Translations under genes and position numbers: made by a program
The notes under the pieces: model-generated
The model's input: only the letters and a program-made list of their open reading frames with translations
Databases searched by the model: none
Told to the model about the DNA's origin: nothing
Shown: one piece after another, positions 1-64,000 of the stretch
How positions within the stretch are numbered: position 1 is the first letter of the stretch
How the letters are laid out: each line of letters begins with the position of its first letter
Assembly (NCBI RefSeq): GCF_014635185.1
Contig: NZ_BMCM01000001.1
Location: forward strand, 1,116,001 to 1,180,000
Direction of reading: 5' to 3'
Length of the DNA stretch: 64,000 nt
Source of the DNA: Microbacterium murale
Lineage (GTDB): Bacteria; Actinomycetota; Actinomycetes; Actinomycetales; Microbacteriaceae

Positions 1-21
1 CAACCGACTCTGACCCTCCAC

Positions 22-38
22 GGTCACCTTTGGTGACC
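22..38. promoter_or_regulatory. Perfect inverted repeat upstream of sugar ABC operon
   Basis: GGTCACC and GGTGACC form perfect 7-base arms around a TTT spacer, 25 bases before the start of the binding-protein gene. The symmetry and position suit an operator for the acid-sugar operon. The cognate regulator is not identified; a short hairpin in the leader is the alternative. Confidence 0.5.
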
Positions 39-63
39 TGACACCCGAGAGAAAACCGAGACT

Positions 64-1374
64 ATGAAATCAAAGAAGATTATCGGAGCAACACTGGCCG
101 TGACGACCCTCGCGGCACTTCTCACCTCGTGCGCCGGCGGCGATGGCGCGGGAGACAGCGGATCGACCACATTGACGTTCTGGGACGGCAACGCCATTCC
201 AGAACGGACCGAGGTGTGGAAGTCGATTATCGCTGATTTCGAGGAAACGAACCCGGACATCTCGATCGACTATGTCGGCCTACCACAGGACTCGTCGGGG
301 CAGAAGTTCGACAACGCGATCGCCACCGGCTCTGCGCCGGATATCGGAGTGGTGCCGCGGGGCGACGTTGCCAGCTACCAAGCTCAGGGCGGCCTCACAC
401 CCCTGGACGACTATCTTGCTGACAGCGATCTCGCGGACCAGATCACTCCGGACTATCTTGATCAGACGAGGGCCGCCTCCACCGATGGCAAGCTCTATGC
501 ACTGCCGACGCACGCCCTCGTCGACACGATCTGGTACCGCCCTGAGCTGTTCGATGCTGCCGGCGTCACGCCGCCGGACACGTGGGATGAGTTCTACGAT
601 GCGGCCGCTGCGATCACAGACGCCTCGGCCGGCCGCTTCGGGTTCACTATTCGAGGTGGAGAGGGCGGCGGCTACCAGTTGCTTGCCGATCTGTATTCGG
701 CATCGGGGATTGACGAGTTCTTCGACAAAGACGGCAAGAGCACACTAAACGACCCGAAGAATCTTGATGCGCTCGAGAAGCTCATCGCGCTATATGGCAA
801 GGACACGCCCGAAGCCGACGTCACGAACCCCTACCCCCAGATGCTCGCGCAGTTCCAGGGCGGGCAGATCGCGATGATGCAGCACAACATCGGGTCCTAC
901 CCGACGCTCATGAAGACGTTTGATGATTCACAGGTGAAGGCACTTCCATTGCCGCGCCCAGCAGCCGGCGAGGGCCATGTGGCGGTGTCCGGTCTCCTGC
1001 CGAGCATCGCGATCTACGACCCCGAGCACGCCGATGCGTCGTGGAAGTTCCTTGAATTCGTGATGCAGGCCGACAACGACAGTGCGCTCGCGGAGACCGC
1101 TGCGGGCATCCCGGCAAACATCGAGGCTCAGAGCGCTGATTGGGTGCAGGTGCAACCTGCCATCCAGATGGGCCTCGGCCTCATCAACGACCCTGAGACC
1201 GTGACTGTCGTCGCTCCGACTTATCTGCCGGAGTGGGCAGGGATCATCAAGACAGACGTTGAGCCGTTGTTCCAGAAGGTGCTCCTTGGTGAAGCCGAGC
1301 CGGCCGAGCTGCTGGACACCTGGGCTGGCCTTATCGATGAGGCCCAGGCGAAGTACGAGGAGCGAACCTCCTGA
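64..1374 (+). CDS. Carbohydrate ABC transporter substrate-binding lipoprotein
   Basis: Extracellular solute-binding protein, family 1 (MalE-like), 436 residues, which captures a sugar or sugar derivative outside the membrane. The N-terminus is a lipoprotein signal: basic MKSKK, a hydrophobic stretch, then lipobox LTSC with the acylated cysteine at residue 23. The mature part begins with 'LTFWDGN', typical of this family. It is first in an operon with two permeases, whose first start codon overlaps its stop (ATGA). The neighbouring SGNH hydrolase and enolase-superfamily dehydratase suggest the ligand is a sugar acid or an esterified sugar. The ligand itself cannot be read from the sequence. 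Confidence 0.93.
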   Translation: MKSKKIIGATLAVTTLAALLTSCAGGDGAGDSGSTTLTFWDGNAIPERTEVWKSIIADFEETNPDISIDYVGLPQDSSGQKFDNAIATGSAPDIGVVPRGDVASYQAQGGLTPLDDYLADSDLADQITPDYLDQTRAASTDGKLYALPTHALVDTIWYRPELFDAAGVTPPDTWDEFYDAAAAITDASAGRFGFTIRGGEGGGYQLLADLYSASGIDEFFDKDGKSTLNDPKNLDALEKLIALYGKDTPEADVTNPYPQMLAQFQGGQIAMMQHNIGSYPTLMKTFDDSQVKALPLPRPAAGEGHVAVSGLLPSIAIYDPEHADASWKFLEFVMQADNDSALAETAAGIPANIEAQSADWVQVQPAIQMGLGLINDPETVTVVAPTYLPEWAGIIKTDVEPLFQKVLLGEAEPAELLDTWAGLIDEAQAKYEERTS

Positions 1375-2327
1375 TGACCGCCGCATTGGAAACCCGGCCG
1401 GCGTCGGCCGGCCGGGTGGGTAGACCGCCCGAACGGCCACCGCGGAGGAAGCGAAAAGGCCGCCTGACGCCGTACATGCTGCTCGCTCCTACCGCTGTTC
1501 TGATCGCCGTCTTCCTGGTGTATCCGGTGGGCAGCGTGTTCTACTACAGCCTGCAGAAGTACAACATCACCCAGCCCTACGACAACGGATTCGTGGGCTT
1601 CGATAACTTCGTCAAGATCTGGAGCGACCCCACCTTCTGGAGCAGCCTTCGCTTCACAGGTCAGTGGGTTGTGGTGGAAGTCGGCCTCCAACTCATCTTC
1701 GGCCTAATCCTCGCGCTCGTGGTGAACGAGACATTCAAGGGTCGCGGCATCGCCAGAGCCCTCTCCTTCGCCCCCTGGGCGGTTTCAGGGGTACTGACCA
1801 CGACACTCTGGTTGCTCATCTACAACCCGATCTCCGGGTTCAGCAAGTACTTCGCAGACTGGGGCCTGGTGCCCTACGGCACGAGCATCCTTTCGAGCGG
1901 CGACGGTGCGTTCTGGGGAGCAGTCATCGCTGAGCTCTGGAAGGGCATTCCCTTCTTCGCGATCCTCATCCTTGCGGATCTGCAATCGGCCTCGCCCGAA
2001 CTGTATGAGGCGGCGAAGGTGGATGGAGCCAACCGTGTGCAGCGCTTCTTCTATGTCACGCTGCCGCACATCAAGAACGCCATCATCCTGACGACTCTGC
2101 TCAGGGCCGTGTGGGAGTTCAACAACGTCGATCTGCTCTATACGTTGACGGGCGGTGGTCCCGGCGGTTCCACGACGACGTTGCCGTTGTATGTCGCCGA
2201 TACCGCGGTCGACGCGAAGGAATTCGGCTATGGCTCGGCGCTCACTGTCGTGGCATTCTTCATCCTGCTGATCTTCTCGGCGGTCTATCTCCTCGCCAGC
2301 CGCGCCGGAAAGGACCTCGAGAAATGA
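1374..2327 (+). CDS. Carbohydrate ABC transporter permease, MalF/UgpA type
   Basis: Inner-membrane permease of the CUT1 sugar-importer family, 317 residues. After a basic cytoplasmic N-terminus it has about six hydrophobic segments. The cytoplasmic EAA loop near residues 210-230 (EAAKVDGANRVQRFFYVTLP) is where the ATPase docks. The gene overlaps its neighbours by 4 bases on each side, so it is translationally coupled to the binding protein and the second permease. No ATPase gene follows; in actinobacteria such importers usually share one MsiK-type ATPase encoded elsewhere. Confidence 0.93.
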   Translation: MTAALETRPASAGRVGRPPERPPRRKRKGRLTPYMLLAPTAVLIAVFLVYPVGSVFYYSLQKYNITQPYDNGFVGFDNFVKIWSDPTFWSSLRFTGQWVVVEVGLQLIFGLILALVVNETFKGRGIARALSFAPWAVSGVLTTTLWLLIYNPISGFSKYFADWGLVPYGTSILSSGDGAFWGAVIAELWKGIPFFAILILADLQSASPELYEAAKVDGANRVQRFFYVTLPHIKNAIILTTLLRAVWEFNNVDLLYTLTGGGPGGSTTTLPLYVADTAVDAKEFGYGSALTVVAFFILLIFSAVYLLASRAGKDLEK

Positions 2328-3226
2328 CCGTTGTGGATCTTCACACCAGCGAGGGCGACCTCGGCGCTGCGTCCGTCGTCGACGATCGTCCCGGTCGACG
2401 GGCACTGAGGAAGCGTCGCGACCCCGTTCGTTCGATTCTCATCTTCGTGCCGCTCGGCGTGCTGCTGCTGTTCACGCTGGTGCCGTTGTACTGGCTCGTG
2501 CTCTTCGCGTTCCGTGAGAGCGGCTCGACGGCGCTCCTTCCCATCCCTTTCACCTTCGACAATTTTGTGACGGTGTGGACCGGATCGGGCTTCGGCGTCT
2601 TCTTCATCAACAGCGTTGCAGTCGCGGCTGCGGGCCTCGTGATCACCACGATCCTGTCGGTGCTCGGCGGGTACGCCATCGCCCGCTACCGCTTCCGTGG
2701 CAAAGTCGCGCTGATGGTCGTGCTGCTGTGCACGCAGTTCGTGCCGGGCGCCATGATGCTCATCCCGCTGTTCCAGGTGTTGAATTCGCTCCAACTGATC
2801 AACAGTCTCTGGGGCCTCATTCTCGTCAACGCAGTTTTCGAGCTCCCGCTCAGCATCATCCTGATGGCCGGGTTCATTCGCAATGTGCCGATTGAACTAG
2901 AAGAAGCCGCCTGGATGGACGGCTGCGGGCGGTTCCGTGCATTCCTTGCCGTTGTGCTGCCTCTGCTGCGCCCAGCGATCGTAGCCATCGGTTCCTTCGC
3001 GTTCATCGGTGCGTGGAACAACTTCCTCTTCGCCTTGATGTTCTTGAACGAACAAAAGCTGTTCACGATCCCCGTGGGTCTGAACTACCTGATCGGTGAG
3101 TATGGAGTCGACTTCGGAGCGCTCGCCGCCGGCGGAATCATCGCCATCGTGCCAGTCGTCGTTGTGTTCGCTTTCGTGCAGAAGTTCCTCGTCCAGGGAT
3201 TGAGTGCGGGTGCTGTCAAGGGCTGA
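2324..3226 (+). CDS. Carbohydrate ABC transporter permease, MalG/UgpE type
   Basis: Second permease of the importer, 300 residues from the ATG that overlaps the stop of the previous gene. A longer in-frame reading back to 2111 would run antiparallel to conserved permease sequence and is unlikely. About six membrane segments are visible. The EAA loop near residues 190-210 (EEAAWMDGCGRFRAFLAVVL) and the family-typical C-terminus 'LSAGAVKG' identify the MalG type. It pairs with the MalF-type permease to form the membrane channel. Confidence 0.92.
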   Translation: MTVVDLHTSEGDLGAASVVDDRPGRRALRKRRDPVRSILIFVPLGVLLLFTLVPLYWLVLFAFRESGSTALLPIPFTFDNFVTVWTGSGFGVFFINSVAVAAAGLVITTILSVLGGYAIARYRFRGKVALMVVLLCTQFVPGAMMLIPLFQVLNSLQLINSLWGLILVNAVFELPLSIILMAGFIRNVPIELEEAAWMDGCGRFRAFLAVVLPLLRPAIVAIGSFAFIGAWNNFLFALMFLNEQKLFTIPVGLNYLIGEYGVDFGALAAGGIIAIVPVVVVFAFVQKFLVQGLSAGAVKG

Positions 3227-3230
3227 GGTG

Positions 3231-4286
3231 ATGGTGCTTGCGAGCGACGACGACCGACTCGGCTGGAGCGGTGTCGACTCCGTCGTGCGCGAGGGGGAGT
3301 GGTCGCAGCCGTGGCGGGTCGACGACGACGCCTGGTTGCGTCGGATTCCCCTCCTGCGCGAGCGTGCGGGTATGCCGGCAGGCGTGCGATGGGAGATGAT
3401 CCTCGCTGACGTCTCGGAACTGAGTTTCGAGGTCGAAGTCGACGATCTCACTCCTGACGAATGCTCACCCATCGACGTCCAAAAACAGGGGGAGCCGCTG
3501 CTCCGCATCCCGCTTCGGGTCGGGATCAATCGCATTGCGATTCAGCTCGAGGGGATCGAGCGACTGACTGTGTGGTGGCCGCAATATGGCACGGTGCGAG
3601 TGGGCAGCGTGCACGTGAGCGCGGCCGGCCGGGCGAAGGCGCTGGTGCGCGCGGCGGACTCCGTTGGCACACCGCGCTGGACCGCTTATGGCAGTTCCAT
3701 TACACAGTGCCGCACCGCGCCAGGCCCGACAGAGACCTGGCCGGCTCTGGTGGCGTCGAACCTCGGCTGGGATCTTCTCTGTCTCGGATTCGGCGGGCAG
3801 GCCCATCTCGATCAGGTCGTAGCCCGATCCATCCGGGATGCTCCGGCTGACATCATCACGCTCTGCGTCGGCGTCAACATCCAGGGTGCCGCTTCGCTAT
3901 CGGCGCGCACACTCGGTTCTTCGCTCGCGGAATTCATCCGCACCATTTGCGATGGACAACCGCTCACGCCGATCGTGGTGATCAGTCCGATCTGCTGCCC
4001 TGATCGCGATTCCACCCCTAACGCTGTCGGCCTGACGCTCGGCGCGACGCGGGCTATCGTGAACTCCATCGTCGAGGACCTTCAGGATGAGGGCGACATG
4101 CACTTAGGTGTGGTCGATGGGCTCACTGTTCTTGGTTCTGCCGATGCGTCCCTCCTTGCTGATGGATTGCACCCAGACCCTGGGGGCTACCGGCTGATGG
4201 CGGAGCGACTCGCTCCTATCCTCGACCGAGAGCGCCGGGTACTGAACGCTCTGACCGATTCCTCTGCCGAAAGGATCATGCATTGA
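3231..4286 (+). CDS. SGNH/GDSL-type hydrolase (esterase)
   Basis: Predicted carbohydrate or acyl esterase of the SGNH fold, 351 residues. An N-terminal beta-rich region of about 140 residues precedes the hydrolase domain. Block I reads GSSIT (catalytic Ser near residue 156), block II has FGGQ, block III has GVNIQG with the conserved Asn, and block V reads DGLHPDPGGY (Asp 311, His 314). There is no signal peptide, so it should act in the cytoplasm, perhaps removing an acyl or methyl group from the imported sugar. I chose ATG 3231 because AAGGG lies 8 bases upstream; GTG 3204 is an in-frame alternative overlapping the permease. Confidence 0.85.
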   Translation: MVLASDDDRLGWSGVDSVVREGEWSQPWRVDDDAWLRRIPLLRERAGMPAGVRWEMILADVSELSFEVEVDDLTPDECSPIDVQKQGEPLLRIPLRVGINRIAIQLEGIERLTVWWPQYGTVRVGSVHVSAAGRAKALVRAADSVGTPRWTAYGSSITQCRTAPGPTETWPALVASNLGWDLLCLGFGGQAHLDQVVARSIRDAPADIITLCVGVNIQGAASLSARTLGSSLAEFIRTICDGQPLTPIVVISPICCPDRDSTPNAVGLTLGATRAIVNSIVEDLQDEGDMHLGVVDGLTVLGSADASLLADGLHPDPGGYRLMAERLAPILDRERRVLNALTDSSAERIMH

Positions 4287-5449
4287 CTGACGCAACGATC
4301 GACACTGTGACCATCACGATGTTCGACACACTCGCTCGTACATTTCGGGACTCTCACGGACACGATCATCCGAGTGAAGAACCGTTCGCAGTGGTAGCTG
4401 CGCTTTTGACCATCGTCGATTCGGACGGCGCATCCGGTCACACGATTGTGCAGGGCGACTACCTGCGCGAGTCCGTCGTGACGGACTATGTGCGCCCCGC
4501 GCTCGTGGGGCGCGATCCGCTCCGTCGCGAACGCATCTGGCATGACCTATACCTCGCACAGCGCGGCTCTTACGGCCGGTTGCATGACCGGGCGCTCACT
4601 TTCGTCGACCAGGCACTCTGGGATCTCGCAGGTCGGAAACTCGGGGTCCCTGTCTGGAAACTCGTAGGCGGATACCGCGACAGTGTGCCCGCCTACGCCA
4701 GCACGATGTGCGGCGATGAGGTTCCTGGCGGTCTCAGCAGCCCAGACGACTACGCCGCCTTTGCGGTATCGCTCGTGGAAAAGGGATACAAGGGCGTCAA
4801 GCTGCACACTTGGATGCCTCCCGTGTCGTTCGCTCCCGACGCCAAGATCGACATCCGGGCATGCGCGGCGGTCCGCGAGGCTGTAGGGCCCGACATCGCA
4901 CTCATGCTCGACAGCAACCACTGGTACAGCCGGAGTGACGCTCTGTACCTGGCGCGCGAGCTGGAGAAGCTCGACTTCGCATGGATGGAGGAGCCGATGG
5001 ACGAGTATTCGATGTCGTCGTACAAGTGGCTGCAGGCTCGGACAGACATGGCGATCGCCGGCCCCGAGAGCGTCGAGGGCAAGTTCCGTTCACGGGCAGA
5101 GTGGGCGGCGTCAGGCGCAGTCGACATGTTGCGGATCGGAGTGGGGAGCGCGGGCGGAATTACTCCGGCGTTGAAGGTATGCAGCCTGGCTGACGCCTTC
5201 GGAATGGACTGCGAGATCCACGGAGGCGGGCCAGGAAACCTGGCGGTTCTCGCTGGTTCGCACAACTCCCGGTGGTACGAGGCAGGACTGCTGCACCCGC
5301 ACTTGGACTCGGTGACCCCGGCACCGCACTTGTTGTCGGTGATCGATGCGATCGACGCTGATGGTCTCGTGCACATGCCGACCGAACCGGGCCTTGGTGA
5401 GAGTATCGATCTCGAGTACATCGCAGCACATGTGAGGGACGAGCGATGA
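4283..5449 (+). CDS. Enolase-superfamily (mandelate racemase/MLE) protein 1
   Basis: Sugar-acid dehydratase or racemase-like enzyme, 388 residues. The start is TTG, overlapping the previous stop, with AAGGA 7 bases upstream. Metal ligands are visible as D210 (LDSN), E236/E237 (MEEP) and E262 (GPES). A possible His-Asp dyad is D281 (VDMLRIG) and H313 (CEIHGGG). The second-strand motif reads K173-L-H175 instead of the common K-x-K, an altered base pair that should matter for substrate. The position between an esterase and an aldehyde dehydrogenase suggests dehydration of an aldonate to a 2-keto-3-deoxy acid. The substrate is not assigned. Confidence 0.88.
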   Translation: MTDATIDTVTITMFDTLARTFRDSHGHDHPSEEPFAVVAALLTIVDSDGASGHTIVQGDYLRESVVTDYVRPALVGRDPLRRERIWHDLYLAQRGSYGRLHDRALTFVDQALWDLAGRKLGVPVWKLVGGYRDSVPAYASTMCGDEVPGGLSSPDDYAAFAVSLVEKGYKGVKLHTWMPPVSFAPDAKIDIRACAAVREAVGPDIALMLDSNHWYSRSDALYLARELEKLDFAWMEEPMDEYSMSSYKWLQARTDMAIAGPESVEGKFRSRAEWAASGAVDMLRIGVGSAGGITPALKVCSLADAFGMDCEIHGGGPGNLAVLAGSHNSRWYEAGLLHPHLDSVTPAPHLLSVIDAIDADGLVHMPTEPGLGESIDLEYIAAHVRDER

Positions 5450-6969
5450 CTGGCGTGAGTAGCGCCACCGATGCCCGCCTGCACGAAGTGGTTACGGCCT
5501 CACGATGGCTGGCGGCGACCTCCCTCGCGGAACGAGCGACCATCCTGCGAGAGATCGCCGTTGATCTTGATGAGCGGGCTGCGGAGATCGTCGCTGTTGC
5601 CGCCGAAGAATCGCTGCTGCCGATCGACCGCCTGCGCGGCGAACAGACACGGACCGTCAACCAGCTCCGGCTCTACGCCGACGTGATCGAAGAGGGAAGT
5701 TGGCTCGACGCGTCAATCACTCACGCGAAGCCGGACGCGTCGCCACCAGTGCAGGATCATCGGCGGGCAAACGTTCCTCTCGGTCCTGTGATCGTCTTCG
5801 CGGCGAGCAACTTCCCGCTGGCGTTCGGGATCGTGGGAACGGATACTGCGTCAGCTCTGGCTGCGGGGTGCGCTGTGGTTGCGAAGGGTCATCCTGGACA
5901 TCCGCGCCTGGCTGTCTTGTTAGCTGGGATTGTTCAGGCTTCGTTGGCACGGCAGCGGGTTCCGGATGCGGCCTTCACCCTGCTGGACGCGGATGAGGCC
6001 GTGGCTGTGTTGGGCGACGCGCGGATCACGGCGGGCTCGTTCACCGGCTCGATCGGTGGGGGTACGGCACTCAAGCGGATCGCCGAAAGTCGAGAGGTGC
6101 CAATACCGTTCTATGCCGAGATGGGCAGCGTGAACCCCGTCATAGTCACAGCGGCGGCATGGCGGAATCGTCGAACAGAGATTCTCTCTGGCCTGGTCGA
6201 CTCGATGACGGTGAGCAACGGTCAGTTGTGCACGAGTCCAGGTGTGTTGTTCGTTCCTGATGTGGCGTTGTCGCCGGAAGAGCTCGCTGGCTTCACCCGC
6301 GACACTTCGGCCGGCTCATTGCTCACCGATTCCATCGCCGACGGGTTCCGTGCCGGTGTGTGTGGACTGTCGGAGACCGCCGGTGTCGAGGCGGCAGGTG
6401 CACTTGTCGTAGTTGAGGGGCGATCCGCGCAGCCAGTGCTCTGGGTCACGGATGCATCGATTGTCGAAGCGTCGCCGGACGCGCTGGAAGAGCGGTTCGG
6501 TCCGTCATCGGTGGTGGTGCGCTACGACTCGCAGAGCCAGGTGCTTCGCGTGCTGGCGGGGATGGATGGGCAGCTCACCGCCTCGATCTTCGCTGAGCCC
6601 GAGGAAGAAATCGGCCCGCTGGTGCAGGTCTTGGCCAGCAAAGCGGGCAGGGTTCTGCTGAACGCGTGGCCCACAGGAGTGGCTGTGTCTTGGTCGATGC
6701 ATCACGGTGGGCCCTGGCCGGCGAGCTCGTCAGCGCAGTTCGGATCGGTCGGCGCTGAGGCAATCGACCGCTTCACTCGCGCAGTCACCTATCAGAACTT
6801 CGCCGACGATCTTTTGCCGTTGCCACTGCGCGAGGACAACCCGTTGCGCATTCCCCGCCGAATCGACGGAGTGGTCACGCTGGTCGAAGAACCAGTCTGC
6901 CGCAGCACCATGCCGCGCAGCGAGACGAGTGGGTTCGCATCTGAGATGGGGAGTCCGTTGAGCCGTTGA
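5446..6969 (+). CDS. Aldehyde dehydrogenase, alpha-ketoglutarate semialdehyde type
   Basis: NAD(P)-dependent aldehyde dehydrogenase of the 2,5-dioxovalerate dehydrogenase subfamily, 507 residues. Motifs: SNFPLAFG at 121-128, FTGS at 199-202, general base in AEMGS (E225), nucleophile C262 in NGQLCTSPG. This subfamily oxidises alpha-ketoglutarate semialdehyde, the last step of non-phosphorylating pentonate and hexarate pathways, which fits the neighbouring dehydratases. Oddity: about the last 24 residues are encoded by sequence matching the antisense of the amidohydrolase at 15872-17509, so the native C-terminus was replaced when a pseudogene fragment became joined here. The family's own end would be near '..PRRIDG'. 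Residues before the tail look intact, so activity is plausible. Confidence 0.88.
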   Translation: MTGVSSATDARLHEVVTASRWLAATSLAERATILREIAVDLDERAAEIVAVAAEESLLPIDRLRGEQTRTVNQLRLYADVIEEGSWLDASITHAKPDASPPVQDHRRANVPLGPVIVFAASNFPLAFGIVGTDTASALAAGCAVVAKGHPGHPRLAVLLAGIVQASLARQRVPDAAFTLLDADEAVAVLGDARITAGSFTGSIGGGTALKRIAESREVPIPFYAEMGSVNPVIVTAAAWRNRRTEILSGLVDSMTVSNGQLCTSPGVLFVPDVALSPEELAGFTRDTSAGSLLTDSIADGFRAGVCGLSETAGVEAAGALVVVEGRSAQPVLWVTDASIVEASPDALEERFGPSSVVVRYDSQSQVLRVLAGMDGQLTASIFAEPEEEIGPLVQVLASKAGRVLLNAWPTGVAVSWSMHHGGPWPASSSAQFGSVGAEAIDRFTRAVTYQNFADDLLPLPLREDNPLRIPRRIDGVVTLVEEPVCRSTMPRSETSGFASEMGSPLSR

Positions 6970-7249
6970 GCCGTTGAGCACGTTCCCGGCATCCGCCAGC
7001 GACTTCACCCGGTAGATGTCATCGCGACGATCCTCTGCCACATCGGCGTCGCTCGCCAGCGCGACGTGCTCGATGCGGTGACGCACGTCGGGCCGCGGCG
7101 CGATGCGCCTCCTTGACAGCATCCAGCACGTGGGTGATCGCGCGGTCGCCGATCGCGTGCGTGGCGACCGTCCACCCTGCGCGTTGTGCGCCGACGATGT
7201 AGTCGCGTAGTTGGGAAGGGGCATGCAGCGGCACACCGAAGTTGTCGGC
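6895..7249 (-). pseudogene. Remnant of YtcJ-type amidohydrolase, duplicate of 16119-16555
   Basis: The minus strand encodes pieces nearly identical to the middle of the intact amidohydrolase at 15872-17509: ADNFGV, SQLRDYIVGA, RAGWTVATHAIGDRAI and DIYRVKSLADAG. The reading frame shifts after HVLDAVKEA. A stretch of about 29 codons, following DADV in the intact gene, is missing. There is another shift after LNGST. Neither end of the gene is present. The fragment sits between two convergent genes, and its left part overlaps the end of the aldehyde dehydrogenase. It is a decayed copy, not a functional gene. Confidence 0.93.
6955..6978. repeat. Three tandem copies of an 8-base unit
   Basis: CCGTTGAG occurs three times head to tail, where the intact amidohydrolase has it once. 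The expansion lies inside the pseudogene remnant and creates the stop codon now used by the aldehyde dehydrogenase. It looks like replication slippage. Confidence 0.85.
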
Positions 7250-7260
7250 CAACTCCCTGA

Positions 7261-8406
7261 CTACTGATGTCTCAGTACCACGCCGTCCGACCACACCTGC
7301 CGCGTGTATGAGCGGCATTGCGATTCGATGAGGTCCCAATCCAGCTCGGCTCCGATGCCGAGACCCTGCGGCACGTGGATGGTGCCTTGATCATCGATCG
7401 GCAGGCTGCCCCGCATCGGAAGCTGGTAGTTCTCCTCTGGCACGAAGTACTCGAAGTACTCGCAGTTGCGGATTGCGCAACTGACGTGCAGGTTGACCAC
7501 ATCCATGTAGTTCATCGTCGTGGTGTGCAACTCGCAGTTGAGTCCGAACCCCTCCGCCATGTGCGCAATCTTCAGCGTGCCCGTGATCCCTGCTTTCCAG
7601 CTCACGTCGGCGCGCACGATGTCGGCGGCGCGCTGCGCAATCGTCTGCGCGACCCCCCAGTGGGCTCCGCGCGTGGTCTCGGTCGCGGCGACGGGGATGT
7701 CGAGTACGCGGCATAGCTCCTGATACTTGTACAGTTCGAAGTCGCGGAAAGGCTCTTCGAACCAGTGGTAGTCGAGCTGCTCGAGTTCGCGCCCCACCCG
7801 GATCGCCTGATCCAAGGTGTATTCGGCTACCGGATCGGTCATCAGCACTTGTTCGGCGCCGAGTTCCTCACGCAGGCGACGGTGCACCTCCCGGTCGACG
7901 TCGACGGGGCCGGGCGGGTGGGCCTTATAGGCATGGATGCCGCGATCGCGGTAGTGCTTCGCCTCATCGACGTAGTCCTGCACTGTGGCATGGAAATTGC
8001 CGCTCGCATAGACCGGCAGACTCTCGCGGTATGCCCCGATGAACTTGTAGAGCGGAAGGCCCGCTTCGCGTGATGCCATGTCCCAGAGTGCGACGTCGAT
8101 CGGTCCGGGTAGATACACCGGGAAGAACGTGAGGTGTCGGTCAATCGTCCAGAATTCATGCCAGATGCTCTCGCGGTCGTGTGGGCTTCTACCGAGCACG
8201 ACAGGGGCGATGTTGTCGAGCAGATAGCCTTCGGTGACTTGCCCGCTTCTTGCTGCCAGACATGTCGCAACACCCTGGATGCCGTTGTCCGCGGTGAGGC
8301 GCACAACGATGACATCCCAATCCATTTTCGATGAGCCGGTGCGCTTCGCGTCGAACAGCTCTTGGCCGCGGGAGACCCACCAGGTCTCCATCTCGGTGAT
8401 GATCAT
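7261..8406 (-). CDS. Enolase-superfamily (mandelate racemase/MLE) protein 2
   Basis: Second enolase-superfamily enzyme, 381 residues, minus strand. Metal ligands: D191 (MTDPV), E217/E218 (FEEPF) and E243 (ATET). A possible base is H294 (CELHTT), with D262 or D267 as dyad partner. As in protein 1 the second-strand motif is K-x-H (K161-A-H163), so these two share an active-site variant that protein 3 lacks. It overlaps the GntR-family regulator gene by 4 bases and is cotranscribed with it. Probably an acid-sugar dehydratase; substrate unknown. Confidence 0.87.
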   Translation of the reverse strand: MIITEMETWWVSRGQELFDAKRTGSSKMDWDVIVVRLTADNGIQGVATCLAARSGQVTEGYLLDNIAPVVLGRSPHDRESIWHEFWTIDRHLTFFPVYLPGPIDVALWDMASREAGLPLYKFIGAYRESLPVYASGNFHATVQDYVDEAKHYRDRGIHAYKAHPPGPVDVDREVHRRLREELGAEQVLMTDPVAEYTLDQAIRVGRELEQLDYHWFEEPFRDFELYKYQELCRVLDIPVAATETTRGAHWGVAQTIAQRAADIVRADVSWKAGITGTLKIAHMAEGFGLNCELHTTTMNYMDVVNLHVSCAIRNCEYFEYFVPEENYQLPMRGSLPIDDQGTIHVPQGLGIGAELDWDLIESQCRSYTRQVWSDGVVLRHQ

Positions 8407-9065
8407 GCGCTGGTGTCCTCGTTGCGTTCACGCACGGCGTTGAGCGAGACGATCAGCGAGTGGTTGATGTGGAAGATCAGGGCGTCTTTCGCTTCCTGTT
8501 CGTTTTCCCGCAAGAGCGCCTCGACCACGGCGAGATGCTCGGGGTTGTTCTGCTCCGGGTGTGAGGCACCAGTGACGAGCGCATACATGGCCAGGCGGAA
8601 CACGTGCGACATGAGCTCAGCGTGGATGCGGCTCATGGTCTCGTTCTCCGCGATCGAGACCAGGAACGTGTGAAAGGCGATGTCGAGTTCGTAGTGTTCG
8701 ACGATGTCGGAGATGCTCGTCTCGCGGAAACGCCGCGCGAAGTCGAGCAGATCGCTCTTGGAATACATCGAGACGTACGAGGACATGACGGCCGGTTCCA
8801 ACAGCTTGCGCAGCTGATAGACGTCGTTGATCGACTTCTCTGTGAAGGGTGTGATCCGCATGCCCTTGCGGGGGAAGATCTCGACGAGACCGTCGCGCTG
8901 GAGTGCGAGCAGAGCTTCACGCAATGGAGTGCGGCCATAGCCGTGTTCGTCCATCAGCTGCTTCTCGTTCAAGTCGGAGCCGGGAAGCAGATCGCACGTC
9001 TGGATGCGATCTCGTAGAGCTTGATATATCTGACTGGACAAGCCTGCGGGTGTCGTCTCTCCCAC
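8403..9065 (-). CDS. GntR-family regulator, FadR subfamily (FCD domain)
   Basis: Transcription regulator of about 220 residues. An N-terminal winged helix (SSQIYQALRDRI, then YGRTPLREALLALQRDGLVEI) is followed by an all-helical FCD ligand domain with the metal-binding His residues expected of the family. FCD regulators typically sense organic acids such as uronates and gluconate. It is divergent from enolase-superfamily gene 3 and in one transcript with gene 2, so it likely controls this acid-sugar cluster. GTG 9065 has GGGAGG 6 bases upstream and is preferred; ATG 9092 is an alternative with no clear ribosome site. Confidence 0.88.
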   Translation of the reverse strand: MGETTPAGLSSQIYQALRDRIQTCDLLPGSDLNEKQLMDEHGYGRTPLREALLALQRDGLVEIFPRKGMRITPFTEKSINDVYQLRKLLEPAVMSSYVSMYSKSDLLDFARRFRETSISDIVEHYELDIAFHTFLVSIAENETMSRIHAELMSHVFRLAMYALVTGASHPEQNNPEHLAVVEALLRENEQEAKDALIFHINHSLIVSLNAVRERNEDTSA

Positions 9066-9208
9066 CACGTGCCTCCCTGTGTCTGGCGTCATTGCTGACT
9101 GGTGATTGAATCTTAGTGGTGTCGACGCTGATCATGGCCGCTTCGATTATTTGTCGCTGCACCACTTCTCTCGCAGTTCCAGTTGCGGTAACGCGATCGA
9201 CGTTGTAG

Positions 9209-9247
9209 AAATATATCACTAGCGTTATATCGGCTCACAAATATATC
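9209..9247. promoter_or_regulatory. AT-rich direct repeats in divergent promoter region
   Basis: AAATATATC occurs twice, starting 30 bases apart, in an unusually AT-rich patch between the GntR-family gene and enolase-superfamily gene 3. A related GTTATAT lies between the two. This is a candidate operator and promoter region for the divergent pair; the repeats are seen directly, the binding role is inferred. Confidence 0.45.
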
Positions 9248-9313
9248 TAGCCGCCAGTATTCGACGAAGACGTTGCGCTTCGTAACAACGACGTTCACGA
9301 CAGGAGAGTCCTC

Positions 9314-10456
9314 ATGACGGGCACCCGCATTCGCGACATCCGATTCTTCCGAGCCACCTCAGCCACATCGCGGCCGATCTCGGACGCTACGCACGACATC
9401 TCTGAGATCGCCTTCTACGTGATGGAGCTCGAGACCGTGGCCGGCGTCATCGGCCAGGGCTATCTCCTCGCTTTCCATTACTCCCCGCAGGCGATCTGCG
9501 GCGCCTTGCACGACCTTCGCCGCTTCATCCTCGATCGCGAGTACGACGTGCATCAGACGCGCGACGTCCAGAACGACTATGAGCGGGAGTCAGAGTACTT
9601 CGGCATCAGTGGCTTGCAGCGATGGGCTCTGGCCATTGCCAACGTCGCGATGTGGGACGCCTGGGCGCGACATCTCGGCCAGCCGATCTGGAAGGTGCTC
9701 GGCTCACACTCTCGCAAGGTGCCCGTCTATGGAAGCGGTGGATGGCTGTCCTACAGCGATGACGAATTGATCGATGAAGTCCTGGACTACAAGGGACGCG
9801 GATTCACCGCCGTCAAGATCAAGGTCGGCTCGCCCGAGATCGAGCGCGACGTAGAACGACTGCGCAGGGTGCGCGAAGCGGTCGGCAGTGGGCTCAAGAT
9901 CATGATGGATGCCAACCAGGGGATGGACGTGCCGAGCGCGATCGCGCTGATCCACCGTGCCGCTGACCTCGACATCCATTGGTTCGAAGAGCCCATTCCA
10001 AGAGACGATTTCGACGGCTACGCCGCGATTCACTCGAAGACACGCATTTCCCTGGCAATGGGAGAGCGCGAGTACGACACCGTCGCCCTGCGCGAACTCC
10101 TGCGGCGGGGCGCCATAGACCTTTGGCAGCCCGACATCATCCGCCTCGGCGGTGTCGACGCATGGCGAGATTCAGCCGCGCTCGCCGCAGCGCACCGCAT
10201 CCCGGTGTTGCCGCACTATTACAAGGACTACGACGTGCCTTTGCTGGCGACGGTCTCGAACGGATTCGGCGCGGAGTCATTCGACTGGATAGACGCGATC
10301 ATCGATGAGCCGATGCCGATCGAGGGTGGCTTTGCCACTCCGCGGACGGGCGACGGCTGGGGATTCCGCTTTCTGTCTGAATTCCTGCACGAGGTCGTTG
10401 AGATCCCGGTTGTCAGCGACGGTATCGGAGTCAGCGCGATCGGAACGTCGGCATGA
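9314..10456 (+). CDS. Enolase-superfamily (mandelate racemase/MLE) protein 3
   Basis: Third enolase-superfamily enzyme, 380 residues, preceded by AGGAGA 6 bases from the ATG. It carries the classical second-strand motif K168-I-K170. Metal ligands are D199 (MMDAN), E225/E226 (FEEPI) and E251 (GERE). The His-Asp pair is H301 (LPHYY) and D274 (WQPDII). This set fits the mandelate-racemase-like sugar-acid dehydratases. It heads a plus-strand operon with SDR, alcohol dehydrogenase, TRAP importer and aldolase genes, so it is likely the dehydratase for the TRAP-imported acid. Exact substrate unknown. Confidence 0.9.
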   Translation: MTGTRIRDIRFFRATSATSRPISDATHDISEIAFYVMELETVAGVIGQGYLLAFHYSPQAICGALHDLRRFILDREYDVHQTRDVQNDYERESEYFGISGLQRWALAIANVAMWDAWARHLGQPIWKVLGSHSRKVPVYGSGGWLSYSDDELIDEVLDYKGRGFTAVKIKVGSPEIERDVERLRRVREAVGSGLKIMMDANQGMDVPSAIALIHRAADLDIHWFEEPIPRDDFDGYAAIHSKTRISLAMGEREYDTVALRELLRRGAIDLWQPDIIRLGGVDAWRDSAALAAAHRIPVLPHYYKDYDVPLLATVSNGFGAESFDWIDAIIDEPMPIEGGFATPRTGDGWGFRFLSEFLHEVVEIPVVSDGIGVSAIGTSA

Positions 10457-11220
10457 GCTCTGCGCACGCGATCTCGACGCGTCTGACCTCTCTCGAGGGA
10501 CGCGTCGGTATCGTCACCGGTCAATCGAGTGGCCTGGGAACGGCGATCGCCGGGGTGCTCGCCGACGCTGGGGCGAAGGTATATGCCTTCAATCGCACGG
10601 TTCGCGAAGAGGCGGATCATGCCGGCGTCACCCAGTGGTCTGTGGATGTGACGGACGAGCAGGCCGTGACAGAGGCCGTGCGTCGCCTGGGAGAGTCCGA
10701 GGGAATCGACTTTCTCGTGAACAACGCGGGCGCGACAGTCAAGAGACGTGCCGAGGAGCTGGCGACGGCGCAGTGGCGCGACGTGCAGGACGTGAACATC
10801 GACGCGCTCTTCACTCTCGCGCGCGAGACATTTCCCTATCTCTCGAAGTCAGAACACGTGGGGCGCATCGTGAGCATCGCGTCGATGGCCGCGCACCTCG
10901 GGTTTCCCGAAGTGACCCCGTACTGCGCTTCCAAAGCCGCTGTGCTCGGACTCACACGTGGTCTCGCCATCGAATGGGCCCAGGACAATGTGCTGGTCAA
11001 CTCCATCTCTCCCGGCTGGTTCCCCAGCGAGATGAACCGCAGTGTGCTCGAGGCTGACCCGGAACGCGAGCGACGTATCCTTGCGCGGATTCCGCTCGGT
11101 CGCTACGGCGATCCGCAGAGCATCGCCGATATGGCCCTCTTCCTTCTGAGTGATGCGGGCCGTTACATCACCGCCCAGGACTTCGCGGTCGACGGCGGCG
11201 CACTCGGTAAGGGGTTCTGA
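10453..11220 (+). CDS. Short-chain dehydrogenase/reductase
   Basis: Classical SDR oxidoreductase, 255 residues. The nucleotide-binding motif is TGQSSGLG near residues 21-28, NNAG marks the central strand, and the catalytic pair is Y157 and K161 (PYCASKAA). The C-terminal 'QDFAVDGG' is typical. It overlaps the preceding dehydratase gene by 4 bases and lies 2 bases before the zinc dehydrogenase. By context it should reduce or oxidise a keto group of the sugar acid or its 2-keto-3-deoxy product; 2-keto-3-deoxy-L-fuconate-type dehydrogenases are close relatives by layout. Confidence 0.87.
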   Translation: MSSAHAISTRLTSLEGRVGIVTGQSSGLGTAIAGVLADAGAKVYAFNRTVREEADHAGVTQWSVDVTDEQAVTEAVRRLGESEGIDFLVNNAGATVKRRAEELATAQWRDVQDVNIDALFTLARETFPYLSKSEHVGRIVSIASMAAHLGFPEVTPYCASKAAVLGLTRGLAIEWAQDNVLVNSISPGWFPSEMNRSVLEADPERERRILARIPLGRYGDPQSIADMALFLLSDAGRYITAQDFAVDGGALGKGF

Positions 11221-11222
11221 GC

Positions 11223-12263
11223 ATGGTGGAGAATGCGCGCACCATCACAGGCATCGTGCTCACCGAGCCAGGAGTCGTACAGCTTGTCGATGCTGTCGCT
11301 CCTGTCCCGGCAGCGGGTGAGGCTCTGCTGCGGATGCGCTTCGGTGGCGTCTGCGGGAGCGACCTTGCGTCGTATCGTGGAATCTCTGCGTACGTCAGCT
11401 ATCCGCGCACGCTTGGTCACGAGTTCTCTGCCGAGGTGGTGGAGGTAGGGCCGAACGATCACGGCATCGCGCCCGGGATGCTCGTCACGGCGCTTCCCTA
11501 TTTCAACTGCGGCGTCTGCTATCCATGTCGGCGCGGACGCATCAACGCCTGTACCGAGAACCAGACGATGGGTGTGCAGCGCGAAGGAGCATTCAGCGAG
11601 CTGTTCACCATGCCGATCGATCGGATCTACGACGGATCGGGCATCGATCCTCGGGCCCTCGCTCTCATCGAGCCCTTCAGTATCAGCTATCACGGTGTCG
11701 GACGCATCCCGCTGGGCGCAGAGGATCGAGTCCTCGTCTTCGGCGCGGGAGCGATCGGAATACTCGCCGCCGTGTCCGCGAAGAGCCGCGGCGCGCAGGT
11801 GTACGTGACTGATATCTCCGCGGTGAAGGTGGAAGCGGCGGTGCGAGACTTCGGGCTCGACGGCGGTTTCGTAAACGACTCTTCTGAGTCGCTGCGCGCG
11901 AACATCGAACGGATCACCGGTGGTGACGGATTCGATGCGACCGTAGAGGCAGTCGGGCTGCCCGCAGCGTTCCTCGCCTGCGTCGAGGCCGCGTCCAGCG
12001 GCGGGCACGTCGTCGTCATCGGCGTTTCCAAGTCGTCTGCGGACTTCAATGCGACCGAGCTGCAGCGCAAGGAACTCACCGTCGTGGGCTCTCGCGCCGC
12101 CACGCGCAGTGACTTCGATGCCACGATGGCGCTCGTCCGAGACGGCCATGTAGATCTCGGCCCGCTGATCACGCGCGAGTTCAGCGCGGAGGCAATGCCC
12201 CAGGCGCTCGAAAATCTCGACCGCAACTCGGGCGAGATAACAAAGCTTCTCATCCGATTCTGA
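11223..12263 (+). CDS. Zinc-dependent alcohol dehydrogenase (MDR family)
   Basis: Medium-chain dehydrogenase of 346 residues, resembling L-idonate, sorbitol or galactonate dehydrogenases. Catalytic zinc ligands are the Cys in GGVCGSD and the pair in GHEFSAE. A structural zinc site is the four-cysteine cluster in CGVCYPCRRGRINAC. The cofactor loop reads VFGAGAIGI. It has a good ribosome site (AAGGGG). It lies between the SDR and the TRAP transporter genes, so it probably oxidises a sugar or uronate intermediate at a secondary hydroxyl. Confidence 0.9.
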   Translation: MVENARTITGIVLTEPGVVQLVDAVAPVPAAGEALLRMRFGGVCGSDLASYRGISAYVSYPRTLGHEFSAEVVEVGPNDHGIAPGMLVTALPYFNCGVCYPCRRGRINACTENQTMGVQREGAFSELFTMPIDRIYDGSGIDPRALALIEPFSISYHGVGRIPLGAEDRVLVFGAGAIGILAAVSAKSRGAQVYVTDISAVKVEAAVRDFGLDGGFVNDSSESLRANIERITGGDGFDATVEAVGLPAAFLACVEAASSGGHVVVIGVSKSSADFNATELQRKELTVVGSRAATRSDFDATMALVRDGHVDLGPLITREFSAEAMPQALENLDRNSGEITKLLIRF

Positions 12264-12310
12264 CACCGGGCCAGCTGGCCAACACACTGAGTAGAGAGAC
12301 GGGGAAACCC

Positions 12311-13342
12311 ATGAAGATGAAGACCAGAGCGATGATGCTCACATCATCTGCAGCGATCGCGGCAGTGGCACTCACCGCATGTTCGGGCTCGTCCGCGCCG
12401 TCGACCGCCGAGGGACAGCCGGTGACGATCCAGGTCGGTTTCGAGAACACGGCCGACGAGCCGATCGGCCAGGCGGTGCAGCACTGGGCAGAGCTGCTGG
12501 AGGAGCAGAGCGACGGCGACATAACGCTGGAGCTGTTCCCGAGCAGCGCGTTGGGTTCCAAGAGCGAACTGATCGATCAGATGGTGCTCGGTGAGAACAT
12601 CATCACCATCGCCGATGGAGCGTTCTATGCCGATTACGGGGTTCCGGACATGGGCATCATGTATGGCCCGTTCTTCTTCGACACCTGGGACGACGTCTGG
12701 ACTCTGCTTGACAGCGACTGGTACGCCGAGCAGTCGGGCTTGTTGGACGAGAAGGGCCTTACACTCCTCGCATCGAACTGGGTCTATGGCGAGCGTCACC
12801 TTATGACGAATTCGCCCGTGATCGCCCCTGGCGACCTCCGTGGGCAGAAGATCCGTCTCGCCAACGCCAAGATCTATATCGAAGGGTTCGCGGCCCTGGG
12901 CGCGACGCCGGTCGGCATGGATTTGAGCGATGTGTATAGCTCGCTGCAGAGCGGTGTTATCGACGGCGTCGAGAATCCCTTGTCGACGCTGTACGGCGGG
13001 AGCTTCCAGGAGGTCTCTAAGAACGTTCTCCTCACCGGCCATATCAAGAACTTCACGACGTGGGTGGCGGGCTCGACCTTCATGGACACGTTGACCGATG
13101 AGCAGCAGCAACTGCTCTACGACACTGCCGAAGAAGCGGGCCTCTACAACAACGAGCTTCAGGAGAAGGCGGACGTCGAGTATCGCCAGTTGCTGGACGA
13201 CGCGGGCGTCGCGATCACCGAGCTCACCGACGAACAGCGCGCTGAGTGGGCCGATGCGGGAAAATCGTTCTATGAGATGGGCGACACCTTCGGGTGGTCC
13301 GATGACCTCTACGACGTGACCCGTGAGGCTATGGGCAAGTAG
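12311..13342 (+). CDS. TRAP transporter solute-binding lipoprotein (DctP family)
   Basis: Periplasm-equivalent binding protein of a tripartite ATP-independent importer, 343 residues. The lipobox LTACSG places the acylated cysteine at residue 24. The family-typical conserved Arg lies in 'RGQKIRLANAK', and 'SLQSGVIDGVENPL' matches the segment that contacts the carboxylate of the ligand. TRAP importers mostly carry carboxylates such as uronates, aldonates and C4-diacids. The Q and M membrane genes follow directly. Confidence 0.92.
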   Translation: MKMKTRAMMLTSSAAIAAVALTACSGSSAPSTAEGQPVTIQVGFENTADEPIGQAVQHWAELLEEQSDGDITLELFPSSALGSKSELIDQMVLGENIITIADGAFYADYGVPDMGIMYGPFFFDTWDDVWTLLDSDWYAEQSGLLDEKGLTLLASNWVYGERHLMTNSPVIAPGDLRGQKIRLANAKIYIEGFAALGATPVGMDLSDVYSSLQSGVIDGVENPLSTLYGGSFQEVSKNVLLTGHIKNFTTWVAGSTFMDTLTDEQQQLLYDTAEEAGLYNNELQEKADVEYRQLLDDAGVAITELTDEQRAEWADAGKSFYEMGDTFGWSDDLYDVTREAMGK

Positions 13343-13384
13343 CTCCCCACCAGTCGAACCGCTTCCATCAGAAAGCAGGTGAGC

Positions 13385-13894
13385 ATGCGAAGGGCTCTCA
13401 AGACACTCGACATCGTCGAAGTAGTCGTCCTTATCGCCGTTCTCGTCTTCCTCGTCGCGTGCACTTTCTCCGGAGTCGTGCTGCGATACGTCTTCAACAA
13501 CCCGTTCACCTGGATGGAGGAGGTTCAGCTGGCCAGCATGGTGTGGCTCGCATTCCTCGGCGGCTCGCTCGCGTTCCGCAGCCACGGGCACGTCGCCGTC
13601 GAGATCGTGATCGATTCACTGCCGACTGCAGCGCAGAGGACTGCCCGGATAGTGATCGGTGTCATCGTCTACGCGATCCTCCTTTATCTGTTCTTCCGGT
13701 GCGTGGACTTCCTGCAGCTCTTCGTGATGACCGGCAGAGGAACTCCAGTGCTCGACATGCCGTACACGATCGTCTATGGCATTGCGCCAGTCGCAGTCGT
13801 GCTCATGATCATCAGCTACACGGCGACCGCGTTCTGGCCCGCTCTCGTCGAAGTTTTCGGCCGTCGGAACGGAAAGAAGGAGGCAGGCGCATGA
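13385..13894 (+). CDS. TRAP transporter small permease (DctQ family)
   Basis: Small membrane subunit, 169 residues with four hydrophobic helices. The segment 'NPFTWMEEVQLASMVWLAFLG' region is characteristic of DctQ proteins. ATG 13385 is preceded by AGGTGA at a suitable distance; an upstream GTG at 13379 is less likely. The stop overlaps the start of the large permease by 4 bases, as is usual for this pair. Confidence 0.9.
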   Translation: MRRALKTLDIVEVVVLIAVLVFLVACTFSGVVLRYVFNNPFTWMEEVQLASMVWLAFLGGSLAFRSHGHVAVEIVIDSLPTAAQRTARIVIGVIVYAILLYLFFRCVDFLQLFVMTGRGTPVLDMPYTIVYGIAPVAVVLMIISYTATAFWPALVEVFGRRNGKKEAGA

Positions 13895-15177
13895 CCATTG
13901 CCGTCATCGCGATGCTGTGCGTGCTATTCGTGCTGCTTTTCGCCAAAGTGCCAGTCTTCCTCGCCGTGTTCGGTGCGGCTGCTGTGTATTTCCTTCTGAC
14001 GCCGGGGCTCAACGCGGCGATCTTCGCGCAGCAGGCGATCACCGGCACCGAGAGCATTCCGCTGCTCGCGATTCCGTTCTTCGTCGCCGCGGGTGTGCTG
14101 ATGAACAACGCAGGCGTCACCCAACGGATCATGAACCTCGCCATCGTGCTGACAGGACGGCTGCGGGGCGGGCTCGCACAGGTGAACGTCGTCCTTTCGC
14201 TCATGATGGGCGGCCTCTCAGGGTCAGCGCTCGCAGATGCTGCGATGCAGTCGAAGATTCTCGTTCCGGCAATGGTGAAGCAGGGGATCTCTCGAACATT
14301 CTCGTCGGTGCTCACTGCGGCATCCAGCATCATCACGCCGCTCATCCCGCCCGGGATCGGTCTCATCATCTACGGCAGCATCGCGCATGTCTCGATCGGC
14401 AAGCTGTTCGTCGCCGGTATCGTGCCTGGCGCGCTCCTCGCCGTCATCATGATGTTTCTGGTTAGTCGGATCTCCAAACGGCGGGGTTACGAGCCGCTGC
14501 GCACGAACCGGCCGAAGGCGAGGGAGATTGCCGGCCCGCTTCGTCACGCGGTGTTGCCACTGTGCCTGCCGGTGATAATCATCGGTGGCATCCGATTTGG
14601 GATCTTCACGACCACGGAGGCTGGAGCTGTCGCAGTCGTCTACGTGGTGCTGCTCGGGCTCTTCTATCGGAAGTTGAAGGCGCGCGATCTTCTCGGAGGC
14701 CTCAAAGAGACGATCGTCACCACGGCATCCATCCTGTTGATCATCGCCGCAGCTGCTACCTTCTCCTGGATCTTGACCCGTGAGATGATCCCGCAGCAAT
14801 TCAGCCAACTCATCGTCGGGTCGATTCACAACGAGTGGTTGTTTCTTCTCGCTGTCGGCGCATTTCTTCTGATCGTGGGAATGTTCATTGAGGGCAACGC
14901 GACGATGATCGTGCTGGTGCCGTTATTTGCGCCCATCGCGGCCACATTCGGGCTCGACCCTATTCACTTCGCGATGGTCTTCATCTTCGCCAACACTGTC
15001 GGCGCATTCACGCCGCCCGTGGGAACGCTGATGTTCGTCGTGAACAGCATCACGAAAACCAAGACGGCGGACTTCATTCGTGAGGCCGTACCGTTCTACG
15101 CACTGTTCGGCGGATTCCTGCTACTGCTGATGTTCGTGCCGTTGCTGTCGACCGGCCTGGTAAACCTCCTCTACTGA
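13891..15177 (+). CDS. TRAP transporter large permease (DctM family)
   Basis: Sodium-coupled transport subunit of the TRAP importer, 428 residues with about 11-12 hydrophobic segments. '[15 protein letters not shown]' and '[11 protein letters not shown]' are hallmark DctM sequences. The real start is the ATG overlapping the DctQ stop; a longer in-frame reading back to 13459 lies antisense-like over DctQ and is not real. Together with the binding protein and DctQ this makes a complete importer. Confidence 0.93.
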
Positions 15178-15200
15178 TCCCGCTACGAAAGGTGTGCTCG

Positions 15201-15866
15201 ATGACTGGATGGTCCTCCGATGCGGAAATGTTCGCGCTCATGCGCGAACGGCTGTATACGCCGGTTGTCGGTGACATTCTCGACGAACTGGGTTTCACGC
15301 ATCAGTTCCTCCCGCCGGCGATCCGGGCAATGACGCCGGATATGAAGCTAGCGGGCCGCGCAATGACGGTCCTGATGATCGACGTGTTCGGTCCGCAGCG
15401 CACACCGTTCGGCAGGCTCACCGAGGCGTTGGACCAGCTCGAGACCGACGAGATTTACATCGCGGCAGGAGGCACCGGGCGCTGCGCGTATTGGGGTGAG
15501 TTGCTCACTGCGACCGCACGGTCCCGCGGAGCGACCGGTGCCGTAGTCAGTGGGTGGCATCGCGACACACCGCAGGTGCTCGAGCAGGGCTTCCCGGTAT
15601 TCAGCCGGGGCGCTTGGGCGCAGGACTCATCCGTGCGGACCCAGGTCGTGGACTTCCGCTGCCCGATCGAGATCGGGCAGGCGTCCGTTCACTCGGGCGA
15701 CATCGTCTTCGGTGATGTCGATGGGGTGGTGATCATCCCCCAGGCCGTGCACGTCGACGTCATCGCTCGGGCGATGGAGAAGGCGCGTACCGAGAAGGTG
15801 GTCCGTTCGGCGGTCGAGTCGGGGATGAGTGCGACGGAGGCCTTCGCGACCTACGGTGTGTTGTAA
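15201..15866 (+). CDS. RraA-like protein / HMG-type class II aldolase
   Basis: Member of the RraA / 4-hydroxy-4-methyl-2-oxoglutarate aldolase family, 221 residues. The ATG has GAAAGG about 8 bases upstream; GTG 15192 is an alternative. The catalytic Arg-Asp pair is visible in 'GWHRDTPQV', preceded by a glycine-rich GGTG loop and '[15 protein letters not shown]'. '[11 protein letters not shown]' is the family's C-terminal signature. In aldolase members the enzyme splits a 2-keto-4-hydroxy acid to pyruvate. As the last gene of the TRAP operon it may cleave the keto-deoxy sugar acid. The usual DG before the Arg is SG here. Confidence 0.82.
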
Positions 15867-15871
15867 TTCCC

Positions 15872-17509
15872 CTACCCCACGTCCCCGAACTCGACCGCCC
15901 CACCCACAACGGTCGCCGTAACCTCCTGCTCCGCGATCCGCTCCGCGGGGATCGAATAAAGATCGTCGCTCAGCGCGATGAAGTCCGCCAACATCCCGAC
16001 CTTCAAGGTCCCCTTCGAGAGTTCCTGACCGACCGCATACGCCGAGCCATACGTGTACGCCCGCACCGCCTCGTCGACACTGATCCGCTCGCGCTCACCC
16101 AGCACAGCGCCGGAACTCGTCTGCCGCAGCACCATGTCTCGCAGCGACACCAGCGGGTTCGCATCCGAGATGGGGGAGTCAGTCGATCCGTTGAGCACGA
16201 TCCCGGCATCCGCCAGCGACTTCACCCGATAGATGTCGTTGCGACGATCCTCCGACACGGCGGCGGCCATGCCGTCGCCGAAGTCCGAGAGGAACACGCC
16301 CTGCGGCACCGGAATCACCCCGAGACGAGCAGCGCGCGCGACGTCGGCGTCGCTCGCCAGCGCGAAGTGCTCGATGCGGTGGCGCACGTCGGGCCGCGGC
16401 GCGATGCGCTGCGCCTCCTCCACGGCATCCAGCACATGAGTGATGGCGCGGTCGCCGATCGCGTGAGTCGCGACCGTCCAGCCCGCGCGATGCGCGCCGA
16501 CGATGTAATCGCGTAGTTGGGAAGGCTCGTGCAGCAGCACGCCGAAGTTGTCGGCTTCGCCGTGGAAGCACGCGTGCATCGCTGCCGATCGCCCGATGAA
16601 TGAACCGTCAGCGACGATCTTCACGGGCCCGACGCGCAGCATGTCGTCGCCGAGACCGGTACGGATGCCGAGGTCCAGCCCCAGCACGTCTTTGTCGGGC
16701 AGATCCTCGAATGGGTGCAAGACGGTGATGTACGGCATCAGGGTCGTCCGCACCCGCAGCATCCGCTGCTCGACCGCCGTCTGATACGCGTGGTAATCGA
16801 GCGGGCTGTTGCCAACCACCCGGATCTCGCCGATGCCGGGCTCGGTGACCGAGGTGAGTCCGTAGTTGAGCGCCTGATCGCTGGCGAGCCCGAGATTGCG
16901 CTGCACCTCGTCAAGCCCGACGGGACGCACCAGGGCGTTGATCGGACCCATCGCCGACTCCTGCAGCAGACCCTGCGGTCGTCCGTCGGCATCGCGCGGG
17001 ATGCTGCCACCGGCGATGTCCGGATACCCCTCCCTGCGCGAGTAGCCGGCAAGCTCGAACGCACGGGTGTTGGCCACGAGCATGTGCCCGGAGACGTGCT
17101 CCAGAAGCACCGGCCGGCCACCCGCCACACGGTCCAGCGCCTCTGCCGTCGGATGATCCTCGAGGAAGTTCTGGTCGTATCCGGCGCCTCGCACCCAGGC
17201 ATCCGGTGCCAGGCCGTCCGCATACTCCCGCACCGCGTCGTACAACTCGGCCAGCGAGTTCACCGCGCCAGGACGCAGGTTCAGCGAGGCCAGCCGGAAT
17301 CCGGTCAGCGAGAGGTGATGATGCGCGTCGTGGAAACCGGGGAGCACCGGCTGCCCGCCGAGGTCGACGATACGGTCGGCATCGAGGCCGTGCAGGTCGT
17401 CATCGAAGCCGACGATGCGGCCGTTCAGCGTGCCAATGCTGTGCGCGAACGGCCTCTCCGGGTCGAGGGTGCGGATGCGGGCGTTGGTGAAGATCGTGTC
17501 GATGTGCAT
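15872..17509 (-). CDS. Amidohydrolase, YtcJ-like (amidohydrolase family 3)
   Basis: Metal-dependent hydrolase of 545 residues. The first-strand metal motif is GFHDAHHHL. Later ligands appear in 'THAIGDRAI' and 'RHRIEHFAL', and the C-terminal Asp in 'DSPISDANPL'. YtcJ-type enzymes act on N-formyl, N-acyl or related C-N bonds, but specificity varies widely. One base separates its start from the stop of the MHS transporter gene, so the two form an operon that may import and deacylate one substrate. A decayed partial copy lies at 6895-7249. Confidence 0.88.
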   Translation of the reverse strand: MHIDTIFTNARIRTLDPERPFAHSIGTLNGRIVGFDDDLHGLDADRIVDLGGQPVLPGFHDAHHHLSLTGFRLASLNLRPGAVNSLAELYDAVREYADGLAPDAWVRGAGYDQNFLEDHPTAEALDRVAGGRPVLLEHVSGHMLVANTRAFELAGYSRREGYPDIAGGSIPRDADGRPQGLLQESAMGPINALVRPVGLDEVQRNLGLASDQALNYGLTSVTEPGIGEIRVVGNSPLDYHAYQTAVEQRMLRVRTTLMPYITVLHPFEDLPDKDVLGLDLGIRTGLGDDMLRVGPVKIVADGSFIGRSAAMHACFHGEADNFGVLLHEPSQLRDYIVGAHRAGWTVATHAIGDRAITHVLDAVEEAQRIAPRPDVRHRIEHFALASDADVARAARLGVIPVPQGVFLSDFGDGMAAAVSEDRRNDIYRVKSLADAGIVLNGSTDSPISDANPLVSLRDMVLRQTSSGAVLGERERISVDEAVRAYTYGSAYAVGQELSKGTLKVGMLADFIALSDDLYSIPAERIAEQEVTATVVGGAVEFGDVG

Positions 17510-17510
17510 G

Positions 17511-18818
17511 TCAGACCGCAGTCTCCCGCTCCACCTGACGCACGATCTGACGCTGCAGACCCCAGACGCCGCCGATCGTGACGAGGATCATCACGGCGTA
17601 GAACACCGCGACCGCCCAGACGCTGCCACCGCTGGAGTTCAGGATCCACTGCGCGACCAGCGGCGTCGAACCGCCGAAGATCGTGGCGCACAGCTGATAG
17701 GCGAGCGAGACTCCCGAGTACCGGATGCGGGCGGGGAAGGCCGACGCGAGGAACGTCGCCAGTAGTGCGTAGTACGCGGTGCTGCCGAGGATCGTGGCGT
17801 AGAGCGTGACGGTGATCCACAGGGGAGACGCCGCCTGGATGGCCAGGAAGTACGGGACGGTCAGCAGCACGCTGAACACGAGCCCGGTGAGCATGACCCT
17901 GGCGATGCCGAAGCGCTCGGCGATCTTCGCGGCGATCGGCTGCCAGATGAACTGGAGCAACGCCATGCCCAGCAGGATGTTGAGCATCAGCTGACGATCA
18001 AGTCCCAGCGACCCGGTCGTCCAGGAAAGCAGGAACGTGTTCGAGAAGTAGGCGTTCGAGATGCCCATGACGGATGCCAGGACGCCGAGCCCGATGAAGA
18101 TCGGAGCCGTGCGGAGAGCGACGAGCACCGGCGCGCTCACGACTTCCTGCCTCTCCTTCGCCGCGACGAAGTCGGGTGACTCCTCGACCTTCAGGCGGAT
18201 GACGAGACCGACGACCACGAGGATCGCGGAGACCAGGAAGGGGATGCGCCAGCCCCACGAGAGGAACTGCTCATCGGGCAGCAGGCCTACGAGGAGGAAC
18301 ATCAGGGTGGCGAGGATGGATCCGGCAGGAGACCCCTGCTGCACCCACGCGCCGGCGAGGCCCTTCTTCTCTGGCCGGGCGTTCTCGGTGGACAGGAGCA
18401 CGGCCCCACCCCACTCGCCGCCGACCGCGAAGCCCTGCAGGCCGCGGAGCACGACGAGCAGGATCGGTGCCAGCATCCCGATCTGCGCGAACGTCGGCAG
18501 CAGACCGATCAGAGTCGTCGCGGCGCCCATCATGATCAGGGTGATGACGAGCACGTTCTTGCGGCCGAGCTTGTCGCCGAAGTGCCCGAAGACGAGGCCG
18601 CCGACGGGACGCATGAGGAAACCGACCCAGAAGGTCGCAAACGATGCCAGCAGCGCCGCCCCCGGAGCGACATCGGGGTAGAAGACGCGACCGAACACGA
18701 GCGCGGCGGCCGTGCCGAAGATGTAGAAGTCGTACCACTCGATCGCGGTGCCGACGAAGGCGCCGACCATGGATCGTCGTTGACGAGCCGGGGAGATCTC
18801 AGTGTGCGAAGTGGCCAT
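17511..18818 (-). CDS. MFS transporter, metabolite:H+ symporter (MHS) family
   Basis: Twelve-helix secondary transporter of 435 residues. 'IEWYDFYIFGTAAAL' in the first helix and 'GHFGDKLGRKNVL' in loop 2-3 are the signatures of the MHS group (ShiA, KgtP, ProP-like). 'RGLQGFAVGGEWGGA' in helix 4-5 confirms it. These carriers take up organic acids or osmolytes with protons. It is the first gene of a two-gene operon with the amidohydrolase and divergent from a LysR gene. Confidence 0.92.
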   Translation of the reverse strand: MATSHTEISPARQRRSMVGAFVGTAIEWYDFYIFGTAAALVFGRVFYPDVAPGAALLASFATFWVGFLMRPVGGLVFGHFGDKLGRKNVLVITLIMMGAATTLIGLLPTFAQIGMLAPILLVVLRGLQGFAVGGEWGGAVLLSTENARPEKKGLAGAWVQQGSPAGSILATLMFLLVGLLPDEQFLSWGWRIPFLVSAILVVVGLVIRLKVEESPDFVAAKERQEVVSAPVLVALRTAPIFIGLGVLASVMGISNAYFSNTFLLSWTTGSLGLDRQLMLNILLGMALLQFIWQPIAAKIAERFGIARVMLTGLVFSVLLTVPYFLAIQAASPLWITVTLYATILGSTAYYALLATFLASAFPARIRYSGVSLAYQLCATIFGGSTPLVAQWILNSSGGSVWAVAVFYAVMILVTIGGVWGLQRQIVRQVERETAV

Positions 18819-18931
18819 AGTCGGCCCTCTCTATCGGGGGAAGAGCTTTCGGGATCGGGTTCAGGCCATCTTGACGGCACTCCGTCATGCCCGTCCAATG
18901 AGAAAAGCGGGTATGGATATACGCTTTGTGC

Positions 18932-19855
18932 ATGTACGGGGAACGGGAGCTGGAAGCGTTCGTCGCGGTCATCGACAGCGGATCGGTGAGCCTGGCGGCC
19001 GAACGACTCATCCGCACGCAGCCGACCGTGTCGCGGCAGATCGCCTCGCTCGAGCGGCAGGTGGGTGCCGCGCTGTTCCGCCGCATGCCGAATGGAATGA
19101 TGACGACCTACGCCGGTGAGCGCCTCGAGCCTATGGCCCGCGACCTCGTGCGCCGAGGTCGTCGCGCGCGCGAGGTGATGACCGGCATCGTGCAGGAGCA
19201 GCGCTCGTTCGTCGTCGCCTCGCCCGAGATGACCAGCGTGCTCGTGCTCGCGCCGTTCATCGCCGAGGGTGGCCCGATCTCCGACGTGATGATCGCGACA
19301 CCCACCGAGACCTACGACCGGCTGCGCACCGGAGCCGACCTCGCCGTGACGACCAGTCCACCGGCCTCTCGGCTGCGCGGCACTCGCGTGATGACGCTCC
19401 CGCTGCTGTGCCAGCTGCCCGCGTCGCATCCGCTCGCCGACGGCGAGCAGATCGAATTGAAAGACCTGCTCGCGGGTCCCTTCCTCACCTCGGGTCGAGG
19501 GTCGGCAGCCTGGGCGCAGATCCAACAGGTCGCGGAGGGCGAGGGATGGTCGCTGGAGATGGCGAGCCTCGGGGCGGATGCTCCGATCATCCAGGCGCGA
19601 TCGGCCGCCGGGCACGGGCCATGCGTGGTCGTCGAGCCGCCTCGATTCGGGCTCGTCACACGTCCTCTGCAGCACCGAGGGGAGGCCATGCGCTGTGCGC
19701 TGTACGCGAGTTGGGAACGCACGCACTATGCGGGTGACGACATTCGGCGCGTGGTGAGAGAGCTCACGGAGTTCGTCTCGACGCACGTTCCCGATCTGTA
19801 CCCGGAGGGGACGTACACCGCGGCGGAGACGGCGGCGATCAGTCGGAACCACTGA
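18932..19855 (+). CDS. LysR-family transcriptional regulator
   Basis: LysR-type regulator, 307 residues. The N-terminal winged helix (LEAFVAVIDSGSVSLAAERL, then QPTVSRQIASLERQVGAALF) is followed by an effector-binding domain. It is divergent from the MHS transporter and amidohydrolase operon and most likely controls it in response to the substrate. ATG 18932 is chosen; a TTG six bases earlier is in frame. No ribosome site is obvious, so it may be leaderless. Confidence 0.9.
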   Translation: MYGERELEAFVAVIDSGSVSLAAERLIRTQPTVSRQIASLERQVGAALFRRMPNGMMTTYAGERLEPMARDLVRRGRRAREVMTGIVQEQRSFVVASPEMTSVLVLAPFIAEGGPISDVMIATPTETYDRLRTGADLAVTTSPPASRLRGTRVMTLPLLCQLPASHPLADGEQIELKDLLAGPFLTSGRGSAAWAQIQQVAEGEGWSLEMASLGADAPIIQARSAAGHGPCVVVEPPRFGLVTRPLQHRGEAMRCALYASWERTHYAGDDIRRVVRELTEFVSTHVPDLYPEGTYTAAETAAISRNH

Positions 19856-20543
19856 CGTCGGGATCGGTGCGCTCTCGGCCATCCGCCTCCGCCAACCCGG
19901 CTCGCATGCTCTCCCGCTCCGCGGCATCCCAGGGGCCAGAAGCGGCCAGCGGGATCTCGGTCATGAAGCGGCGTTCGCTCTCAGGAATCCGCTCGGCGAC
20001 GACCTCGGGATGCGCGGCAGCCGTCGCGTAGAGGTCCGGCCCGTCGGCGTAGAAGAGGTCGCAGACCACGAGGCGGCCGTCGGATCCGCGCATCACATTC
20101 GACGGATTCTGGTCGAGCGGTCCGCACCACGGCAGCTCCTGCAGCGCTCGCTCGTGGATGCGACGGACGATGTCGACCAATTCGGCGACGGACTCATCGC
20201 GGTTCTCGATGTACTGGTGGAACTCGATCGCGTCCGCCTCGTCCACAGCCTCGAGCCACTCCATCACCTGCAGATCCCCGCCGCCGACGAGGCGTCGATG
20301 GGCGAAGAGCTGCGGCACCTGACGCGTGTGCGCGGCCTCGCGATACAGCGCAGCCGTGTACGGGCCGGTCGGATCGAAGGGACTGATGCGCACCGCCATC
20401 GTGCGTCCAGGAGCGCCGTCGGGAGAGCGCAGCGCGATCGCCCAGTCTCCGGCACCGCACGCCGTCCAACCCGCCTCGGTGAAGACGCGCTCGGCGTCGC
20501 GGTGCGTGGCATCCGACGGAAGCGTGTCGAGGATGTCGCTCAT
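19839..20543 (-). CDS. Kinase-like (aminoglycoside phosphotransferase-fold) protein
   Basis: Protein of 234 residues with a likely APH/protein-kinase-like fold. 'GPLDQNPSNVM' resembles the catalytic loop H-x-D-x4-N with the first His replaced, and 'VVCDLFYADG' resembles the metal-binding DFG/DxD motif. An N-terminal strand with 'RTMAVRISPFD' could hold the ATP-binding Lys or Arg. Its target is unknown. The 3' end overlaps the convergent LysR gene by 17 bases. The start at 20543 is preferred over an upstream one at 20627, which adds an unstructured leader. Confidence 0.55.
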   Translation of the reverse strand: MSDILDTLPSDATHRDAERVFTEAGWTACGAGDWAIALRSPDGAPGRTMAVRISPFDPTGPYTAALYREAAHTRQVPQLFAHRRLVGGGDLQVMEWLEAVDEADAIEFHQYIENRDESVAELVDIVRRIHERALQELPWCGPLDQNPSNVMRGSDGRLVVCDLFYADGPDLYATAAAHPEVVAERIPESERRFMTEIPLAASGPWDAAERESMRAGLAEADGRERTDPDVSGSD

Positions 20544-20775
20544 GCTTCCAGTCTGCGACAAACTGGTCGATCCGGCAGATCCGTACTTGAGCGCTTGAGC
20601 TTTCGCACGAGCGTGGCCAGAAATCAATATGCCCAGTCAGAACGCGGGGCAGAAGCCAAAGCAACAAGAATGACACGTATCTACCTGCGCATATTGCTCT
20701 CGGATTTGGCGCGACACGCCGAGCGGGCGGATACTCGTGGCATCTGAGCCTCCCACCTCCGGTCCAAGAATCACC

Positions 20776-21525
20776 ATGAATCCACCCACTGCTCTCGCGC
20801 CTGAAACGACCATCGCCATCATCGGCGCCGGCCGTCTTGGTGGCGTGCTCGCGCGGGCGTTCCGTGCGGATGGCCTCACCGTCCACGGCCCCCTCCGTCG
20901 CGGCGATGAGATCCCCGACGCGGACATCGCGCTCCTCTGCGTCCCCGACGCCGCGATCTCCGAAGCGGCATCCGCTGCCCGCCCGCACGCAACCCGAATC
21001 GGCCACGTCTCCGGCGCCACCCCGCTCGACGACGTCGACTTCAGCATCCACCCGCTGCAGACGTTCACCGGCACCGAGTCTGCCGACGTGTTCCACGGCA
21101 TCGGCGCGGCCATTGCCGGCCGCACACCCGAAGACAAGAACATCGCAGAACAGCTCGCCCGCACCCTCGGCGCTCGGCCCTTCGAGGTCGACGACCCCCA
21201 CCGCGCCGGCTACCACGCCGCCGCGTCGTTCGCCTCGAATTTCGTCCTCACCGTGCTCGACGCTGCCGAGCAGCTCGCAGCATCCGCCGGCATCCCCGGC
21301 GATGAGGTGCGCGACCTCCTCGCCCCGCTCCTCCGCCGCACGGTCGACAACTGGCAGAGCAGCGGCTCGACAGCATCCCTCACCGGCCCGATCGCCCGCG
21401 GCGACGAGGTCACAATCACTCGCCAGCGCGCGGCCGTCGATGAAGCCGACCTCGCGCTGACGAGCCTCTTCGACGAACTCGTCACGGCCACCCGCGCGAT
21501 CGCGCGACAGAAGGTGGCGGTATGA
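20776..21525 (+). CDS. Rossmann-like / DUF2520 protein at head of pantothenate operon
   Basis: Predicted NAD(P)-binding protein of 249 residues. An N-terminal Rossmann domain (AIIGAGRLGGVLARAF near residues 11-26) is followed by an all-helical DUF2520 domain, an arrangement like ketopantoate and F420-type reductases. Its stop overlaps the start of panC (ATGA), so the two are coupled. No standard panE lies in the window, so it may supply ketopantoate reductase activity; that is inference. GTG 20737 is an in-frame alternative start. Confidence 0.78.
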   Translation: MNPPTALAPETTIAIIGAGRLGGVLARAFRADGLTVHGPLRRGDEIPDADIALLCVPDAAISEAASAARPHATRIGHVSGATPLDDVDFSIHPLQTFTGTESADVFHGIGAAIAGRTPEDKNIAEQLARTLGARPFEVDDPHRAGYHAAASFASNFVLTVLDAAEQLAASAGIPGDEVRDLLAPLLRRTVDNWQSSGSTASLTGPIARGDEVTITRQRAAVDEADLALTSLFDELVTATRAIARQKVAV

Positions 21526-22373
21526 GAATCCTCCGCACGGTCCCCGAAGTGCGCGCCGTCGTCGAGAACGCCAGACGCGCGGGCCAAAGAGTCGGCCTCG
21601 TCCCCACGATGGGCGCCTTCCACGACGGCCACGCTTCGCTGATGCAACAAGCGCGCCGGCAGAACGACCTCGTTGTCGTCTCGCTCTTCGTCAACCCGAC
21701 CCAGTTCGGCGCGAACGAAGACCTCAGCAGCTATCCCCGCAATGAACAGGATGACGCCGCGCGCGCAGAGCAGGAGGGCGTCGACATTCTCTTCGCCCCC
21801 GACGCTGCGGAGATCTATCCGGACGGCTTCGGCACCAGCATCCACGTCTCGGGTGTCACCGAGATGCTCGACGGTGCGGCCCGCGGACCGCACCACTTCC
21901 ACGGCGTCGCGACCGTCGTCGCCAAGCTGTTCGGCATCGTCCGCCCCGATGTCGCCTACTTCGGACAGAAGGATGCGCAGCAGATCGCCGTCGTCCGGCG
22001 CCTCGTACGCGACCTCGATCTCGACGTGCGCATCGAGGCGTGCCCGATCGTGCGCGAAGCCGACGGGCTCGCCATGAGCTCGCGCAACGTCTACCTCGAC
22101 CCTGCGGCCCGCGCGCAGGCGACCGCGCTCAACCGTGCGCTCGACGCGGCGGCCGCGCAGCACGAGTCGGGCGAGAGCGACGGCGACAGCATCCTTTCGG
22201 CGGCGCGCGACGTACTCGACGCGGCCGGCGTCACGCCCGAGTACCTCGAGCTCCGCGATGCCCTCACGTTGCAGACCGTCACGAGCGTGGAAGACGACGC
22301 GCTTCTCGCCGTCGCCGCCCGCGTGGGCGCTGCCCGACTGATCGACAACCACATCCTGAAACGGAGCGCCTGA
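21522..22373 (+). CDS. panC: Pantothenate synthetase (pantoate-beta-alanine ligase)
   Basis: Joins pantoate and beta-alanine with ATP, via pantoyl-adenylate, to make pantothenate in the cytoplasm. It has 283 residues, the usual length. The nucleotide-binding motif '[13 protein letters not shown]' carries the HxGH signature, 'FVNPTQFG' and 'YFGQKDAQQ' are further conserved blocks, and 'MSSRNVYL' is the KMSKS-like segment. The gene overlaps both neighbours by a few bases, forming a tight panC-panD-panB operon. Confidence 0.97.
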
Positions 22374-22765
22374 TGCGCCGCACCATGCTGAAGTCGAAGA
22401 TCCACCGCGCCACCATCACCGGCAGCGACCTGAACTACGTCGGCTCGATCACGATCGACCCCGACCTGCTCGAGGCCGCCGACATCCTCGCGCACGAGCA
22501 GGTGCACGTCGTCGATGTGAACAACGGTGCCCGCTTCGAGACCTACACGATCGCGGGAGAGCGCGGATCCGGCGTCATCCAGGTCAACGGCGCCGCCGCC
22601 CGCCTCGTGCACGCCGGCGACACGATCATCGTCATCTCCTACGCCGACTACTCGCGCGAAGACCTCGAGACCTACGAACCCGTCGTCGTGCACGTCGACC
22701 GCACGAACACGATTATCCAGGTCGACGACGTCGTCGATCGGCTGCTGACGGAGGCCCACGCATGA
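22373..22765 (+). CDS. panD: Aspartate 1-decarboxylase proenzyme
   Basis: Makes beta-alanine from L-aspartate for pantothenate synthesis. It is a pyruvoyl enzyme of 130 residues that self-cleaves. The cleavage bond G24-S25 is visible in '[10 protein letters not shown]', with K9 (SKIHR) and Y58-type catalytic positions in place. The start is the ATG overlapping the panC stop, which reproduces the family's exact spacing to G24-S25; a longer in-frame reading back to 22040 is spurious. Confidence 0.97.
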
Positions 22766-23634
22766 GCGTGCACGCGACGACGCGCAAGCGGGTCACCCTG
22801 CCGAGCCTCGTCGAGAAGAAGGATGCCGGTGAGCCGATCGTCATGGTCACCGCCTACGACCATCCTGGCGCGCAGATCGTCGAGGCCGCGGGCGTCGATG
22901 TCGTGCTCGTCGGCGACTCGGGCGCGATGACGGTGCTCGGCTACGACAGCACCGTGCCCGTCACCGTCGACGAGATGCTCATGCTCACGCGCGCGGTACG
23001 ACGCGGACTGACGACTCCGCTGCTCGTCGGCGATCTGCCGTTCGGGTCGTACGAAGCATCCGATTCCCTGGCGATCGCCACGGCGCAGCGCTTCATCAAA
23101 GAGGCCGGCTGCGACCTCGTGAAGATCGAGCGCGGCGGCACCTCGGTCGACCGTGCTCGCGCTCTCGTCGGCGCGGGGATCCCTGTTGTCGGACACGTCG
23201 GCCTCACCCCGCAGACCGCCACGGCCCTCGGCGGCTACCGCGCGCAAGGCCGCACGGCCGACGCGGCACGTGCGGTGATCGACGACGCGCTGGCCCTGCA
23301 GGATGCCGGATGCTCAATGCTCGTCATCGAAGCCGTGCCTTCGGAGGTGACTGCCGCACTAAAGCCGCTCATGCGGATTCCGGTGATCGGGATCGGCGCC
23401 GGGGCGGATGCCGACGGCCAGGTGCTCGTCTTCCACGACCTGCTCGGGCTGTACGACGGCGGGGCTGCGAAGTTCGTGAAGCGCTACGCGGATCTGCGGG
23501 CGGATGCTGTCGCCGGGGTCGCTGCGTACGCGGAAGACGTGCGGTCGGGGGCGTATCCGGCGGCCGAGCACTCGTATTCGATGGCTGCGTCAGAGGCGGT
23601 GGAGTTGCGAGAGATGCTCGTTACTCAGGTTTAG
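22762..23634 (+). CDS. panB: 3-methyl-2-oxobutanoate hydroxymethyltransferase
   Basis: Adds a hydroxymethyl group from methylene-tetrahydrofolate to alpha-ketoisovalerate to give ketopantoate, the first committed pantothenate step. It has 290 residues and a TIM-barrel fold. '[16 protein letters not shown]', the metal-binding '[15 protein letters not shown]', 'GDLPFGSYE' and catalytic Glu in 'VIEAVPSEV' are all present. It overlaps panD by 4 bases and ends in a strong hairpin. Confidence 0.97.
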
Positions 23635-23650
23635 GGTGGCTAAACCTGAG
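23624..23650 (+). terminator. Stem-loop at end of pan operon
   Basis: Perfect 11-base arms (CTCAGGTTTAG and CTAAACCTGAG) enclose a 5-base loop and include the panB stop codon. There is no T-run after the stem, so it may be a non-canonical terminator or a transcript-stabilising hairpin. Confidence 0.65.
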
Positions 23651-23706
23651 CAAGGATGCGCTCATTCAGGGTTGCCGTGCCGTCGCGACGATGTATCGGT
23701 TAAACT

Positions 23707-23724
23707 TGTACATATTCATGTACA
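23707..23724. promoter_or_regulatory. TGTACA inverted repeat, likely antitoxin operator
   Basis: Two copies of the palindrome TGTACA lie 12 bases apart directly before the AGGAGG ribosome site of the Phd-nucleotidyltransferase fusion gene. Antitoxins of the Phd/YefM type repress their own promoter through such repeats, so this is probably the autoregulatory operator. Confidence 0.6.
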
Positions 23725-23736
23725 GGAGGTGCGGGC

Positions 23737-24192
23737 ATGGAGGTCCTCTCAGTCGCCGACGCGCGCGCCGGTCTGTCGCGTCTCATCGCGGGGCTGCGTG
23801 ACAATCCTGCTGCCGCTCCTGTCGCCATCGGCTCGCACCGCAAGCCCGAGGTGGTTCTGCTCTCGGTGGACGAGTACCAGCGGGTTTCCGATCGCGAACC
23901 GGCACACGTCACCGTCGAGCGTCTACGCCAGCTCGGCCCGCTGATTGAACGCCTTGCACAGGCGGCGCACCTCCGCGACGTCCAGGTGTACGGATCGGTG
24001 GCGCGTGGCGATCAAGCCGCGGACAGTGATCTCGATCTTCTGGTCACTGCCGACGATGCGACGCTGTTCGACATCGCCCAGTTCGAGATGGACATCGAGA
24101 TGCTTGTCGGCGTCCCCGTCGCTGCAGTTTCCGTTGCATCGCTCGACCCGAAACGCGATGCACGCATTCTGAACGAGGCGGTGCCGCTGTGA
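23737..24192 (+). CDS. Phd/YefM-like antitoxin domain fused to MNT nucleotidyltransferase
   Basis: Fusion of two antitoxin-type modules in 151 residues. Residues 1-50 resemble the DNA-binding Phd/YefM fold (MEVLSVADARAGLSRLIA, then VVLLSVDEYQRV). Residues 75-151 are a minimal nucleotidyltransferase with GSVARG at 86-91, the metal-binding pair in SDLDLLV (D98, D100) and a third acidic site at D119. MntA-type enzymes AMPylate and so neutralise the HepT toxin, which is encoded next with a 4-base overlap. The fused Phd domain would supply operator binding. Strong ribosome site AGGAGGTG. Confidence 0.8.
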   Translation: MEVLSVADARAGLSRLIAGLRDNPAAAPVAIGSHRKPEVVLLSVDEYQRVSDREPAHVTVERLRQLGPLIERLAQAAHLRDVQVYGSVARGDQAADSDLDLLVTADDATLFDIAQFEMDIEMLVGVPVAAVSVASLDPKRDARILNEAVPL

Positions 24193-24548
24193 ATCCGGTC
24201 GAGCGCATTCCGCGTTGGTTCGACGATCTCCGCGCCACGCTCGGCACCGCGTCTGAATTGGCGGCGCGTGGGCGCGAGGCCTTCGACTCGGACCCAGCCG
24301 TCTCGTTGGCCTTCGAGGCGCTCTCCAACAGAGTCGGTGACCTTGCAAAGCGTCTTATCGCCGCCGACCCGGAAGGCTTCCGGGGCCCGATCTGGCGGCA
24401 GGCGGCTCGGCAGCGCGACTTCGTCGTGCACCATTATGACCGGATGGATGCCGACCTGCTCTGGCGCACCATCACCGAGAGTTTCCCAAAGCTGGCCGAG
24501 GCCGTGCGAGTGGCAGATGCTTCGATGAGCGCGGATCCCGATGGATAG
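24189..24548 (+). CDS. HepT-like ribonuclease toxin
   Basis: HEPN-fold protein of 119 residues, starting with GTG overlapping the antitoxin stop. The HEPN RNase motif R-x4-H-x-Y is intact: R76, H81 and Y83 in 'RDFVVHHYD'. In HepT/MntA pairs the toxin cuts RNA and the nucleotidyltransferase AMPylates the Tyr in this motif. The adjacent Phd-MNT fusion is the expected antitoxin. Sequence outside the motif is divergent, hence moderate confidence. Confidence 0.78.
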   Translation: MNPVERIPRWFDDLRATLGTASELAARGREAFDSDPAVSLAFEALSNRVGDLAKRLIAADPEGFRGPIWRQAARQRDFVVHHYDRMDADLLWRTITESFPKLAEAVRVADASMSADPDG

Positions 24549-24557
24549 GCTGTCCGC

Positions 24558-25565
24558 ATGCGCAGCCGTGCCGAGACCGATGACCGACTCGCGCAGGATG
24601 CGCACCGACCGCGGGTGATCCACACCGGACAGGCGCTGGTCGACCTGGTCATCGAAGTGGCAGACCTCCCCGCGCGCGGGCAGAACCTCATGGCCGACTC
24701 GGTCGCCGAGTATGCCGGTGGCTCTGTCACCGTGCTGCTCGCGGCGGCCCGCCTGGGCGCCGAGTGCCTGCACGCCGGAGCGATCGGCACCGGCCCTTAC
24801 GGCGATCTGATCCGCGAGGCGCTGGATGCCGACGGCATCGCAGCATCCGCTCCTCCGGTGACCACGCAGGACACCGGGGTGTGCGTCGTGCTGATCGAAC
24901 CCACGGCAGAGCGCACCTTCGTCACGACGCTGGGGGCGGAGCGCGAGATCACAGTCGAGTCGCTCGCGACCGCCGACGTGCAGCCCGGCGATCTCGTCTG
25001 CGTCACCGGATACTCGCTCGCCGTCGCGCAGACCCGCGACCCGTTGCTGGCCTGGTTGAGGACACTTCCCCAGGACGCTGCCGTCGTCCTCGACCCCGGG
25101 GCCGCCTTCGCCGCGCTGCCCGCCGACGTGCGCGACACAATGCTCGCCCGCACCGACGTGTGGACCGGCAATGCGGAGGAAGCGACCGATCTACTGGCCG
25201 CGCGGTCTGTTCCGGTCGAAGCGCCGGCCGGAGCATCCGAACGCGAAATTGTGGCCCATGCCCGCGCGCTCACTCCGCTGATGCGTGCCGGGGCGGTCAC
25301 CATCGTGCGCGACGGCGCCGAAGGGTGTGCGGTGCATGCGCACGGCGAGAGCACCTATGTGCCGGGCTTTCCGCAAACCCCCGTCGACACGAACGGTGCC
25401 GGTGACACGCACACGGGCGCGTTGCTGGCCGGCATCGCCGTCGGCGTGATGTGGGTGGATGCCTGCCGACGCGCCAACGCCGCAGCCGCGATCAAGGTCA
25501 CGCGTCGTGGACCGACGACGGCTCCGACCGCGGTCGAGGTCGAGGAGTTCCTCCGCGGGAGGTGA
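24558..25565 (+). CDS. PfkB-family carbohydrate kinase
   Basis: Ribokinase-like sugar kinase, 335 residues. The PfkB signature 2 is visible as 'DTNGAGDTHTGALLAG' with the catalytic Asp, and the N-terminal sugar-binding region contains 'GGSVTVLLAAARLGAE'. The substrate could be a nucleoside, ribose or keto-deoxy sugar. It lies 9 bases after the toxin gene but shares no obvious role with it. If it phosphorylated 2-keto-3-deoxy acids it would connect to the first cluster, but nothing here proves that. Confidence 0.88.
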   Translation: MRSRAETDDRLAQDAHRPRVIHTGQALVDLVIEVADLPARGQNLMADSVAEYAGGSVTVLLAAARLGAECLHAGAIGTGPYGDLIREALDADGIAASAPPVTTQDTGVCVVLIEPTAERTFVTTLGAEREITVESLATADVQPGDLVCVTGYSLAVAQTRDPLLAWLRTLPQDAAVVLDPGAAFAALPADVRDTMLARTDVWTGNAEEATDLLAARSVPVEAPAGASEREIVAHARALTPLMRAGAVTIVRDGAEGCAVHAHGESTYVPGFPQTPVDTNGAGDTHTGALLAGIAVGVMWVDACRRANAAAAIKVTRRGPTTAPTAVEVEEFLRGR

Positions 25566-25642
25566 GGCCTCGTCAACCGCACGAAGCGGCGGACTTGTCC
25601 ACAGATCCCGACGACGCCCTCTGGCGGTGTCATCATGGGGTC

Positions 25643-26323
25643 ATGGCCATTTCGATGCTCGATCGGGCGCTCTACTCCTATGCAGACGTGGACCGTCTGG
25701 TCGGGCTGCACGCTGGGACATCTCGTCGTTGGCTCGAGGGTTATTCGCGGGCAGGGAAGTTCTACGACCCTGTGCTCAGGGAACAGCCGATCGGTGACGA
25801 CGTCGTGACGTGGGGCGAGATGGTCGAGGCGCGACTGTTGGCGGAGTTCCGCAGGCAGGACGTGTCTGTTCAGAGGTTGCGACCGGCAGTCGAGCAACTT
25901 CGGGGTGAATTCGGACGCTATCCGCTGGCGCTCGCGCGACCATTCCTGGAGGTCGAAGGGCGAGAACTCGTACGAGTAGTACAAGATCGCGTGGGACTCG
26001 ATCGATCGTTGCAACTGGTCGTCGTCCGGAACGGGCAGAGCATGGCGACGGAGGCCACCGAGCGGTTCCAGCACGCAGTCGAGTATGAGGACGGAGCCGT
26101 TGGACGATTCAGGCCAGATCCACGTACCCCGTTCGTCGTGATGGATCCTGCTCGTACCTTCGGTCAGCCCGCTGTTCGAAACGTCCGCACGGACGCGCTC
26201 GCTGAGGAGTACAGCGCGGGCGCCGGGCGCGAAGAGCTTGCCGACCTCTATGACCTCACTGCCCAGCAGGTCGATGAGGCGATCCGTTTCGAGCTCATCG
26301 CGGGCCGCGACCGGGCGGCATGA
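25643..26323 (+). CDS. DUF433-domain antitoxin-like protein
   Basis: Protein of 226 residues ending in a DUF433 (VapB-like) domain at about residues 170-220: 'FGQPAVRNVRTDALAEEYSAG' region, then 'LADLYDLTAQQVDEAIRFE'. An N-terminal helix-turn-helix-like part (SYADVDRLVGLHAGTSRRWLEGY) resembles MerR-type winged helices. The start is the ATG at 25643; upstream in-frame sequence belongs to the kinase region. It overlaps the downstream PIN-like gene by 4 bases and is the presumed antitoxin and autorepressor. Confidence 0.75.
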   Translation: MAISMLDRALYSYADVDRLVGLHAGTSRRWLEGYSRAGKFYDPVLREQPIGDDVVTWGEMVEARLLAEFRRQDVSVQRLRPAVEQLRGEFGRYPLALARPFLEVEGRELVRVVQDRVGLDRSLQLVVVRNGQSMATEATERFQHAVEYEDGAVGRFRPDPRTPFVVMDPARTFGQPAVRNVRTDALAEEYSAGAGREELADLYDLTAQQVDEAIRFELIAGRDRAA

Positions 26324-26739
26324 TGAGCCCGTTCTCGCCGGTGTACTTCGCCGACGAGAACGCCCTGGGCCTCGCGAAGACCCTTGTTCGTCAGGGCCGG
26401 ACAGATTTCGTATATCCGGGTCATGAAGCCTTACCGGAGATTCCGCTCGGCGCACTCGACCTTGAGTGGATGCCCATTGTCGGCGCTCGAGGTTTCATCG
26501 TGATCACGCGAGATCGTCGGATACGCACCCGCCCCGCCGAGCTTGAGGCGTATCTCACTCACGGCATCCGATCGGTCTGGATCGGTGCGAAGCAAGATCT
26601 GCGAGCAGATGCCCAGGCCGAACTGTTCTTGAAACACGAAGCACGGTTGAACCGAGAGATCATCAAACTCGGGGCCGGACCATGGGCGCTCGCGTTGAAC
26701 ATGAACGGGTTCAGGCCGCTGCACCTTCCCTCGCGGTGA
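26320..26739 (+). CDS. PIN-like toxin (VapC45/DUF5615-like)
   Basis: Protein of 139 residues with PIN-like acidic positions: 'FADENALGLAKTL', then 'LPEIPLGALDLEW' and 'FIVITRDRRIRTRPAE'. Family members are RNases paired with DUF433 antitoxins. Its start overlaps the antitoxin stop, which fits a type II toxin-antitoxin pair. Assignment rests on motif and gene pairing. Confidence 0.72.
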   Translation: MMSPFSPVYFADENALGLAKTLVRQGRTDFVYPGHEALPEIPLGALDLEWMPIVGARGFIVITRDRRIRTRPAELEAYLTHGIRSVWIGAKQDLRADAQAELFLKHEARLNREIIKLGAGPWALALNMNGFRPLHLPSR

Positions 26740-26760
26740 GCGGAGCGTTCACCAGCGTCC

Positions 26761-27993
26761 TCATCCCTTGCTGCGCACCCGGAACACCAGCGCGAGCACC
26801 GAGAGCGCGATGACGACCACGCCGTATCCGACGCACACCGCGCCGAGCCCGACGACGCCCACCAGCGTCCCCGCGATCACGGCAGGAACGCCGAACGCGA
26901 GATACGCGAGAAGGAAGATGACGGCGAACGTGTCGGCGCGCTCGGTCGCGGGGATGCGGGGCGCGAGCGACGCGATCACACCGGAGAACGCGGTGCCGAA
27001 CCCCATGCCGGTCACGCCGGCGGCGATGAGATACGCGGGAAGCGATCCCAGCGCGAGCGCCCCGAGCGACAGGGCCGTGCCGGCGGCGAGGGCTGCGGTG
27101 CCGAAGATCGTGATCGTGCGTGGAGAGCGCTTGCGCAGGATGAACGCCGTGATCGCCCCGACCCCGGTGAGGATCGCGACGCCGAGGCCCTGCCAGATGT
27201 GCGCGATGCCGCCGAGCTCGTTGTGGACGATGTTCGCGCCGAGGGAGAGGAACAGGCCTCCGGTCGCCCAGCCCGCGACGATGGCGGGAGCGGCGCGCCA
27301 GAAGTCCGCGCGGATTGCCTGCGGAACCGAGAGGCGGAACTGCAGCGAGGCCCAGACGCCCGGCTTCCTCGGCGCTGTCTCGGGTGCGAAGAAGAACAGC
27401 ACCGCGAGGATGACATACGCGGCGGTGAGCGGCCCGAACACGTCGAGCAGCGGTTCGCCCATGACATCGAGTGCGACTCCCGACAGGAGGGCGCCGGTCG
27501 CGAGCCCGATTCCGGGAGCTAGCGCATTCCACAGCGCCGCGGTCGCCGGGCGGGCGGGATGCGCGAGGTCGAGCACAGCCGCCGAGAGCGCCGAGAGCAG
27601 GAGTCCGCTCGCGATGCCCTGGATGATGCGTGCCAAGAAGAGCAGCGCCACGGAGTCCGCGTGCGAGAAGAGCAGCATGCTGCCCGCGAGCAGCACGAAC
27701 CCGACGATCGCGACCGGGCGGCGGCCGACATGATCCGACAGTGACCCGGCCGTGAGCAGCGTGAGCAGCAGTGCGATGGCGTAGACAGCGAACACGGCGG
27801 TGATCACGATCGCAGCGAAGCCGACCTGCTCGGCGAGCACCGGATAGAACGGCGACGGTGCGCTCGCGCCCGTCATCATCAGGATCTGCGCCACCACGGC
27901 CAGCGCGAACCCGAACCGTATGCGGGCAGTGCGAGTGAAAGGCGCGGCGGTTGAGCGGGTCTGCCGGATGGTGATCGGTTCGGTCGTGGTCAT
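26761..27993 (-). CDS. MFS transporter (drug/metabolite efflux type)
   Basis: Twelve-helix major facilitator protein, 410 residues. 'SLSDHVGRRPVAIVG' is the loop 2-3 motif and 'IIQGIASGLLLSALS' lies in helix 4. It is divergent from an ArsR-type repressor with several matching inverted repeats between them, so it is probably an inducible exporter. The long antisense-frame reading that covers the same region is a shadow. Confidence 0.9.
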   Translation of the reverse strand: MTTTEPITIRQTRSTAAPFTRTARIRFGFALAVVAQILMMTGASAPSPFYPVLAEQVGFAAIVITAVFAVYAIALLLTLLTAGSLSDHVGRRPVAIVGFVLLAGSMLLFSHADSVALLFLARIIQGIASGLLLSALSAAVLDLAHPARPATAALWNALAPGIGLATGALLSGVALDVMGEPLLDVFGPLTAAYVILAVLFFFAPETAPRKPGVWASLQFRLSVPQAIRADFWRAAPAIVAGWATGGLFLSLGANIVHNELGGIAHIWQGLGVAILTGVGAITAFILRKRSPRTITIFGTAALAAGTALSLGALALGSLPAYLIAAGVTGMGFGTAFSGVIASLAPRIPATERADTFAVIFLLAYLAFGVPAVIAGTLVGVVGLGAVCVGYGVVVIALSVLALVFRVRSKG

Positions 27994-28004
27994 GCGCGCT
28001 CCTC

Positions 28005-28016
28005 GGTTCGAGAACC
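28005..28016. promoter_or_regulatory. Inverted repeat in MFS/ArsR divergent region
   Basis: GGTTC and GAACC flank two bases, 12 bases upstream of the MFS start. It is related to the two GTTC/GAAC repeats at 28036-28053 and 28083-28100 and is likely part of the same operator array. Confidence 0.5.
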
Positions 28017-28035
28017 TGTTGCTTCGAATCTCTGG

Positions 28036-28053
28036 GTTCGAGAATCATCGAAC
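28036..28053. promoter_or_regulatory. ArsR-type operator, copy 1
   Basis: GTTCGA and TCGAAC are perfect 6-base arms separated by 6 bases, midway between the divergent MFS and ArsR genes. Confidence 0.6.
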
Positions 28054-28082
28054 TATCGGAGCGTACTCGCCCATCAGCAATT

Positions 28083-28100
28083 GTTCAACTATTATCGAAC
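28083..28100. promoter_or_regulatory. ArsR-type operator, copy 2
   Basis: GTTCAA and TCGAAC, again with a 6-base spacer, end one base before the ArsR start codon. The same layout as copy 1 supports a shared repressor site and autoregulation. Confidence 0.6.
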
Positions 28101-28101
28101 C

Positions 28102-28407
28102 ATGCCCGGTGATCTGCAGCATCCGGAGCGCTCCGATATCCAGCTGACGGACGTGCTCTTCGCGCTCAGCGACCCCGAGCGCCTTGCGATCGCGCGCCAG
28201 CTCGCCGACGGGCCGCTCGACATGGCCGCCTGCCACGCTACCGACCCGAACCTGCCGAAGTCGACCAAGTCGCACTTCATGAAGGTGCTGCGCGAGGCCG
28301 GCGTCATCCGCAACGAACCCAACGGACGCCGGCGGATGCTGACGCTACGGCGCGACGACCTCGATGCCCTGTTCCCCGGGCTGCTGGATTCGGTGCTGCG
28401 GGGCTGA
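28102..28407 (+). CDS. ArsR-type winged-helix repressor
   Basis: Small helix-turn-helix regulator of 101 residues: 'LTDVLFALSDPERLAIARQL' is the ArsR N-terminal helix set, 'PKSTKSHFMKVLREAGVI' the recognition helix, and 'RRRMLTLRRDDL' the wing. No clustered cysteines are seen, so it need not sense metal. It is divergent from the MFS exporter at 26761-27993, with matching operators in between, and is likely its repressor. Confidence 0.85.
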   Translation: MPGDLQHPERSDIQLTDVLFALSDPERLAIARQLADGPLDMAACHATDPNLPKSTKSHFMKVLREAGVIRNEPNGRRRMLTLRRDDLDALFPGLLDSVLRG

Positions 28408-28438
28408 GGCATCCGCGACCCCGCATAGGCTGGTGCAT

Positions 28439-29641
28439 ATGCCCAGCACGACTACCGTCGCCCCGGCCGTGCGCCGCGCACGCGTCGGCGTCGCGCTGCT
28501 GTTCCTCACGAACGGTGCGCTGTTCGCCAACATCCTGCCGCGCTACCCCGAGATCAAGGTGCAGCTCAGCCTCGACGCCGCCGCCTACGGACTCGCGATC
28601 GCGGCGTTCCCCGCCGGCGCGATGGTCGCAGGACTCGGAGCCGCCGTGCTCATCCGCCGCTTCGGATCGGCGAAGGTGGCCGTGGTCGGCACGATCCTCA
28701 CCAGCCTCGGGATCCTCGCGGCGGGTCTTGCACCGTCGGCACTGTTCTTCGCCCTCGGACTCTTCCTCGGCGGTGCGGCGGATGCCATCACCGACGTCGG
28801 GCAGAACACGCACAGTCTTCGCGTGCAGCGCGGCTACGGACGCTCGATCATCAACTCCTTCCACGCGATCTGGTCGATCGGCGCGGTGCTCGGCGGATCG
28901 ATGTCGGCCGCGGCGATCGCACTGGCCCTGCCCATCGGCATCCATCTCGGCATCTCTGCCGTCGTGTTCTGCGTGCTCTCGCTCGTCGCGCTGCGGATGT
29001 GTCTGCCGGGGCGCGACGACGTGACGGAGGAGGACGCGATCGCCGGCGGATCGGAGATCGGCGGTGCGTTGCGCCGCGGCATCACGGGGAAGACCGTGTT
29101 CGTCATAGTCGCGCTCGTGCTGCTCGCGATCGCCGGCGCCATCGTCGAGGATGCCGGAATGTCGTGGGCGACCCTCTACCTGGGCGCGGATCTCGCAGCC
29201 CCGGCAGCGATCGCCACCACCGGATACATCGCTCTCGTCGGGGCGCAGTTCATCGGACGGATCATCGGCGACCGCATGGTTGATCGCTTCGGGCAGCGTG
29301 CCGTCGCGCAGGCCGGCGGACTCCTCATCGCCGTCGGAATGGGGCTGGCTTTGGCTTTCCCGACGATCCCCGGCACGATCCTGGGCTTCGCGGTGGCCGG
29401 GTTCGGCAGCGCCACGCTCATCCCCGCGGCGATGCAGGCCGCAGATGCGCTCCCGGGCCTCCGGCACGGCGCCGGTCTCACGATCGTGTCGTGGTTGCTG
29501 CGACTGGGCTTCCTGCTCTCGCCGCCGTTCGTCGGATTCATCGCCGACAACGCCGGGCTTCGCGCGGGTCTGCTCGTCGTGCCGATCGCCGGAGTGGTGG
29601 CGATCGTGTGTGCCGGGGTGTTGGAGCGGCGTCGGCGCTGA
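28439..29641 (+). CDS. MFS transporter
   Basis: Major facilitator protein of 400 residues with about 12 hydrophobic helices, similar in layout to sugar/fucose-permease-like (YfkF/YbjJ) MFS carriers ('LFLTNGALFANILPRYPEI' in helix 1, 'QNTHSLRVQRGYGRSIINSF' in helix 4-5). It follows the ArsR gene by 31 bases on the same strand, so ArsR may control both exporters. The ATG at 28439 is preferred over an overlapping start at 28364. Confidence 0.87.
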   Translation: MPSTTTVAPAVRRARVGVALLFLTNGALFANILPRYPEIKVQLSLDAAAYGLAIAAFPAGAMVAGLGAAVLIRRFGSAKVAVVGTILTSLGILAAGLAPSALFFALGLFLGGAADAITDVGQNTHSLRVQRGYGRSIINSFHAIWSIGAVLGGSMSAAAIALALPIGIHLGISAVVFCVLSLVALRMCLPGRDDVTEEDAIAGGSEIGGALRRGITGKTVFVIVALVLLAIAGAIVEDAGMSWATLYLGADLAAPAAIATTGYIALVGAQFIGRIIGDRMVDRFGQRAVAQAGGLLIAVGMGLALAFPTIPGTILGFAVAGFGSATLIPAAMQAADALPGLRHGAGLTIVSWLLRLGFLLSPPFVGFIADNAGLRAGLLVVPIAGVVAIVCAGVLERRRR

Positions 29642-29807
29642 GCGACCGCAACGCCTTCGCGTCGCCTTTCCTCACCGAATCTTGTTCGGATTTAACTTCG
29701 AAGGCGTGTGAACCCAGGCGCGGCGATCGATCCTCAATTCTGCGCAAGTTGTCCACCGATTCGAATTAATGTTCGACAAACGCATATGGGTGCGGTATCG
29801 TTGAAGC

Positions 29808-31151
29808 ATGTCAAAGCTGACGGGTCTGCACGAGGCGATCTCTCGCCTCGACGAGGCCTGGGCGGATGCTGGTGACTCGAACGATCTTTCGAGAGATCAG
29901 TTGATCGCGGTCACGAATGCGATCGGCGTGCTGCAGCGTCGACTGGATGCTGTGCACGTCGGTGTCGCAGCGGGGATCGCGAGTGAGTCGCGTACGGAGC
30001 TGGGCGCGGACTCTTTGGCGAAGCAGCAGGGATTCCGCACGCCGGCGAAGTTGATCGCGGCCGCAACGGGGGTCTCGATGGGTGACGCCATCCGCCTGAT
30101 CAAGGTGGGCGAGGCGACAGCCGCACGCACCGATCTGCTCGGTGCCAGGTTGCCGGCGAAGTATCCGCTGGTGAGCGAGGCGTTGGCGGCAGGAACCCTC
30201 AGCGCGCAAGCGGCCGCGTTGATCATCGCGGTGCTCGAGCGGTGCCGCATCGCAGCCGGGCCTGAGCGCACGGCCGAAGGTGAGCGGTTGTTGGTCGACG
30301 CGGCTCCTGGGCTCGCGCTCGATGAGATCCGCCGACTCGTCGTGCGGGTCGAGGCATGGCTGGATCCTGATGGCGTCGAGCCGCGAGAGGACGAGCAGCG
30401 GGGCAAGCGATCACTGACCTTCTTCGAGCGCGGCGGCCGGTTGCATCTCAACGGCAACTTCGATGTCGAGACCGGTGCTCCGATCGTCGCCGCGCTTCGC
30501 GGATATGTGAGCGCCGCATTCGCAGCCCGCAAGGCCGCACCCGATCCGGATGCGCCGGATGCCGACCACCGCACGGTGCCGATGCTGCAGGCCGACGCGC
30601 TCGCCCTGTTCTGTGCGCACGTGCTCGGCTGCAAGAGCGAGAAGCTTCCCCTCGCGGGAGCCACCGTGATCGTCCGGATGCACCTCGACGACCTGGAATC
30701 GGCGACGGGAACCGCGACGATCGATGGCATCGACCAGCCGATCAGCGCAGCTGCCGCCCGACGCATGGCCGCCGACGGCGGCGTGATCCCCTGTGTTCTC
30801 GGCGGGGACAGCGAGATCCTCGACTGGGGTCGGAAGAAGCGCTTCTTCACCAAGGCGCAACGCCTCGCTCTTGCCGAGCGCGACGGCGGATGCGCCATGT
30901 GCAACCTCCCACCCGAGATGGTCAAGGCGCACCACATGCGATGGTGGAAACGCCATCACGGGCGAACCGACCTCTCCAACGGAATACTCCTGTGCGAGAG
31001 CTGTCACCATCGCATCCACGACAACGGATGGGAGATCTATATCGACGGCGCCGGTGTGAATGCTCGCGTCTGGTTCATCCCACCCACCCATGTCGATCCC
31101 GCCCGCACCCCCAGGCTCGGCGGACGTGCACGCTTCGACATCGCGGCCTGA
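29808..31151 (+). CDS. DUF222 / HNH endonuclease-domain protein
   Basis: Protein of 447 residues of the actinobacterial 13E12-repeat family. An N-terminal helical DUF222 region of about 300 residues is followed by a C-terminal HNH domain: 'CAMCNLPPEMVKAHHMRWW', then 'LLCESCHHRIHDNGW', with both zinc CxxC pairs and the HH, N and H positions intact. Such genes are often multicopy in Microbacteriaceae. The natural DNA target is unknown. Confidence 0.9.
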   Translation: MSKLTGLHEAISRLDEAWADAGDSNDLSRDQLIAVTNAIGVLQRRLDAVHVGVAAGIASESRTELGADSLAKQQGFRTPAKLIAAATGVSMGDAIRLIKVGEATAARTDLLGARLPAKYPLVSEALAAGTLSAQAAALIIAVLERCRIAAGPERTAEGERLLVDAAPGLALDEIRRLVVRVEAWLDPDGVEPREDEQRGKRSLTFFERGGRLHLNGNFDVETGAPIVAALRGYVSAAFAARKAAPDPDAPDADHRTVPMLQADALALFCAHVLGCKSEKLPLAGATVIVRMHLDDLESATGTATIDGIDQPISAAAARRMAADGGVIPCVLGGDSEILDWGRKKRFFTKAQRLALAERDGGCAMCNLPPEMVKAHHMRWWKRHHGRTDLSNGILLCESCHHRIHDNGWEIYIDGAGVNARVWFIPPTHVDPARTPRLGGRARFDIAA

Positions 31152-31172
31152 ACCGTGGGATGCGCCGATCGC

Positions 31173-32012
31173 TCAGCCGTGCGAACTCCGCGTCGCCTCG
31201 AGCGCCCCGAGCAGCGCCAGGGCATCCGCACTCGGACTACCTGGCGTGGCCGTGGCGACGGTGAGCTGCTGGCCAGGAGCATCCCGCACATCGAGCGTCT
31301 GATACGTGAGCGTGAGACGGCCGACGTCAGGATGGTTGATCGTCTTCTCGGTCATGCTGAGACCGGCGACCGTGTGATCTTCCCAGTAGCCGACGAACTC
31401 GGCAGATTCGGCGCGGAGTCGCGTGATGAGCGGCAGGACGGCCGGGTGCGGCGGGCTGAAGCCGGCCGCGAGGCGAAGCGCGCTGACCGCGGCGCGAGCG
31501 ACAAGATCCCAGTTCTGGAAGTACGCCCGCGCAGCAGGATCGAGGAACACGAAGTCCATCGCCCCATGGGCGAGCTGCGACTCTCCGAGCAGCGCTCGCG
31601 CGGTCGCATTGGCGGCGATGATCTGGAAGCCGGGATCGATGACGTACGCCGCCGCATGCGGGAAGGCATCCATCAACTGCATGAGCTCGTCGCTCACGGG
31701 CCCGGGGACGGGCTGCGCCCCCGGCGAGAGCCGAGCGAGCCGGAACACGTGATTCCTGGCATCCGGGCTGAGACGCAGTGCCGTCGCCAAAGCCTCGACG
31801 ACCGGCGTGGAGGGAGTGCGCTCTCTGCCCTGCTCGAGACGGGCGTAATAGTCGGCACTGACGCCGGCGAGCACCGCCACCTCTTCGCGCCGCAACCCGC
31901 TCACCCGCCTGCCGCCCACATCCGGCAGGCCGACATCCGCGGGCGTGATGCGAGACCGCTGCGCGCGCAGGAACTCTCCGAGAGGGCCAGCGGGAGATGC
32001 CATGTTGCCCAC
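31173..32012 (-). CDS. XRE-family regulator with MmyB-like ligand domain
   Basis: Regulator of 279 residues. The N-terminal helix-turn-helix (SGLRREEVAVLAGVSADYYARLEQGR) is followed by 'PSTPVVEALATALRLSPDARNHVF' and a PAS-like MmyB ligand domain (AYVIDPGFQIIAANATARALLG). Members of this group in actinobacteria often repress a nearby oxidoreductase. The neighbouring gene here is a MazG-like protein on the same strand, 10 bases upstream. Confidence 0.9.
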   Translation of the reverse strand: MGNMASPAGPLGEFLRAQRSRITPADVGLPDVGGRRVSGLRREEVAVLAGVSADYYARLEQGRERTPSTPVVEALATALRLSPDARNHVFRLARLSPGAQPVPGPVSDELMQLMDAFPHAAAYVIDPGFQIIAANATARALLGESQLAHGAMDFVFLDPAARAYFQNWDLVARAAVSALRLAAGFSPPHPAVLPLITRLRAESAEFVGYWEDHTVAGLSMTEKTINHPDVGRLTLTYQTLDVRDAPGQQLTVATATPGSPSADALALLGALEATRSSHG

Positions 32013-32022
32013 GGTAGTCGCG

Positions 32023-32376
32023 TCAACTCTCCGTGCGGGCGATGGTGGCTTCGAGGTTCGTGCGGATGCTCGACAGGGTGTCGCCGTACGCCTCGTCCAT
32101 GTCGATGCCGAGCCTGTCGGCGAGCACGAACGTCCACCACATCGATTCCGCCAGCTTGTGCGTCAACTCGGCTCGCGGATCTCCGTCGATCGCCCATGTG
32201 CCCTCATCGGCGAGCAGAAGACGGCCGATGTAGCCGACGTCGTTCGAGAAGCCGATCATCAGCTCATGCAGCGACCAGGTCTTGCCGTTGAACCGCTTCT
32301 CGAGGATCTCGTAGAGCGCGCGGACCTCGAGCGCCTGGGTGCGGGCGGTGGCGAGGGCGGGGGAATCAACAGGCAT
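32023..32376 (-). CDS. MazG-like nucleotide pyrophosphohydrolase-related protein
   Basis: All-helical protein of 117 residues resembling MazG-like proteins: 'WSLHELMIGFSNDVGYIGRL' and 'LTHKLAESMWWTFVLADRLG' hold the acidic residues expected of the metal site. It may hydrolyse non-canonical nucleoside triphosphates. ATG 32376 has GGAG 6 bases upstream; ATG 32388 is the alternative. It is first of a short operon with the XRE regulator. Confidence 0.6.
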   Translation of the reverse strand: MPVDSPALATARTQALEVRALYEILEKRFNGKTWSLHELMIGFSNDVGYIGRLLLADEGTWAIDGDPRAELTHKLAESMWWTFVLADRLGIDMDEAYGDTLSSIRTNLEATIARTES

Positions 32377-32535
32377 GTGGGGCTCCATTCAGAGTGGGGG
32401 ATTATGAACAGCATCCCGCGCCGGCGACCTCGCAACCAGGGTGCACCGCTCCCTGGTGCGACGCGCAGACGGGGTTCAGAGTCGAAGACAGACGTGATCA
32501 TCCCGATCATCTCCACGCAATCGGAGGAGAACCCC

Positions 32536-32883
32536 TTGTCAGAATCGACCATCACCCAGGATGCCGTCATCGCTGAGTGGATCACCGCAGCCAACACGCA
32601 CGGCAGGGCCGAGTTCCTCTCGTTCTTCACGGCGGATGCTGTGCTCGACGACCCCTCCGTCGGGGAGGTCTTCGAGGGGCACGAGGGTGTCGGCCGCTAC
32701 TTCGACACGTATTTCATCGGCTACAACACGCAGACGCGGCTCGTCGGTGCGGAGCCGCGCGACGGCTTCCTGCACGTCGAGGTCGACTTCACCGGAGACT
32801 TCCCGGGCGGGCAGACCGGCGGAACATTCGACGTCACGTTAGCGGGCGAAAGGATCGCCCATGTTCGGGCCGATCTGATCTAG
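32536..32883 (+). CDS. SnoaL/NTF2-like protein
   Basis: Small alpha+beta-cone protein of 115 residues with the SnoaL pattern: 'VIAEWITAANTHGRAEFLSFF', then 'ADAVLDDPSVGEVFEGHEGV'. TTG 32536 is chosen because GGAGGAG lies 6 bases upstream; an in-frame ATG at 32404 would add a poorly structured leader. Such folds bind small hydrophobic molecules or act as isomerases; no specific substrate is evident. Its end overlaps the convergent XRE gene by 4 bases. Confidence 0.72.
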   Translation: MSESTITQDAVIAEWITAANTHGRAEFLSFFTADAVLDDPSVGEVFEGHEGVGRYFDTYFIGYNTQTRLVGAEPRDGFLHVEVDFTGDFPGGQTGGTFDVTLAGERIAHVRADLI

Positions 32884-33167
32884 GACGCGAGTTGCTCGCG
32901 CGGGGTGCGGCGGGTCGGTTCGGGAGCACTGATCTCGCCCCAGACCGTGTCGAGCGAGAGTCCGAGTACATGGGCGATCGCAGCGATCGTCGGGAAGGCG
33001 GGTGTCGCGACGCGGCCGGTCTCGATCTTGCGCAGCGTCTCGGGGGAGACGCCGGCGTCGAGTGCGACGTCGAGCATCGTGCGTGCACCTCGTGCCTGAC
33101 GCAGGATGGCGCCGAGGCGCTCACCTCGTTCGATCTCCGCGGCGGAGAGCGACATCCTGACCATCAT
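32880..33167 (-). CDS. Small XRE-family repressor
   Basis: Helix-turn-helix protein of 95 residues, mostly one Cro/C1-type domain: 'RLGAILRQARGARTMLDVAL', 'AGVSPETLRKIETGRVATPA', then 'TIAAIAHVLGLSLDTVWGEI'. It is divergent from the methionine aminopeptidase gene, with two ACCGGTAT repeats between them, and probably represses that gene and itself. Confidence 0.85.
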   Translation of the reverse strand: MMVRMSLSAAEIERGERLGAILRQARGARTMLDVALDAGVSPETLRKIETGRVATPAFPTIAAIAHVLGLSLDTVWGEISAPEPTRRTPREQLAS

Positions 33168-33181
33168 GTTCCGATTCTAAT

Positions 33182-33203
33182 ACCGGTATGACAACACCGG
33201 TAT
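33182..33203. promoter_or_regulatory. ACCGGTAT repeats between XRE and map genes
   Basis: ACCGGTAT occurs at 33182-33189 and 33196-33203. The first copy is part of the palindrome ATACCGGTAT. Position between two divergent start codons suits an operator for the small XRE repressor. Confidence 0.6.
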
Positions 33204-33212
33204 AGTTATTGG

Positions 33213-33989
33213 ATGATCGAGATCCTGACATCTGCCGAACTCGCTCGCGCCAGGGATGCGGGCGCGCTCGTCGCAGACATCCTGCAGTCGTTGAAGGCGC
33301 GCAGTACGGTCGGCGTGAGCCTGCTCGACATCGATCGCTGGGCGAAGGAGATGATCACGGATGCCGGTGCGCAGTCCTGCTACGTCGACTACGCCCCTTC
33401 GTTCGGGCGTGGACCGTTCGGTCACTACATCTGCACGGCGGTGAACGATGCGGTGCTGCACGGCATGCCGCACGACTACCGTCTGGCCGACGGTGATCTG
33501 CTCACCCTCGATCTGGCCGTCACGCTCCGCGGGATCTCGGCCGACGCCGCGATCAGCTTCATCGTCGGTGACGCACGGCCGCCGGAGAGCCTCGCGATGA
33601 TCGACGCGACCGAGCGCGCGCTCGCCGCGGGTATCGCCGCGGCTCGTCCCGGCGCCCGCATCGGCGACCTCTCGCACGCCATCGGCTCCGTGCTCGGCGA
33701 TGCCGGCTACGCGATCAACATGGAGTTCGGCGGCCACGGCATCGGATCGACGATGCATCAGGACCCGCTCGTCGCCAACGACGGCCGGCCCGGCAGAGGG
33801 TACAAACTGCGCCCCGGTCTGCTGCTCGCCCTCGAACCGTGGGTGATGGCCGACACTGACGCGCTCGTCACGGACGCCGACGGCTGGACGCTGCGGAGCG
33901 CGACCGGTAGCCGCACGGCGCACAGTGAGCACACGATCGCGATCACCGACGACGGTGCGGAAATCCTCACCACGCCAACTGCAACTTAA
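33213..33989 (+). CDS. map: Type I methionine aminopeptidase
   Basis: Removes N-terminal methionine from new proteins; dinuclear metal enzyme of 258 residues. Conserved features: 'YICTAVNDAVLHGMP' with the substrate His, metal Asp in 'LTLDLAV', second Asp in 'ISADAAISF', His in 'GGHGIGSTMHQDP', Glu in 'LALEPWVM' and final Glu in 'AHSEHTIAIT'. Control by an adjacent XRE repressor suggests this is an additional, conditional copy. Confidence 0.95.
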   Translation: MIEILTSAELARARDAGALVADILQSLKARSTVGVSLLDIDRWAKEMITDAGAQSCYVDYAPSFGRGPFGHYICTAVNDAVLHGMPHDYRLADGDLLTLDLAVTLRGISADAAISFIVGDARPPESLAMIDATERALAAGIAAARPGARIGDLSHAIGSVLGDAGYAINMEFGGHGIGSTMHQDPLVANDGRPGRGYKLRPGLLLALEPWVMADTDALVTDADGWTLRSATGSRTAHSEHTIAITDDGAEILTTPTAT

Positions 33990-33999
33990 GGGTTGCAGT
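33978..33999. promoter_or_regulatory. Perfect inverted repeat before SRPBCC/ArsR pair
   Basis: ACTGCAAC and GTTGCAGT are perfect 8-base arms around a 6-base spacer, about 70 bases before the SRPBCC gene and overlapping the map stop codon. It is a likely binding site for the ArsR-type repressor of that operon. Confidence 0.6.
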
Positions 34000-34012
34000 A
34001 ACAAGGAAGTAG

Positions 34013-34030
34013 TGCAACCATGAGATTGCA
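34013..34030. promoter_or_regulatory. Second TGCAA/TTGCA repeat
   Basis: TGCAA and TTGCA arms repeat the core of the 33978-33999 site, 14 bases downstream, giving two operator-like elements in front of the SRPBCC/ArsR operon. Confidence 0.5.
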
Positions 34031-34071
34031 GTTGGTCGATCGGCCAGCGAAAGATCCTGAAAGGAACCATC

Positions 34072-34569
34072 ATGGTGAGCATGACTGAGAACCCGGCATC
34101 CGTCGTCGACGAGAACTCGTTCACGGTGCGCCGAAGCATCCGCATCAACGCGCCCGTCGAGAAGGTGTGGCAGGCGATCACGCAGCCCGAGTACATCTCC
34201 CGCTGGTTCGGCCGCACCGTGCTCGACGGCGTCGGTGTCGGCGCCGCAGGCACGATGACCTTCTCGGACTACGGCTCCATCCCGCTGCGGGTGGAGGAGT
34301 GGGATGAACCGCGCCGCGTCGCCTACCGCTGGAACAACGACGATGCGCTCGGTTCGCTTCCGGAGCAGGTGCAGGAGAAGGGCTCGACCGTCTTCACCTT
34401 CACTCTCGACGAGGTCGACGGCGGCACGCAGCTCGACGTGATCGAGACCGGCTTCGAGAACACGTCCGCGCCGCTCGAGAACCTCGAGAGCCACCGCACC
34501 GGGTGGAACGAAGAGCTCGACAAGCTGGTGGCGCTGGTGGAGCGCGACACGACCAAGGGTGACGCGTGA
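34072..34569 (+). CDS. SRPBCC (AHSA1-like) domain protein
   Basis: Protein of 165 residues with the START/AHSA1 fold: 'RSIRINAPVEKVWQAITQPEYISRWFG' region at the N-terminus and a C-terminal long helix (GWNEELDKLVALVE). ATG 34072 has AAAGGA 6 bases upstream. Pairing with an overlapping ArsR gene is a recurrent actinobacterial arrangement in which the SRPBCC protein binds a hydrophobic ligand. Ligand unknown. Confidence 0.87.
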   Translation: MVSMTENPASVVDENSFTVRRSIRINAPVEKVWQAITQPEYISRWFGRTVLDGVGVGAAGTMTFSDYGSIPLRVEEWDEPRRVAYRWNNDDALGSLPEQVQEKGSTVFTFTLDEVDGGTQLDVIETGFENTSAPLENLESHRTGWNEELDKLVALVERDTTKGDA

Positions 34570-34883
34570 GCACAGACACCCTCGCTCCCATGTTCGCGGC
34601 ACTCGCGGACGAGACGCGGTGGAGCATCCTGCAGGCACTCGGCGAGGGGGATGCTTCGGCATCCGCCCTCGCCGGGCGCCTCCCCGTCAGTCGCCAGGCC
34701 ATCGCGAAACACCTCGCGGTGCTGCAGGAGGTCGGCCTCGTCGAGCCGGTGCGGGCCGGCCGCGAACTTCGATTCCGCGTGATCGGTGCCGAGCTCAGCG
34801 CGACTGCTCAGCGCCTCGACGCGATCGGACGCGACTGGGATCGTCGCCTCGCCGCGATCAAGGAGATCGCCGAAGAGCTGTGA
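34566..34883 (+). CDS. ArsR-family repressor
   Basis: Winged-helix regulator of 105 residues, GTG start overlapping the SRPBCC stop. 'FAALADETRWSILQALGEG' and 'PVSRQAIAKHLAVLQEVGLV' are ArsR helix 2 and the recognition helix; 'RAGRELRFRV' is the wing. No metal-binding cysteines. It likely autoregulates the two-gene operon through the TGCAAC repeats upstream. Confidence 0.9.
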   Translation: MSTDTLAPMFAALADETRWSILQALGEGDASASALAGRLPVSRQAIAKHLAVLQEVGLVEPVRAGRELRFRVIGAELSATAQRLDAIGRDWDRRLAAIKEIAEEL

Positions 34884-34915
34884 TCCGCGCCTGCACTCTG
34901 GTTGCCTCCTGAGAA

Positions 34916-34935
34916 GAGTGAGTGTACAGTCACTC
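34916..34935. promoter_or_regulatory. TetR operator at its own promoter
   Basis: GAGTGA and TCACTC are perfect arms with an 8-base spacer, ending 2 bases before the TetR start. The identical element recurs at 35543-35562 before the MFS pump. Confidence 0.75.
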
Positions 34936-34937
34936 AT

Positions 34938-35504
34938 ATGGCAACGACTCGCAGTTCGATCCTTTCCACAGCCGATGCGCGACGGCCTATCGTCGCGGCC
35001 GCGGCGCTGGCGGAGTTCGCGCGCGGCGGCTACTACGCCACGACCGTCGCCGACGTCGCGCGGGAGGCGAAGATCTCCCCGGCCTACGTCTTCAAGCTCT
35101 ACGCCGGCAAGGAGGCGCTCTTCATCGCCGCACTCGAAGCGTGCTTCGACGCGATCATTGCGGCACTGGAAGAGGGGGCGGATGCCGCGGGCGACCAGAC
35201 TCCCGACAACATCCTCGATGCGATGGGCGACGCATACGCGCGGCTGATCAGCGACCGCACCCTGCTCATGCTGCAGGTGCATGCGCAGTCGGTCGCCGAC
35301 ATCCCGGTGGTGGGCGAGGCGCTTCGCGCCGGACTCGCACGCGTCACGATGCTCGCGAAGAGTCGCTCCGGCGGCGCGGATGACGACGTGCAGCGCTTCA
35401 TCGCCTACGGGCAGCTCTGCCACCTCATCGTGACGACCCAGCTCGACGGTCGCCCCGAAGCGTGGGCGAAGCTTCTGACCAAGGGGATGAGCCACCCGGC
35501 GTGA
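34938..35504 (+). CDS. TetR-family repressor
   Basis: TetR-type regulator of 188 residues. N-terminal DNA-binding helices: 'RRPIVAAAALAEFARGGYYATTVADVAREA' region and 'ISPAYVFKLYAGKEALFIAAL'. The C-terminal helical domain binds an inducer. ATG 34938 follows the operator directly. The same operator lies before the downstream EmrB-like pump, so it should repress both, like QacR- or TtgR-type systems. Confidence 0.92.
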   Translation: MATTRSSILSTADARRPIVAAAALAEFARGGYYATTVADVAREAKISPAYVFKLYAGKEALFIAALEACFDAIIAALEEGADAAGDQTPDNILDAMGDAYARLISDRTLLMLQVHAQSVADIPVVGEALRAGLARVTMLAKSRSGGADDDVQRFIAYGQLCHLIVTTQLDGRPEAWAKLLTKGMSHPA

Positions 35505-35542
35505 TCGCGCCCGGTGCTGTCCCCATACTTCTTTGCCCAAAA

Positions 35543-35562
35543 GAGTGAGTGATGAGTCACTC
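35543..35562. promoter_or_regulatory. TetR operator before MFS pump
   Basis: GAGTGA-N8-TCACTC, the same arms and spacing as the site before the TetR gene, located 30 bases before the pump start. Confidence 0.75.
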
Positions 35563-35591
35563 ATCCATCATCAACTGAAAGGAACGACATC

Positions 35592-37016
35592 ATGAACACG
35601 ATCTCGACCGCCGTTCGACCCACCATCGCCGCGCCACGCAGTTCGCGCCGCTGGCTGGCCCTCAGCATCCTGGCGCTCGCGCAGTTCCTCGTCGTGCTCG
35701 ACGCCTCGATCGTTAATATCGCGCTCCCCGTTCTCGGGCGGCAGCTCGGCATGGACACCGCAGCCCTCACGTGGGTGATCACCGCGTACGTGCTCGCGTT
35801 CGGCGGGCTGCTGCTGCTCGGCGGCCGTCTCGCCGACCGATACGGTCACCGCCGCGTCTTCCTGATCGGCACGACCGGCTTCGTCGCAGCATCCGCGCTC
35901 GCCGGCCTCTCGTTCTCGAGTGAGATGCTGCTCGCCGCGCGCGCAGTGCAGGGAGCATCCGCCGCGCTCCTCGCCCCGGCCGCGCTCGCGCTGCTCACCC
36001 ATCTCTTCCCCGACGCGAAGGAGCGCACCAAGGCGCTCGGCGTGTGGGGCGCGGTCGCGGGCATCGGATCGGCGGCCGGGGTGCTGCTCGGCGGCATCCT
36101 CACCGCAACGCTCGGCTGGCAGGCGGTGTTCTTCGTGAACGTGCCGATCGGCGTGATCGTGCTGGTCGCGATTCCCGTTCTCGTCTCCCGCGACGGCGCC
36201 CGTGCGTCCGGACGGCTGGATGCCGCCGGGGCGATCACCGTGACCGCCGCGCTCGTCGCTCTCGTCGGCGCGCTCAGCGCGGTGGAGCGGCTCGGGTTCC
36301 AGCATCCGCTGCCTCTCGTGCTCTTCGCGGTTGCTGTCGTACTCGGCGTGGTGTTCGTCGCGGTCGAGCGTCGCAGCGCCGACCCCCTCGTGCCGCTGGC
36401 GGTGTTCCGCAACCGTGATCTCGCACTCGGCAACATCGTGATGCTGCTGGCCGGTGCCGCGATGGTCGCGCTGTTCTTCGCCCTGTCGGTGTACATGCAG
36501 GCCGTGCTCGGCTACGACGCGCTCACCGCTGGTCTGACCCAGCTGCCGCTCGCCGGTGCGCTCGTGCTCGTCGCCGGTGTCGTCCCGTCCTTGATCGGCC
36601 GCCTGGGCACCAGGCCGGTGCTGGCCGTGTCGCTGCTCGTCTTGGCCGCCGGACTGGTCTGGCTCGCGCTTGCGCCATCGGATGCTGTCTTCCTGACGCA
36701 GCTACTCGGACCGACGCTGCTCATCGGTGTGGGACTCGGCGGTGGGTTCGTCGCCACGACGCAGCTGGCTGTCGAAGGAGTCGAGGGCGGTGAGGCGGGG
36801 CTCGCAGGAGGGCTCATCAATACCAGCCAGCAGATCGGTGGAGCCGTCGGGCTCGCTGTGCTCGGCACGATCGCGGGCCTGCGGACTGCGTCACTGGAAG
36901 CGGGCGGGGCGTCGACGGCGGAAGCGCTCACGGGAGGGTTCTCGTGGCTCTTCCTCGGTGCGGCGGGGCTGTCGATCGTCGGGGCCGGAGTCGTGATGGT
37001 CTGGCGGCGGCGCTGA
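35592..37016 (+). CDS. MFS multidrug efflux pump, DHA2 (EmrB/QacA) family
   Basis: Fourteen-helix drug:proton antiporter of 474 residues. 'VVLDASIVNIALPVLG' (helix 1 motif D1), 'GGRLADRYGHRRVFLIG' (motif A), and 'RAVQGASAALLAPAALALL' (motif B) define the DHA2 family. Expression is probably held down by the adjacent TetR protein through the shared GAGTGA operator. The exported drug is unknown. Confidence 0.93.
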   Translation: MNTISTAVRPTIAAPRSSRRWLALSILALAQFLVVLDASIVNIALPVLGRQLGMDTAALTWVITAYVLAFGGLLLLGGRLADRYGHRRVFLIGTTGFVAASALAGLSFSSEMLLAARAVQGASAALLAPAALALLTHLFPDAKERTKALGVWGAVAGIGSAAGVLLGGILTATLGWQAVFFVNVPIGVIVLVAIPVLVSRDGARASGRLDAAGAITVTAALVALVGALSAVERLGFQHPLPLVLFAVAVVLGVVFVAVERRSADPLVPLAVFRNRDLALGNIVMLLAGAAMVALFFALSVYMQAVLGYDALTAGLTQLPLAGALVLVAGVVPSLIGRLGTRPVLAVSLLVLAAGLVWLALAPSDAVFLTQLLGPTLLIGVGLGGGFVATTQLAVEGVEGGEAGLAGGLINTSQQIGGAVGLAVLGTIAGLRTASLEAGGASTAEALTGGFSWLFLGAAGLSIVGAGVVMVWRRR

Positions 37017-37077
37017 GTCTTGGCGTCCCTTGACTGAGGCTCGCGCGTGCTGTCTGGTTCAGGCAGGCGTGCGGGCC

Positions 37078-37374
37078 TCAGTCTTCGCTGGAGTGCAGGC
37101 CTCTTCGGGTCGCCAGCAGGGTGACTTCCGGATGCTCTTCCGCCAGCATCCGCTCTGCGCGATCCAAGACGCCTCGGACGTGCGCGATCTCCGCCCCGAC
37201 CACCGACAGGCCGATCGCCGTGCGTCGGTGCAGGTCGTGGGAGCCGACCTCGGCTGCGGCTGCCTCCGTGCGGCGGGACAGGTCGGCGATCAGCGGGCGG
37301 ATGACGCTGCGCTTCTCCTTCAGGGAGTACACGTCTCCCAGCAGCACGTCGAACTCGACCCAGCCGATCCACAT
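37078..37374 (-). CDS. DUF503 family protein
   Basis: Small protein of 98 residues matching DUF503: 'WIGWVEFDVLLGDVYSLKEK', 'RSVIRPLIADLSRR' and 'SVVGAEIAHVRGVLDRAE'. Homologues often lie near rbfA and infB and have a ferredoxin-like fold; function is not settled. It is convergent with the efflux pump and 17 bases downstream of the SDR gene. Confidence 0.85.
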   Translation of the reverse strand: MWIGWVEFDVLLGDVYSLKEKRSVIRPLIADLSRRTEAAAAEVGSHDLHRRTAIGLSVVGAEIAHVRGVLDRAERMLAEEHPEVTLLATRRGLHSSED

Positions 37375-37391
37375 GCTTCACCTGTCGCCGG

Positions 37392-38144
37392 TCAGGGCGC
37401 CGTGTATCCGCCGTCGACGAGGTGGTAGCTGCCGGTGATGAAGCTTGCGGCGTCGCTCGCGAGGAAGGCGATGAGGTGCGCGACCTCGTCGGCCTTTCCG
37501 AGCCGGCCGATCGGATGCTTCGACACGAGGAACTCCTTCGCATCGGCATCCATCTGCGCCAGCAGGGGAGTGTCGATGAAGCCCGGTCCGACCGAGTTCA
37601 CCCGCACGCCCTGCGCTGAGTACTCCAGCGCGGCCGTCTTGGTCATGCCGACGACGCCGTGCTTGGCCGCGACGTAGGCCGGCGAGGTGGCGAAGCCGAC
37701 GCTGCCGAGGATCGATGCGATGTTCACGACCGAGCCGCCGCCGTTGCTGAGGATCGACGGGATCTGCGCCTTCATGTTGCGGAAGACCGCGTTGAGGTTG
37801 ATCGCGATGACCTTGTCCCAGTCGTCGTCGCCGTACTCGGCGGTCGGCGCGGCGGCTCCACCGATGCCGGCGTTGTTCACGCCGATCCGCAACGGCGCGA
37901 GTGTGTTCGCGAGCTCGACGGATGAAGCGATCCACGCGCTGTCGGTCGCGTCACCGGCGGATGCCTCTGCGACACCGCCCGCGGCGCGGATGTCGTCGAC
38001 CACGGACTGGGCGGCCTCTGCGTTCAGGTCGTTCACGACCACCGATGCGCCGTTCTGCGCGAGAAGCATCGCGGCGGACTTGCCGATTCCGCTGCCTGCC
38101 CCTGTGACGATCGCCGAGCGTTCCGAAACGTCGTACTGAGCCAT
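37392..38144 (-). CDS. Short-chain dehydrogenase/reductase (FabG-like)
   Basis: Classical SDR of 250 residues. TGAGSGIGKS at the N-terminus binds the nicotinamide cofactor, NNAG follows, and the catalytic Tyr and Lys are in 'PAYVAAKHG'. 'HLVDGGYTAP' is the usual C-terminus. Annotated family members reduce 3-oxoacyl or secondary alcohol substrates; the actual substrate here is unclear. Confidence 0.9.
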   Translation of the reverse strand: MAQYDVSERSAIVTGAGSGIGKSAAMLLAQNGASVVVNDLNAEAAQSVVDDIRAAGGVAEASAGDATDSAWIASSVELANTLAPLRIGVNNAGIGGAAAPTAEYGDDDWDKVIAINLNAVFRNMKAQIPSILSNGGGSVVNIASILGSVGFATSPAYVAAKHGVVGMTKTAALEYSAQGVRVNSVGPGFIDTPLLAQMDADAKEFLVSKHPIGRLGKADEVAHLIAFLASDAASFITGSYHLVDGGYTAP

Positions 38145-38291
38145 GAGAAGGCTCCCTCCCGAGCGGGCACTTCACCGGGAGGGCTTCTCGGGCGGTCCGC
38201 TCTCTTCGACCCTACGTCGCTTGGACGGCCTCGGCGCGGGGTTGACATCGGGGTGCAGGCGCTCCTTCGCCTCGTGTGCGAGTCGCCGCGG

Positions 38292-40379
38292 TCAGGCGAA
38301 CTCGTCCGTCCGTGCACCGCGGCGGTTCGGCGCTTCGACCTCGGCCGCATCCAGATAGGCGCGCGCGACCACCGTCTCGTCGACATCCGTCGCCCAGATC
38401 AGGAACCTGCCGGCTGTGCCCGTCGCGGGCACAGCGAGTGGCACGGCACCCGAGAGCTCGAAAGGTTTGACGTCGAGCCGCGACGTCGAGACCACGTCGG
38501 CCGCCCGTGCAGCATCCATCGGCGACCCGGCAGAGACCCACGCGCCATGAATCGAGAGCGAAAGCGGGGCATCTCCGTGATGCGAGACATGAACTCCGAG
38601 TTCGAACCCGGCGACCGGCAGCGCGAGATCTGCGCCGGCACGTTCCGGTACGAGATCCAAGACAAACACCGTGTCGGCGTTGACATCGGCAGGGTCGCAT
38701 CCGCCCCAGTCCTTGGTGCGGCGACCCTCGGTCAGCAGACCGGCGCATTCGTGTTCGACGTCGGAGAACTCCGTGTAGACGTAGCCGGAGTAGCGATCAT
38801 GCCGGCGCAGCTCCTGGGTCTCCCATCGCAGATGCCAGGCGCGCTCAAGGCTGGTGAAGCCCTCGCCGTACTCGCTGTTCAGGATCGGCACGCCTGTCCG
38901 CGGGAACGAGGAAGACCCGTAGAACGACTTGTCGACGGTGAAGTCCGGTCCGAGCCGAACGGGAAATTCTTCGCGGGTTCCGTCGGCGAGGTCGGCGACG
39001 ACCTGTTTCCAGGTCGCGATGTCGGGCTCGTAGTAGTGCCAATCGACGAGGTCGCTCTTCACATGCGCCCAACCGGAGTTCTCGACGATGGGTCGAGAGT
39101 CGTCCAGCGCCCGCAGCAGATCGTACGCGCGCTCGGCGGCCTCGGCCCTCGACGCGCTGCCCGGGATGTCCCAGTCGAGGCCCCATTCCTCGTTGTATAG
39201 ACCCCAGATGATGATGCTCGGGTGGTTGCCGTCACGTTCAACCATCGCCGGAAGCTGTGCTTCGAAGGCATCTGCAGCGGCATCCGAGAAACGACTCGGG
39301 CAGGCGGGCTCCGCCCAGACGAGCATTCCGGTGCGATCTGCCTCGTGCAGCCAGATCGGATCTTCGAATTTGAGGTGCTTGCGCACGAGGTTGTAGCCGA
39401 GCTCGCGGGAGAGTGCGATGTCACGGTGCAGCGCCTCGGCGTCGGGGGCAGTGAGGCCGGTGTCGGGCCAGTAGCCCTGATCCAGCACGCCGCGCACGTA
39501 CAGGCGGGATCCGTTCAGCACGAGCTCCTCGCCGCGCGTCTCGATGCGCCGGAGCCCCGTTGTCGCGATCACTCGGTCGGCCGTGTCCCCGCCGCCGACG
39601 AGGATCTCGACGCGATACAGATGCGGATCCGCCGGTGACCACAGCCGCGGTTCCGCGATCTCGATGCGCGCAGACGCCTGCCCTGCAGCATCCGTCGTCA
39701 TCTCGACCACGGAGCCCGGCACCTGTGCGCGCACGACCGTTCCGGCGACGAGGTCGCCCGCCAGCGACACGGCCACATCGATCCCCGTCAGGCTGTCTCC
39801 ACGCAGCGACACGGCACGCGCGTAGGTGCGCCCGCGGGCCTCGAGCCACACCGACTGCCAGATCCCGGAGGTCGGTGTGAACGAGACACCGTCATAGTCA
39901 TCACGCGGAATGGATCGCTGCTTGCCATGCGCGATCGCCCGTTTGTCGGCCGGGGCGTCGACCTCGACGATCAGCTCAGATGCGACACCGGGCACCACGA
40001 AATCGGTGACATCGAACTCGAACGACTCGTAGCCGCCGACGTGCTCGCCGACGAGGCTGCCGTCGATGCGCACGACGGCCCGGTGGTGCACGGCGCCGAA
40101 GCTCAACACGACACGGCGTCCGCCCCATTCGGCGGGAACGACGACCTGACGGCGGTAGACGCCGCGCTCCAGCCAGGTACGACGCACCCCCGAAGCCGCG
40201 CTCTCCCACGCGAACGGCACAGTGATGAGCGACCGGATGTCGTCGGCCTCGAAGTCCCAACTTCCGTTGAGGTTCACCCAGCGCTCCGAGCGGTCGCGAT
40301 CGGGCCGCGGGTATTCGGGACGGGGAGCCGACTCGGTGCCCGGTGCAACGAGGGTTGATTCGGTAGTGGAAAGAGACAC
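38292..40379 (-). CDS. Glycoside hydrolase family 2 (beta-galactosidase/glucuronidase-like)
   Basis: GH2 enzyme of 695 residues: N-terminal sugar-binding beta-sandwich (RWVNLNGSWDFE), immunoglobulin-like domain, then a TIM barrel. The acid/base Glu is near residue 397 (LYNEEWG) and the nucleophile near residue 503 (LNSEYGEG). No signal peptide, so it acts on an imported oligosaccharide. GTG 40379 has AAAGG 6 bases upstream and lies 3 bases after the permease gene. It is the last gene of an ABC importer operon facing a LacI regulator. Substrate may be a beta-galactoside, glucuronide or mannoside. Confidence 0.9.
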   Translation of the reverse strand: MSLSTTESTLVAPGTESAPRPEYPRPDRDRSERWVNLNGSWDFEADDIRSLITVPFAWESAASGVRRTWLERGVYRRQVVVPAEWGGRRVVLSFGAVHHRAVVRIDGSLVGEHVGGYESFEFDVTDFVVPGVASELIVEVDAPADKRAIAHGKQRSIPRDDYDGVSFTPTSGIWQSVWLEARGRTYARAVSLRGDSLTGIDVAVSLAGDLVAGTVVRAQVPGSVVEMTTDAAGQASARIEIAEPRLWSPADPHLYRVEILVGGGDTADRVIATTGLRRIETRGEELVLNGSRLYVRGVLDQGYWPDTGLTAPDAEALHRDIALSRELGYNLVRKHLKFEDPIWLHEADRTGMLVWAEPACPSRFSDAAADAFEAQLPAMVERDGNHPSIIIWGLYNEEWGLDWDIPGSASRAEAAERAYDLLRALDDSRPIVENSGWAHVKSDLVDWHYYEPDIATWKQVVADLADGTREEFPVRLGPDFTVDKSFYGSSSFPRTGVPILNSEYGEGFTSLERAWHLRWETQELRRHDRYSGYVYTEFSDVEHECAGLLTEGRRTKDWGGCDPADVNADTVFVLDLVPERAGADLALPVAGFELGVHVSHHGDAPLSLSIHGAWVSAGSPMDAARAADVVSTSRLDVKPFELSGAVPLAVPATGTAGRFLIWATDVDETVVARAYLDAAEVEAPNRRGARTDEFA

Positions 40380-40381
40380 AT

Positions 40382-41296
40382 TCAGCCTTTCACGCTGCCG
40401 GCGAGGATGCCGTTGATGAAGTGACGCTGGAGCACGATGAAGAGCACCAGCAGGGGGATGAGGGCGATGGAGCTCGCCGCGAGGAGTTCTCCGGTGACCG
40501 TCGCGTAGTCGGCGCCGATCCGGTTGCCCGTGATGTTCTGGGCGAGCGTCGAGAGCACGACCTGCAGGGTCGCCATCCGCTCGGAGCTTGCGACGATCAC
40601 CGGCCAGACGAAGTCGTTGTAGATGTTCATGATCGTCAGCACCGCGAGGCCGGCGAGCCCCGGACGGATGACGGGCACCACCACACGCCAGAAGATGCCG
40701 AATTCGCTGCATCCGTCGACGCGCGCGGCATCCAGCAGTTCATCGGGCACCGCGCTGATCACCTGGCGCATCCAGAAGATCGCGAACGCGTCCACGGCTC
40801 CCGGCAGGATCAGTGCCTGATACGTGTTCACCCAGCCGAGGGCCTTCATCTCGAGCAGTAGCGGGATGATCAGCACGATCGTCGGCAGCATCAGTGTGAT
40901 GAGAACCGTGCCGAAGATCAGGTTCTTGCCGATGAAGTCGTACTTGGCGAACGCGAAAGCCGCGAGAGGCGCGAAGAACAGCGTGATGCCGCCCTTCACG
41001 ACCAGCACGATCGCGGTGTTGAGGAATCCGTTCGCGATCGGCACGTCTTGGAACATCGCCGTGAAGTTGTCGAGAGTGAAGGTCGACACGTCGAAGCCGA
41101 GCGGGTCGCGGATGATGTCGTTCGGCTGCTTGAACGACGAGACGATCGCCCACGCGACCGGTGCGAGGAATGCGACGAGCAGGATCATCAGGAACAGATG
41201 GGTCCCGAGGCGCAGGTGCGGTCGGCGGCGCGTGCTTCGCGGTGCGGGGACGGATGTCGTGGCATTCGTCGCGGTACGAGAGAGGGTGTCGGTCAT
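40382..41296 (-). CDS. Carbohydrate ABC transporter permease, MalG type
   Basis: CUT1-family permease of 304 residues with six membrane segments. The EAA-type loop 'LLDAARVDGCSEFGIFWRVV' and C-terminus 'FINGILAGSVKG' are family hallmarks. A Ser/Arg-rich N-terminal tail precedes the first helix. It works with the MalF-type permease directly upstream and a shared ATPase encoded elsewhere. Confidence 0.93.
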   Translation of the reverse strand: MTDTLSRTATNATTSVPAPRSTRRRPHLRLGTHLFLMILLVAFLAPVAWAIVSSFKQPNDIIRDPLGFDVSTFTLDNFTAMFQDVPIANGFLNTAIVLVVKGGITLFFAPLAAFAFAKYDFIGKNLIFGTVLITLMLPTIVLIIPLLLEMKALGWVNTYQALILPGAVDAFAIFWMRQVISAVPDELLDAARVDGCSEFGIFWRVVVPVIRPGLAGLAVLTIMNIYNDFVWPVIVASSERMATLQVVLSTLAQNITGNRIGADYATVTGELLAASSIALIPLLVLFIVLQRHFINGILAGSVKG

Positions 41297-41298
41297 GA

Positions 41299-42216
41299 TC
41301 AGTCCTTCGCTCGCAGCATCCGCACGAAGAAGAGCGAGAGCACCATCACCAGGATGACGAGCAGGAAGGAGTTCGCCGCTCCTGTGCCGAGGTCACCGCG
41401 GGTGATGTGGTTGTAGAGGTAGTAGCCCGCCGTCGTCGTGGAGTTGTACGGGCCGCCCTGTGTGACGACGAAAGGTTCGGCGAACATCTGGAACACGGCG
41501 AGCGTCTGCAGCACCACGGCGAACATGATGGTGCGGCGCAGCAGGGGAACGGTGATGCTCCACAATTGTCGGAGCTTGGATGCCCCGTCGAGCTCCGCGG
41601 CCTCGTACATCGAACTGTCGATGGACTGCAGACCGGACAACAGGATGATCACGATGAATCCCGTCGTCTTCCACAGGAACAGCAGGGCGAGCGTGGGCTT
41701 CGCCCACTCACTCGTCGTGAGCCATCCGATGTCGGGAAAGCCGAAGACGCCGAGCATCGCGTTGATGGCGCCGTACTGCTGGTCGAAGAGGACGACCCAG
41801 ATCTGTGCGACCGCAACGAGCGGGGTCACGAAGGGGACGATGAACGCGACGCGGTAGAGGCCTCGCAGCTTGAGCTTCGCGGAGTTCAGCAGCACCGCGA
41901 CGAGCACTCCGAGCACGATCTGGATCGGAACGATGAGCAGCCACAGGACGGCGGAGTTGCCGAGCGAGCTCCAGAAGGCCTGGCTCGTGAGCAGGTACGT
42001 GTAGTTGCCCCAGCCCACCCACTCCGCAGCACCCGAACCGTGCCAGTTCGTGAAGCTCAATCGCGCCGTGAAGATCAGCGGATACACGCTGAAGGCGAGG
42101 AAGATCACGATGAACGGCAGCACGAAGAGGTACGGCGCGGAGCGCCGCCTCAACCGTGCCGTTCGGTTACGGGCGTGCTGGGATGCCGCGGAGGGGAGGG
42201 CTGTGGTCGTCATCAC
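41299..42216 (-). CDS. Carbohydrate ABC transporter permease, MalF type
   Basis: CUT1-family permease of 305 residues. The EAA loop 'MYEAAELDGASKLRQLWSIT' identifies the ATPase-docking site, and 'VVTQGGPYNSTTTAGYYLYN' is a typical MalF segment. Its start overlaps the stop of the binding-protein gene by 4 bases, and 2 bases separate it from the MalG-type gene. Confidence 0.93.
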   Translation of the reverse strand: MMTTTALPSAASQHARNRTARLRRRSAPYLFVLPFIVIFLAFSVYPLIFTARLSFTNWHGSGAAEWVGWGNYTYLLTSQAFWSSLGNSAVLWLLIVPIQIVLGVLVAVLLNSAKLKLRGLYRVAFIVPFVTPLVAVAQIWVVLFDQQYGAINAMLGVFGFPDIGWLTTSEWAKPTLALLFLWKTTGFIVIILLSGLQSIDSSMYEAAELDGASKLRQLWSITVPLLRRTIMFAVVLQTLAVFQMFAEPFVVTQGGPYNSTTTAGYYLYNHITRGDLGTGAANSFLLVILVMVLSLFFVRMLRAKD

Positions 42217-43580
42217 TGCCTGTCGATGAGGTTCGTCTGGATGCTGTCGGTCGAGCCGCTGATGACCTCGGCGGGCGTCATGTCGCCGTCGAGCATCTTC
42301 TGGATGTCATTGCCGAGGTAGTCGACCGCGCTGTTCCACCATGACGGGATCGACGTGCCGCTGGGAATCTGCGCACCCGCGGTGGTCGCGACCTCCCAGA
42401 GGTCCTGGCCGCCCAGTGCGTCGAGGGGCTGGAAGAGCGGGTTCTCGGGATCGGCGGCCGGCAGGTAGGCGGGGATCGACGTGTTCAGACCGGTCGGGTA
42501 GATGTCGTTCACACCCCACACGGCGGTATAGCCGGCCTCGTCGTACATGAGGAACTCGTAGAACAGCCAGGCGAGCTCGGAATTCTCGCCTTCCTTGGGC
42601 AGGACGAACGACGAGCCGCCCATCGCACCGCTGCGGGCTCCGCCGTCTTCCCAAGCCGGAAGCTCCATGGCGCGCCAGTCGCCGGTCGTCTCCGGGAGCA
42701 GCTGCTGCGGGGCGAAGTCGAACCAGATCGCCCACGGGTAGAAGACCTGGTTGCCGTTCTCGAGCTCCGCGATGTCGGTCGGGGTCAGGTACTCGGCACG
42801 TGTTCCGAGGCCCTCCGACTGGACGGTATCGAGGAAGGTGAGGATCTGCTCGTACTCCGGGCTATCGAGGCGCAGTTCGCCCTCGGCATCCGCGATGGAT
42901 GTTCCGAGCTGGCTCGCGTACATCTCGAGCTGGAGCTGACCGAGGAATGCACTCTGCTCGAGGTGGATCGGATGCGCCTCGGGCACCTTCGCCTGGTAGG
43001 CGCGGGCGGCATCGAGAAGGTCATCGTAGGTCTCGATCGCCGTGGCATCCACTCCGGTCGCTTCCAGCGCGGTGGCGTTGTAGTAGAGCAGGCCGGGGTT
43101 GAGATCGTACGGCACCCCGTAGATCCCGCCGTCGACGGTGGTCGCATCGATCTTCTGCGGGGCGATGTCGTCGGCGTAGGGCTCGAGCACGTCGCTGAGA
43201 TCCCAGAGGTGGTCGACGAAGCCGCCGATCATGGCGTCGTCGAGGAAGACGCCGTCTGGGACGTCGGTGCCGGTGATCAGCGTGTTCTGCAGCTTCGCGT
43301 TGATATCGACGGCCTCGTGGTTGACCTTGATGCCGGGATACTTCTTGTTGAAGTCGTCGATCACGTCGTCGAAGACCTCGAACAGGTCGCCGGAGCGGTC
43401 CCAGATCGTGATCTCGCCTTCCGGCTGGTCCGCTGTTGGGGCCTGCAGACGATCGGATGCCGCGTCGTCGCCGGATCCTGCTGTGATGTCGGGGCCGCAG
43501 GCCGTCAGTGCCAGAGCGGTGACGGCGACGGCGCACACTGCGGTCAGGCGAAGGCCCGGCCGTTTCGAGTAGCTGTTCAT
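42213..43580 (-). CDS. Sugar ABC transporter substrate-binding lipoprotein
   Basis: Family 1 extracellular solute-binding protein of 455 residues. Signal peptide with lipobox LTACGP, acylated Cys at residue 28. 'ITIWDRSGDLFEVFDDVIDD' opens the mature domain. The ATG at 43580 has AAAGGAG 7 bases upstream; the longer in-frame reading is leader. It is the first gene of the importer/GH2 operon and probably binds an oligosaccharide cleaved by that enzyme. Confidence 0.93.
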   Translation of the reverse strand: MNSYSKRPGLRLTAVCAVAVTALALTACGPDITAGSGDDAASDRLQAPTADQPEGEITIWDRSGDLFEVFDDVIDDFNKKYPGIKVNHEAVDINAKLQNTLITGTDVPDGVFLDDAMIGGFVDHLWDLSDVLEPYADDIAPQKIDATTVDGGIYGVPYDLNPGLLYYNATALEATGVDATAIETYDDLLDAARAYQAKVPEAHPIHLEQSAFLGQLQLEMYASQLGTSIADAEGELRLDSPEYEQILTFLDTVQSEGLGTRAEYLTPTDIAELENGNQVFYPWAIWFDFAPQQLLPETTGDWRAMELPAWEDGGARSGAMGGSSFVLPKEGENSELAWLFYEFLMYDEAGYTAVWGVNDIYPTGLNTSIPAYLPAADPENPLFQPLDALGGQDLWEVATTAGAQIPSGTSIPSWWNSAVDYLGNDIQKMLDGDMTPAEVISGSTDSIQTNLIDRQ

Positions 43581-43629
43581 GGACACTCCTTTGTGTTGAT
43601 GTGCTGTGGTCTGTGCAACATGCTGCGTT

Positions 43630-43649
43630 GTTTGCCAACGTATGCAAAC
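43630..43649. promoter_or_regulatory. LacI-type operator 1
   Basis: GTTTGC and GCAAAC arms flank 8 bases in the divergent region between the binding-protein gene and the LacI gene. It repeats the core of operator 2. Confidence 0.6.
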
Positions 43650-43658
43650 TGTAGCCGA

Positions 43659-43679
43659 CGTTTGCACACGTTGCAAACG
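43659..43679. promoter_or_regulatory. LacI-type operator 2
   Basis: CGTTTGCA and TGCAAACG are perfect 8-base arms around a 5-base spacer, ending 13 bases before the LacI start. Position and symmetry indicate autoregulation and control of the importer/GH2 operon. Confidence 0.7.
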
Positions 43680-43692
43680 CTAAGATGAGAGC

Positions 43693-44706
43693 ATGCCGGC
43701 CACACTTCGCGACGTCGCAGAGCGTGCACAGGTGTCGATGCGCACTGTGTCGAACGTCGTCAGCGGATACACGCATGTGAGCGAGCGGATGCGGACGAAG
43801 GTGCTCGCAGCCATTGAAGAACTCGATTACCGGCCCAATCCGGTGGCGCGGACATTGCGTACCGGTCGTACCGGGATGCTGGCCCTGGTCGTGCCGGAGA
43901 TCGACGTTCCGTACTTCAGCGAGCTCGCGCGAGACGTGATCGACGCCGCGGCCGAGGTTGGCTATCGCGTGATGATCGATCAGACCGGACACGATCACGA
44001 GCGGGAGCGGCAACTGCTGACAGGGGAGGGCCGGACGATGCTGTTCGACGGGCTGCTGTTCAGTCCGCTGGTCACGAAGTCCGAGCTTCTCGACATGCAC
44101 GGTACGACGCGGATGCCGCTGATACTCCTCGGTGAGCACGATTTCGACGGCCGCTACGACCACGTCGCCATCGACAATGTGGCGGCAGCGCGGGACGCGG
44201 TGGGACATCTCATCGACACGGGCCGGACGAGGATCGCTGCGATCGGCTCTCAGCCTCTCGAGGAGTATGCGACACCGCTGCAGCGCTCAGCGGGTTATGA
44301 GGCCGCGCTGGCGGATGCGGGATTGGATCTTCGTTCGGAGTACGTGATCACCGCCGCGCACTACAGCCGTGCAGACGGTTATGCCGCGGGCACGGCGCTG
44401 CTCGCCCTGGATGCTCGCCCTGACGCCATCTTCTGCTTCTCGGACCTGCTCGCTTTCGGTGCGATGCGCGCCGTCTTCGATGCCGGCCTCCGGGTGCCGG
44501 AAGACGTCGCGGTGATTGGGATAGACGACGTCGACGAAGGCCGCTACTCGCGCCCGTCGCTCAGTACGATCTCGCTGGACACGCAGTTCATCGCACGCGA
44601 GTCGGTGCGGCGGATCATCGATCGAATAGAAGACCCCGCGCTGCCGGCGACCGAGATCGTCGCACCACACACCCTCGTCGTGCGGGAGAGCACCGCCGCG
44701 GAGTGA
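43693..44706 (+). CDS. LacI-family transcriptional regulator
   Basis: LacI/GalR-type repressor of 337 residues. The N-terminal helix-turn-helix and hinge read 'ATLRDVAERAQVSMRTVSNV' and 'YRPNPVARTLRTGRTG', followed by a periplasmic-binding-protein-like sugar domain. It is divergent from the importer/GH2 operon with two matching operators between them, so it very likely represses that operon until the sugar appears. Confidence 0.94.
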   Translation: MPATLRDVAERAQVSMRTVSNVVSGYTHVSERMRTKVLAAIEELDYRPNPVARTLRTGRTGMLALVVPEIDVPYFSELARDVIDAAAEVGYRVMIDQTGHDHERERQLLTGEGRTMLFDGLLFSPLVTKSELLDMHGTTRMPLILLGEHDFDGRYDHVAIDNVAAARDAVGHLIDTGRTRIAAIGSQPLEEYATPLQRSAGYEAALADAGLDLRSEYVITAAHYSRADGYAAGTALLALDARPDAIFCFSDLLAFGAMRAVFDAGLRVPEDVAVIGIDDVDEGRYSRPSLSTISLDTQFIARESVRRIIDRIEDPALPATEIVAPHTLVVRESTAAE

Positions 44707-44754
44707 GTCTGATTCGCAGGCGGCTGAGATGCTTTCGCGGCAGTTGTCCCCGGC

Positions 44755-45240
44755 TCAGAACGGCGTCTCGTCCGCCGTCGACCACTCGGTGTTCGGCGAC
44801 GACCACGAGTCGGCTGTCGCCGCCGCGGGGGCCGCACCGCCTGCCGCAGCCGTGACCGGCGCGCCGCCACCGCCCGAGCGATCTCCTCGGACGACCTGCG
44901 CCGTCGCGTACTTCAGCGACGGGCCGACCTCGTCGACCTGCAGTTCGAGGCTCACTCGGTTGTTGCCCTCGCGATCCTGGTAGCTGCGCTGCTGCAGGCG
45001 GCCTGTGACGATCACGCGACTGCCCTTGGTCAACGACGCAGTGATGTTCGTCGCCAGGTCACGCCAGGCCGAGCAGCGCATGAACAGCGCGTCGCCGTCT
45101 TTCCACTCATTCGCCTGTCGGTCGAAGTTGCGCGGCGTACTGGCGACGGTGAAGCTCGCCACCGCGACGCCGGAGCCGGTCTGGCGCAGCTCGGGTTCGG
45201 CGGTCAGGTTGCCCACGATCGTGAGGATGGTCTCGTTCAT
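44755..45240 (-). CDS. ssb: Single-stranded DNA-binding protein
   Basis: OB-fold SSB of 161 residues: '[17 protein letters not shown]', '[11 protein letters not shown]' and '[20 protein letters not shown]' are family-typical. A low-complexity Gly/Ala/Pro linker leads to an acidic tip ending TADETPF, the site that recruits DNA-repair partners. The tip is a variant of the classic D-D-D-I-P-F. It is likely an accessory SsbB-type copy; the main ssb usually sits in the rpsF-rpsR operon. ATG 45240 has GGAG 8 bases upstream. Confidence 0.92.
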
Positions 45241-45380
45241 GTTGTTCACTCCGGTTCCGTATGTTCTTCATCTCAGTGTCGAGACTGCCTCATCGGTGAG
45301 ACGGGATCAGCGTATTCCCGGCATCCGACATCCGGCTGCCGCCACGCATGATCCGAGATGGACCTTCCCGAACGACACTG

Positions 45381-45394
45381 AACGATATATCGTT
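45381..45394. promoter_or_regulatory. Perfect 14-base palindrome, likely PadR operator
   Basis: AACGATATATCGTT is self-complementary and lies 36 bases before the PadR start, in a short AT-rich patch. PadR repressors bind such dyads at their own promoters. Confidence 0.65.
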
Positions 45395-45429
45395 AACGCA
45401 CCATCGTTCGTTCGACCCTGGAGGACAAC

Positions 45430-46029
45430 ATGAACAGCTCATTCCCCACCGGCGCCTTCGGCGGAGGCGGCTCCGGCTCCGGTTCTGGCTTACCGTTCGG
45501 CGGACCGGGTGGCCCGGCATCCGCGATCTTCGACGCGATGGACCAGTTGCGGAAGTCGTTCGAGCAGCGCACCGGCAGTGGTCCTTCCCGTATGGCGCGC
45601 GGCGACGTGCGCGCGGCGGTCATCACCCTGCTCGCCGAGGAGCCGATGCACGGCTACCAGATCATCAACGAGATCGCCGAGCGCTCCGGCGGATCGTGGA
45701 AGCCGAGCGCAGGATCGGTCTACCCGACCCTGCAGTTGCTCGCCGACGAGGGTCTCATCACCGCCGAGGAGCAGAACGGTCGCAAGACCTACTCGCTCAC
45801 CGGAGCGGGCCGCGAAGAGGCCGAGATCGCCGCCGACAAGCCGGCTCCGTGGGAGGCGTTCTCATCCCGCGATCACAGCCACCTCACCGCGCTGCCGAAG
45901 GCCGGAATGGATCTCGCAGGTGCCGCAGCCCAGGTCGCCCGCACCGGGACGCCCGAACAGGTGCAAGAGGCTGTGACCGTGCTCGACGAGGCGCGTCGTA
46001 GGCTGTACGCGATCCTTGCGCAGGACTGA
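45430..46029 (+). CDS. PadR-family regulator with Gly-rich N-terminus
   Basis: PadR-type winged-helix regulator of 199 residues. A Gly/Ser-rich segment (residues 8-30) precedes the HTH: 'VRAAVITLLAEEPMHGYQII', then 'SAGSVYPTLQLLADEGLITAE' with the wing 'GRKTYSLT'. A C-terminal helical dimer arm follows. The ribosome site GGAGG is clear. It lies 13 bases before the ABC1-kinase gene, which it probably regulates along with itself. Confidence 0.9.
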   Translation: MNSSFPTGAFGGGGSGSGSGLPFGGPGGPASAIFDAMDQLRKSFEQRTGSGPSRMARGDVRAAVITLLAEEPMHGYQIINEIAERSGGSWKPSAGSVYPTLQLLADEGLITAEEQNGRKTYSLTGAGREEAEIAADKPAPWEAFSSRDHSHLTALPKAGMDLAGAAAQVARTGTPEQVQEAVTVLDEARRRLYAILAQD

Positions 46030-46042
46030 CTCTAGGAGAGCG

Positions 46043-47749
46043 ATGGATGTTGCGGCGGCGAAACCGGCCCACCGCGCCCGCTACCGTCGCATCGTCTCGT
46101 TCGCCGCCCGCGAGTTCTTGAAGATCTGGTGGTTCGAACTCGTCCTGCCGAGACTGGGCTTCTCGGGTGTCTCCGAACGAACCCGCGCGCCGAGGATGCA
46201 GAGTTTCGCCCGTCGCTTCCACGTGCTCGCGGTCGAGCTCGGCGGACTCATGATCAAGGTCGGCCAGTTCATGTCGTCGCGCCTCGACGTGCTGCCACCC
46301 GAGATCACTCAGGAGCTCGCGGGGCTGCAGGACGAAGTGCCCGCCGTGCCGTTCCCCGACATCAAGGCGCTCGCCGAGGCCGAACTCGGGGTATCGCTCG
46401 AGCGCGCCTTCGCCTGGTTCGACGATGCGCCTCTTGCCGCGGCATCCCTCGGCCAGGTGCACCGCGCGCGCCTGTCCGATCTCGACGCGGCCGACACCGG
46501 GCTTCGCGATGTCGTCGTGAAGGTGCAGCGTCCGGGGATCGACGAGATCGTCGCGACCGACCTCACGGCTCTTCGGCGCGTGGCGGGATGGGCGAGCCGC
46601 ATCCGTCTCGTCTCGGATCGCGTCGACGCCCCCGCGCTCGTCGAGGAGTTCGCCGCGACCTGCCTCGAGGAGATCGACTACTTGCACGAGGCCGCGAACG
46701 CCGAGCGCTTCGCCGAGAACTTCGCGTCCGATCCTCGCGTCAGCACTCCGGAGATCGTGTGGGAGCGCGTGACGCGCCGGGTACTGACGCTGTCGGATGT
46801 CACCGCGATCAAGATCAACGACACGGCGGCGCTTCGGCGGGCAGGAATCGACCCGAGCAAGGTCGCGGACGTCTTCGCCGAGGTCATGTTCGATCAGGTG
46901 TTCACGCACAGTTTCGTGCACGCCGATCCGCACCCAGGCAATATCTTCGTGACGCCGCTGGCGGCGGATGCTGCGCCAGCCGCGTCTGGCGAGGCGAGGC
47001 CGTGGCGACTGACCTTCGTCGACTTCGGGATGATGGCCGAGGTGCCGGACGGCCTGCGCGACGGGCTGCGCACGCTGCTCGTCGCCGTCGCAGGGCGCGA
47101 CAGCAAGGGCCTGGTGAAGGCGGCGCAGGAGATCGGCGTGCTGCTGCCGTCGGCCGACACCCTGGAACTCGAACGCGCGCTCGCCGCGCTCTTCGATCGT
47201 TTCGGAGGCATGGGATTCGTTGAACTCAGCAAGGTCGACCCGAGCGAGTTCACCGGGTTCGCGAACGAGTTCGGCGACACGATGCGCTCCCTGCCGCTGC
47301 AGCTGCCCGAGAACATGCTGCTGCTCTTCAGAGCGGTCTCGCTGACGTCCGGCATGTGCAGTGGGCTCGATCCCGAGTTCAACGTGTGGGATGCCGCGGA
47401 GCCGTATGCCGCCCGTCTGATCCGCGACGAGAGCGGCAACGTCATCCAGGCGTTCGCTCGCCAGGCCGCCTCGACGGCCGCGACCACCTGGCGTCTGCCT
47501 GCGCGCATCGACGACGTGATCACTCGCATCGACGACGGCACTGTGACGTTCGACACCTCACGGCTGGAGCGCCGCCTCGACTCGCTGATGCGCATCGGAC
47601 GTCGCGCCGTGGCCGCGCTGCTGTTCGGCGGCCTGCTCATCGGAGGTGCCGTGCTGCTCGCCCCCGCCCCGGTGCTCGGGATCGTGCTGATGGCGGCGTC
47701 GGCTGTCCCGCTGCTTTATGCCGTGTTCGTCGGGGTGGGTCGGCGGTAG
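46043..47749 (+). CDS. ABC1/AarF (UbiB-like) atypical kinase
   Basis: UbiB-family protein of 568 residues. The KxGQ motif is in 'LMIKVGQFMSSR', the Ala-rich nucleotide loop in 'PLAAASLGQVHRA', catalytic Lys in 'VVVKVQRPG', catalytic loop in 'FVHADPHPGNIF' and metal Asp in 'FVDFGMMAEV'. Two C-terminal hydrophobic segments (about 520-565) anchor it in the membrane. In other bacteria such proteins support quinone or isoprenoid-lipid metabolism. Control by PadR suggests a stress or lipid-linked role. Confidence 0.92.
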   Translation: MDVAAAKPAHRARYRRIVSFAAREFLKIWWFELVLPRLGFSGVSERTRAPRMQSFARRFHVLAVELGGLMIKVGQFMSSRLDVLPPEITQELAGLQDEVPAVPFPDIKALAEAELGVSLERAFAWFDDAPLAAASLGQVHRARLSDLDAADTGLRDVVVKVQRPGIDEIVATDLTALRRVAGWASRIRLVSDRVDAPALVEEFAATCLEEIDYLHEAANAERFAENFASDPRVSTPEIVWERVTRRVLTLSDVTAIKINDTAALRRAGIDPSKVADVFAEVMFDQVFTHSFVHADPHPGNIFVTPLAADAAPAASGEARPWRLTFVDFGMMAEVPDGLRDGLRTLLVAVAGRDSKGLVKAAQEIGVLLPSADTLELERALAALFDRFGGMGFVELSKVDPSEFTGFANEFGDTMRSLPLQLPENMLLLFRAVSLTSGMCSGLDPEFNVWDAAEPYAARLIRDESGNVIQAFARQAASTAATTWRLPARIDDVITRIDDGTVTFDTSRLERRLDSLMRIGRRAVAALLFGGLLIGGAVLLAPAPVLGIVLMAASAVPLLYAVFVGVGRR

Positions 47750-47752
47750 GGT

Positions 47753-48118
47753 TCACGCCTTGTCGTGAACCGTGACGCGGTATCCGTCGGGATCTGCGAA
47801 GGTGAAGGTCCGACCGAACGGGCCGTCGATCGGTGCCGCGGTGATGGTCACGTCGGCCGCTGCCAGCGCATCGTGAAGTTGCTGCGCGTCGGTCGAGTGC
47901 ATCCACAGTGCGATTCCGGCGCCAGGTTGCGTGAGTGACGACAGGTCGACGTCCGGGGTCACCTCGCGCACCGCGAAGGCGATCGGCTGGGTGGCGAACA
48001 CCACGGCGTGCGGCGGGCCGGGCTGTCTCGAGAGTCCGAGGTGCTGTTCGTAGAACGCGGCGGAGCGCTCGAGGTCGCTGACCTGAAGTGAGATGAAGTC
48101 GGGGCCCGTGATGGGCAT
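47753..48118 (-). CDS. VOC-family (glyoxalase/bleomycin-resistance-like) protein
   Basis: Small vicinal-oxygen-chelate protein of 121 residues with two beta-alpha-beta-beta-beta units: 'FISLQVSDLERSAAFYEQHL' and 'FTFADPDGYRVTVHD'. Such proteins bind or modify reactive compounds. It is divergent from a MarR regulator, with an operator repeated twice between them, so it is likely inducible. AGGAG precedes the start. Confidence 0.88.
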   Translation of the reverse strand: MPITGPDFISLQVSDLERSAAFYEQHLGLSRQPGPPHAVVFATQPIAFAVREVTPDVDLSSLTQPGAGIALWMHSTDAQQLHDALAAADVTITAAPIDGPFGRTFTFADPDGYRVTVHDKA

Positions 48119-48136
48119 GATGTCTCCTGTCGATTG

Positions 48137-48154
48137 ATGTCAGTTTTCTGACAT
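48137..48154. promoter_or_regulatory. MarR operator, copy 1
   Basis: ATGTCAG and CTGACAT are perfect 7-base arms with a 4-base spacer, 19 bases upstream of the VOC gene start. Confidence 0.75.
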
Positions 48155-48164
48155 TCAGAATGCT

Positions 48165-48182
48165 ATGTCAGACTACTGACAT
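48165..48182. promoter_or_regulatory. MarR operator, copy 2
   Basis: The same ATGTCAG-N4-CTGACAT element, 28 bases further on (start to start), overlapping the first two bases of the MarR start codon. Confidence 0.75.
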
Positions 48183-48627
48183 GAGTCAACCCGCCATCCA
48201 GCTGGACAGCTCGTTGGGTTACCTCCTCAAAGAGGCATCCAGCGCGCTTCGCCTCGCCATGGAAGAGGTCCTTCGGCCGCTCGACATGACGATCTCTCAT
48301 TACTCCTGTCTCGAGCTGCTCGCGCAGCGCCCCGGGCTGTCGAACTCCGAGCTCGCGCGCGGAACCTTCGTGACGCGCCAGTCGATGAACGTGCTGCTCC
48401 AGCGGCTCGAGAAGGAGGGCGTCGTCTCCCGGCCGGCGAGTGCGTCATCGGGGCGGACGCTTCCGACTGAACTCACGGCTCGAGGTCGGGAGCAGCTCGC
48501 CAGCGCGAGCGCCGCGGTCAAGCAGGTCGAGGATGCGATGCTGAGCGGCCTCACGAAGGATGCGCAGGGGGAGTTGCGCGCGCATCTGAGGAGCTGCGTC
48601 GAGGCTCTGGAGACAGCTAGAGCATGA
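48181..48627 (+). CDS. MarR-family regulator
   Basis: MarR-type repressor of 148 residues: 'ISHYSCLELLAQRPGLSNSE', recognition helix 'FVTRQSMNVLLQRLEKEGVV' and wing 'ASSGRTLPTELT'. ATG 48181 is chosen; an upstream in-frame start would run through the operator. Two identical operators lie between it and the VOC gene, so it should repress both. The downstream hydrolase gene overlaps its stop by 4 bases and shares the transcript. Confidence 0.92.
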   Translation: MSQPAIQLDSSLGYLLKEASSALRLAMEEVLRPLDMTISHYSCLELLAQRPGLSNSELARGTFVTRQSMNVLLQRLEKEGVVSRPASASSGRTLPTELTARGREQLASASAAVKQVEDAMLSGLTKDAQGELRAHLRSCVEALETARA

Positions 48628-49508
48628 TCGTCCCCGAGGCTTTGGTCCCGCCATTCTTGCGGGCGACGCGCGCGAACGCGCCGTTCCTCAGCGTCGACTC
48701 TGCGCGGCGCGCGGTCCGCGACGCGGAGCTGCGTCCGCAACCGTACGGACCGCCGCCCCGACTACGATCAGACCTCCGCGTCGGTGTCGCCCATATCGAC
48801 AAGGTTCCGGTCTACACGGTGGCTCCCGCTCGAGGGGCTACGGACGGAGCGGTCATCTACACGCACGGCGGAGGATGGATCCACCAGATCGCGAAGCAGC
48901 ACTGGGAGTTGATCGCCCAGATCGCCGTCGAGGCGAACGTCACGGTGGTTGTCCCGATCTACAGGCTGCTGCCGTTCGGAGACGCGCAGGGCGCCCACGA
49001 CCTGGTGATCGGGATCGCCGAGCAGCTCATCGAGCGGCACGGCAGCGTGCGGCTCGCCGGGGACTCGGCGGGTGGGCAGATCACGCTCTCCGTGGCACAG
49101 ACGCTGCGCGATCGAGGAGTGCCGGCCGTGCGCACGGTACTGATCGCCCCCGGGCTCGACCTGACGTTCTCGAACCCGCTCATCCCCGTGATCCAGCCCA
49201 CAGACCCGTGGCTGGCTCAAGACGGTGGTCGTGAACTCGGTCGGATCTGGGCCGGCGAGCTCGACGTGAAGGACCCGATCGTGAGTCCGTTGTTCGGCGA
49301 GTTCGAAGGGCTCGGGCCGATGCTCGTGTTCAGCGGTACCCGCGACGTGCTCAACCCGGATGCCGGGATCCTCGTCGACCGCGCGCGAGCGGCGGGCGTG
49401 GATGTGACGTTCCGCGAGAAGGTCGGCGCCGTCCATGTGTTCCCGCTGCTTCCGACGCGGAGCGGTCGCGCTGCGCGGAGTGAGATCGTGGCGGCGCTGC
49501 GCGGCTGA
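48624..49508 (+). CDS. Alpha/beta hydrolase, HSL-type esterase
   Basis: Esterase or lipase of the hormone-sensitive-lipase group, 294 residues. Oxyanion motif HGGGW, nucleophile elbow GDSAGG, Asp in 'SGTRDVLNPD' and His in 'AVHVFPLLP' complete the triad. ATG overlaps the MarR stop. In one operon with MarR, and divergent from a VOC protein, it may belong to a detoxification response. Confidence 0.9.
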   Translation: MIVPEALVPPFLRATRANAPFLSVDSARRAVRDAELRPQPYGPPPRLRSDLRVGVAHIDKVPVYTVAPARGATDGAVIYTHGGGWIHQIAKQHWELIAQIAVEANVTVVVPIYRLLPFGDAQGAHDLVIGIAEQLIERHGSVRLAGDSAGGQITLSVAQTLRDRGVPAVRTVLIAPGLDLTFSNPLIPVIQPTDPWLAQDGGRELGRIWAGELDVKDPIVSPLFGEFEGLGPMLVFSGTRDVLNPDAGILVDRARAAGVDVTFREKVGAVHVFPLLPTRSGRAARSEIVAALRG

Positions 49509-49564
49509 CTTGCCATCTTCAGCGCTTGCTGGCGCTCAGTAGGCGAACGCGGGATGCTAGGACG

Positions 49565-50296
49565 ATGGCAGTTCCGCGCGAGAAGGCACCCTTGACCCGA
49601 CCGGATGGGTCACCGATCCGAGCTTTGGTCGTGGATGACGAGACGAACCTCAGCGATCTCCTTCGCATGGCCCTGACGAACGAGGGATGGGACGCGCGCA
49701 CGGCATCGAACGGGCAGGAGGCGCTGAACCTCATCCGCGAGTTCGCACCCGACCTGCTGGTGCTCGACATCATGATGCCCGGGCTCGACGGTATGGAGGT
49801 GCTGAAGCGCGTGCGCGCGGGCGGCAACGACGTGCCCGTGCTGTTCCTCACCGCGAAGGATGCCGTGCAGGATCGAATCGCCGGGATCAGCGCCGGCGGA
49901 GACGACTACCTCACGAAGCCGTTCAACCTCGAAGAGGTCATCGTTCGCCTGCGGGGGATGGCGCGCAGGCACGTGGCCGTCGCGGCCGACAGCGATCCAC
50001 GATTGCAGGTCGGTGATCTGACCTTGGACGAGGAGACCTACGAGGTAGAACGGGCCGGGCAGCTGATCAAACTCACTGCAAAAGAGTTCGAGTTGCTGCG
50101 GTATCTGATGCAGAACCCGCGGCGCGTGCTCAGCAAAGCGCAGATCCTGGACCAGGTGTGGAGCTACGACTTCGGCGGCACCTCGAGCGTTGTGGAGATC
50201 TACATCTCATACCTCCGCAAGAAGATCGACAGCATCGGCGAACCGCTCATCCACACGGTGCGGGGAGTCGGATACACGATCAAGCCCGGTCGATGA
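49565..50296 (+). CDS. Two-component response regulator, OmpR/PhoB family
   Basis: Response regulator of 243 residues. Receiver domain: VVDDE acidic pair, phospho-acceptor D68 (LVLDIMMPG), T96 (FLTAKD) and K118 (YLTKPF). A C-terminal OmpR winged helix carries 'LTAKEFELLRYLMQNPRRVL' and 'VRGVGYTI'. ATG 49565 is preferred over an upstream start. The stop overlaps the sensor-kinase start by 4 bases; the pair resembles MprAB or TcrXY-type systems. Confidence 0.94.
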   Translation: MAVPREKAPLTRPDGSPIRALVVDDETNLSDLLRMALTNEGWDARTASNGQEALNLIREFAPDLLVLDIMMPGLDGMEVLKRVRAGGNDVPVLFLTAKDAVQDRIAGISAGGDDYLTKPFNLEEVIVRLRGMARRHVAVAADSDPRLQVGDLTLDEETYEVERAGQLIKLTAKEFELLRYLMQNPRRVLSKAQILDQVWSYDFGGTSSVVEIYISYLRKKIDSIGEPLIHTVRGVGYTIKPGR

Positions 50297-51729
50297 CCGG
50301 GCGACGCTGGACGCTGCGCCGCAAACTCGTCATCACTGTTGCCGCTCTCGTCGCCACAGGACTCCTCGTGACCAGCCTCGCCACTATCCTGTCGCTGCGC
50401 TCCTTCGTGTACGAGCGGCTGGATCGTCAGGTGTTGGAGGGGCTCGACTTCGCCACTGGCCCCGGTGCGGGCGGCGGCTCCCAAGGCGACCCGGGTGATC
50501 AGGACGGCTCGGGCCCTGCGCCCCGCGTCGGGACTCTCCAGGTCGTTCTCGACGAGGACCAGAAGGTCCTGAGCTCGCTCTTCGTCACCGCGGACGGCAC
50601 CGAGATCGCGCTGACGGATGCCCAGGCAGAGGTGTTCGAGACGACCTCTTTTTCCCCAAGGACCCCGGTGACGGTCGATCTCGGAGGGGAGCTCGGCAGC
50701 TTCCGCGTGGCGGGGAAGGAAGACGGCGGCACGACGATGGTCACAGGCAACTCCCTGGGCGACGTCACCGCCACGACCGGTGCGCTGACAGCCATTCTCG
50801 TGACCGTGGCCGGCCTGACCCTGCTTGTCGTGATCATCGCGCTCTCATTGATCGTGCGGCGCAATCTGCGCCCGCTCGACCGGGTCGCCGCCGTCGCGCA
50901 GCACGTCGCCGGACGCAGGCTCGCCGACGGTGCCGTCGCGATTCCGGAAAGGGTGGGCGACGACGACACGGACGAACACACCGAGGTGGGCCGGGTCGGC
51001 AGTTCGCTGAACACGCTTCTCGGGCACATCGAGGCCGCACTCGCCTCAAGGCAGAACAGCGAGGAGAAGCTGCAGCGATTCATCGCGGATGCCAGTCATG
51101 AACTCCGCACACCGCTGTCATCCATCCAGGGTTATGCCCAGCTCTCCCTCGGCGAGGGTGCGCCGATGTCTCCGACGCAGCAGCGCTCGTTCGAACGGAT
51201 CGCTGCGGAATCCGAGCGGATGTCATCGCTCGTGGACGACCTGCTCCTGCTGGCCCGCCTCGACGCTGGTCAGCCGATCAGGCGGGATCCTGTCGATCTC
51301 ACCCTCCTCGCGATCGATGCCGTCAGCGATGCCCACGCTGCGGACGCGAGCCGCAGATGGCTCCTCGACGTGCCAGAGGATCCGATCTCCGTGGTCGGAG
51401 ATGAGAACCGGCTTCGGCAGGTTCTGGCCAATCTGCTCCGCAACGCGCGCACCCACACGCCGTCCGGCACCGTCGTCACGACATCACTGCGCATCGGCGA
51501 CGGGCGCGCCCTGCTCGAGGTGACGGACGACGGGCCGGGGATCGACTCGTTGGTGCAGGATCGACTGTTCGAGCGGTTCGCCCGCGGCGACCAGGCACGA
51601 AGCCGAGAGGCGGGCAGCACCGGACTCGGGCTCTCGATCGCGCACGCGATCGTGTCGGCGCATCACGGTGACATCGCCGTCCGCAGCAGACCGGGCGAAA
51701 CGGCTTTCGCGGTTCGACTCCCGCTCTGA
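50293..51729 (+). CDS. Sensor histidine kinase
   Basis: Membrane histidine kinase of 478 residues. Two membrane helices (about 10-32 and 165-190) enclose an extracellular sensor with an acidic Gly-rich stretch. A HAMP linker follows, then H269 in 'DASHELRTPLSS', N-box 'LANLLRNARTHTP', and ATP-binding 'TDDGPGI' and 'STGLGLSI'. It partners the preceding response regulator. The nearby downstream surface-polymer genes may be targets. Confidence 0.94.
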   Translation: MTGRRWTLRRKLVITVAALVATGLLVTSLATILSLRSFVYERLDRQVLEGLDFATGPGAGGGSQGDPGDQDGSGPAPRVGTLQVVLDEDQKVLSSLFVTADGTEIALTDAQAEVFETTSFSPRTPVTVDLGGELGSFRVAGKEDGGTTMVTGNSLGDVTATTGALTAILVTVAGLTLLVVIIALSLIVRRNLRPLDRVAAVAQHVAGRRLADGAVAIPERVGDDDTDEHTEVGRVGSSLNTLLGHIEAALASRQNSEEKLQRFIADASHELRTPLSSIQGYAQLSLGEGAPMSPTQQRSFERIAAESERMSSLVDDLLLLARLDAGQPIRRDPVDLTLLAIDAVSDAHAADASRRWLLDVPEDPISVVGDENRLRQVLANLLRNARTHTPSGTVVTTSLRIGDGRALLEVTDDGPGIDSLVQDRLFERFARGDQARSREAGSTGLGLSIAHAIVSAHHGDIAVRSRPGETAFAVRLPL

Positions 51730-51816
51730 TCCCCGGAGCCATCCGCACGCTGGTCTCTTTGGCGGTTCTTAGGTCAGCGCAAAGATCGGCCAAGAAGGCC
51801 TCGGTATCCATGAGTC

Positions 51817-52875
51817 ATGGACACTCCGAGCATCCCCGACTCCGACAGATCCCGTGACGCGGCGACGTGGCAGGCGGAGCCGTCGCCCGAAGACCTGCAG
51901 CAGCGCAAGACGAAGCGGCGGCGGCTGCGCAACGGCCTGATCGCCGGGGGCCTCGCCGTCGTCCTCAGCGCGGGCGGGACGGCGGCATGGGCTGTCGACC
52001 GGTTCCTCATCGAACACGTCGAGATCTCGGACGTCTCCGCGTACGAAGCCGAGAACTCCACGAGCTCGTCGGAGAGCGCGACAGCGACGGAGGATACGAC
52101 AGGGACCGAAGACACGACGACCGCCGTGACGACCGAGACGTCGTACACCGACGGCGACACGACCGTCACCATCTCTCAGGTCACCACGGGCACGGGCGCG
52201 GACACGGTCACGTACTACGTCGCCGATGTCGTCGTCGCGGACGCCACCGAACTGCGCTCGGCCTTCGCGAAGGACCAGTTCGGCGAGAACATCACCGAGC
52301 CCACGAGCGAGATCGCGGCCGACAACGACGCGATCTTCGCGATCAACGGCGACTATTACGGGTTCCGCACGACGGGGATCGAGATCCGCAACGGCGTCGT
52401 GTACCGCGACGAAGGGGAACGGGAAGGGCTGGCGTTCTACACCGACGGGCACGTCGAGATCTACGACGAGACGGCGACGACCGCGGACGAGCTCCTCGCC
52501 GCCGGTGTGTGGAACACCATCTCCTTCGGTCCGGCGATCGTCGCGGACGGCACGGTCATCGACGGTATCGAAGACATCGAGGTCGACACGAACGTAGGCA
52601 ATCACTCCATTCAGGGCGAGCAGCCGCGCACGGCTGTCGGGATCATCGATGACAACCACTACGTCTTCGTGGTCGTCGACGGGCGCGACGAGGGCTACAG
52701 CCGAGGCGTCACGCTCACGGAGCTCGCCGACATCATGACCGGTCTGGGGGCCACGACCGCGTACAACCTCGATGGCGGCGGCTCTTCCACCATGTATTTC
52801 AACGGTGCCGTGGTCAATCAGCCGTCCAACGGTGGCGAGCGCGGCACGAGCGACATCCTCTACGTGGCGGGCTGA
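51817..52875 (+). CDS. Phosphodiester glycosidase (NAGPA) family protein
   Basis: Membrane-anchored exported protein of 352 residues. A cytoplasmic head, one membrane helix (about 43-62), a Thr/Ser/Glu-rich stalk, then the NAGPA domain with 'IFAINGDYYGFRTTGIEIRN' and the conserved end 'YNLDGGGSSTMYFNG'. The family's eukaryotic member uncovers mannose-6-phosphate; bacterial members are thought to cut sugar phosphodiesters in wall or surface polymers. The glycosyltransferase gene follows after 4 bases. Confidence 0.9.
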   Translation: MDTPSIPDSDRSRDAATWQAEPSPEDLQQRKTKRRRLRNGLIAGGLAVVLSAGGTAAWAVDRFLIEHVEISDVSAYEAENSTSSSESATATEDTTGTEDTTTAVTTETSYTDGDTTVTISQVTTGTGADTVTYYVADVVVADATELRSAFAKDQFGENITEPTSEIAADNDAIFAINGDYYGFRTTGIEIRNGVVYRDEGEREGLAFYTDGHVEIYDETATTADELLAAGVWNTISFGPAIVADGTVIDGIEDIEVDTNVGNHSIQGEQPRTAVGIIDDNHYVFVVVDGRDEGYSRGVTLTELADIMTGLGATTAYNLDGGGSSTMYFNGAVVNQPSNGGERGTSDILYVAG

Positions 52876-52879
52876 GACC

Positions 52880-54010
52880 GTGGTCATCCTCATCCCCTCG
52901 TACGAGCCGGGCACCCACCTGGTGCCGCTCGTCCGTCGTCTTCACGCACTCCGCCGGGAGGCGACGGTGGTCATCGTCGACGACGGCAGCGGGCCGGAGT
53001 ACACCGGGGTATTCGCCGAAGTCGCCACGGCCGGAGCGACAGTTCTCCATCATGCCGAGAACCGTGGGAAGGGCGCAGCTCTGAAGACCGGATTCGCGTT
53101 CATCGCCGACCGGTATCCCGACGAGGACATCGTCACGGCGGATGCCGACGGTCAGCACACTCCGGTCGACATTCTCCGTATCGCGGACGAACTGCAATCG
53201 GATGCCGACCGCGGCACCGCCGCCCTGGTGCTCGGAGTGCGGGACCTGCGCGGCGACGTGCCGCTGCGCAGCCGATTCGGCAATGCTGTGGCGCGTGGTC
53301 TCTTCCGTGCGGCGGCAGGGTGGCGTGCCTCTGACACGCAGACTGGCTTGCGCGGCATCCCGTCATCGATGAGCGAGTGGGCGCGTACGGTGCCCGGCGA
53401 GCGATTCGAATACGAGATCGAGATGCTGCTGCGGCTGCGCAAGTCCGGCCTCACCGCACGCGAAGTGTCGATCGAGACCGTGTACCTCGAGCAGAACGCG
53501 TCAAGTCACTTCCGGCCGGTCGCGGACTCGTTGCGGGTCACGCTCCCGCTGCTGGCATTCGCCGGCTCGTCGCTGATCGCGTTCCTCGCCGACGCCGCCA
53601 CGCTGCTGCTGCTCACCGCCTCTCTTCCCGCGGGGGCCGTCTCGCTCGTCGTCGCCATCGTCATCGCGCGGATCGTCAGCGCCTCCCTCAACTTCCTCAT
53701 CAACCGGCGATTCGTCTTCCAGCGGCGAGGCAGGTCGGATGCTCGGCATCAGGCGGTGCGATACGTGCTTCTTGCCGTACTCCTGCTCGCCTCGAACATC
53801 ATGTGGATGGAGGCGCTCACGGGCTTCGGGATGCCGCTGATCGCCGCGAAGATCCTCACTGAAGCGATGCTCTTCCTGCTCAGCTACCAGGTCCAGCGAC
53901 AATTCGTGTTCGAAGACTTCTCTGCGCCCAAGGAACGTCTTAGGAAGCGTGAAGGTGGATCGATTCGTATGGATACAGCAACACCGCACCTCGAGAGGAA
54001 CCCCCGATGA
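52880..54010 (+). CDS. Family 2 glycosyltransferase fused to GtrA-like membrane domain
   Basis: Protein of 376 residues. N-terminal GT-A domain: 'VILIPSYEPG', 'VVIVDDGSG', then the nucleotide-sugar Asp motif in 'TADADGQHTP', like dolichol- or polyprenyl-phosphate mannosyltransferases. The C-terminus (about 215-345) has four GtrA-type helices, suggesting a flippase-like function for the lipid-linked sugar. GTG start directly after the glycosidase gene; longer in-frame reading is its shadow. Confidence 0.88.
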   Translation: MVILIPSYEPGTHLVPLVRRLHALRREATVVIVDDGSGPEYTGVFAEVATAGATVLHHAENRGKGAALKTGFAFIADRYPDEDIVTADADGQHTPVDILRIADELQSDADRGTAALVLGVRDLRGDVPLRSRFGNAVARGLFRAAAGWRASDTQTGLRGIPSSMSEWARTVPGERFEYEIEMLLRLRKSGLTAREVSIETVYLEQNASSHFRPVADSLRVTLPLLAFAGSSLIAFLADAATLLLLTASLPAGAVSLVVAIVIARIVSASLNFLINRRFVFQRRGRSDARHQAVRYVLLAVLLLASNIMWMEALTGFGMPLIAAKILTEAMLFLLSYQVQRQFVFEDFSAPKERLRKREGGSIRMDTATPHLERNPR

Positions 54011-54609
54011 ACTCCACCCTGCTCCTGATCGCCGCCGACCTGGCCGCCGCGATCATCCTGAGCCTCGCCATCTACTACCGTCGCCACCGGCGTCGTGACC
54101 TGGTGGTCGCCTTCCTCGGAGTGAACATCGGCGTCCTCGCCGTCACCACGGTCCTCGGGGCGACTGAGGTCGCCGCCGGACTCGGCCTCGGCCTCTTCGG
54201 CGTGCTCTCGATCATCCGGTTGCGCTCGTCCGAGATCTCCCAGCGCGAGGTCGCGTACTACTTCGCCGCCCTTGCCATCGGCCTCGTGGCCGGGCTCCCC
54301 TCCACGGATCCCTGGATCCCGGTCGCGCTGATGGCACTGATCCTCGTGGTGCTGTGGGCGGCCGACCACCCGGCGCTCCTCGGCCGCTCCCGCCACCAGA
54401 TCATCCACGTCGATCGTGCGATCGCCGACGAGGCGCAGCTCCGGGCCGAGCTGGAGAGCAGACTCGGCGCCACCGTCACCTCGCTCACCGTGCAGCACCT
54501 CGACCTCGTCGACGACACCACGCTCGTGGACGTGCGCTACCGCCTCCCCAGGATCCCGGTCGCGGTGGGGACCGCCTCGGAAGCACCCTCTCTGGGCGGT
54601 GTCCGATGA
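54007..54609 (+). CDS. DUF4956 membrane protein
   Basis: Integral membrane protein of 200 residues with about four N-terminal helices, the motif 'GLGLGLFGVLSIIRLRSSEI' that defines DUF4956, and a soluble C-terminal domain. DUF4956 genes are recurrently next to VTC-domain genes, as here (4-base overlap). It may help transport or anchor the polymer made by the VTC protein. Confidence 0.87.
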   Translation: MNSTLLLIAADLAAAIILSLAIYYRRHRRRDLVVAFLGVNIGVLAVTTVLGATEVAAGLGLGLFGVLSIIRLRSSEISQREVAYYFAALAIGLVAGLPSTDPWIPVALMALILVVLWAADHPALLGRSRHQIIHVDRAIADEAQLRAELESRLGATVTSLTVQHLDLVDDTTLVDVRYRLPRIPVAVGTASEAPSLGGVR

Positions 54610-55448
54610 CCGCTCTGATCTCCTACGACCGGTTCGCGGCGATCAGTCTTGATCAGCTCATCGCCGAGGCGGCACTCCAGACACGGGTCGATCGCAAGTA
54701 CGTCCTTCCGCAGGATGCCGCCGCCCGCGTGGTCGATGCGTTCGACGCCGACATCCGTATCCTCGACACCGAGGGGACTCGTGCGTTCCGCTACGAATCC
54801 GTGTACTTCGACACCCCTGACCTGCTGAGCTTCCGGCTGGCCGCTCAGCCGCGCCGGCGCCGGTTCAAGATCCGCAGCCGCACATATGTGGAATCGCGGA
54901 CCGCCTTCCTCGAGTTGAAGACCCGCGGCGCGCGAAGTGCGACGGTGAAGGATCGTATCGGGTACCGGGTGTCCGATCGGCGCATCCTCACGGATGAGGC
55001 GCGCGGCTACGCCGCTGAGAGCCTCGACGCCATCGGCATCGACGGAGCCCGCGCCAATGACCTGCGGATGCGGCTCACCACCCACTATCGACGGGCGACG
55101 TTCGTCTCGCGCGATGGGGCGGCGCGCTCCACCGTCGACACGGAACTCGAATGGCGGGACGTGTCGGGCACGACTCTCGCCACCCCTGGCCTCACCATCA
55201 TCGAGACGAAGTCCGGCTCGGCCGCATCCGATTTCGATCGAGCTCTCTGGCGAGCGGGCCACCGCCCGGTGAGCATCAGCAAGTACGCCACCGGCCTGGC
55301 CGCTCTCCACCCCGAACTCCCGCGCAACCGCTGGTCGCGACTGCTGCGCGGCACCTTCGCTGGAGCGACGCTCCGCATGAGCGAGACCGACCCCCAAACA
55401 TCCGAGATCACCCCCACAGAGGAGACACCATGCGCAAACGCCGCCTGA
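54606..55448 (+). CDS. VTC-domain (polyphosphate polymerase-like) protein
   Basis: Protein of 280 residues carrying the VTC tunnel motifs: 'RVDRKYVL', 'YESVYFDTP', 'RRRRFKIRSRTYVES', 'FLELKTRG', 'YRRATFVSRDG', 'TIIETKSGS' and 'SISKYATG'. In yeast Vtc4 the same basic and acidic positions make polyphosphate from ATP. Here it is encoded with DUF4956 and a carbohydrate-binding lipoprotein, implying a surface polymer role. Whether it makes polyphosphate is not shown. Confidence 0.87.
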   Translation: MTALISYDRFAAISLDQLIAEAALQTRVDRKYVLPQDAAARVVDAFDADIRILDTEGTRAFRYESVYFDTPDLLSFRLAAQPRRRRFKIRSRTYVESRTAFLELKTRGARSATVKDRIGYRVSDRRILTDEARGYAAESLDAIGIDGARANDLRMRLTTHYRRATFVSRDGAARSTVDTELEWRDVSGTTLATPGLTIIETKSGSAASDFDRALWRAGHRPVSISKYATGLAALHPELPRNRWSRLLRGTFAGATLRMSETDPQTSEITPTEETPCANAA

Positions 55449-57022
55449 TCCTGCCCGCCATCCCCCTCGGGATCGCTGCGATCGTCCTCGCCGGCTGCGC
55501 GGTCACCGCGACGCCGGCTGCGACGACCGGCGACACGACCGCGACCAGTGACACGGCCACGACCGAAACCTCGGCCTCGACGTCAGTCGGCGCCAGCGCC
55601 GAGGCCATCCTGGCTGCGAACGAGAATGCCACCGTCGTCCGCGACGACGAATGGTCGGACGCCGATGCCGTCGACATCGAGCTCACCGGCGACGGGGCGG
55701 AAACGACCGCATCCGGCGTCGCCGTCGAGGGGACGACCGTGACCATCAGCGAAGCCGGGGTGTATCGACTCGCGGGTTCGCTGGAGGGCTCGGTGGTCGT
55801 GTCGGCGCCCGACGACGCCCAGGTCGTCCTGATCCTCGACGGTGTCGACATCTCGAACTCAGACGGTCCGGCGGTGAACGTGATCACTGCCGACGATGTC
55901 GCCATCTCTCTCGCCGAGGGCACCACGAACACGCTGGCGGACGCCTCCGCCTACGCGGACGACGCCGATGCCAACGCCGCCCTCTACAGCTCGGCCGACC
56001 TCACCATCACCGGAACGGGAACGCTGACCGTCGAGGGCAATGGAAACGACGGCATCACCAGCACTGACGACCTCGCGATCCTGTCCGGCACGATCTCCGT
56101 CAGCGCCGTCGACGACGCACTGCGCGGCAAGGACTCGCTGTCGATCGAGGGAGGCACGATCACCCTCGACGCCGGCGGAGACGCGCTCAAGAGCGACAAC
56201 GACGAAGAGGAGACCCGTGGCTACATCCTGATCGAAGGCGGCACCGTGGATGCCACGGCCACCGACGACGGGCTGGACGCCACGACCGACATCGTCGTCA
56301 CGGGAGGAGCGCTGGGCGTCGCAGCGGAAGGCGACGGCCTCCACGCCGACGCCTCCCTCGCCATCTCCGGCGGCGCCGTCGTCGTCTCCGAGTCATATGA
56401 GGCACTCGAGGGCGTCGACATCTTCATCGAAGGAGGCGAGATCGACCTGACGGCATCCGACGATGGCATCAACGCGGCAGGTGGCACGGAGACGGCCGCC
56501 GGTGGCGGTATGGCTGACACGGGGCAGACGCTCACCATCAGCGGCGGGACGCTCGTCGTCGACGCGGGCGGCGATGGACTGGACTCCAACGGATCGCTGA
56601 CAATCACCGGTGGCACCACCACCGTCTTCGGCCCGACCGAGAGCGATAACGGTGCCCTCGACGCCAACGGCGCGTTCACCGTGAGTGGTGGAACACTCCT
56701 CGCGGTCGGCAGCTCCGGCATGGCCGTGTCGCCCGGTGCCGACTCGGCGCAGGCGTGGCTCGCCGCACTCGCGAGCGGCAGCGAAGGCGACAGCGTCGAA
56801 CTGGTCGACTCCTCGGGCGCAACGGTGGCCTCGTTCACTGCGGAGAAGACGTTCCAATCCGTCGTCTTCTCGTCCGCCGAGATCGTAGACGGCGCCGCAT
56901 ATACGGTGACCGTCAACGGCGAGACAGCCGCCACCGTCACCGAGGGCATCGCTACCGAGGGCGGCATGGGCGGTCCCGGCGGCGGCACGGGCGAAGGCCC
57001 CGGCGGCGGCCAGCGCCCCTGA
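55430..57022 (+). CDS. Carbohydrate-binding-domain lipoprotein with repeats
   Basis: Secreted lipoprotein of 530 residues with lipobox LAGC. A repetitive core (about 90-440) of short strands with recurring 'ITGGT', 'ISGG' and 'IEGG' turns looks like a right-handed beta-helix, similar to DUF4353/CotH-associated carbohydrate-binding proteins. The C-terminus is Gly-rich (GGPGGGTGEGPGGG). It overlaps the VTC gene by 19 bases. It likely binds the cell-surface polymer made by this operon. Confidence 0.88.
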   Translation: MRKRRLILPAIPLGIAAIVLAGCAVTATPAATTGDTTATSDTATTETSASTSVGASAEAILAANENATVVRDDEWSDADAVDIELTGDGAETTASGVAVEGTTVTISEAGVYRLAGSLEGSVVVSAPDDAQVVLILDGVDISNSDGPAVNVITADDVAISLAEGTTNTLADASAYADDADANAALYSSADLTITGTGTLTVEGNGNDGITSTDDLAILSGTISVSAVDDALRGKDSLSIEGGTITLDAGGDALKSDNDEEETRGYILIEGGTVDATATDDGLDATTDIVVTGGALGVAAEGDGLHADASLAISGGAVVVSESYEALEGVDIFIEGGEIDLTASDDGINAAGGTETAAGGGMADTGQTLTISGGTLVVDAGGDGLDSNGSLTITGGTTTVFGPTESDNGALDANGAFTVSGGTLLAVGSSGMAVSPGADSAQAWLAALASGSEGDSVELVDSSGATVASFTAEKTFQSVVFSSAEIVDGAAYTVTVNGETAATVTEGIATEGGMGGPGGGTGEGPGGGQRP

Positions 57023-57029
57023 CCTCGAC

Positions 57030-57647
57030 GTGGTCGCTGGCCCGAGACGGGGTGAGGGCTCACCCGAAGAGCGCTCACCTCAGGCGTCCCACACGGACGC
57101 CAAGCCTGGCGCCAGTGCGGCCTACGCGACCGTGGTCGGCATCCTCGAGGGCGACGAATACCTCCTGGAGAACGGCAACACCACGAGCCCGCTCGGCCAG
57201 TACTACATCGCGTTCTTCGGCGACCCGTCCGACACGAGCGCGTACGAAGTGCAGTTCGGGGGACACCACCCCGGCGTCCAGCCCGCTGTATACACAAACG
57301 AGGACGGCGAGGAAGTGCAACCGTTCGCCGGGATCTACACCGACGCGTTCGCATTCTTCGACAGCCTTACCGCCGAGCAGCAGACCACCCTCATTTCAGG
57401 AGATGTGACCATGTGCGCGCCCGGCGACACCTGTGACTTCGAGACCGGCGCGGGCCTGACCGGAGCTGACCTCACTGACGAGCAGAAGCAGCTGCTCCTC
57501 GCACTCATCGCCAACCGGGTGGGGATGGCCGACGAACAGGCCACATCGCGTTCCAGGCGCAGGATGGCGCCTGGTTGTGTCATCCGAACGTGTTCTCGAC
57601 ACGAAAAATGTCGGAATCGGACTGAGGTGACACCGAATGTCACCTGA
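57030..57647 (+). pseudogene. Truncated DUF3500 gene remnant
   Basis: The reading frame from about 57117 to 57545 matches the C-terminal part of DUF3500 proteins: 'YYIAFFGDPSDTSAYEVQFG', 'GGHHPGV', and 'DLTDEQKQLLLALI'. The N-terminal two thirds are absent, and after 57545 the frame runs into unrelated basic sequence. No signal peptide or good start exists. Homologous genes often lie in VTC/CotH-type operons, so it is the broken end of the upstream locus, probably cut when the downstream operon arrived. Confidence 0.72.
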
Positions 57648-57876
57648 TGGGGGTCGTGTGGCACTCCGTAACCCTTCTTTGTCGTGACACTTTCGGGACG
57701 ACGGCTCCGGCTACTCCCGCGCTCGTGACGACACCGGCGCCGACGCCAATGTGACAGCTCCGTTCCTCGCCTGCGGGCCGCAATCCGCACTAGACCGGGA
57801 TCCGAGGTCAGGCGTTGCGGTGAAGAAAGGGTCGTCCCGATAGTGAACGTTAGCCACTCCTAGTTCGGCTGCGTCC

Positions 57877-59325
57877 TCAACGAACCGTTGCTCCGGCTGG
57901 GTGCAGAAGAACGGGCAGCGTGGCTCCGTCGCCTTTCGCGAACCTGCTCGGCCCGCACTGCAAGCAGCCTGGCTTCTGCGTAGGTTCGACCTCGACAGGT
58001 TCGTCCACCAACGGGTGATACATGGCCCATCGGTCGCGAGTGACATCAGCCTCGACGAGACCTCCGACAGCCATCAGCCAGTCATCCACGGCGCGCGATG
58101 CGGCGACGGCGTTCAGGGTGATGACGCTCGGCGCGTGCACAGCGTCGTCCTCGACGTACCGCTGCCGCCTGCGCTGTTCAGGGCTGGTGGCTTCTTCCGT
58201 GAGTTTCCAAGCCGGGATCAACCCGTTGCACTGCAGGCATCCGCTGCCCGGCGAGCTCATGCGCGATACCGAGAAGATGTCGGTGACCTCGCCGTTCTTC
58301 ACGCTCACCTTCGAACCGACCTGCGTGTGCGGCACGAGGTACTGGTGTGTGATGGAGTTCACCAGCCGGCGCACGAGCGCTGAGTCGGCTGCGAGGAAGA
58401 TGTGGTCGCAGTCCGTGAGCATCGCGGCGACGTCTGAATCGAGCACCGAACGAGGCACTGCCGTGATGCGAACGGTCGGCGATGCTTCCCGGGCCACCCG
58501 CGCGGCGATTCGCACTTTGAAGAATGCGATGCGGTCGCCAATCGTTCGAAGGAAGGCGGGCCTGCGCGGGTCGCGCAGCCAGGTCATCGCGTCGCTCCTT
58601 CTCGCCCCGACGACCCGGGGAAGGTTCGTCGGATCAATGCGGTCCGGATCGATGAGGATGAGTTCCCCGACCCCCAGCCGTGCCAGGTACTCGGAGATCA
58701 GGGACCCGGCACCTCCCAGTCCGACGACCGCGACCTTCGAACCGGCGAGCACGGCCTGACCGCGGTCCCCGAAGATGCGCGTCTGGCGGTCATAGCCCGG
58801 ATCGGCGATGGCCGCCGTGAGCGGGTTGGGGGTGAGTGTCATCTGAGGGCGGCCCGCCACTCGCAGGTGGGTGATCTCCGCGCGCTCACCTCCACCGAGC
58901 CAGATGTCGCCGGCGACCGCTCCCGTCGCGAACACCAATGCGCCGACGGGGACGCCGTCATTGATGTCGAGCAGCGCGGGGTACCCTCGCTCGTGCGACG
59001 CCATGTCCGTCGTCGAGAAGCCGACGTTGGCGTGCCCGCCGTGGTTGTGCACGGCAAGGTACGCGAGATCCTCGTCGGCGCAGACGTCGATGTTGTCTGC
59101 GACGAAGGATGCGGTCAGCTTCCGGTATCCGCGGTCTCCTGCGACGTAGTCGACGCCGTTCTCGGCCAGCACGACGTCACGAACGAGTAGACGGTTGCCG
59201 CGAGGGCTACGAGCGATGCCGCAGCGAAGAACCGCTCCGTGCTCATCGCGGTCCCCGGGAAACAGGTGGACACGGAGATCGTCCCACTGTTCCCCGGTCA
59301 TAACTACTGACCACGGACCGCTCAT
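57877..59325 (-). CDS. JAB-E1 fusion: JAMM peptidase plus ThiF/MoeB adenylating enzyme
   Basis: Protein of 482 residues joining two ubiquitin-pathway modules. The N-terminal JAB domain (1-165) has a JAMM-like metal site H93-x-H95 with S104 and D107, one residue longer between H and S than usual. The C-terminal E1-like Rossmann domain (185-480) has GLGGAGS at 202-208, 'LILIDPDRIDPTNLPR' and two zinc CxxC pairs (363/366, 454/457). No other cysteine lies between the pairs, where a catalytic one is normally found. The gene overlaps the E2-like gene by 4 bases and ends the operon. It would adenylate and/or cleave the ubiquitin-like protein encoded upstream. Confidence 0.87.
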   Translation of the reverse strand: MSGPWSVVMTGEQWDDLRVHLFPGDRDEHGAVLRCGIARSPRGNRLLVRDVVLAENGVDYVAGDRGYRKLTASFVADNIDVCADEDLAYLAVHNHGGHANVGFSTTDMASHERGYPALLDINDGVPVGALVFATGAVAGDIWLGGGERAEITHLRVAGRPQMTLTPNPLTAAIADPGYDRQTRIFGDRGQAVLAGSKVAVVGLGGAGSLISEYLARLGVGELILIDPDRIDPTNLPRVVGARRSDAMTWLRDPRRPAFLRTIGDRIAFFKVRIAARVAREASPTVRITAVPRSVLDSDVAAMLTDCDHIFLAADSALVRRLVNSITHQYLVPHTQVGSKVSVKNGEVTDIFSVSRMSSPGSGCLQCNGLIPAWKLTEEATSPEQRRRQRYVEDDAVHAPSVITLNAVAASRAVDDWLMAVGGLVEADVTRDRWAMYHPLVDEPVEVEPTQKPGCLQCGPSRFAKGDGATLPVLLHPAGATVR

Positions 59326-59717
59326 CGCTCCTCCAGCCAGCGGAGAACTTTCAGTGCCTTCGACGCCGCCGTGTCCACGGACGGGTCTAGGTTGTTGCTG
59401 CGCCGGGACAGCTGCATTGCCTGCGTGTTTTGCGGCCCGTACGACGTGATGGCGAACCCCTCCCGATGTGCGTTGCCGTCTACTCGCTGCAGGTCCGGCC
59501 TGATGAAGTGCGGGTAGACATCTGCTTCAGGGTAGGGATGCGTGATCTGGAACGCCATCCATGACGTCGGTGTGACGAATGCGGGACCCATCGGAACCTG
59601 GTCGATGGTTACCCAGGCACCGCCCTGACCGTCAGAGACGTGCGAGATGTCTGCTTCAGGAAAAGTCTCGCGGAGCTCGTCGATAGCGTTCAGGATCGCT
59701 TCGCTCGGGGCGCTCAC
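59322..59717 (-). CDS. E2-like protein without cysteine
   Basis: Protein of 131 residues resembling prokaryotic E2-fold proteins found beside multi-ubiquitin genes: beta-strand 'WMAFQITHPYPEADVYPHFI' followed by a loop 'RPDLQRVDGNAH' and a C-terminal helix. It contains no cysteine, so it cannot form a thioester like a classical E2. It may be a binding or scaffold protein. GTG start overlaps the upstream gene; the stop overlaps the E1 start. Fold assignment rests on context and the P-rich strand, not on clear identity. Confidence 0.65.
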   Translation of the reverse strand: MSAPSEAILNAIDELRETFPEADISHVSDGQGGAWVTIDQVPMGPAFVTPTSWMAFQITHPYPEADVYPHFIRPDLQRVDGNAHREGFAITSYGPQNTQAMQLSRRSNNLDPSVDTAASKALKVLRWLEER

Positions 59718-60349
59718 GAGTTATCGTCTCCGTTGACCGCGCGGAACTCGTCGTCACGGTGGACACGGATCTGCTCGTCATCGCCGACCGGCATGAAGTT
59801 CTTAGCCTTCTTGCGCAGAAGCAGGAAGTCGGCGCTGATGGCCACGCCCTGGGCGATGGCAGCGTCCTTAATCTGCTGACCAGCGTGGAGGCGCCCACTG
59901 AGGGTCACCGGCTTGCGGTTGACGATGATGCGAACCGTCACCGGTCGACTGAAGAAGCGGTCTTCGTCAGCGATGGTGACCACTTCCCCGTCCCGGATGG
60001 GGTCGTCGAGGTCGTCCTGCACGTCCTTCCATACCCCGTGGCTCTCGGGGATGGGCGGCTGGGGCAGCGCGCGCAGCTGGTCCTCGGTGATGCTGGTGGA
60101 TCGAATCTGGTAGGGGACCTTGTCGATGTAGATGATGAGCGCACGGTCGGTAAAGAAACGCACACCGTCCTTGAGCGCGATGGTCTCGGCGTCACCGACC
60201 AGGTGATCCTGAGCGTCGGGGACGTCAAGCCAGATCGTCTCGGCGACCGGGTCGAGAAGCGCGCGGAGCTGAGCGCCGGTGAGACGTCGCTTCGGCGCCT
60301 CGTACGGGCGGCTATCGATGATGATGCGGATAGAATCTGAAGATGCCAC
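59714..60349 (-). CDS. Triple ubiquitin-like repeat (multi-ubiquitin) protein
   Basis: Protein of 211 residues made of three tandem beta-grasp-like repeats at about 5-68, 70-136 and 138-208. Each opens with the same strand pattern: 'IRIIIDSRPYEAP', 'LIIYIDKVPYQI' and 'VRIIVNRKPVTL', and each ends near a Phe-rich strand (RFFTD, RFFSR, EFRAV). There is no Gly-Gly end; the tail is VNGDDNS, and a single Gly could be exposed by the JAB peptidase. GTG 60349 has GGAG 6 bases upstream; GTG 60391 is an alternative. Presumed modifier or scaffold of the ubiquitin-like operon. Confidence 0.82.
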   Translation of the reverse strand: MASSDSIRIIIDSRPYEAPKRRLTGAQLRALLDPVAETIWLDVPDAQDHLVGDAETIALKDGVRFFTDRALIIYIDKVPYQIRSTSITEDQLRALPQPPIPESHGVWKDVQDDLDDPIRDGEVVTIADEDRFFSRPVTVRIIVNRKPVTLSGRLHAGQQIKDAAIAQGVAISADFLLLRKKAKNFMPVGDDEQIRVHRDDEFRAVNGDDNS

Positions 60350-60436
60350 GATGGGCTCCGTTCTCTTGGTGGTGGTGAGGTTTGTCCCCACTCAAGAGAC
60401 CCAGACGGGACAGCTCCCGATCTGTCTAAGACTCGT

Positions 60437-61477
60437 CTACTCGCACTCCTTGCACACCGCTGAACCATCGCTGAACTGGCTGGTGTGCTTCACGAAGGTG
60501 CACGAGTCGCACATCTTCTCGAACAGCGTGGGAGCGGTACACCCGCAGTGATCGGCCGGGCACTTGGGCTTGCTGCAGGTGAGGCAGTGACGATGTACCT
60601 CGAAGTTCTTGCCGCATATGTCGCAGGTAGCCCAGCGGCTCGTACGGCGCAGCGCCGTGTTCTCCCTGGGCGGCGAGTAGCTCCGCCACGGCGCCGACTC
60701 TTCGACCATGACGACGAACAGTCTGTCTCCTGCCCACGCGGCCTGACCATAGAGCTCATTCGTCGAGTGACCTGACGAGTACCAGATCCGCGCGTCGTCC
60801 CGCGACCACACACGGTTTGGGTCGGGATCTTCAAGCGCGGCTCGAATGAGCGGGTTCTCGCTCTGGTCACTCAAACGTGCAGGCGCGTAAATAGACCCTC
60901 GGGCGGCGGCGAAGGTCACGATGCCGACATCGTTGACGACAGCTACTGCCCCGGCGCCGCGCAACCGGCCCGCCATGCGGACGCTGATTGCAGCACGGGA
61001 CGCGTTGGATGTGCCGAACAGATCAACCGCCGTCTGGGCGCTCGGGCCTCCGAAAGGAATGCTCGCTTCATCCACCATGTCGTCAGGCAGGAGAATGTTC
61101 GCGGCGAACACATCGCACGCGGCGTCCTCGAAGCCTGATCTGTCCTGTTGCCGCAGGACAGCCTTTCCCAGGCTCACGGTGGTGCGTTGTAGATGATGCC
61201 CGAGTTCGTGCAGGACGGTGAACTGTTGCCGACGTCTCGACATCGACTCGGTGACGATGAGCGTCGGCGGTGAGTGCCGGTATCCTCCTGCGACAGAGCA
61301 CCCGAGCTGTGAGTCGCTGGGAACGAATTCAGGTACGCGGAGTACCTCCAAGTCATCACGGCGCTCGAGGACGTCGAAGGCGTCAAGTGTCAGCGCCTCA
61401 GTCGAACCACCTGCCGCCGCCCATGCGGCCCTCATGGCGTCCGCCTGAGTTTGTGCGTCAGGAAAGAAGCGCGGCAT
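60437..61477 (-). CDS. ImmA/IrrE-type metallopeptidase with C-terminal treble-clef-like zinc cluster
   Basis: Protein of 346 residues. The peptidase part has the zinc motif HELGH at 90-94 and a third ligand in 'FEDAACDVFAANILLP' (about E117). The C-terminus (285-345) is packed with Cys and His: C285, C288, C298, C301, C306, H310, C311, C313, C323, C326, C342, C345, like a binuclear treble-clef or RING-like domain. IrrE/ImmA enzymes cleave repressor proteins after stress. The ATG has GGAGAG 6 bases upstream and overlaps the Xre-like stop. Confidence 0.87.
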   Translation of the reverse strand: MPRFFPDAQTQADAMRAAWAAAGGSTEALTLDAFDVLERRDDLEVLRVPEFVPSDSQLGCSVAGGYRHSPPTLIVTESMSRRRQQFTVLHELGHHLQRTTVSLGKAVLRQQDRSGFEDAACDVFAANILLPDDMVDEASIPFGGPSAQTAVDLFGTSNASRAAISVRMAGRLRGAGAVAVVNDVGIVTFAAARGSIYAPARLSDQSENPLIRAALEDPDPNRVWSRDDARIWYSSGHSTNELYGQAAWAGDRLFVVMVEESAPWRSYSPPRENTALRRTSRWATCDICGKNFEVHRHCLTCSKPKCPADHCGCTAPTLFEKMCDSCTFVKHTSQFSDGSAVCKECE

Positions 61478-62352
61478 CAATCGCTCTCCGTCGCCATCAA
61501 CGCTTCGAGCCGCTGTCGCCAGATGTCGCGGCCGGCGCCGGATTGCCGTGCCGCGAGTTGGTAAATGTCGTAGCCGAGCCGCATTCGACCAGCCGCCTCG
61601 TCTCCTCCTACCGCACGTCTCTGGATGCCACGCCGCCACCGCGGTTCTTGGAGCTCTCGACAGAGATCTGCTGGCAGCGGCCGCACCGCCTGCATGATGT
61701 CAGTCGCAGATACGCCGGTTGTGTCGGCGAGAGTTTCTGCTTCCTCTACTGAAAGGGGCTCTGACCCCATCACGATATCCATTGCTCGTGACTGGTTGAC
61801 GCCCAGCGCGTCCATAACGATTTCCAGGTCCAAGTCGAGCCGGGCTGAGTTCGTCGTGTTGCGATCCAGTTCGAAGCGCGGGGCGAGTTCCATGGCGTCA
61901 ACAGCGTCGAAAAGCTGGTCAATGGCTCGGGCCGCACCTGATCCGGCTTCGGGGCTAGATTCATGCGGTTCCGAGAGTGTTCTTCCTGCGGTCTCGACGA
62001 TGGCAAGCAACGTTGGTCCGAGCGTCTCGAGGAGGTTGTCGAGCGCGGCGAAAGGAATCCAATGCCCTTGCCGCGGCCAGATAGCGAGGGCGCTGGGCAG
62101 TGGACTTTCGAGCTCATCTACGATGAGTGATTCGGAGTTGCGTACTCCCGGTTCCACGCTGACTGGGAGGACGTGAGCCAGCGCACTCGCATCGTCAACT
62201 TCGTCGACGAGCACGATGGCGTCGGAGTTGGCCCACGTTGCTTGTCGCAGCTGTCCCCGTGCGACCTCGCACGAAAACGTGTGACTGACGAGCTCGGGGA
62301 CGGCGAACTGAGCCGCGAGTTCGAACCAGCGGTTATTGGCATCAGTTGGCAC
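61477..62352 (-). CDS. Xre-like regulatory protein of the ubiquitin-like operon
   Basis: Protein of 291 residues. A long N-terminal part of unknown fold (about 1-170) precedes a Cro/C1-like helix-turn-helix at about 177-220: 'ALGVNQSRAMDIVMGSEPLS' and 'EEAETLADTTGVSATDI'. Xre-type proteins paired with ImmA/IrrE peptidases are usual cleavage substrates, so this may be the repressor cut by the neighbouring enzyme. GTG 62352 has GGGAGG 6 bases upstream; GTG 62370 and ATG 62358 are alternatives. Confidence 0.6.
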   Translation of the reverse strand: MPTDANNRWFELAAQFAVPELVSHTFSCEVARGQLRQATWANSDAIVLVDEVDDASALAHVLPVSVEPGVRNSESLIVDELESPLPSALAIWPRQGHWIPFAALDNLLETLGPTLLAIVETAGRTLSEPHESSPEAGSGAARAIDQLFDAVDAMELAPRFELDRNTTNSARLDLDLEIVMDALGVNQSRAMDIVMGSEPLSVEEAETLADTTGVSATDIMQAVRPLPADLCRELQEPRWRRGIQRRAVGGDEAAGRMRLGYDIYQLAARQSGAGRDIWRQRLEALMATESD

Positions 62353-63310
62353 GTTCATCCTCCCTGTCACTGTGAAGAGACGGGACAGCGCCCGCTTCGT
62401 CCAGCACGAGCTCTACGACAGCAGCCATGATCTCACGGGAGTTCGGCTCTGCTCCGGCGAGCTCCTGCAGCCTCTCTCGTAGGCGCGTAGCGGCAGTGTA
62501 GGCCGACGAGCGCGAGCACGCGAGAACCTCAGCGAGCCTGTCCATGTCACCTCGATGACAGATGACCGCCTTCTCCTTTTCGGTGAGCATCGGCACTAGG
62601 CCTGCCGCGATGCGTTCTGACCGGATTCTCGTCGCGGTCTCGAAGACGGAGTCGTCGCTCTCCCGGGTGTCTTCGATGACCTCCCACTCGGTATTCACAA
62701 CGGAGAGGGATGCGTCGCGTTGTTGCAAAGCGAGGGGGAACCGGTTCCCGCAGATCACCGTGATTTCCGCGACATGGAGGCGCCCGGCCAGGTCGAGCAG
62801 TCGGTGCAGGAGCTCTTCAAGCTCACCTGGCGCACCAAGCACCACCTTGCCGCTGGGTTCGGTGCGTACCGCGACGTGGGTCGCGGCTGCGGCCGCTTCA
62901 AGGTCGGACACAGGCACAGACCGCCCTTCATCTTCACCGCCTGTCAGGTACCAATGGTGAAGGGCCGAGGAGGGTGAGAACAGGTCGCTGCGCTCGAGCC
63001 GCTTCTCGATCCGATTGCGCAATGCTCCGAAGGGTAGCTTGCGCGCTTCGTCGACCAGCCAGTTCGTCGCCCAGGCATAAGTGATTCGTCGCGCGGCCGC
63101 GTCGTCGGACGCTGCGAGCACCGCGGTGACGTAGGACTTGCCCTTCGCGACGAAGAAGCCCTGTACCAGATCGTCAACGCTCTCCCGAGCGCGGATCGTG
63201 GCAAACTTCGCGATGAGCAAGGAGAACACGTCCCGCATCAGATCGAGCGCCGCTGGTCCCAGTTGACCGCCGCGCTGACTCGCCTCGTCTCTTATTCGTG
63301 TCGTTGACAC
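62342..63310 (-). CDS. Sigma-70-factor-like protein
   Basis: Protein of about 322 residues. A helical region near 22-108 contains 'SVDDLVQGFFVAKGKSYVTA' and 'ARRITYAWATNWLVDEARKL', resembling sigma region 2. A region-4-like helix-turn-helix at 242-284 reads 'LTEKEKAVICHRGDMDRLAE' and 'VLACSRSSAYTAATRLRERL'. It may direct RNA polymerase to operon or defence promoters. GTG 63310 has AAGGGGG a few bases upstream; ATG 63385 or 63400 would add 25-30 residues with CxC. Assignment as a sigma factor is tentative. Confidence 0.5.
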   Translation of the reverse strand: MSTTRIRDEASQRGGQLGPAALDLMRDVFSLLIAKFATIRARESVDDLVQGFFVAKGKSYVTAVLAASDDAAARRITYAWATNWLVDEARKLPFGALRNRIEKRLERSDLFSPSSALHHWYLTGGEDEGRSVPVSDLEAAAAATHVAVRTEPSGKVVLGAPGELEELLHRLLDLAGRLHVAEITVICGNRFPLALQQRDASLSVVNTEWEVIEDTRESDDSVFETATRIRSERIAAGLVPMLTEKEKAVICHRGDMDRLAEVLACSRSSAYTAATRLRERLQELAGAEPNSREIMAAVVELVLDEAGAVPSLHSDREDERAN

Positions 63311-63637
63311 TTTCCCCCTTCGCGCGTTCACCCAGACGCGCACGGCAGAACCGCAATCACACAGTAGGACGGCAGGGTCCGACATGCCGGTATCTAGCAT
63401 GGCGCGTTCGAACTGAACCTGAATCCATCGTCCTCGTCATGAACCAACCCCGGGAGGCGCACCTTCCAATCGAAACGGCCTGCGCAAGGCGCATGGTGTC
63501 GATGCCTGGCTTGGAGCCTCGGTCTGGTTCGCGGATACGGAACGCGAAAGTTGGTGTTTCAGCGCCGCAGCCAGAGCGCTCTCGAGCGCTCCGCCCGTAC
63601 TGCACGGAGTTCCAGTCGCTCAAGCAATTGAAGAGAG
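63311..63637. other. Gap with no convincing gene
   Basis: This stretch separates the short operon gene at 63638-63811 from the sigma-like gene. The sigma-like frame stays open through its first 90 bases, so part of it may be coding if an earlier start is used. I see no other credible gene, clear terminator or repeat; a promoter for the sigma-like gene could lie here. Confidence 0.5.
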
Positions 63638-63811
63638 TTAGCGGCGGACATCTGGCCCTTCCGTCAGATCGCGGTCCCTAACGGAGGACGGTCGACTACC
63701 TGGCGGTGTGGCATCGACGACTGCCCGCGAATGACGCAGTGCGTCGCTGAACCAGCTGATCTCACGGATGTCGCTGGCCACTCTGGAGCGTTCTTCAGCG
63801 TGACTACTCAT
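63638..63811 (-). CDS. Small hypothetical protein in ubiquitin-like operon
   Basis: A 57-residue reading frame beginning 'MSSHAEERSRVASDIREISW', with helical N-terminal half and a basic, Pro-containing C-terminal half (VRDRDLTEGPDVRR). Its ATG overlaps the stop of the upstream gene (ATGA) and has AGGAAGG 6 bases upstream, so it is probably translated. No function can be assigned. Confidence 0.6.
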   Translation of the reverse strand: MSSHAEERSRVASDIREISWFSDALRHSRAVVDATPPGSRPSSVRDRDLTEGPDVRR

Positions 63812-64000
63812 GACTCGCCTTCCTTCTTTTCGACCGCACCTTCGGATTCTGCTCTTTCTTCTGGCGCTTCGCTAGCTTCTGTCTCTACTTCAGTCCTACC
63901 AAGGACGTCGGACATGACGATTGTGATCGCCGCTTCGCGAGCTGCAGGGTTCGCCAGCGGCTCGGCGTCGGCCAGCGTGAATCTGGACTTCTGCTTGTCG
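63808..64000 (-). CDS. Hypothetical protein, C-terminal part (runs off the window)
   Basis: The last 63 residues of a gene whose start lies beyond the right edge. It reads 'KSRFTLADAEPLANPAAREA' followed by 'AITIVMSDVLGRTE' and a very acidic Glu/Ala/Lys tail ending KKEGES. The 4-base overlap with the next small gene puts it in the same operon as the ubiquitin-like genes. Function unknown. Confidence 0.65.
   Translation of the reverse strand, partial: DKQKSRFTLADAEPLANPAAREAAITIVMSDVLGRTEVETEASEAPEERAESEGAVEKKEGES

Follow-up and report, generated by a model that had tools for sequence, protein, structure and literature searches.

How immune operons stay silent and then turn on is an open question, and it is raised by a locus of Microbacterium murale in which genes of a ubiquitin-like conjugation system stand behind three genes that look regulatory. 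The locus covers positions 57,877 to 64,000 of the window, by which we mean the whole stretch of 64,000 nucleotides that was analyzed; a search of the organism's own genome with the stretch gave a single match, the stretch itself. Our preferred reading, to which we give a probability of roughly 0.6, is that a portable switch has been placed before a Bub operon, with a sigma factor, an antagonist of that factor, and a protease as its three parts.

Gene content of the locus

All eight minus-strand open reading frames of positions 57,877 to 64,000 were verified. With ribosome-binding sites and homologs as criteria, the likelier starts are GTG 63310 for the sigma gene, ATG 62358 for the Xre-like gene, ATG 61477 for the peptidase gene, and GTG 60349 for the triple ubiquitin-like (Ubl) gene.

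63808..64000, minus strand: 3' end of a probable anti-phage dCTP deaminase gene; the C-terminal tail is acidic (NCBIfam, PADLOC)
63638..63811, minus strand: 57-residue open reading frame, probably no gene (without a match to a family or in relatives)
62342..63310, minus strand: sig, divergent sigma-70-family factor by alignments and predicted fold (frame open to 63400)
62379..62402, minus strand: promoter-like element 1, GGAC-N16-CGTC, within the 3' end of sig and directly before xre
61477..62358, minus strand: xre, MazF-like barrel, XRE-type helix-turn-helix (HTH), and C-terminal helices, proposed anti-sigma factor (frame open from 62370)
60437..61477, minus strand: pep, ImmA/IrrE (M78) metallopeptidase, CapP-like, with a cysteine-rich C-terminal region (Pfam, PADLOC)
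60404..60427, minus strand: promoter-like element 2, AGAC-N16-CGTC, in the gap that separates pep from the Bub genes
59714..60349, minus strand: bubA-like, three tandem ubiquitin-like (Multi_ubiq) domains (Pfam)
59322..59717, minus strand: bubB-like, E2/RWD-like protein without cysteine (weak matches to Prok-E2_E and Citrobacter BubB)
57877..59325, minus strand: bubCD-like, JAB deconjugase fused to a ThiF/E1 adenylation domain (Pfam ThiF, Citrobacter BubCD)

The three last genes were matched to solved relatives. The triple Ubl protein carries the tandem ubiquitin-like domains of a BubA, with Multi_ubiq (PF14452) at 63.4 bits in two stretches (cut-off, 24.5) and a match to the multi-ubiquitin protein 9cd2 (E 2.5e-6, profile positions 11 to 216); a single-protein scan of viral contigs with it gave no match. 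The JAB-E1 fusion aligns almost end to end with Citrobacter BubCD (9ea4; E 6.1e-30, profile positions 12 to 476 of 479) and has a ThiF domain (105.1 bits; cut-off, 28.1). Pfam returned no JAB family for it, and residues E28, H93, H95, S104, and D107, which we take to be a JAMM-type set, are invariant in the four aligned sequences. The E2-like protein reaches only 15.6 bits for Prok-E2_E (cut-off, 25) and matches Citrobacter BubB (9eae) weakly (E 0.02); cysteine is absent from all four aligned sequences, and the corresponding partner is worded "inactive E2-/RWD like" in PMC1779556. By these matches, the effector half is of an already known kind, namely, the polyUbl operon type 6e of Iyer et al. 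2006 (PMC1779556), now named Bub and catalogued in 544 operons (PMC13373217). The sequence-only reading, in which a polyubiquitin-like/E2-like/JAB-E1 operon carries sigma-like, HTH, and metallopeptidase regulators of its own, holds up, but its view that the pathway is uncharacterized does not stand for this conjugation core.

At the other end of the locus, the protein that had been noted as cut by the window edge and acidic in its tail does have that tail, and it is probably an anti-phage dCTP deaminase (PADLOC dCTPase, 444.7 bits; NCBIfam, 381.9 bits across almost all of the model, slightly below the cut-off of 400). Its whole frame is L002:6808-8364, equal to G000:C1:1179808-1181364. A search of 14 related loci, among them L026, found no counterpart; the deaminase is a neighbor rather than part of the conserved cassette. 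Judged by this company, a defense role of the window operon is plausible. The 57-residue frame matched no family (Pfam, NCBIfam, PADLOC) and nothing similar was found in the same 14 loci; of the eight head-to-tail genes originally proposed, all present as frames, this one is probably not a gene. The 4-base overlaps proposed for most junctions occur at JAB-E1/E2, E2/Ubl, and deaminase/57-residue frame, whereas the peptidase and Ubl genes are separated by 87 bp that contain a promoter-like element. The relative L026 is flanked by other defense-like genes (AAA, S8).

A regulatory cassette and its promoter-like elements

The regulatory half is what looks new. The window sig product gave no Pfam family at E 1 and scored below the curated value for NCBIfam sigma70-ECF (13.2 bits; cut-off, 42.9); its modeled fold is probably that of a sigma factor. 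A distant homolog in L030, reached by the sig profile at E 6.8e-14, exceeds the cut-offs for Sigma70_r4_2 (28.6 versus 25.7) and Sigma70_r4 (24.9 versus 24.1). The best reading of sig is a divergent sigma-70-family factor with predicted regions 2 and 4 and a middle domain.

The second protein, xre (293 to 297 amino acids), likewise gave no Pfam family at E 1; it had no PADLOC match at E 0.1 and did not qualify as a CapH. Its structure model (pLDDT 87.9) predicts a barrel of the MazF fold together with an HTH. By eye, the zf-HC2 zinc-finger signature is absent from the window protein, and a scan of 24 actinobacterial xre proteins found the zinc-finger signature in none. In the sister class, the second protein of L093 passes the zf-HC2 cut-off (23.6 versus 22.2 bits), and those of L092 and L022 show an anti-sigma zinc finger by signature only, without a zf-HC2 match. 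The evidence favors xre as a proposed anti-sigma factor, and it favors a sigma factor held by this second protein over the original suggestion that the peptidase switches on both regulators. The peptidase, which had been noted as an ImmA/IrrE protein with a zinc cluster, is CapP-like: it matches Peptidase_M78 (32 bits; cut-off, 22), PADLOC capP (9.4e-14), and 7t5t (1.8e-6), its peptidase domain matches 3dte (6.2e-15) and 8slm (8.1e-15), and its C-terminal region is rich in cysteine.

A peptidase-profile scan of named loci gave at least 596 stretches. The sequence-only reading depended on the genes co-occurring in other genomes, and in 22 of the 26 named loci among the matches listed the sigma-like, Xre-like, and IrrE/CapP-like genes adjoin in that order; since every query row was taken from a cassette locus, this fraction applies to relatives of this peptidase and not to IrrE peptidases at large. 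At this frequency the co-occurrence is no coincidence, and the order is constant across families and plasmids. What follows the cassette varies among Bub, E2-type CBASS, and 6A-MBL-like operons. Behind the cassette of L054, PADLOC found a cyclase (578.5 bits), an E2 (261.1), and a 1TM effector (90.5), and a cyclase and an E2 were also found in L062, L069, and L074; Pfam SMODS was above its cut-off in L074, L092, and L093 and slightly below it in L054 and L069. The relatives' weak E2-like matches had no Pfam match, and their identity was settled by PADLOC; genes for a CD-NTase, an E2, and a membrane effector stand together behind the cassette in relatives. L164, very probably the same strain as L059, was left uncounted, and L170 is very probably the same record as L026 (same coordinates). 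In L165, xre is broken and neither a sigma match nor a promoter-like element was found; 35 genomes of the order of G664 yielded no further full-length xre, and the L067 peptidase matched nothing in phage records at E 1e-10.

The two-block promoter-like element GGAC-N16-CGTC occurs twice, once ahead of the second gene and once ahead of the effector operon. A third match in the genome, at G000:C2:250120, may belong to a regulon. The sister class has [AG]GACAG-N15-CGTT at the same two positions, and Streptomyces and others have a different block there. Groups 1 and 3 carry a conserved two-block element at the target genes, with putative promoter activity, whereas group 2 gave no such reading and its -35/-10 assignment failed. 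Group labels were assigned by eye, and group 1 takes in L061 (-10 TGTC) and L054/L055 (GGAG, effector side only); the xre-side element of L163 has a 17-base spacer, and that of L161 begins with AGAC. Element class tracks sigma ancestry and not effector type in these sequences, with 2 changes on a sigma tree that omits L078, L079, L080, and L083 (without an element class) versus 7 against effector type; a quick tree that includes those four gives 5 changes for four classes. All seven later-fetched cassettes with sigma genes carry the element before the effector genes; of the 10 Ubl loci fetched that lack the full cassette, 5 served as the negative control.

A proposed on-switch and its alternatives

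The recurrence of a three-gene switch with a matching promoter-like signal before several immune operons suggests a dedicated on-switch. The data support a conserved cassette, its modular linkage to effector types, the predicted sigma and MazF folds, the anti-sigma-type finger of relatives, and paired elements that follow sigma ancestry. At the same probability as above, we propose an "immune sigma factor," an actinobacterial mobile cassette of sigma factor, MazF-fold anti-sigma factor, and IrrE-type protease that stands before ubiquitin-like, E2-CBASS, and 6A-MBL-like operons and activates them when the protease sets the sigma factor free to act at promoters of its own class. Transcription of sig would probably be constitutive, from a housekeeping-type promoter, and in resting cells the sigma factor would be held by the MazF-barrel/HTH protein, to which we infer that it binds. 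A stress signal, perhaps DNA damage, would activate the peptidase; by analogy with IrrE/PprI and CapP the signal may be single-stranded DNA, which stimulates regulator cleavage by PprI (PMC10904395). The active peptidase would cleave xre, and the freed sigma factor would guide RNA polymerase to its own class of promoter (GGAC-N16-CGTC), present twice. Transcription from element 1 would renew xre and pep and so provide feedback and shut-off, and element 2 would fire the effector operon. The JAB-E1 and E2-like proteins would then attach or remove the triple Ubl protein, possibly protecting the cell against phage. This agrees with the earlier prediction: the operon is probably inducible, and cleavage is the likely mode of action of its peptidase.

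It is possible, but in our judgment unlikely, that xre is instead an HTH repressor that sits on the conserved elements, that cleavage by pep derepresses them as in CapH/CapP, and that the sigma-like protein is accessory or degenerate. The CapP match of pep and the XRE-type HTH of xre, which is the part covered by most weak xre-profile matches in other genomes, fit such a scheme, as do some elements that are partly palindromic by eye (GGAC...GTCC) and the regulation of CBASS and Bub operons by CapH and CapP (PMC13373217). However, the sigma gene is present in the 22 of 26 loci among the matches listed, the elements are two-block with a sharp spacer of 16 or 17 bases, those of L019, L065, and the sister class look nonpalindromic, and xre is a MazF-barrel protein of about 300 residues whose relatives have anti-sigma-type fingers. 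An Xre repressor on its own was dropped as the lead reading on account of the sigma gene, the two-block elements, and the xre architecture.

We regard it as improbable that the barrel is an active ribonuclease and that xre, with sigma and pep, makes up a toxin-antitoxin-like module with variable neighbors. Identity to MazF chains is 11 to 21% among the matches listed, the alignments show HTH and helical parts joined to the barrel, and the region of the MazF catalytic arginine, as we take it to be, seems lost from xre in a shortened loop; a separate explanation would be needed for the common element and for the association with Ub-like and E2-CBASS operons. Low MazF identity, barrel fusion, and immune-operon linkage led us to drop an active toxin as the lead. 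It is more improbable still that the regulatory and immune genes are together only through defense-gene clustering, with no regulatory link: the adjoining deaminase and the AAA and S8 genes around L026 would fit this, but not the order fixed across families and plasmids or the one-class element at both junctions that follows sigma ancestry.

If the sigma switch is real, its use by Bub, CBASS, and MBL-like operons would mean positive, amplifying control; the promoter could be read to define an immune regulon, and silent immune systems in Streptomyces and its relatives could be sought out and induced with its help. The switch would also bear on the timing of Bub expression, the role of Bub being unproven, and xre would be a new anti-sigma architecture with a predicted MazF-like barrel.

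Comparison with known systems

The window operon resembles Bub/polyUbl 6e in uniting the triple Ubl protein and the JAB-E1 fusion with a probable E2/RWD-like protein, and it differs in the sigma/anti-sigma-like/peptidase cassette before it, a set that the available Bub literature does not name. In common with CapH and CapP, it has an IrrE/CapP-type peptidase with an HTH protein gene just upstream, before CBASS or Bub operons. CapH is a small protein, whereas the HTH protein here runs to about 300 residues and includes a MazF-like barrel, with a sigma factor and two sigma-type promoter-like elements in addition. CapW/BrxR and CapK+CapS are likewise portable regulators before diverse immune operons, but their proteins are unrelated, and they, like CapH+CapP, act by lifting repression (PMC13373217, 2026), whereas a dedicated sigma factor is proposed here. 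The likeness to IrrE/PprI-DdrO lies in the peptidase domain, and the proposed substrate is an anti-sigma factor rather than DdrO. ECF sigma factors with adjacent anti-sigma factors, freed by regulated proteolysis, share what is probably a sigma-like fold, the adjacent proposed anti-sigma factor, the zf-HC2 finger in relatives, and -35/-10-like elements, comparable with ECF promoters, with a 16- to 17-base spacer. In ECF systems release is by membrane proteases; in the present case the sigma factor has a long stretch between regions 2 and 4, the peptidase is a cytosolic IrrE-type enzyme, and the targets are immune operons.

The cassette and its neighborhood

The eight minus-strand frames described in the sequence-only reading were all present, and a search of the stretch against its own genome returned itself as the sole match. 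The features referred to here are as follows.

57877-64000, minus strand: the operon, comprising a cassette of a sigma-like gene (sig), a gene for a MazF-like barrel plus HTH protein (xre), and an ImmA/IrrE (M78) peptidase gene (pep), with effector genes behind it
59322-59717, minus strand: E2-like protein
60349-60404, and the matching region of relatives: stretch from a promoter-like element to the first effector codon, in which many loci seem, by eye, to have a short G+C-rich stem-loop with TGA before it
63808-64000 and beyond (6808-8364 of the extended locus, L002), minus strand: gene running past the end of the window, immediately upstream of the cassette, for an anti-phage dCTP deaminase whose C-terminal tail is long and acidic

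Most likely, the xre product is an anti-sigma factor that the peptidase would destroy, and the freed sigma factor would then fire both xre-pep and the immune effector operon. The assignment of housekeeping-type promoters to the DNA upstream of sig was a visual one.

A peptidase profile (A7), built from four sequences, all from cassette loci, and searched against genome_contigs, gave at least 26 named actinobacterial loci. The combination of regulators pointed out in the sequence-only reading recurs in other genomes: in 22 of 26 named loci among the matches listed, sigma, xre, and peptidase genes adjoin in that order, the widest sigma-xre gap being 247 bp (L080). Among the four remaining loci, L064 starts near a contig edge and L084 is a fragment. 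In L081 and L082, xre and pep are present with no recognizable sigma gene; these pairs (L081:7034-8948 and L082:7027-8897), which also have no recognizable element, may possibly represent a two-gene ancestor or a relic.

The cassette was rare in the sampled genomes. Within the window's order, 3 of 248 genomes had the sigma protein, and near-full-length xre was found in 3 of 150 genomes of its family (own genome counted in both; one xre copy broken), as well as in 4 of 297 genomes of the family of another genome, G425. Plasmids of Mycolicibacterium, Streptomyces, and Sinomonas carry it, with sigma genes annotated "hypothetical protein" and xre annotated either likewise or "helix-turn-helix transcriptional regulator."

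The deaminase gene is not kept with the operon. L026 is very probably a plasmid of Mycolicibacterium crocinum, and directly upstream of its cassette and Bub operon the place of the deaminase is taken by genes for an AAA ATPase and an S8 subtilase (L026:11981-15513). By eye, the DNA just before sig in L059, a Leifsonia relative, resembles that upstream region. A fused HTH-M78 peptidase gene (L022:11651-12844) lies just upstream of a sister-class cassette. In L030 (4080-6203), a distant sigma gene is followed by a gene for an Hx3Cx2C-finger protein, divergent from a Ubl operon; a search there for a peptidase of the pep family gave no match.

A promoter-like element at two sites

A conserved element was first spotted by eye after the peptidase gene, and it also lies before xre. 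In group 1, which includes the window, it reads GGAC-N16-CGTC. When GGA[CGT]...CGT[CT] was scanned with spacers of 12 to 20 in 31 windows per side, spacer 16 was found in 8 windows before xre and 9 after pep (about 0.5 expected for each), and every other spacer in 0 to 2; the window's effector-side copy, which starts AGAC, was found in a separate scan and lies outside these counts. A strict pattern with the TGTCC block matched 10 times across all loci, six times after pep and four times just before xre. The sister class (group 3) carries [AG]GACAG-N15-CGTT (spacer 17) at 6/6 sites, with no further match in 88,006 strand-bases and none in any window at other spacers from 11 to 21, the pattern having been derived from the same loci in which it was counted. 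The group-2 block (Streptomyces and others) differs, being ACGTCGTC[C/T]G and relatives; L066-L077 have it at each of the two junctions, and L020 has it on the xre side.

Often the 3' end of the sigma gene contains the xre-side element, which is translated there in one frame in group 1 and in another in group 2 (AVPS versus RLSQV), so it is the DNA itself that is conserved. Downstream of pep, L064 and L078-L083 showed none of the three groups' elements. At Ubl loci without the cassette, the spaced element was absent within 300 bp in all five considered (of 10 fetched); at one cassette-less Ubl locus, L023, a group-2 core lies at -146. GAC-N11-TGTCCCGTC occurs three times in the 3.9 Mb of the window's genome, twice at the cassette sites. 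The third match lies outside the cassette (G000:C2:250120-250142, L087) and may be due to chance, a reversed control pattern having occurred once.

Among the loci fetched later, the element follows pep in all four of L160-L163 (three group 1; L160 group 2); before xre it is clear in L160 and L162, reads AGAC in L161, and has a spacer of 17 (by eye) in L163. All four plasmid loci (L166-L169) have it at both sites, including L166 (M. chubuense), where only a remnant of the sigma gene is left and the peptidase is fragmented. The later cassettes with sigma genes (L160-L163 and L167-L169) have it before the effector genes in 7/7 cases, but this is a confirmation rather than a blind test, since the patterns were slightly widened and the L168 sequence is close to that of L071. 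No element was found in L165, which had no sigma match.

A sigma tree of 31 rows, made with the last 50 residues (the codons of the element) removed and four element-less loci (L078, L079, L080, and L083) left out, set each of the three element classes apart from the others by a single branch (support 95/87, 100/99, and 81/47). The element classes require 2 changes on this tree, the minimum, and the effector types 7; judged from these sequences, the element tracks the sigma factor and not the effector. A quick tree with the four loci added gave 5 changes for four classes. The main rival to the anti-sigma reading is that xre is a CapH-like repressor acting at these same elements.

Operons behind the cassette and known systems

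Four kinds of operon lie behind the cassette.

Table. Effector operons by kind and basis of assignment
Kind (a), triple Ubl + E2-like + JAB-E1: window, L026, L059; L166 by annotation
Kind (b), Ubl + DUF6791-ThiF + DUF6527: L019, L022 by Pfam; L060, L072, L077 by similarity to L019/L022; L073, no DUF6527 match; L071 and L168 (annotation), ThiF + DUF6527, no Ubl identified
Kind (c), CBASS: L054 by PADLOC (cyclase 578.5, E2 261.1, 1TM effector 90.5 bits); L055, near-identical to L054; L062, L069, L074 by PADLOC scores for cyclase + E2; L062, L063, L065, L069, L076, L161-L163, matching 3/3 L054 proteins; L061, L075, matching 2/3; L092, L093, over the Pfam SMODS cut-off; L064, L070, L160, only E2 + membrane-protein genes matched, others by eye; L066, only the membrane protein matched, others by eye
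Kind (d): L067, an MBL-like gene (under the Pfam cut-off) and a single gene with Prok-E2_A, ThiF, and JAB (all over cut-offs)

No recognized effector was found behind L068 and L078-L083. Hypothetical proteins follow the cassette in L167 and an annotated nucleotidyltransferase in L169, and a contig end cuts this region in L020. In Streptomyces loci L067, L068, L071, and L168, the first gene behind the group-2 element is a small DUF3892 gene (called by Pfam in L068, by annotation in L168, and by eye in the other two).

The effector half of the window's operon is, on its protein matches, a Bub operon. The triple Ubl is over the Pfam Multi_ubiq cut-off and matches the solved multi-ubiquitin protein 9cd2 (E 2.5e-6). 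Citrobacter BubCD (9ea4) can be aligned with the JAB-E1 fusion over almost its full length (E 6.1e-30), and the JAMM-type residues of the fusion are unchanged in 4/4 aligned sequences. Citrobacter BubB matches the E2-like protein weakly (E 0.02). Cysteine is absent from that protein, as from all four sequences of the alignment, so it seems unable to take part in a thioester step; the conjugation chemistry of this Bub type would then have to differ from that of classical E2s. Behind the Bub genes of L059 lies a TPR-HEPN (LA2681-like) gene (11852-13501).

No paper describing this cassette was found among the matches listed in open-licence PMC text, whether for immune operons switched by a sigma factor or by an ImmA/IrrE-anti-sigma pair or for Bub and CapH/CapP, a scope that took in Gong 2025 and Ye 2026, the original Bub reports, only as cited references; this negative is no proof of absence. 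The sequence-only reading mentioned polyUbl proteins with JAB, E1, and E2-like partners; Iyer et al. 2006 (PMC1779556) give the gene arrangement seen here as type 6e, with an "inactive E2-/RWD like" protein. According to PMC13373217, phage protection by Bub has not been shown, and of 544 Bub operons cataloged, 219 have CapW or CapH plus CapP and 59 have CapK plus CapS.
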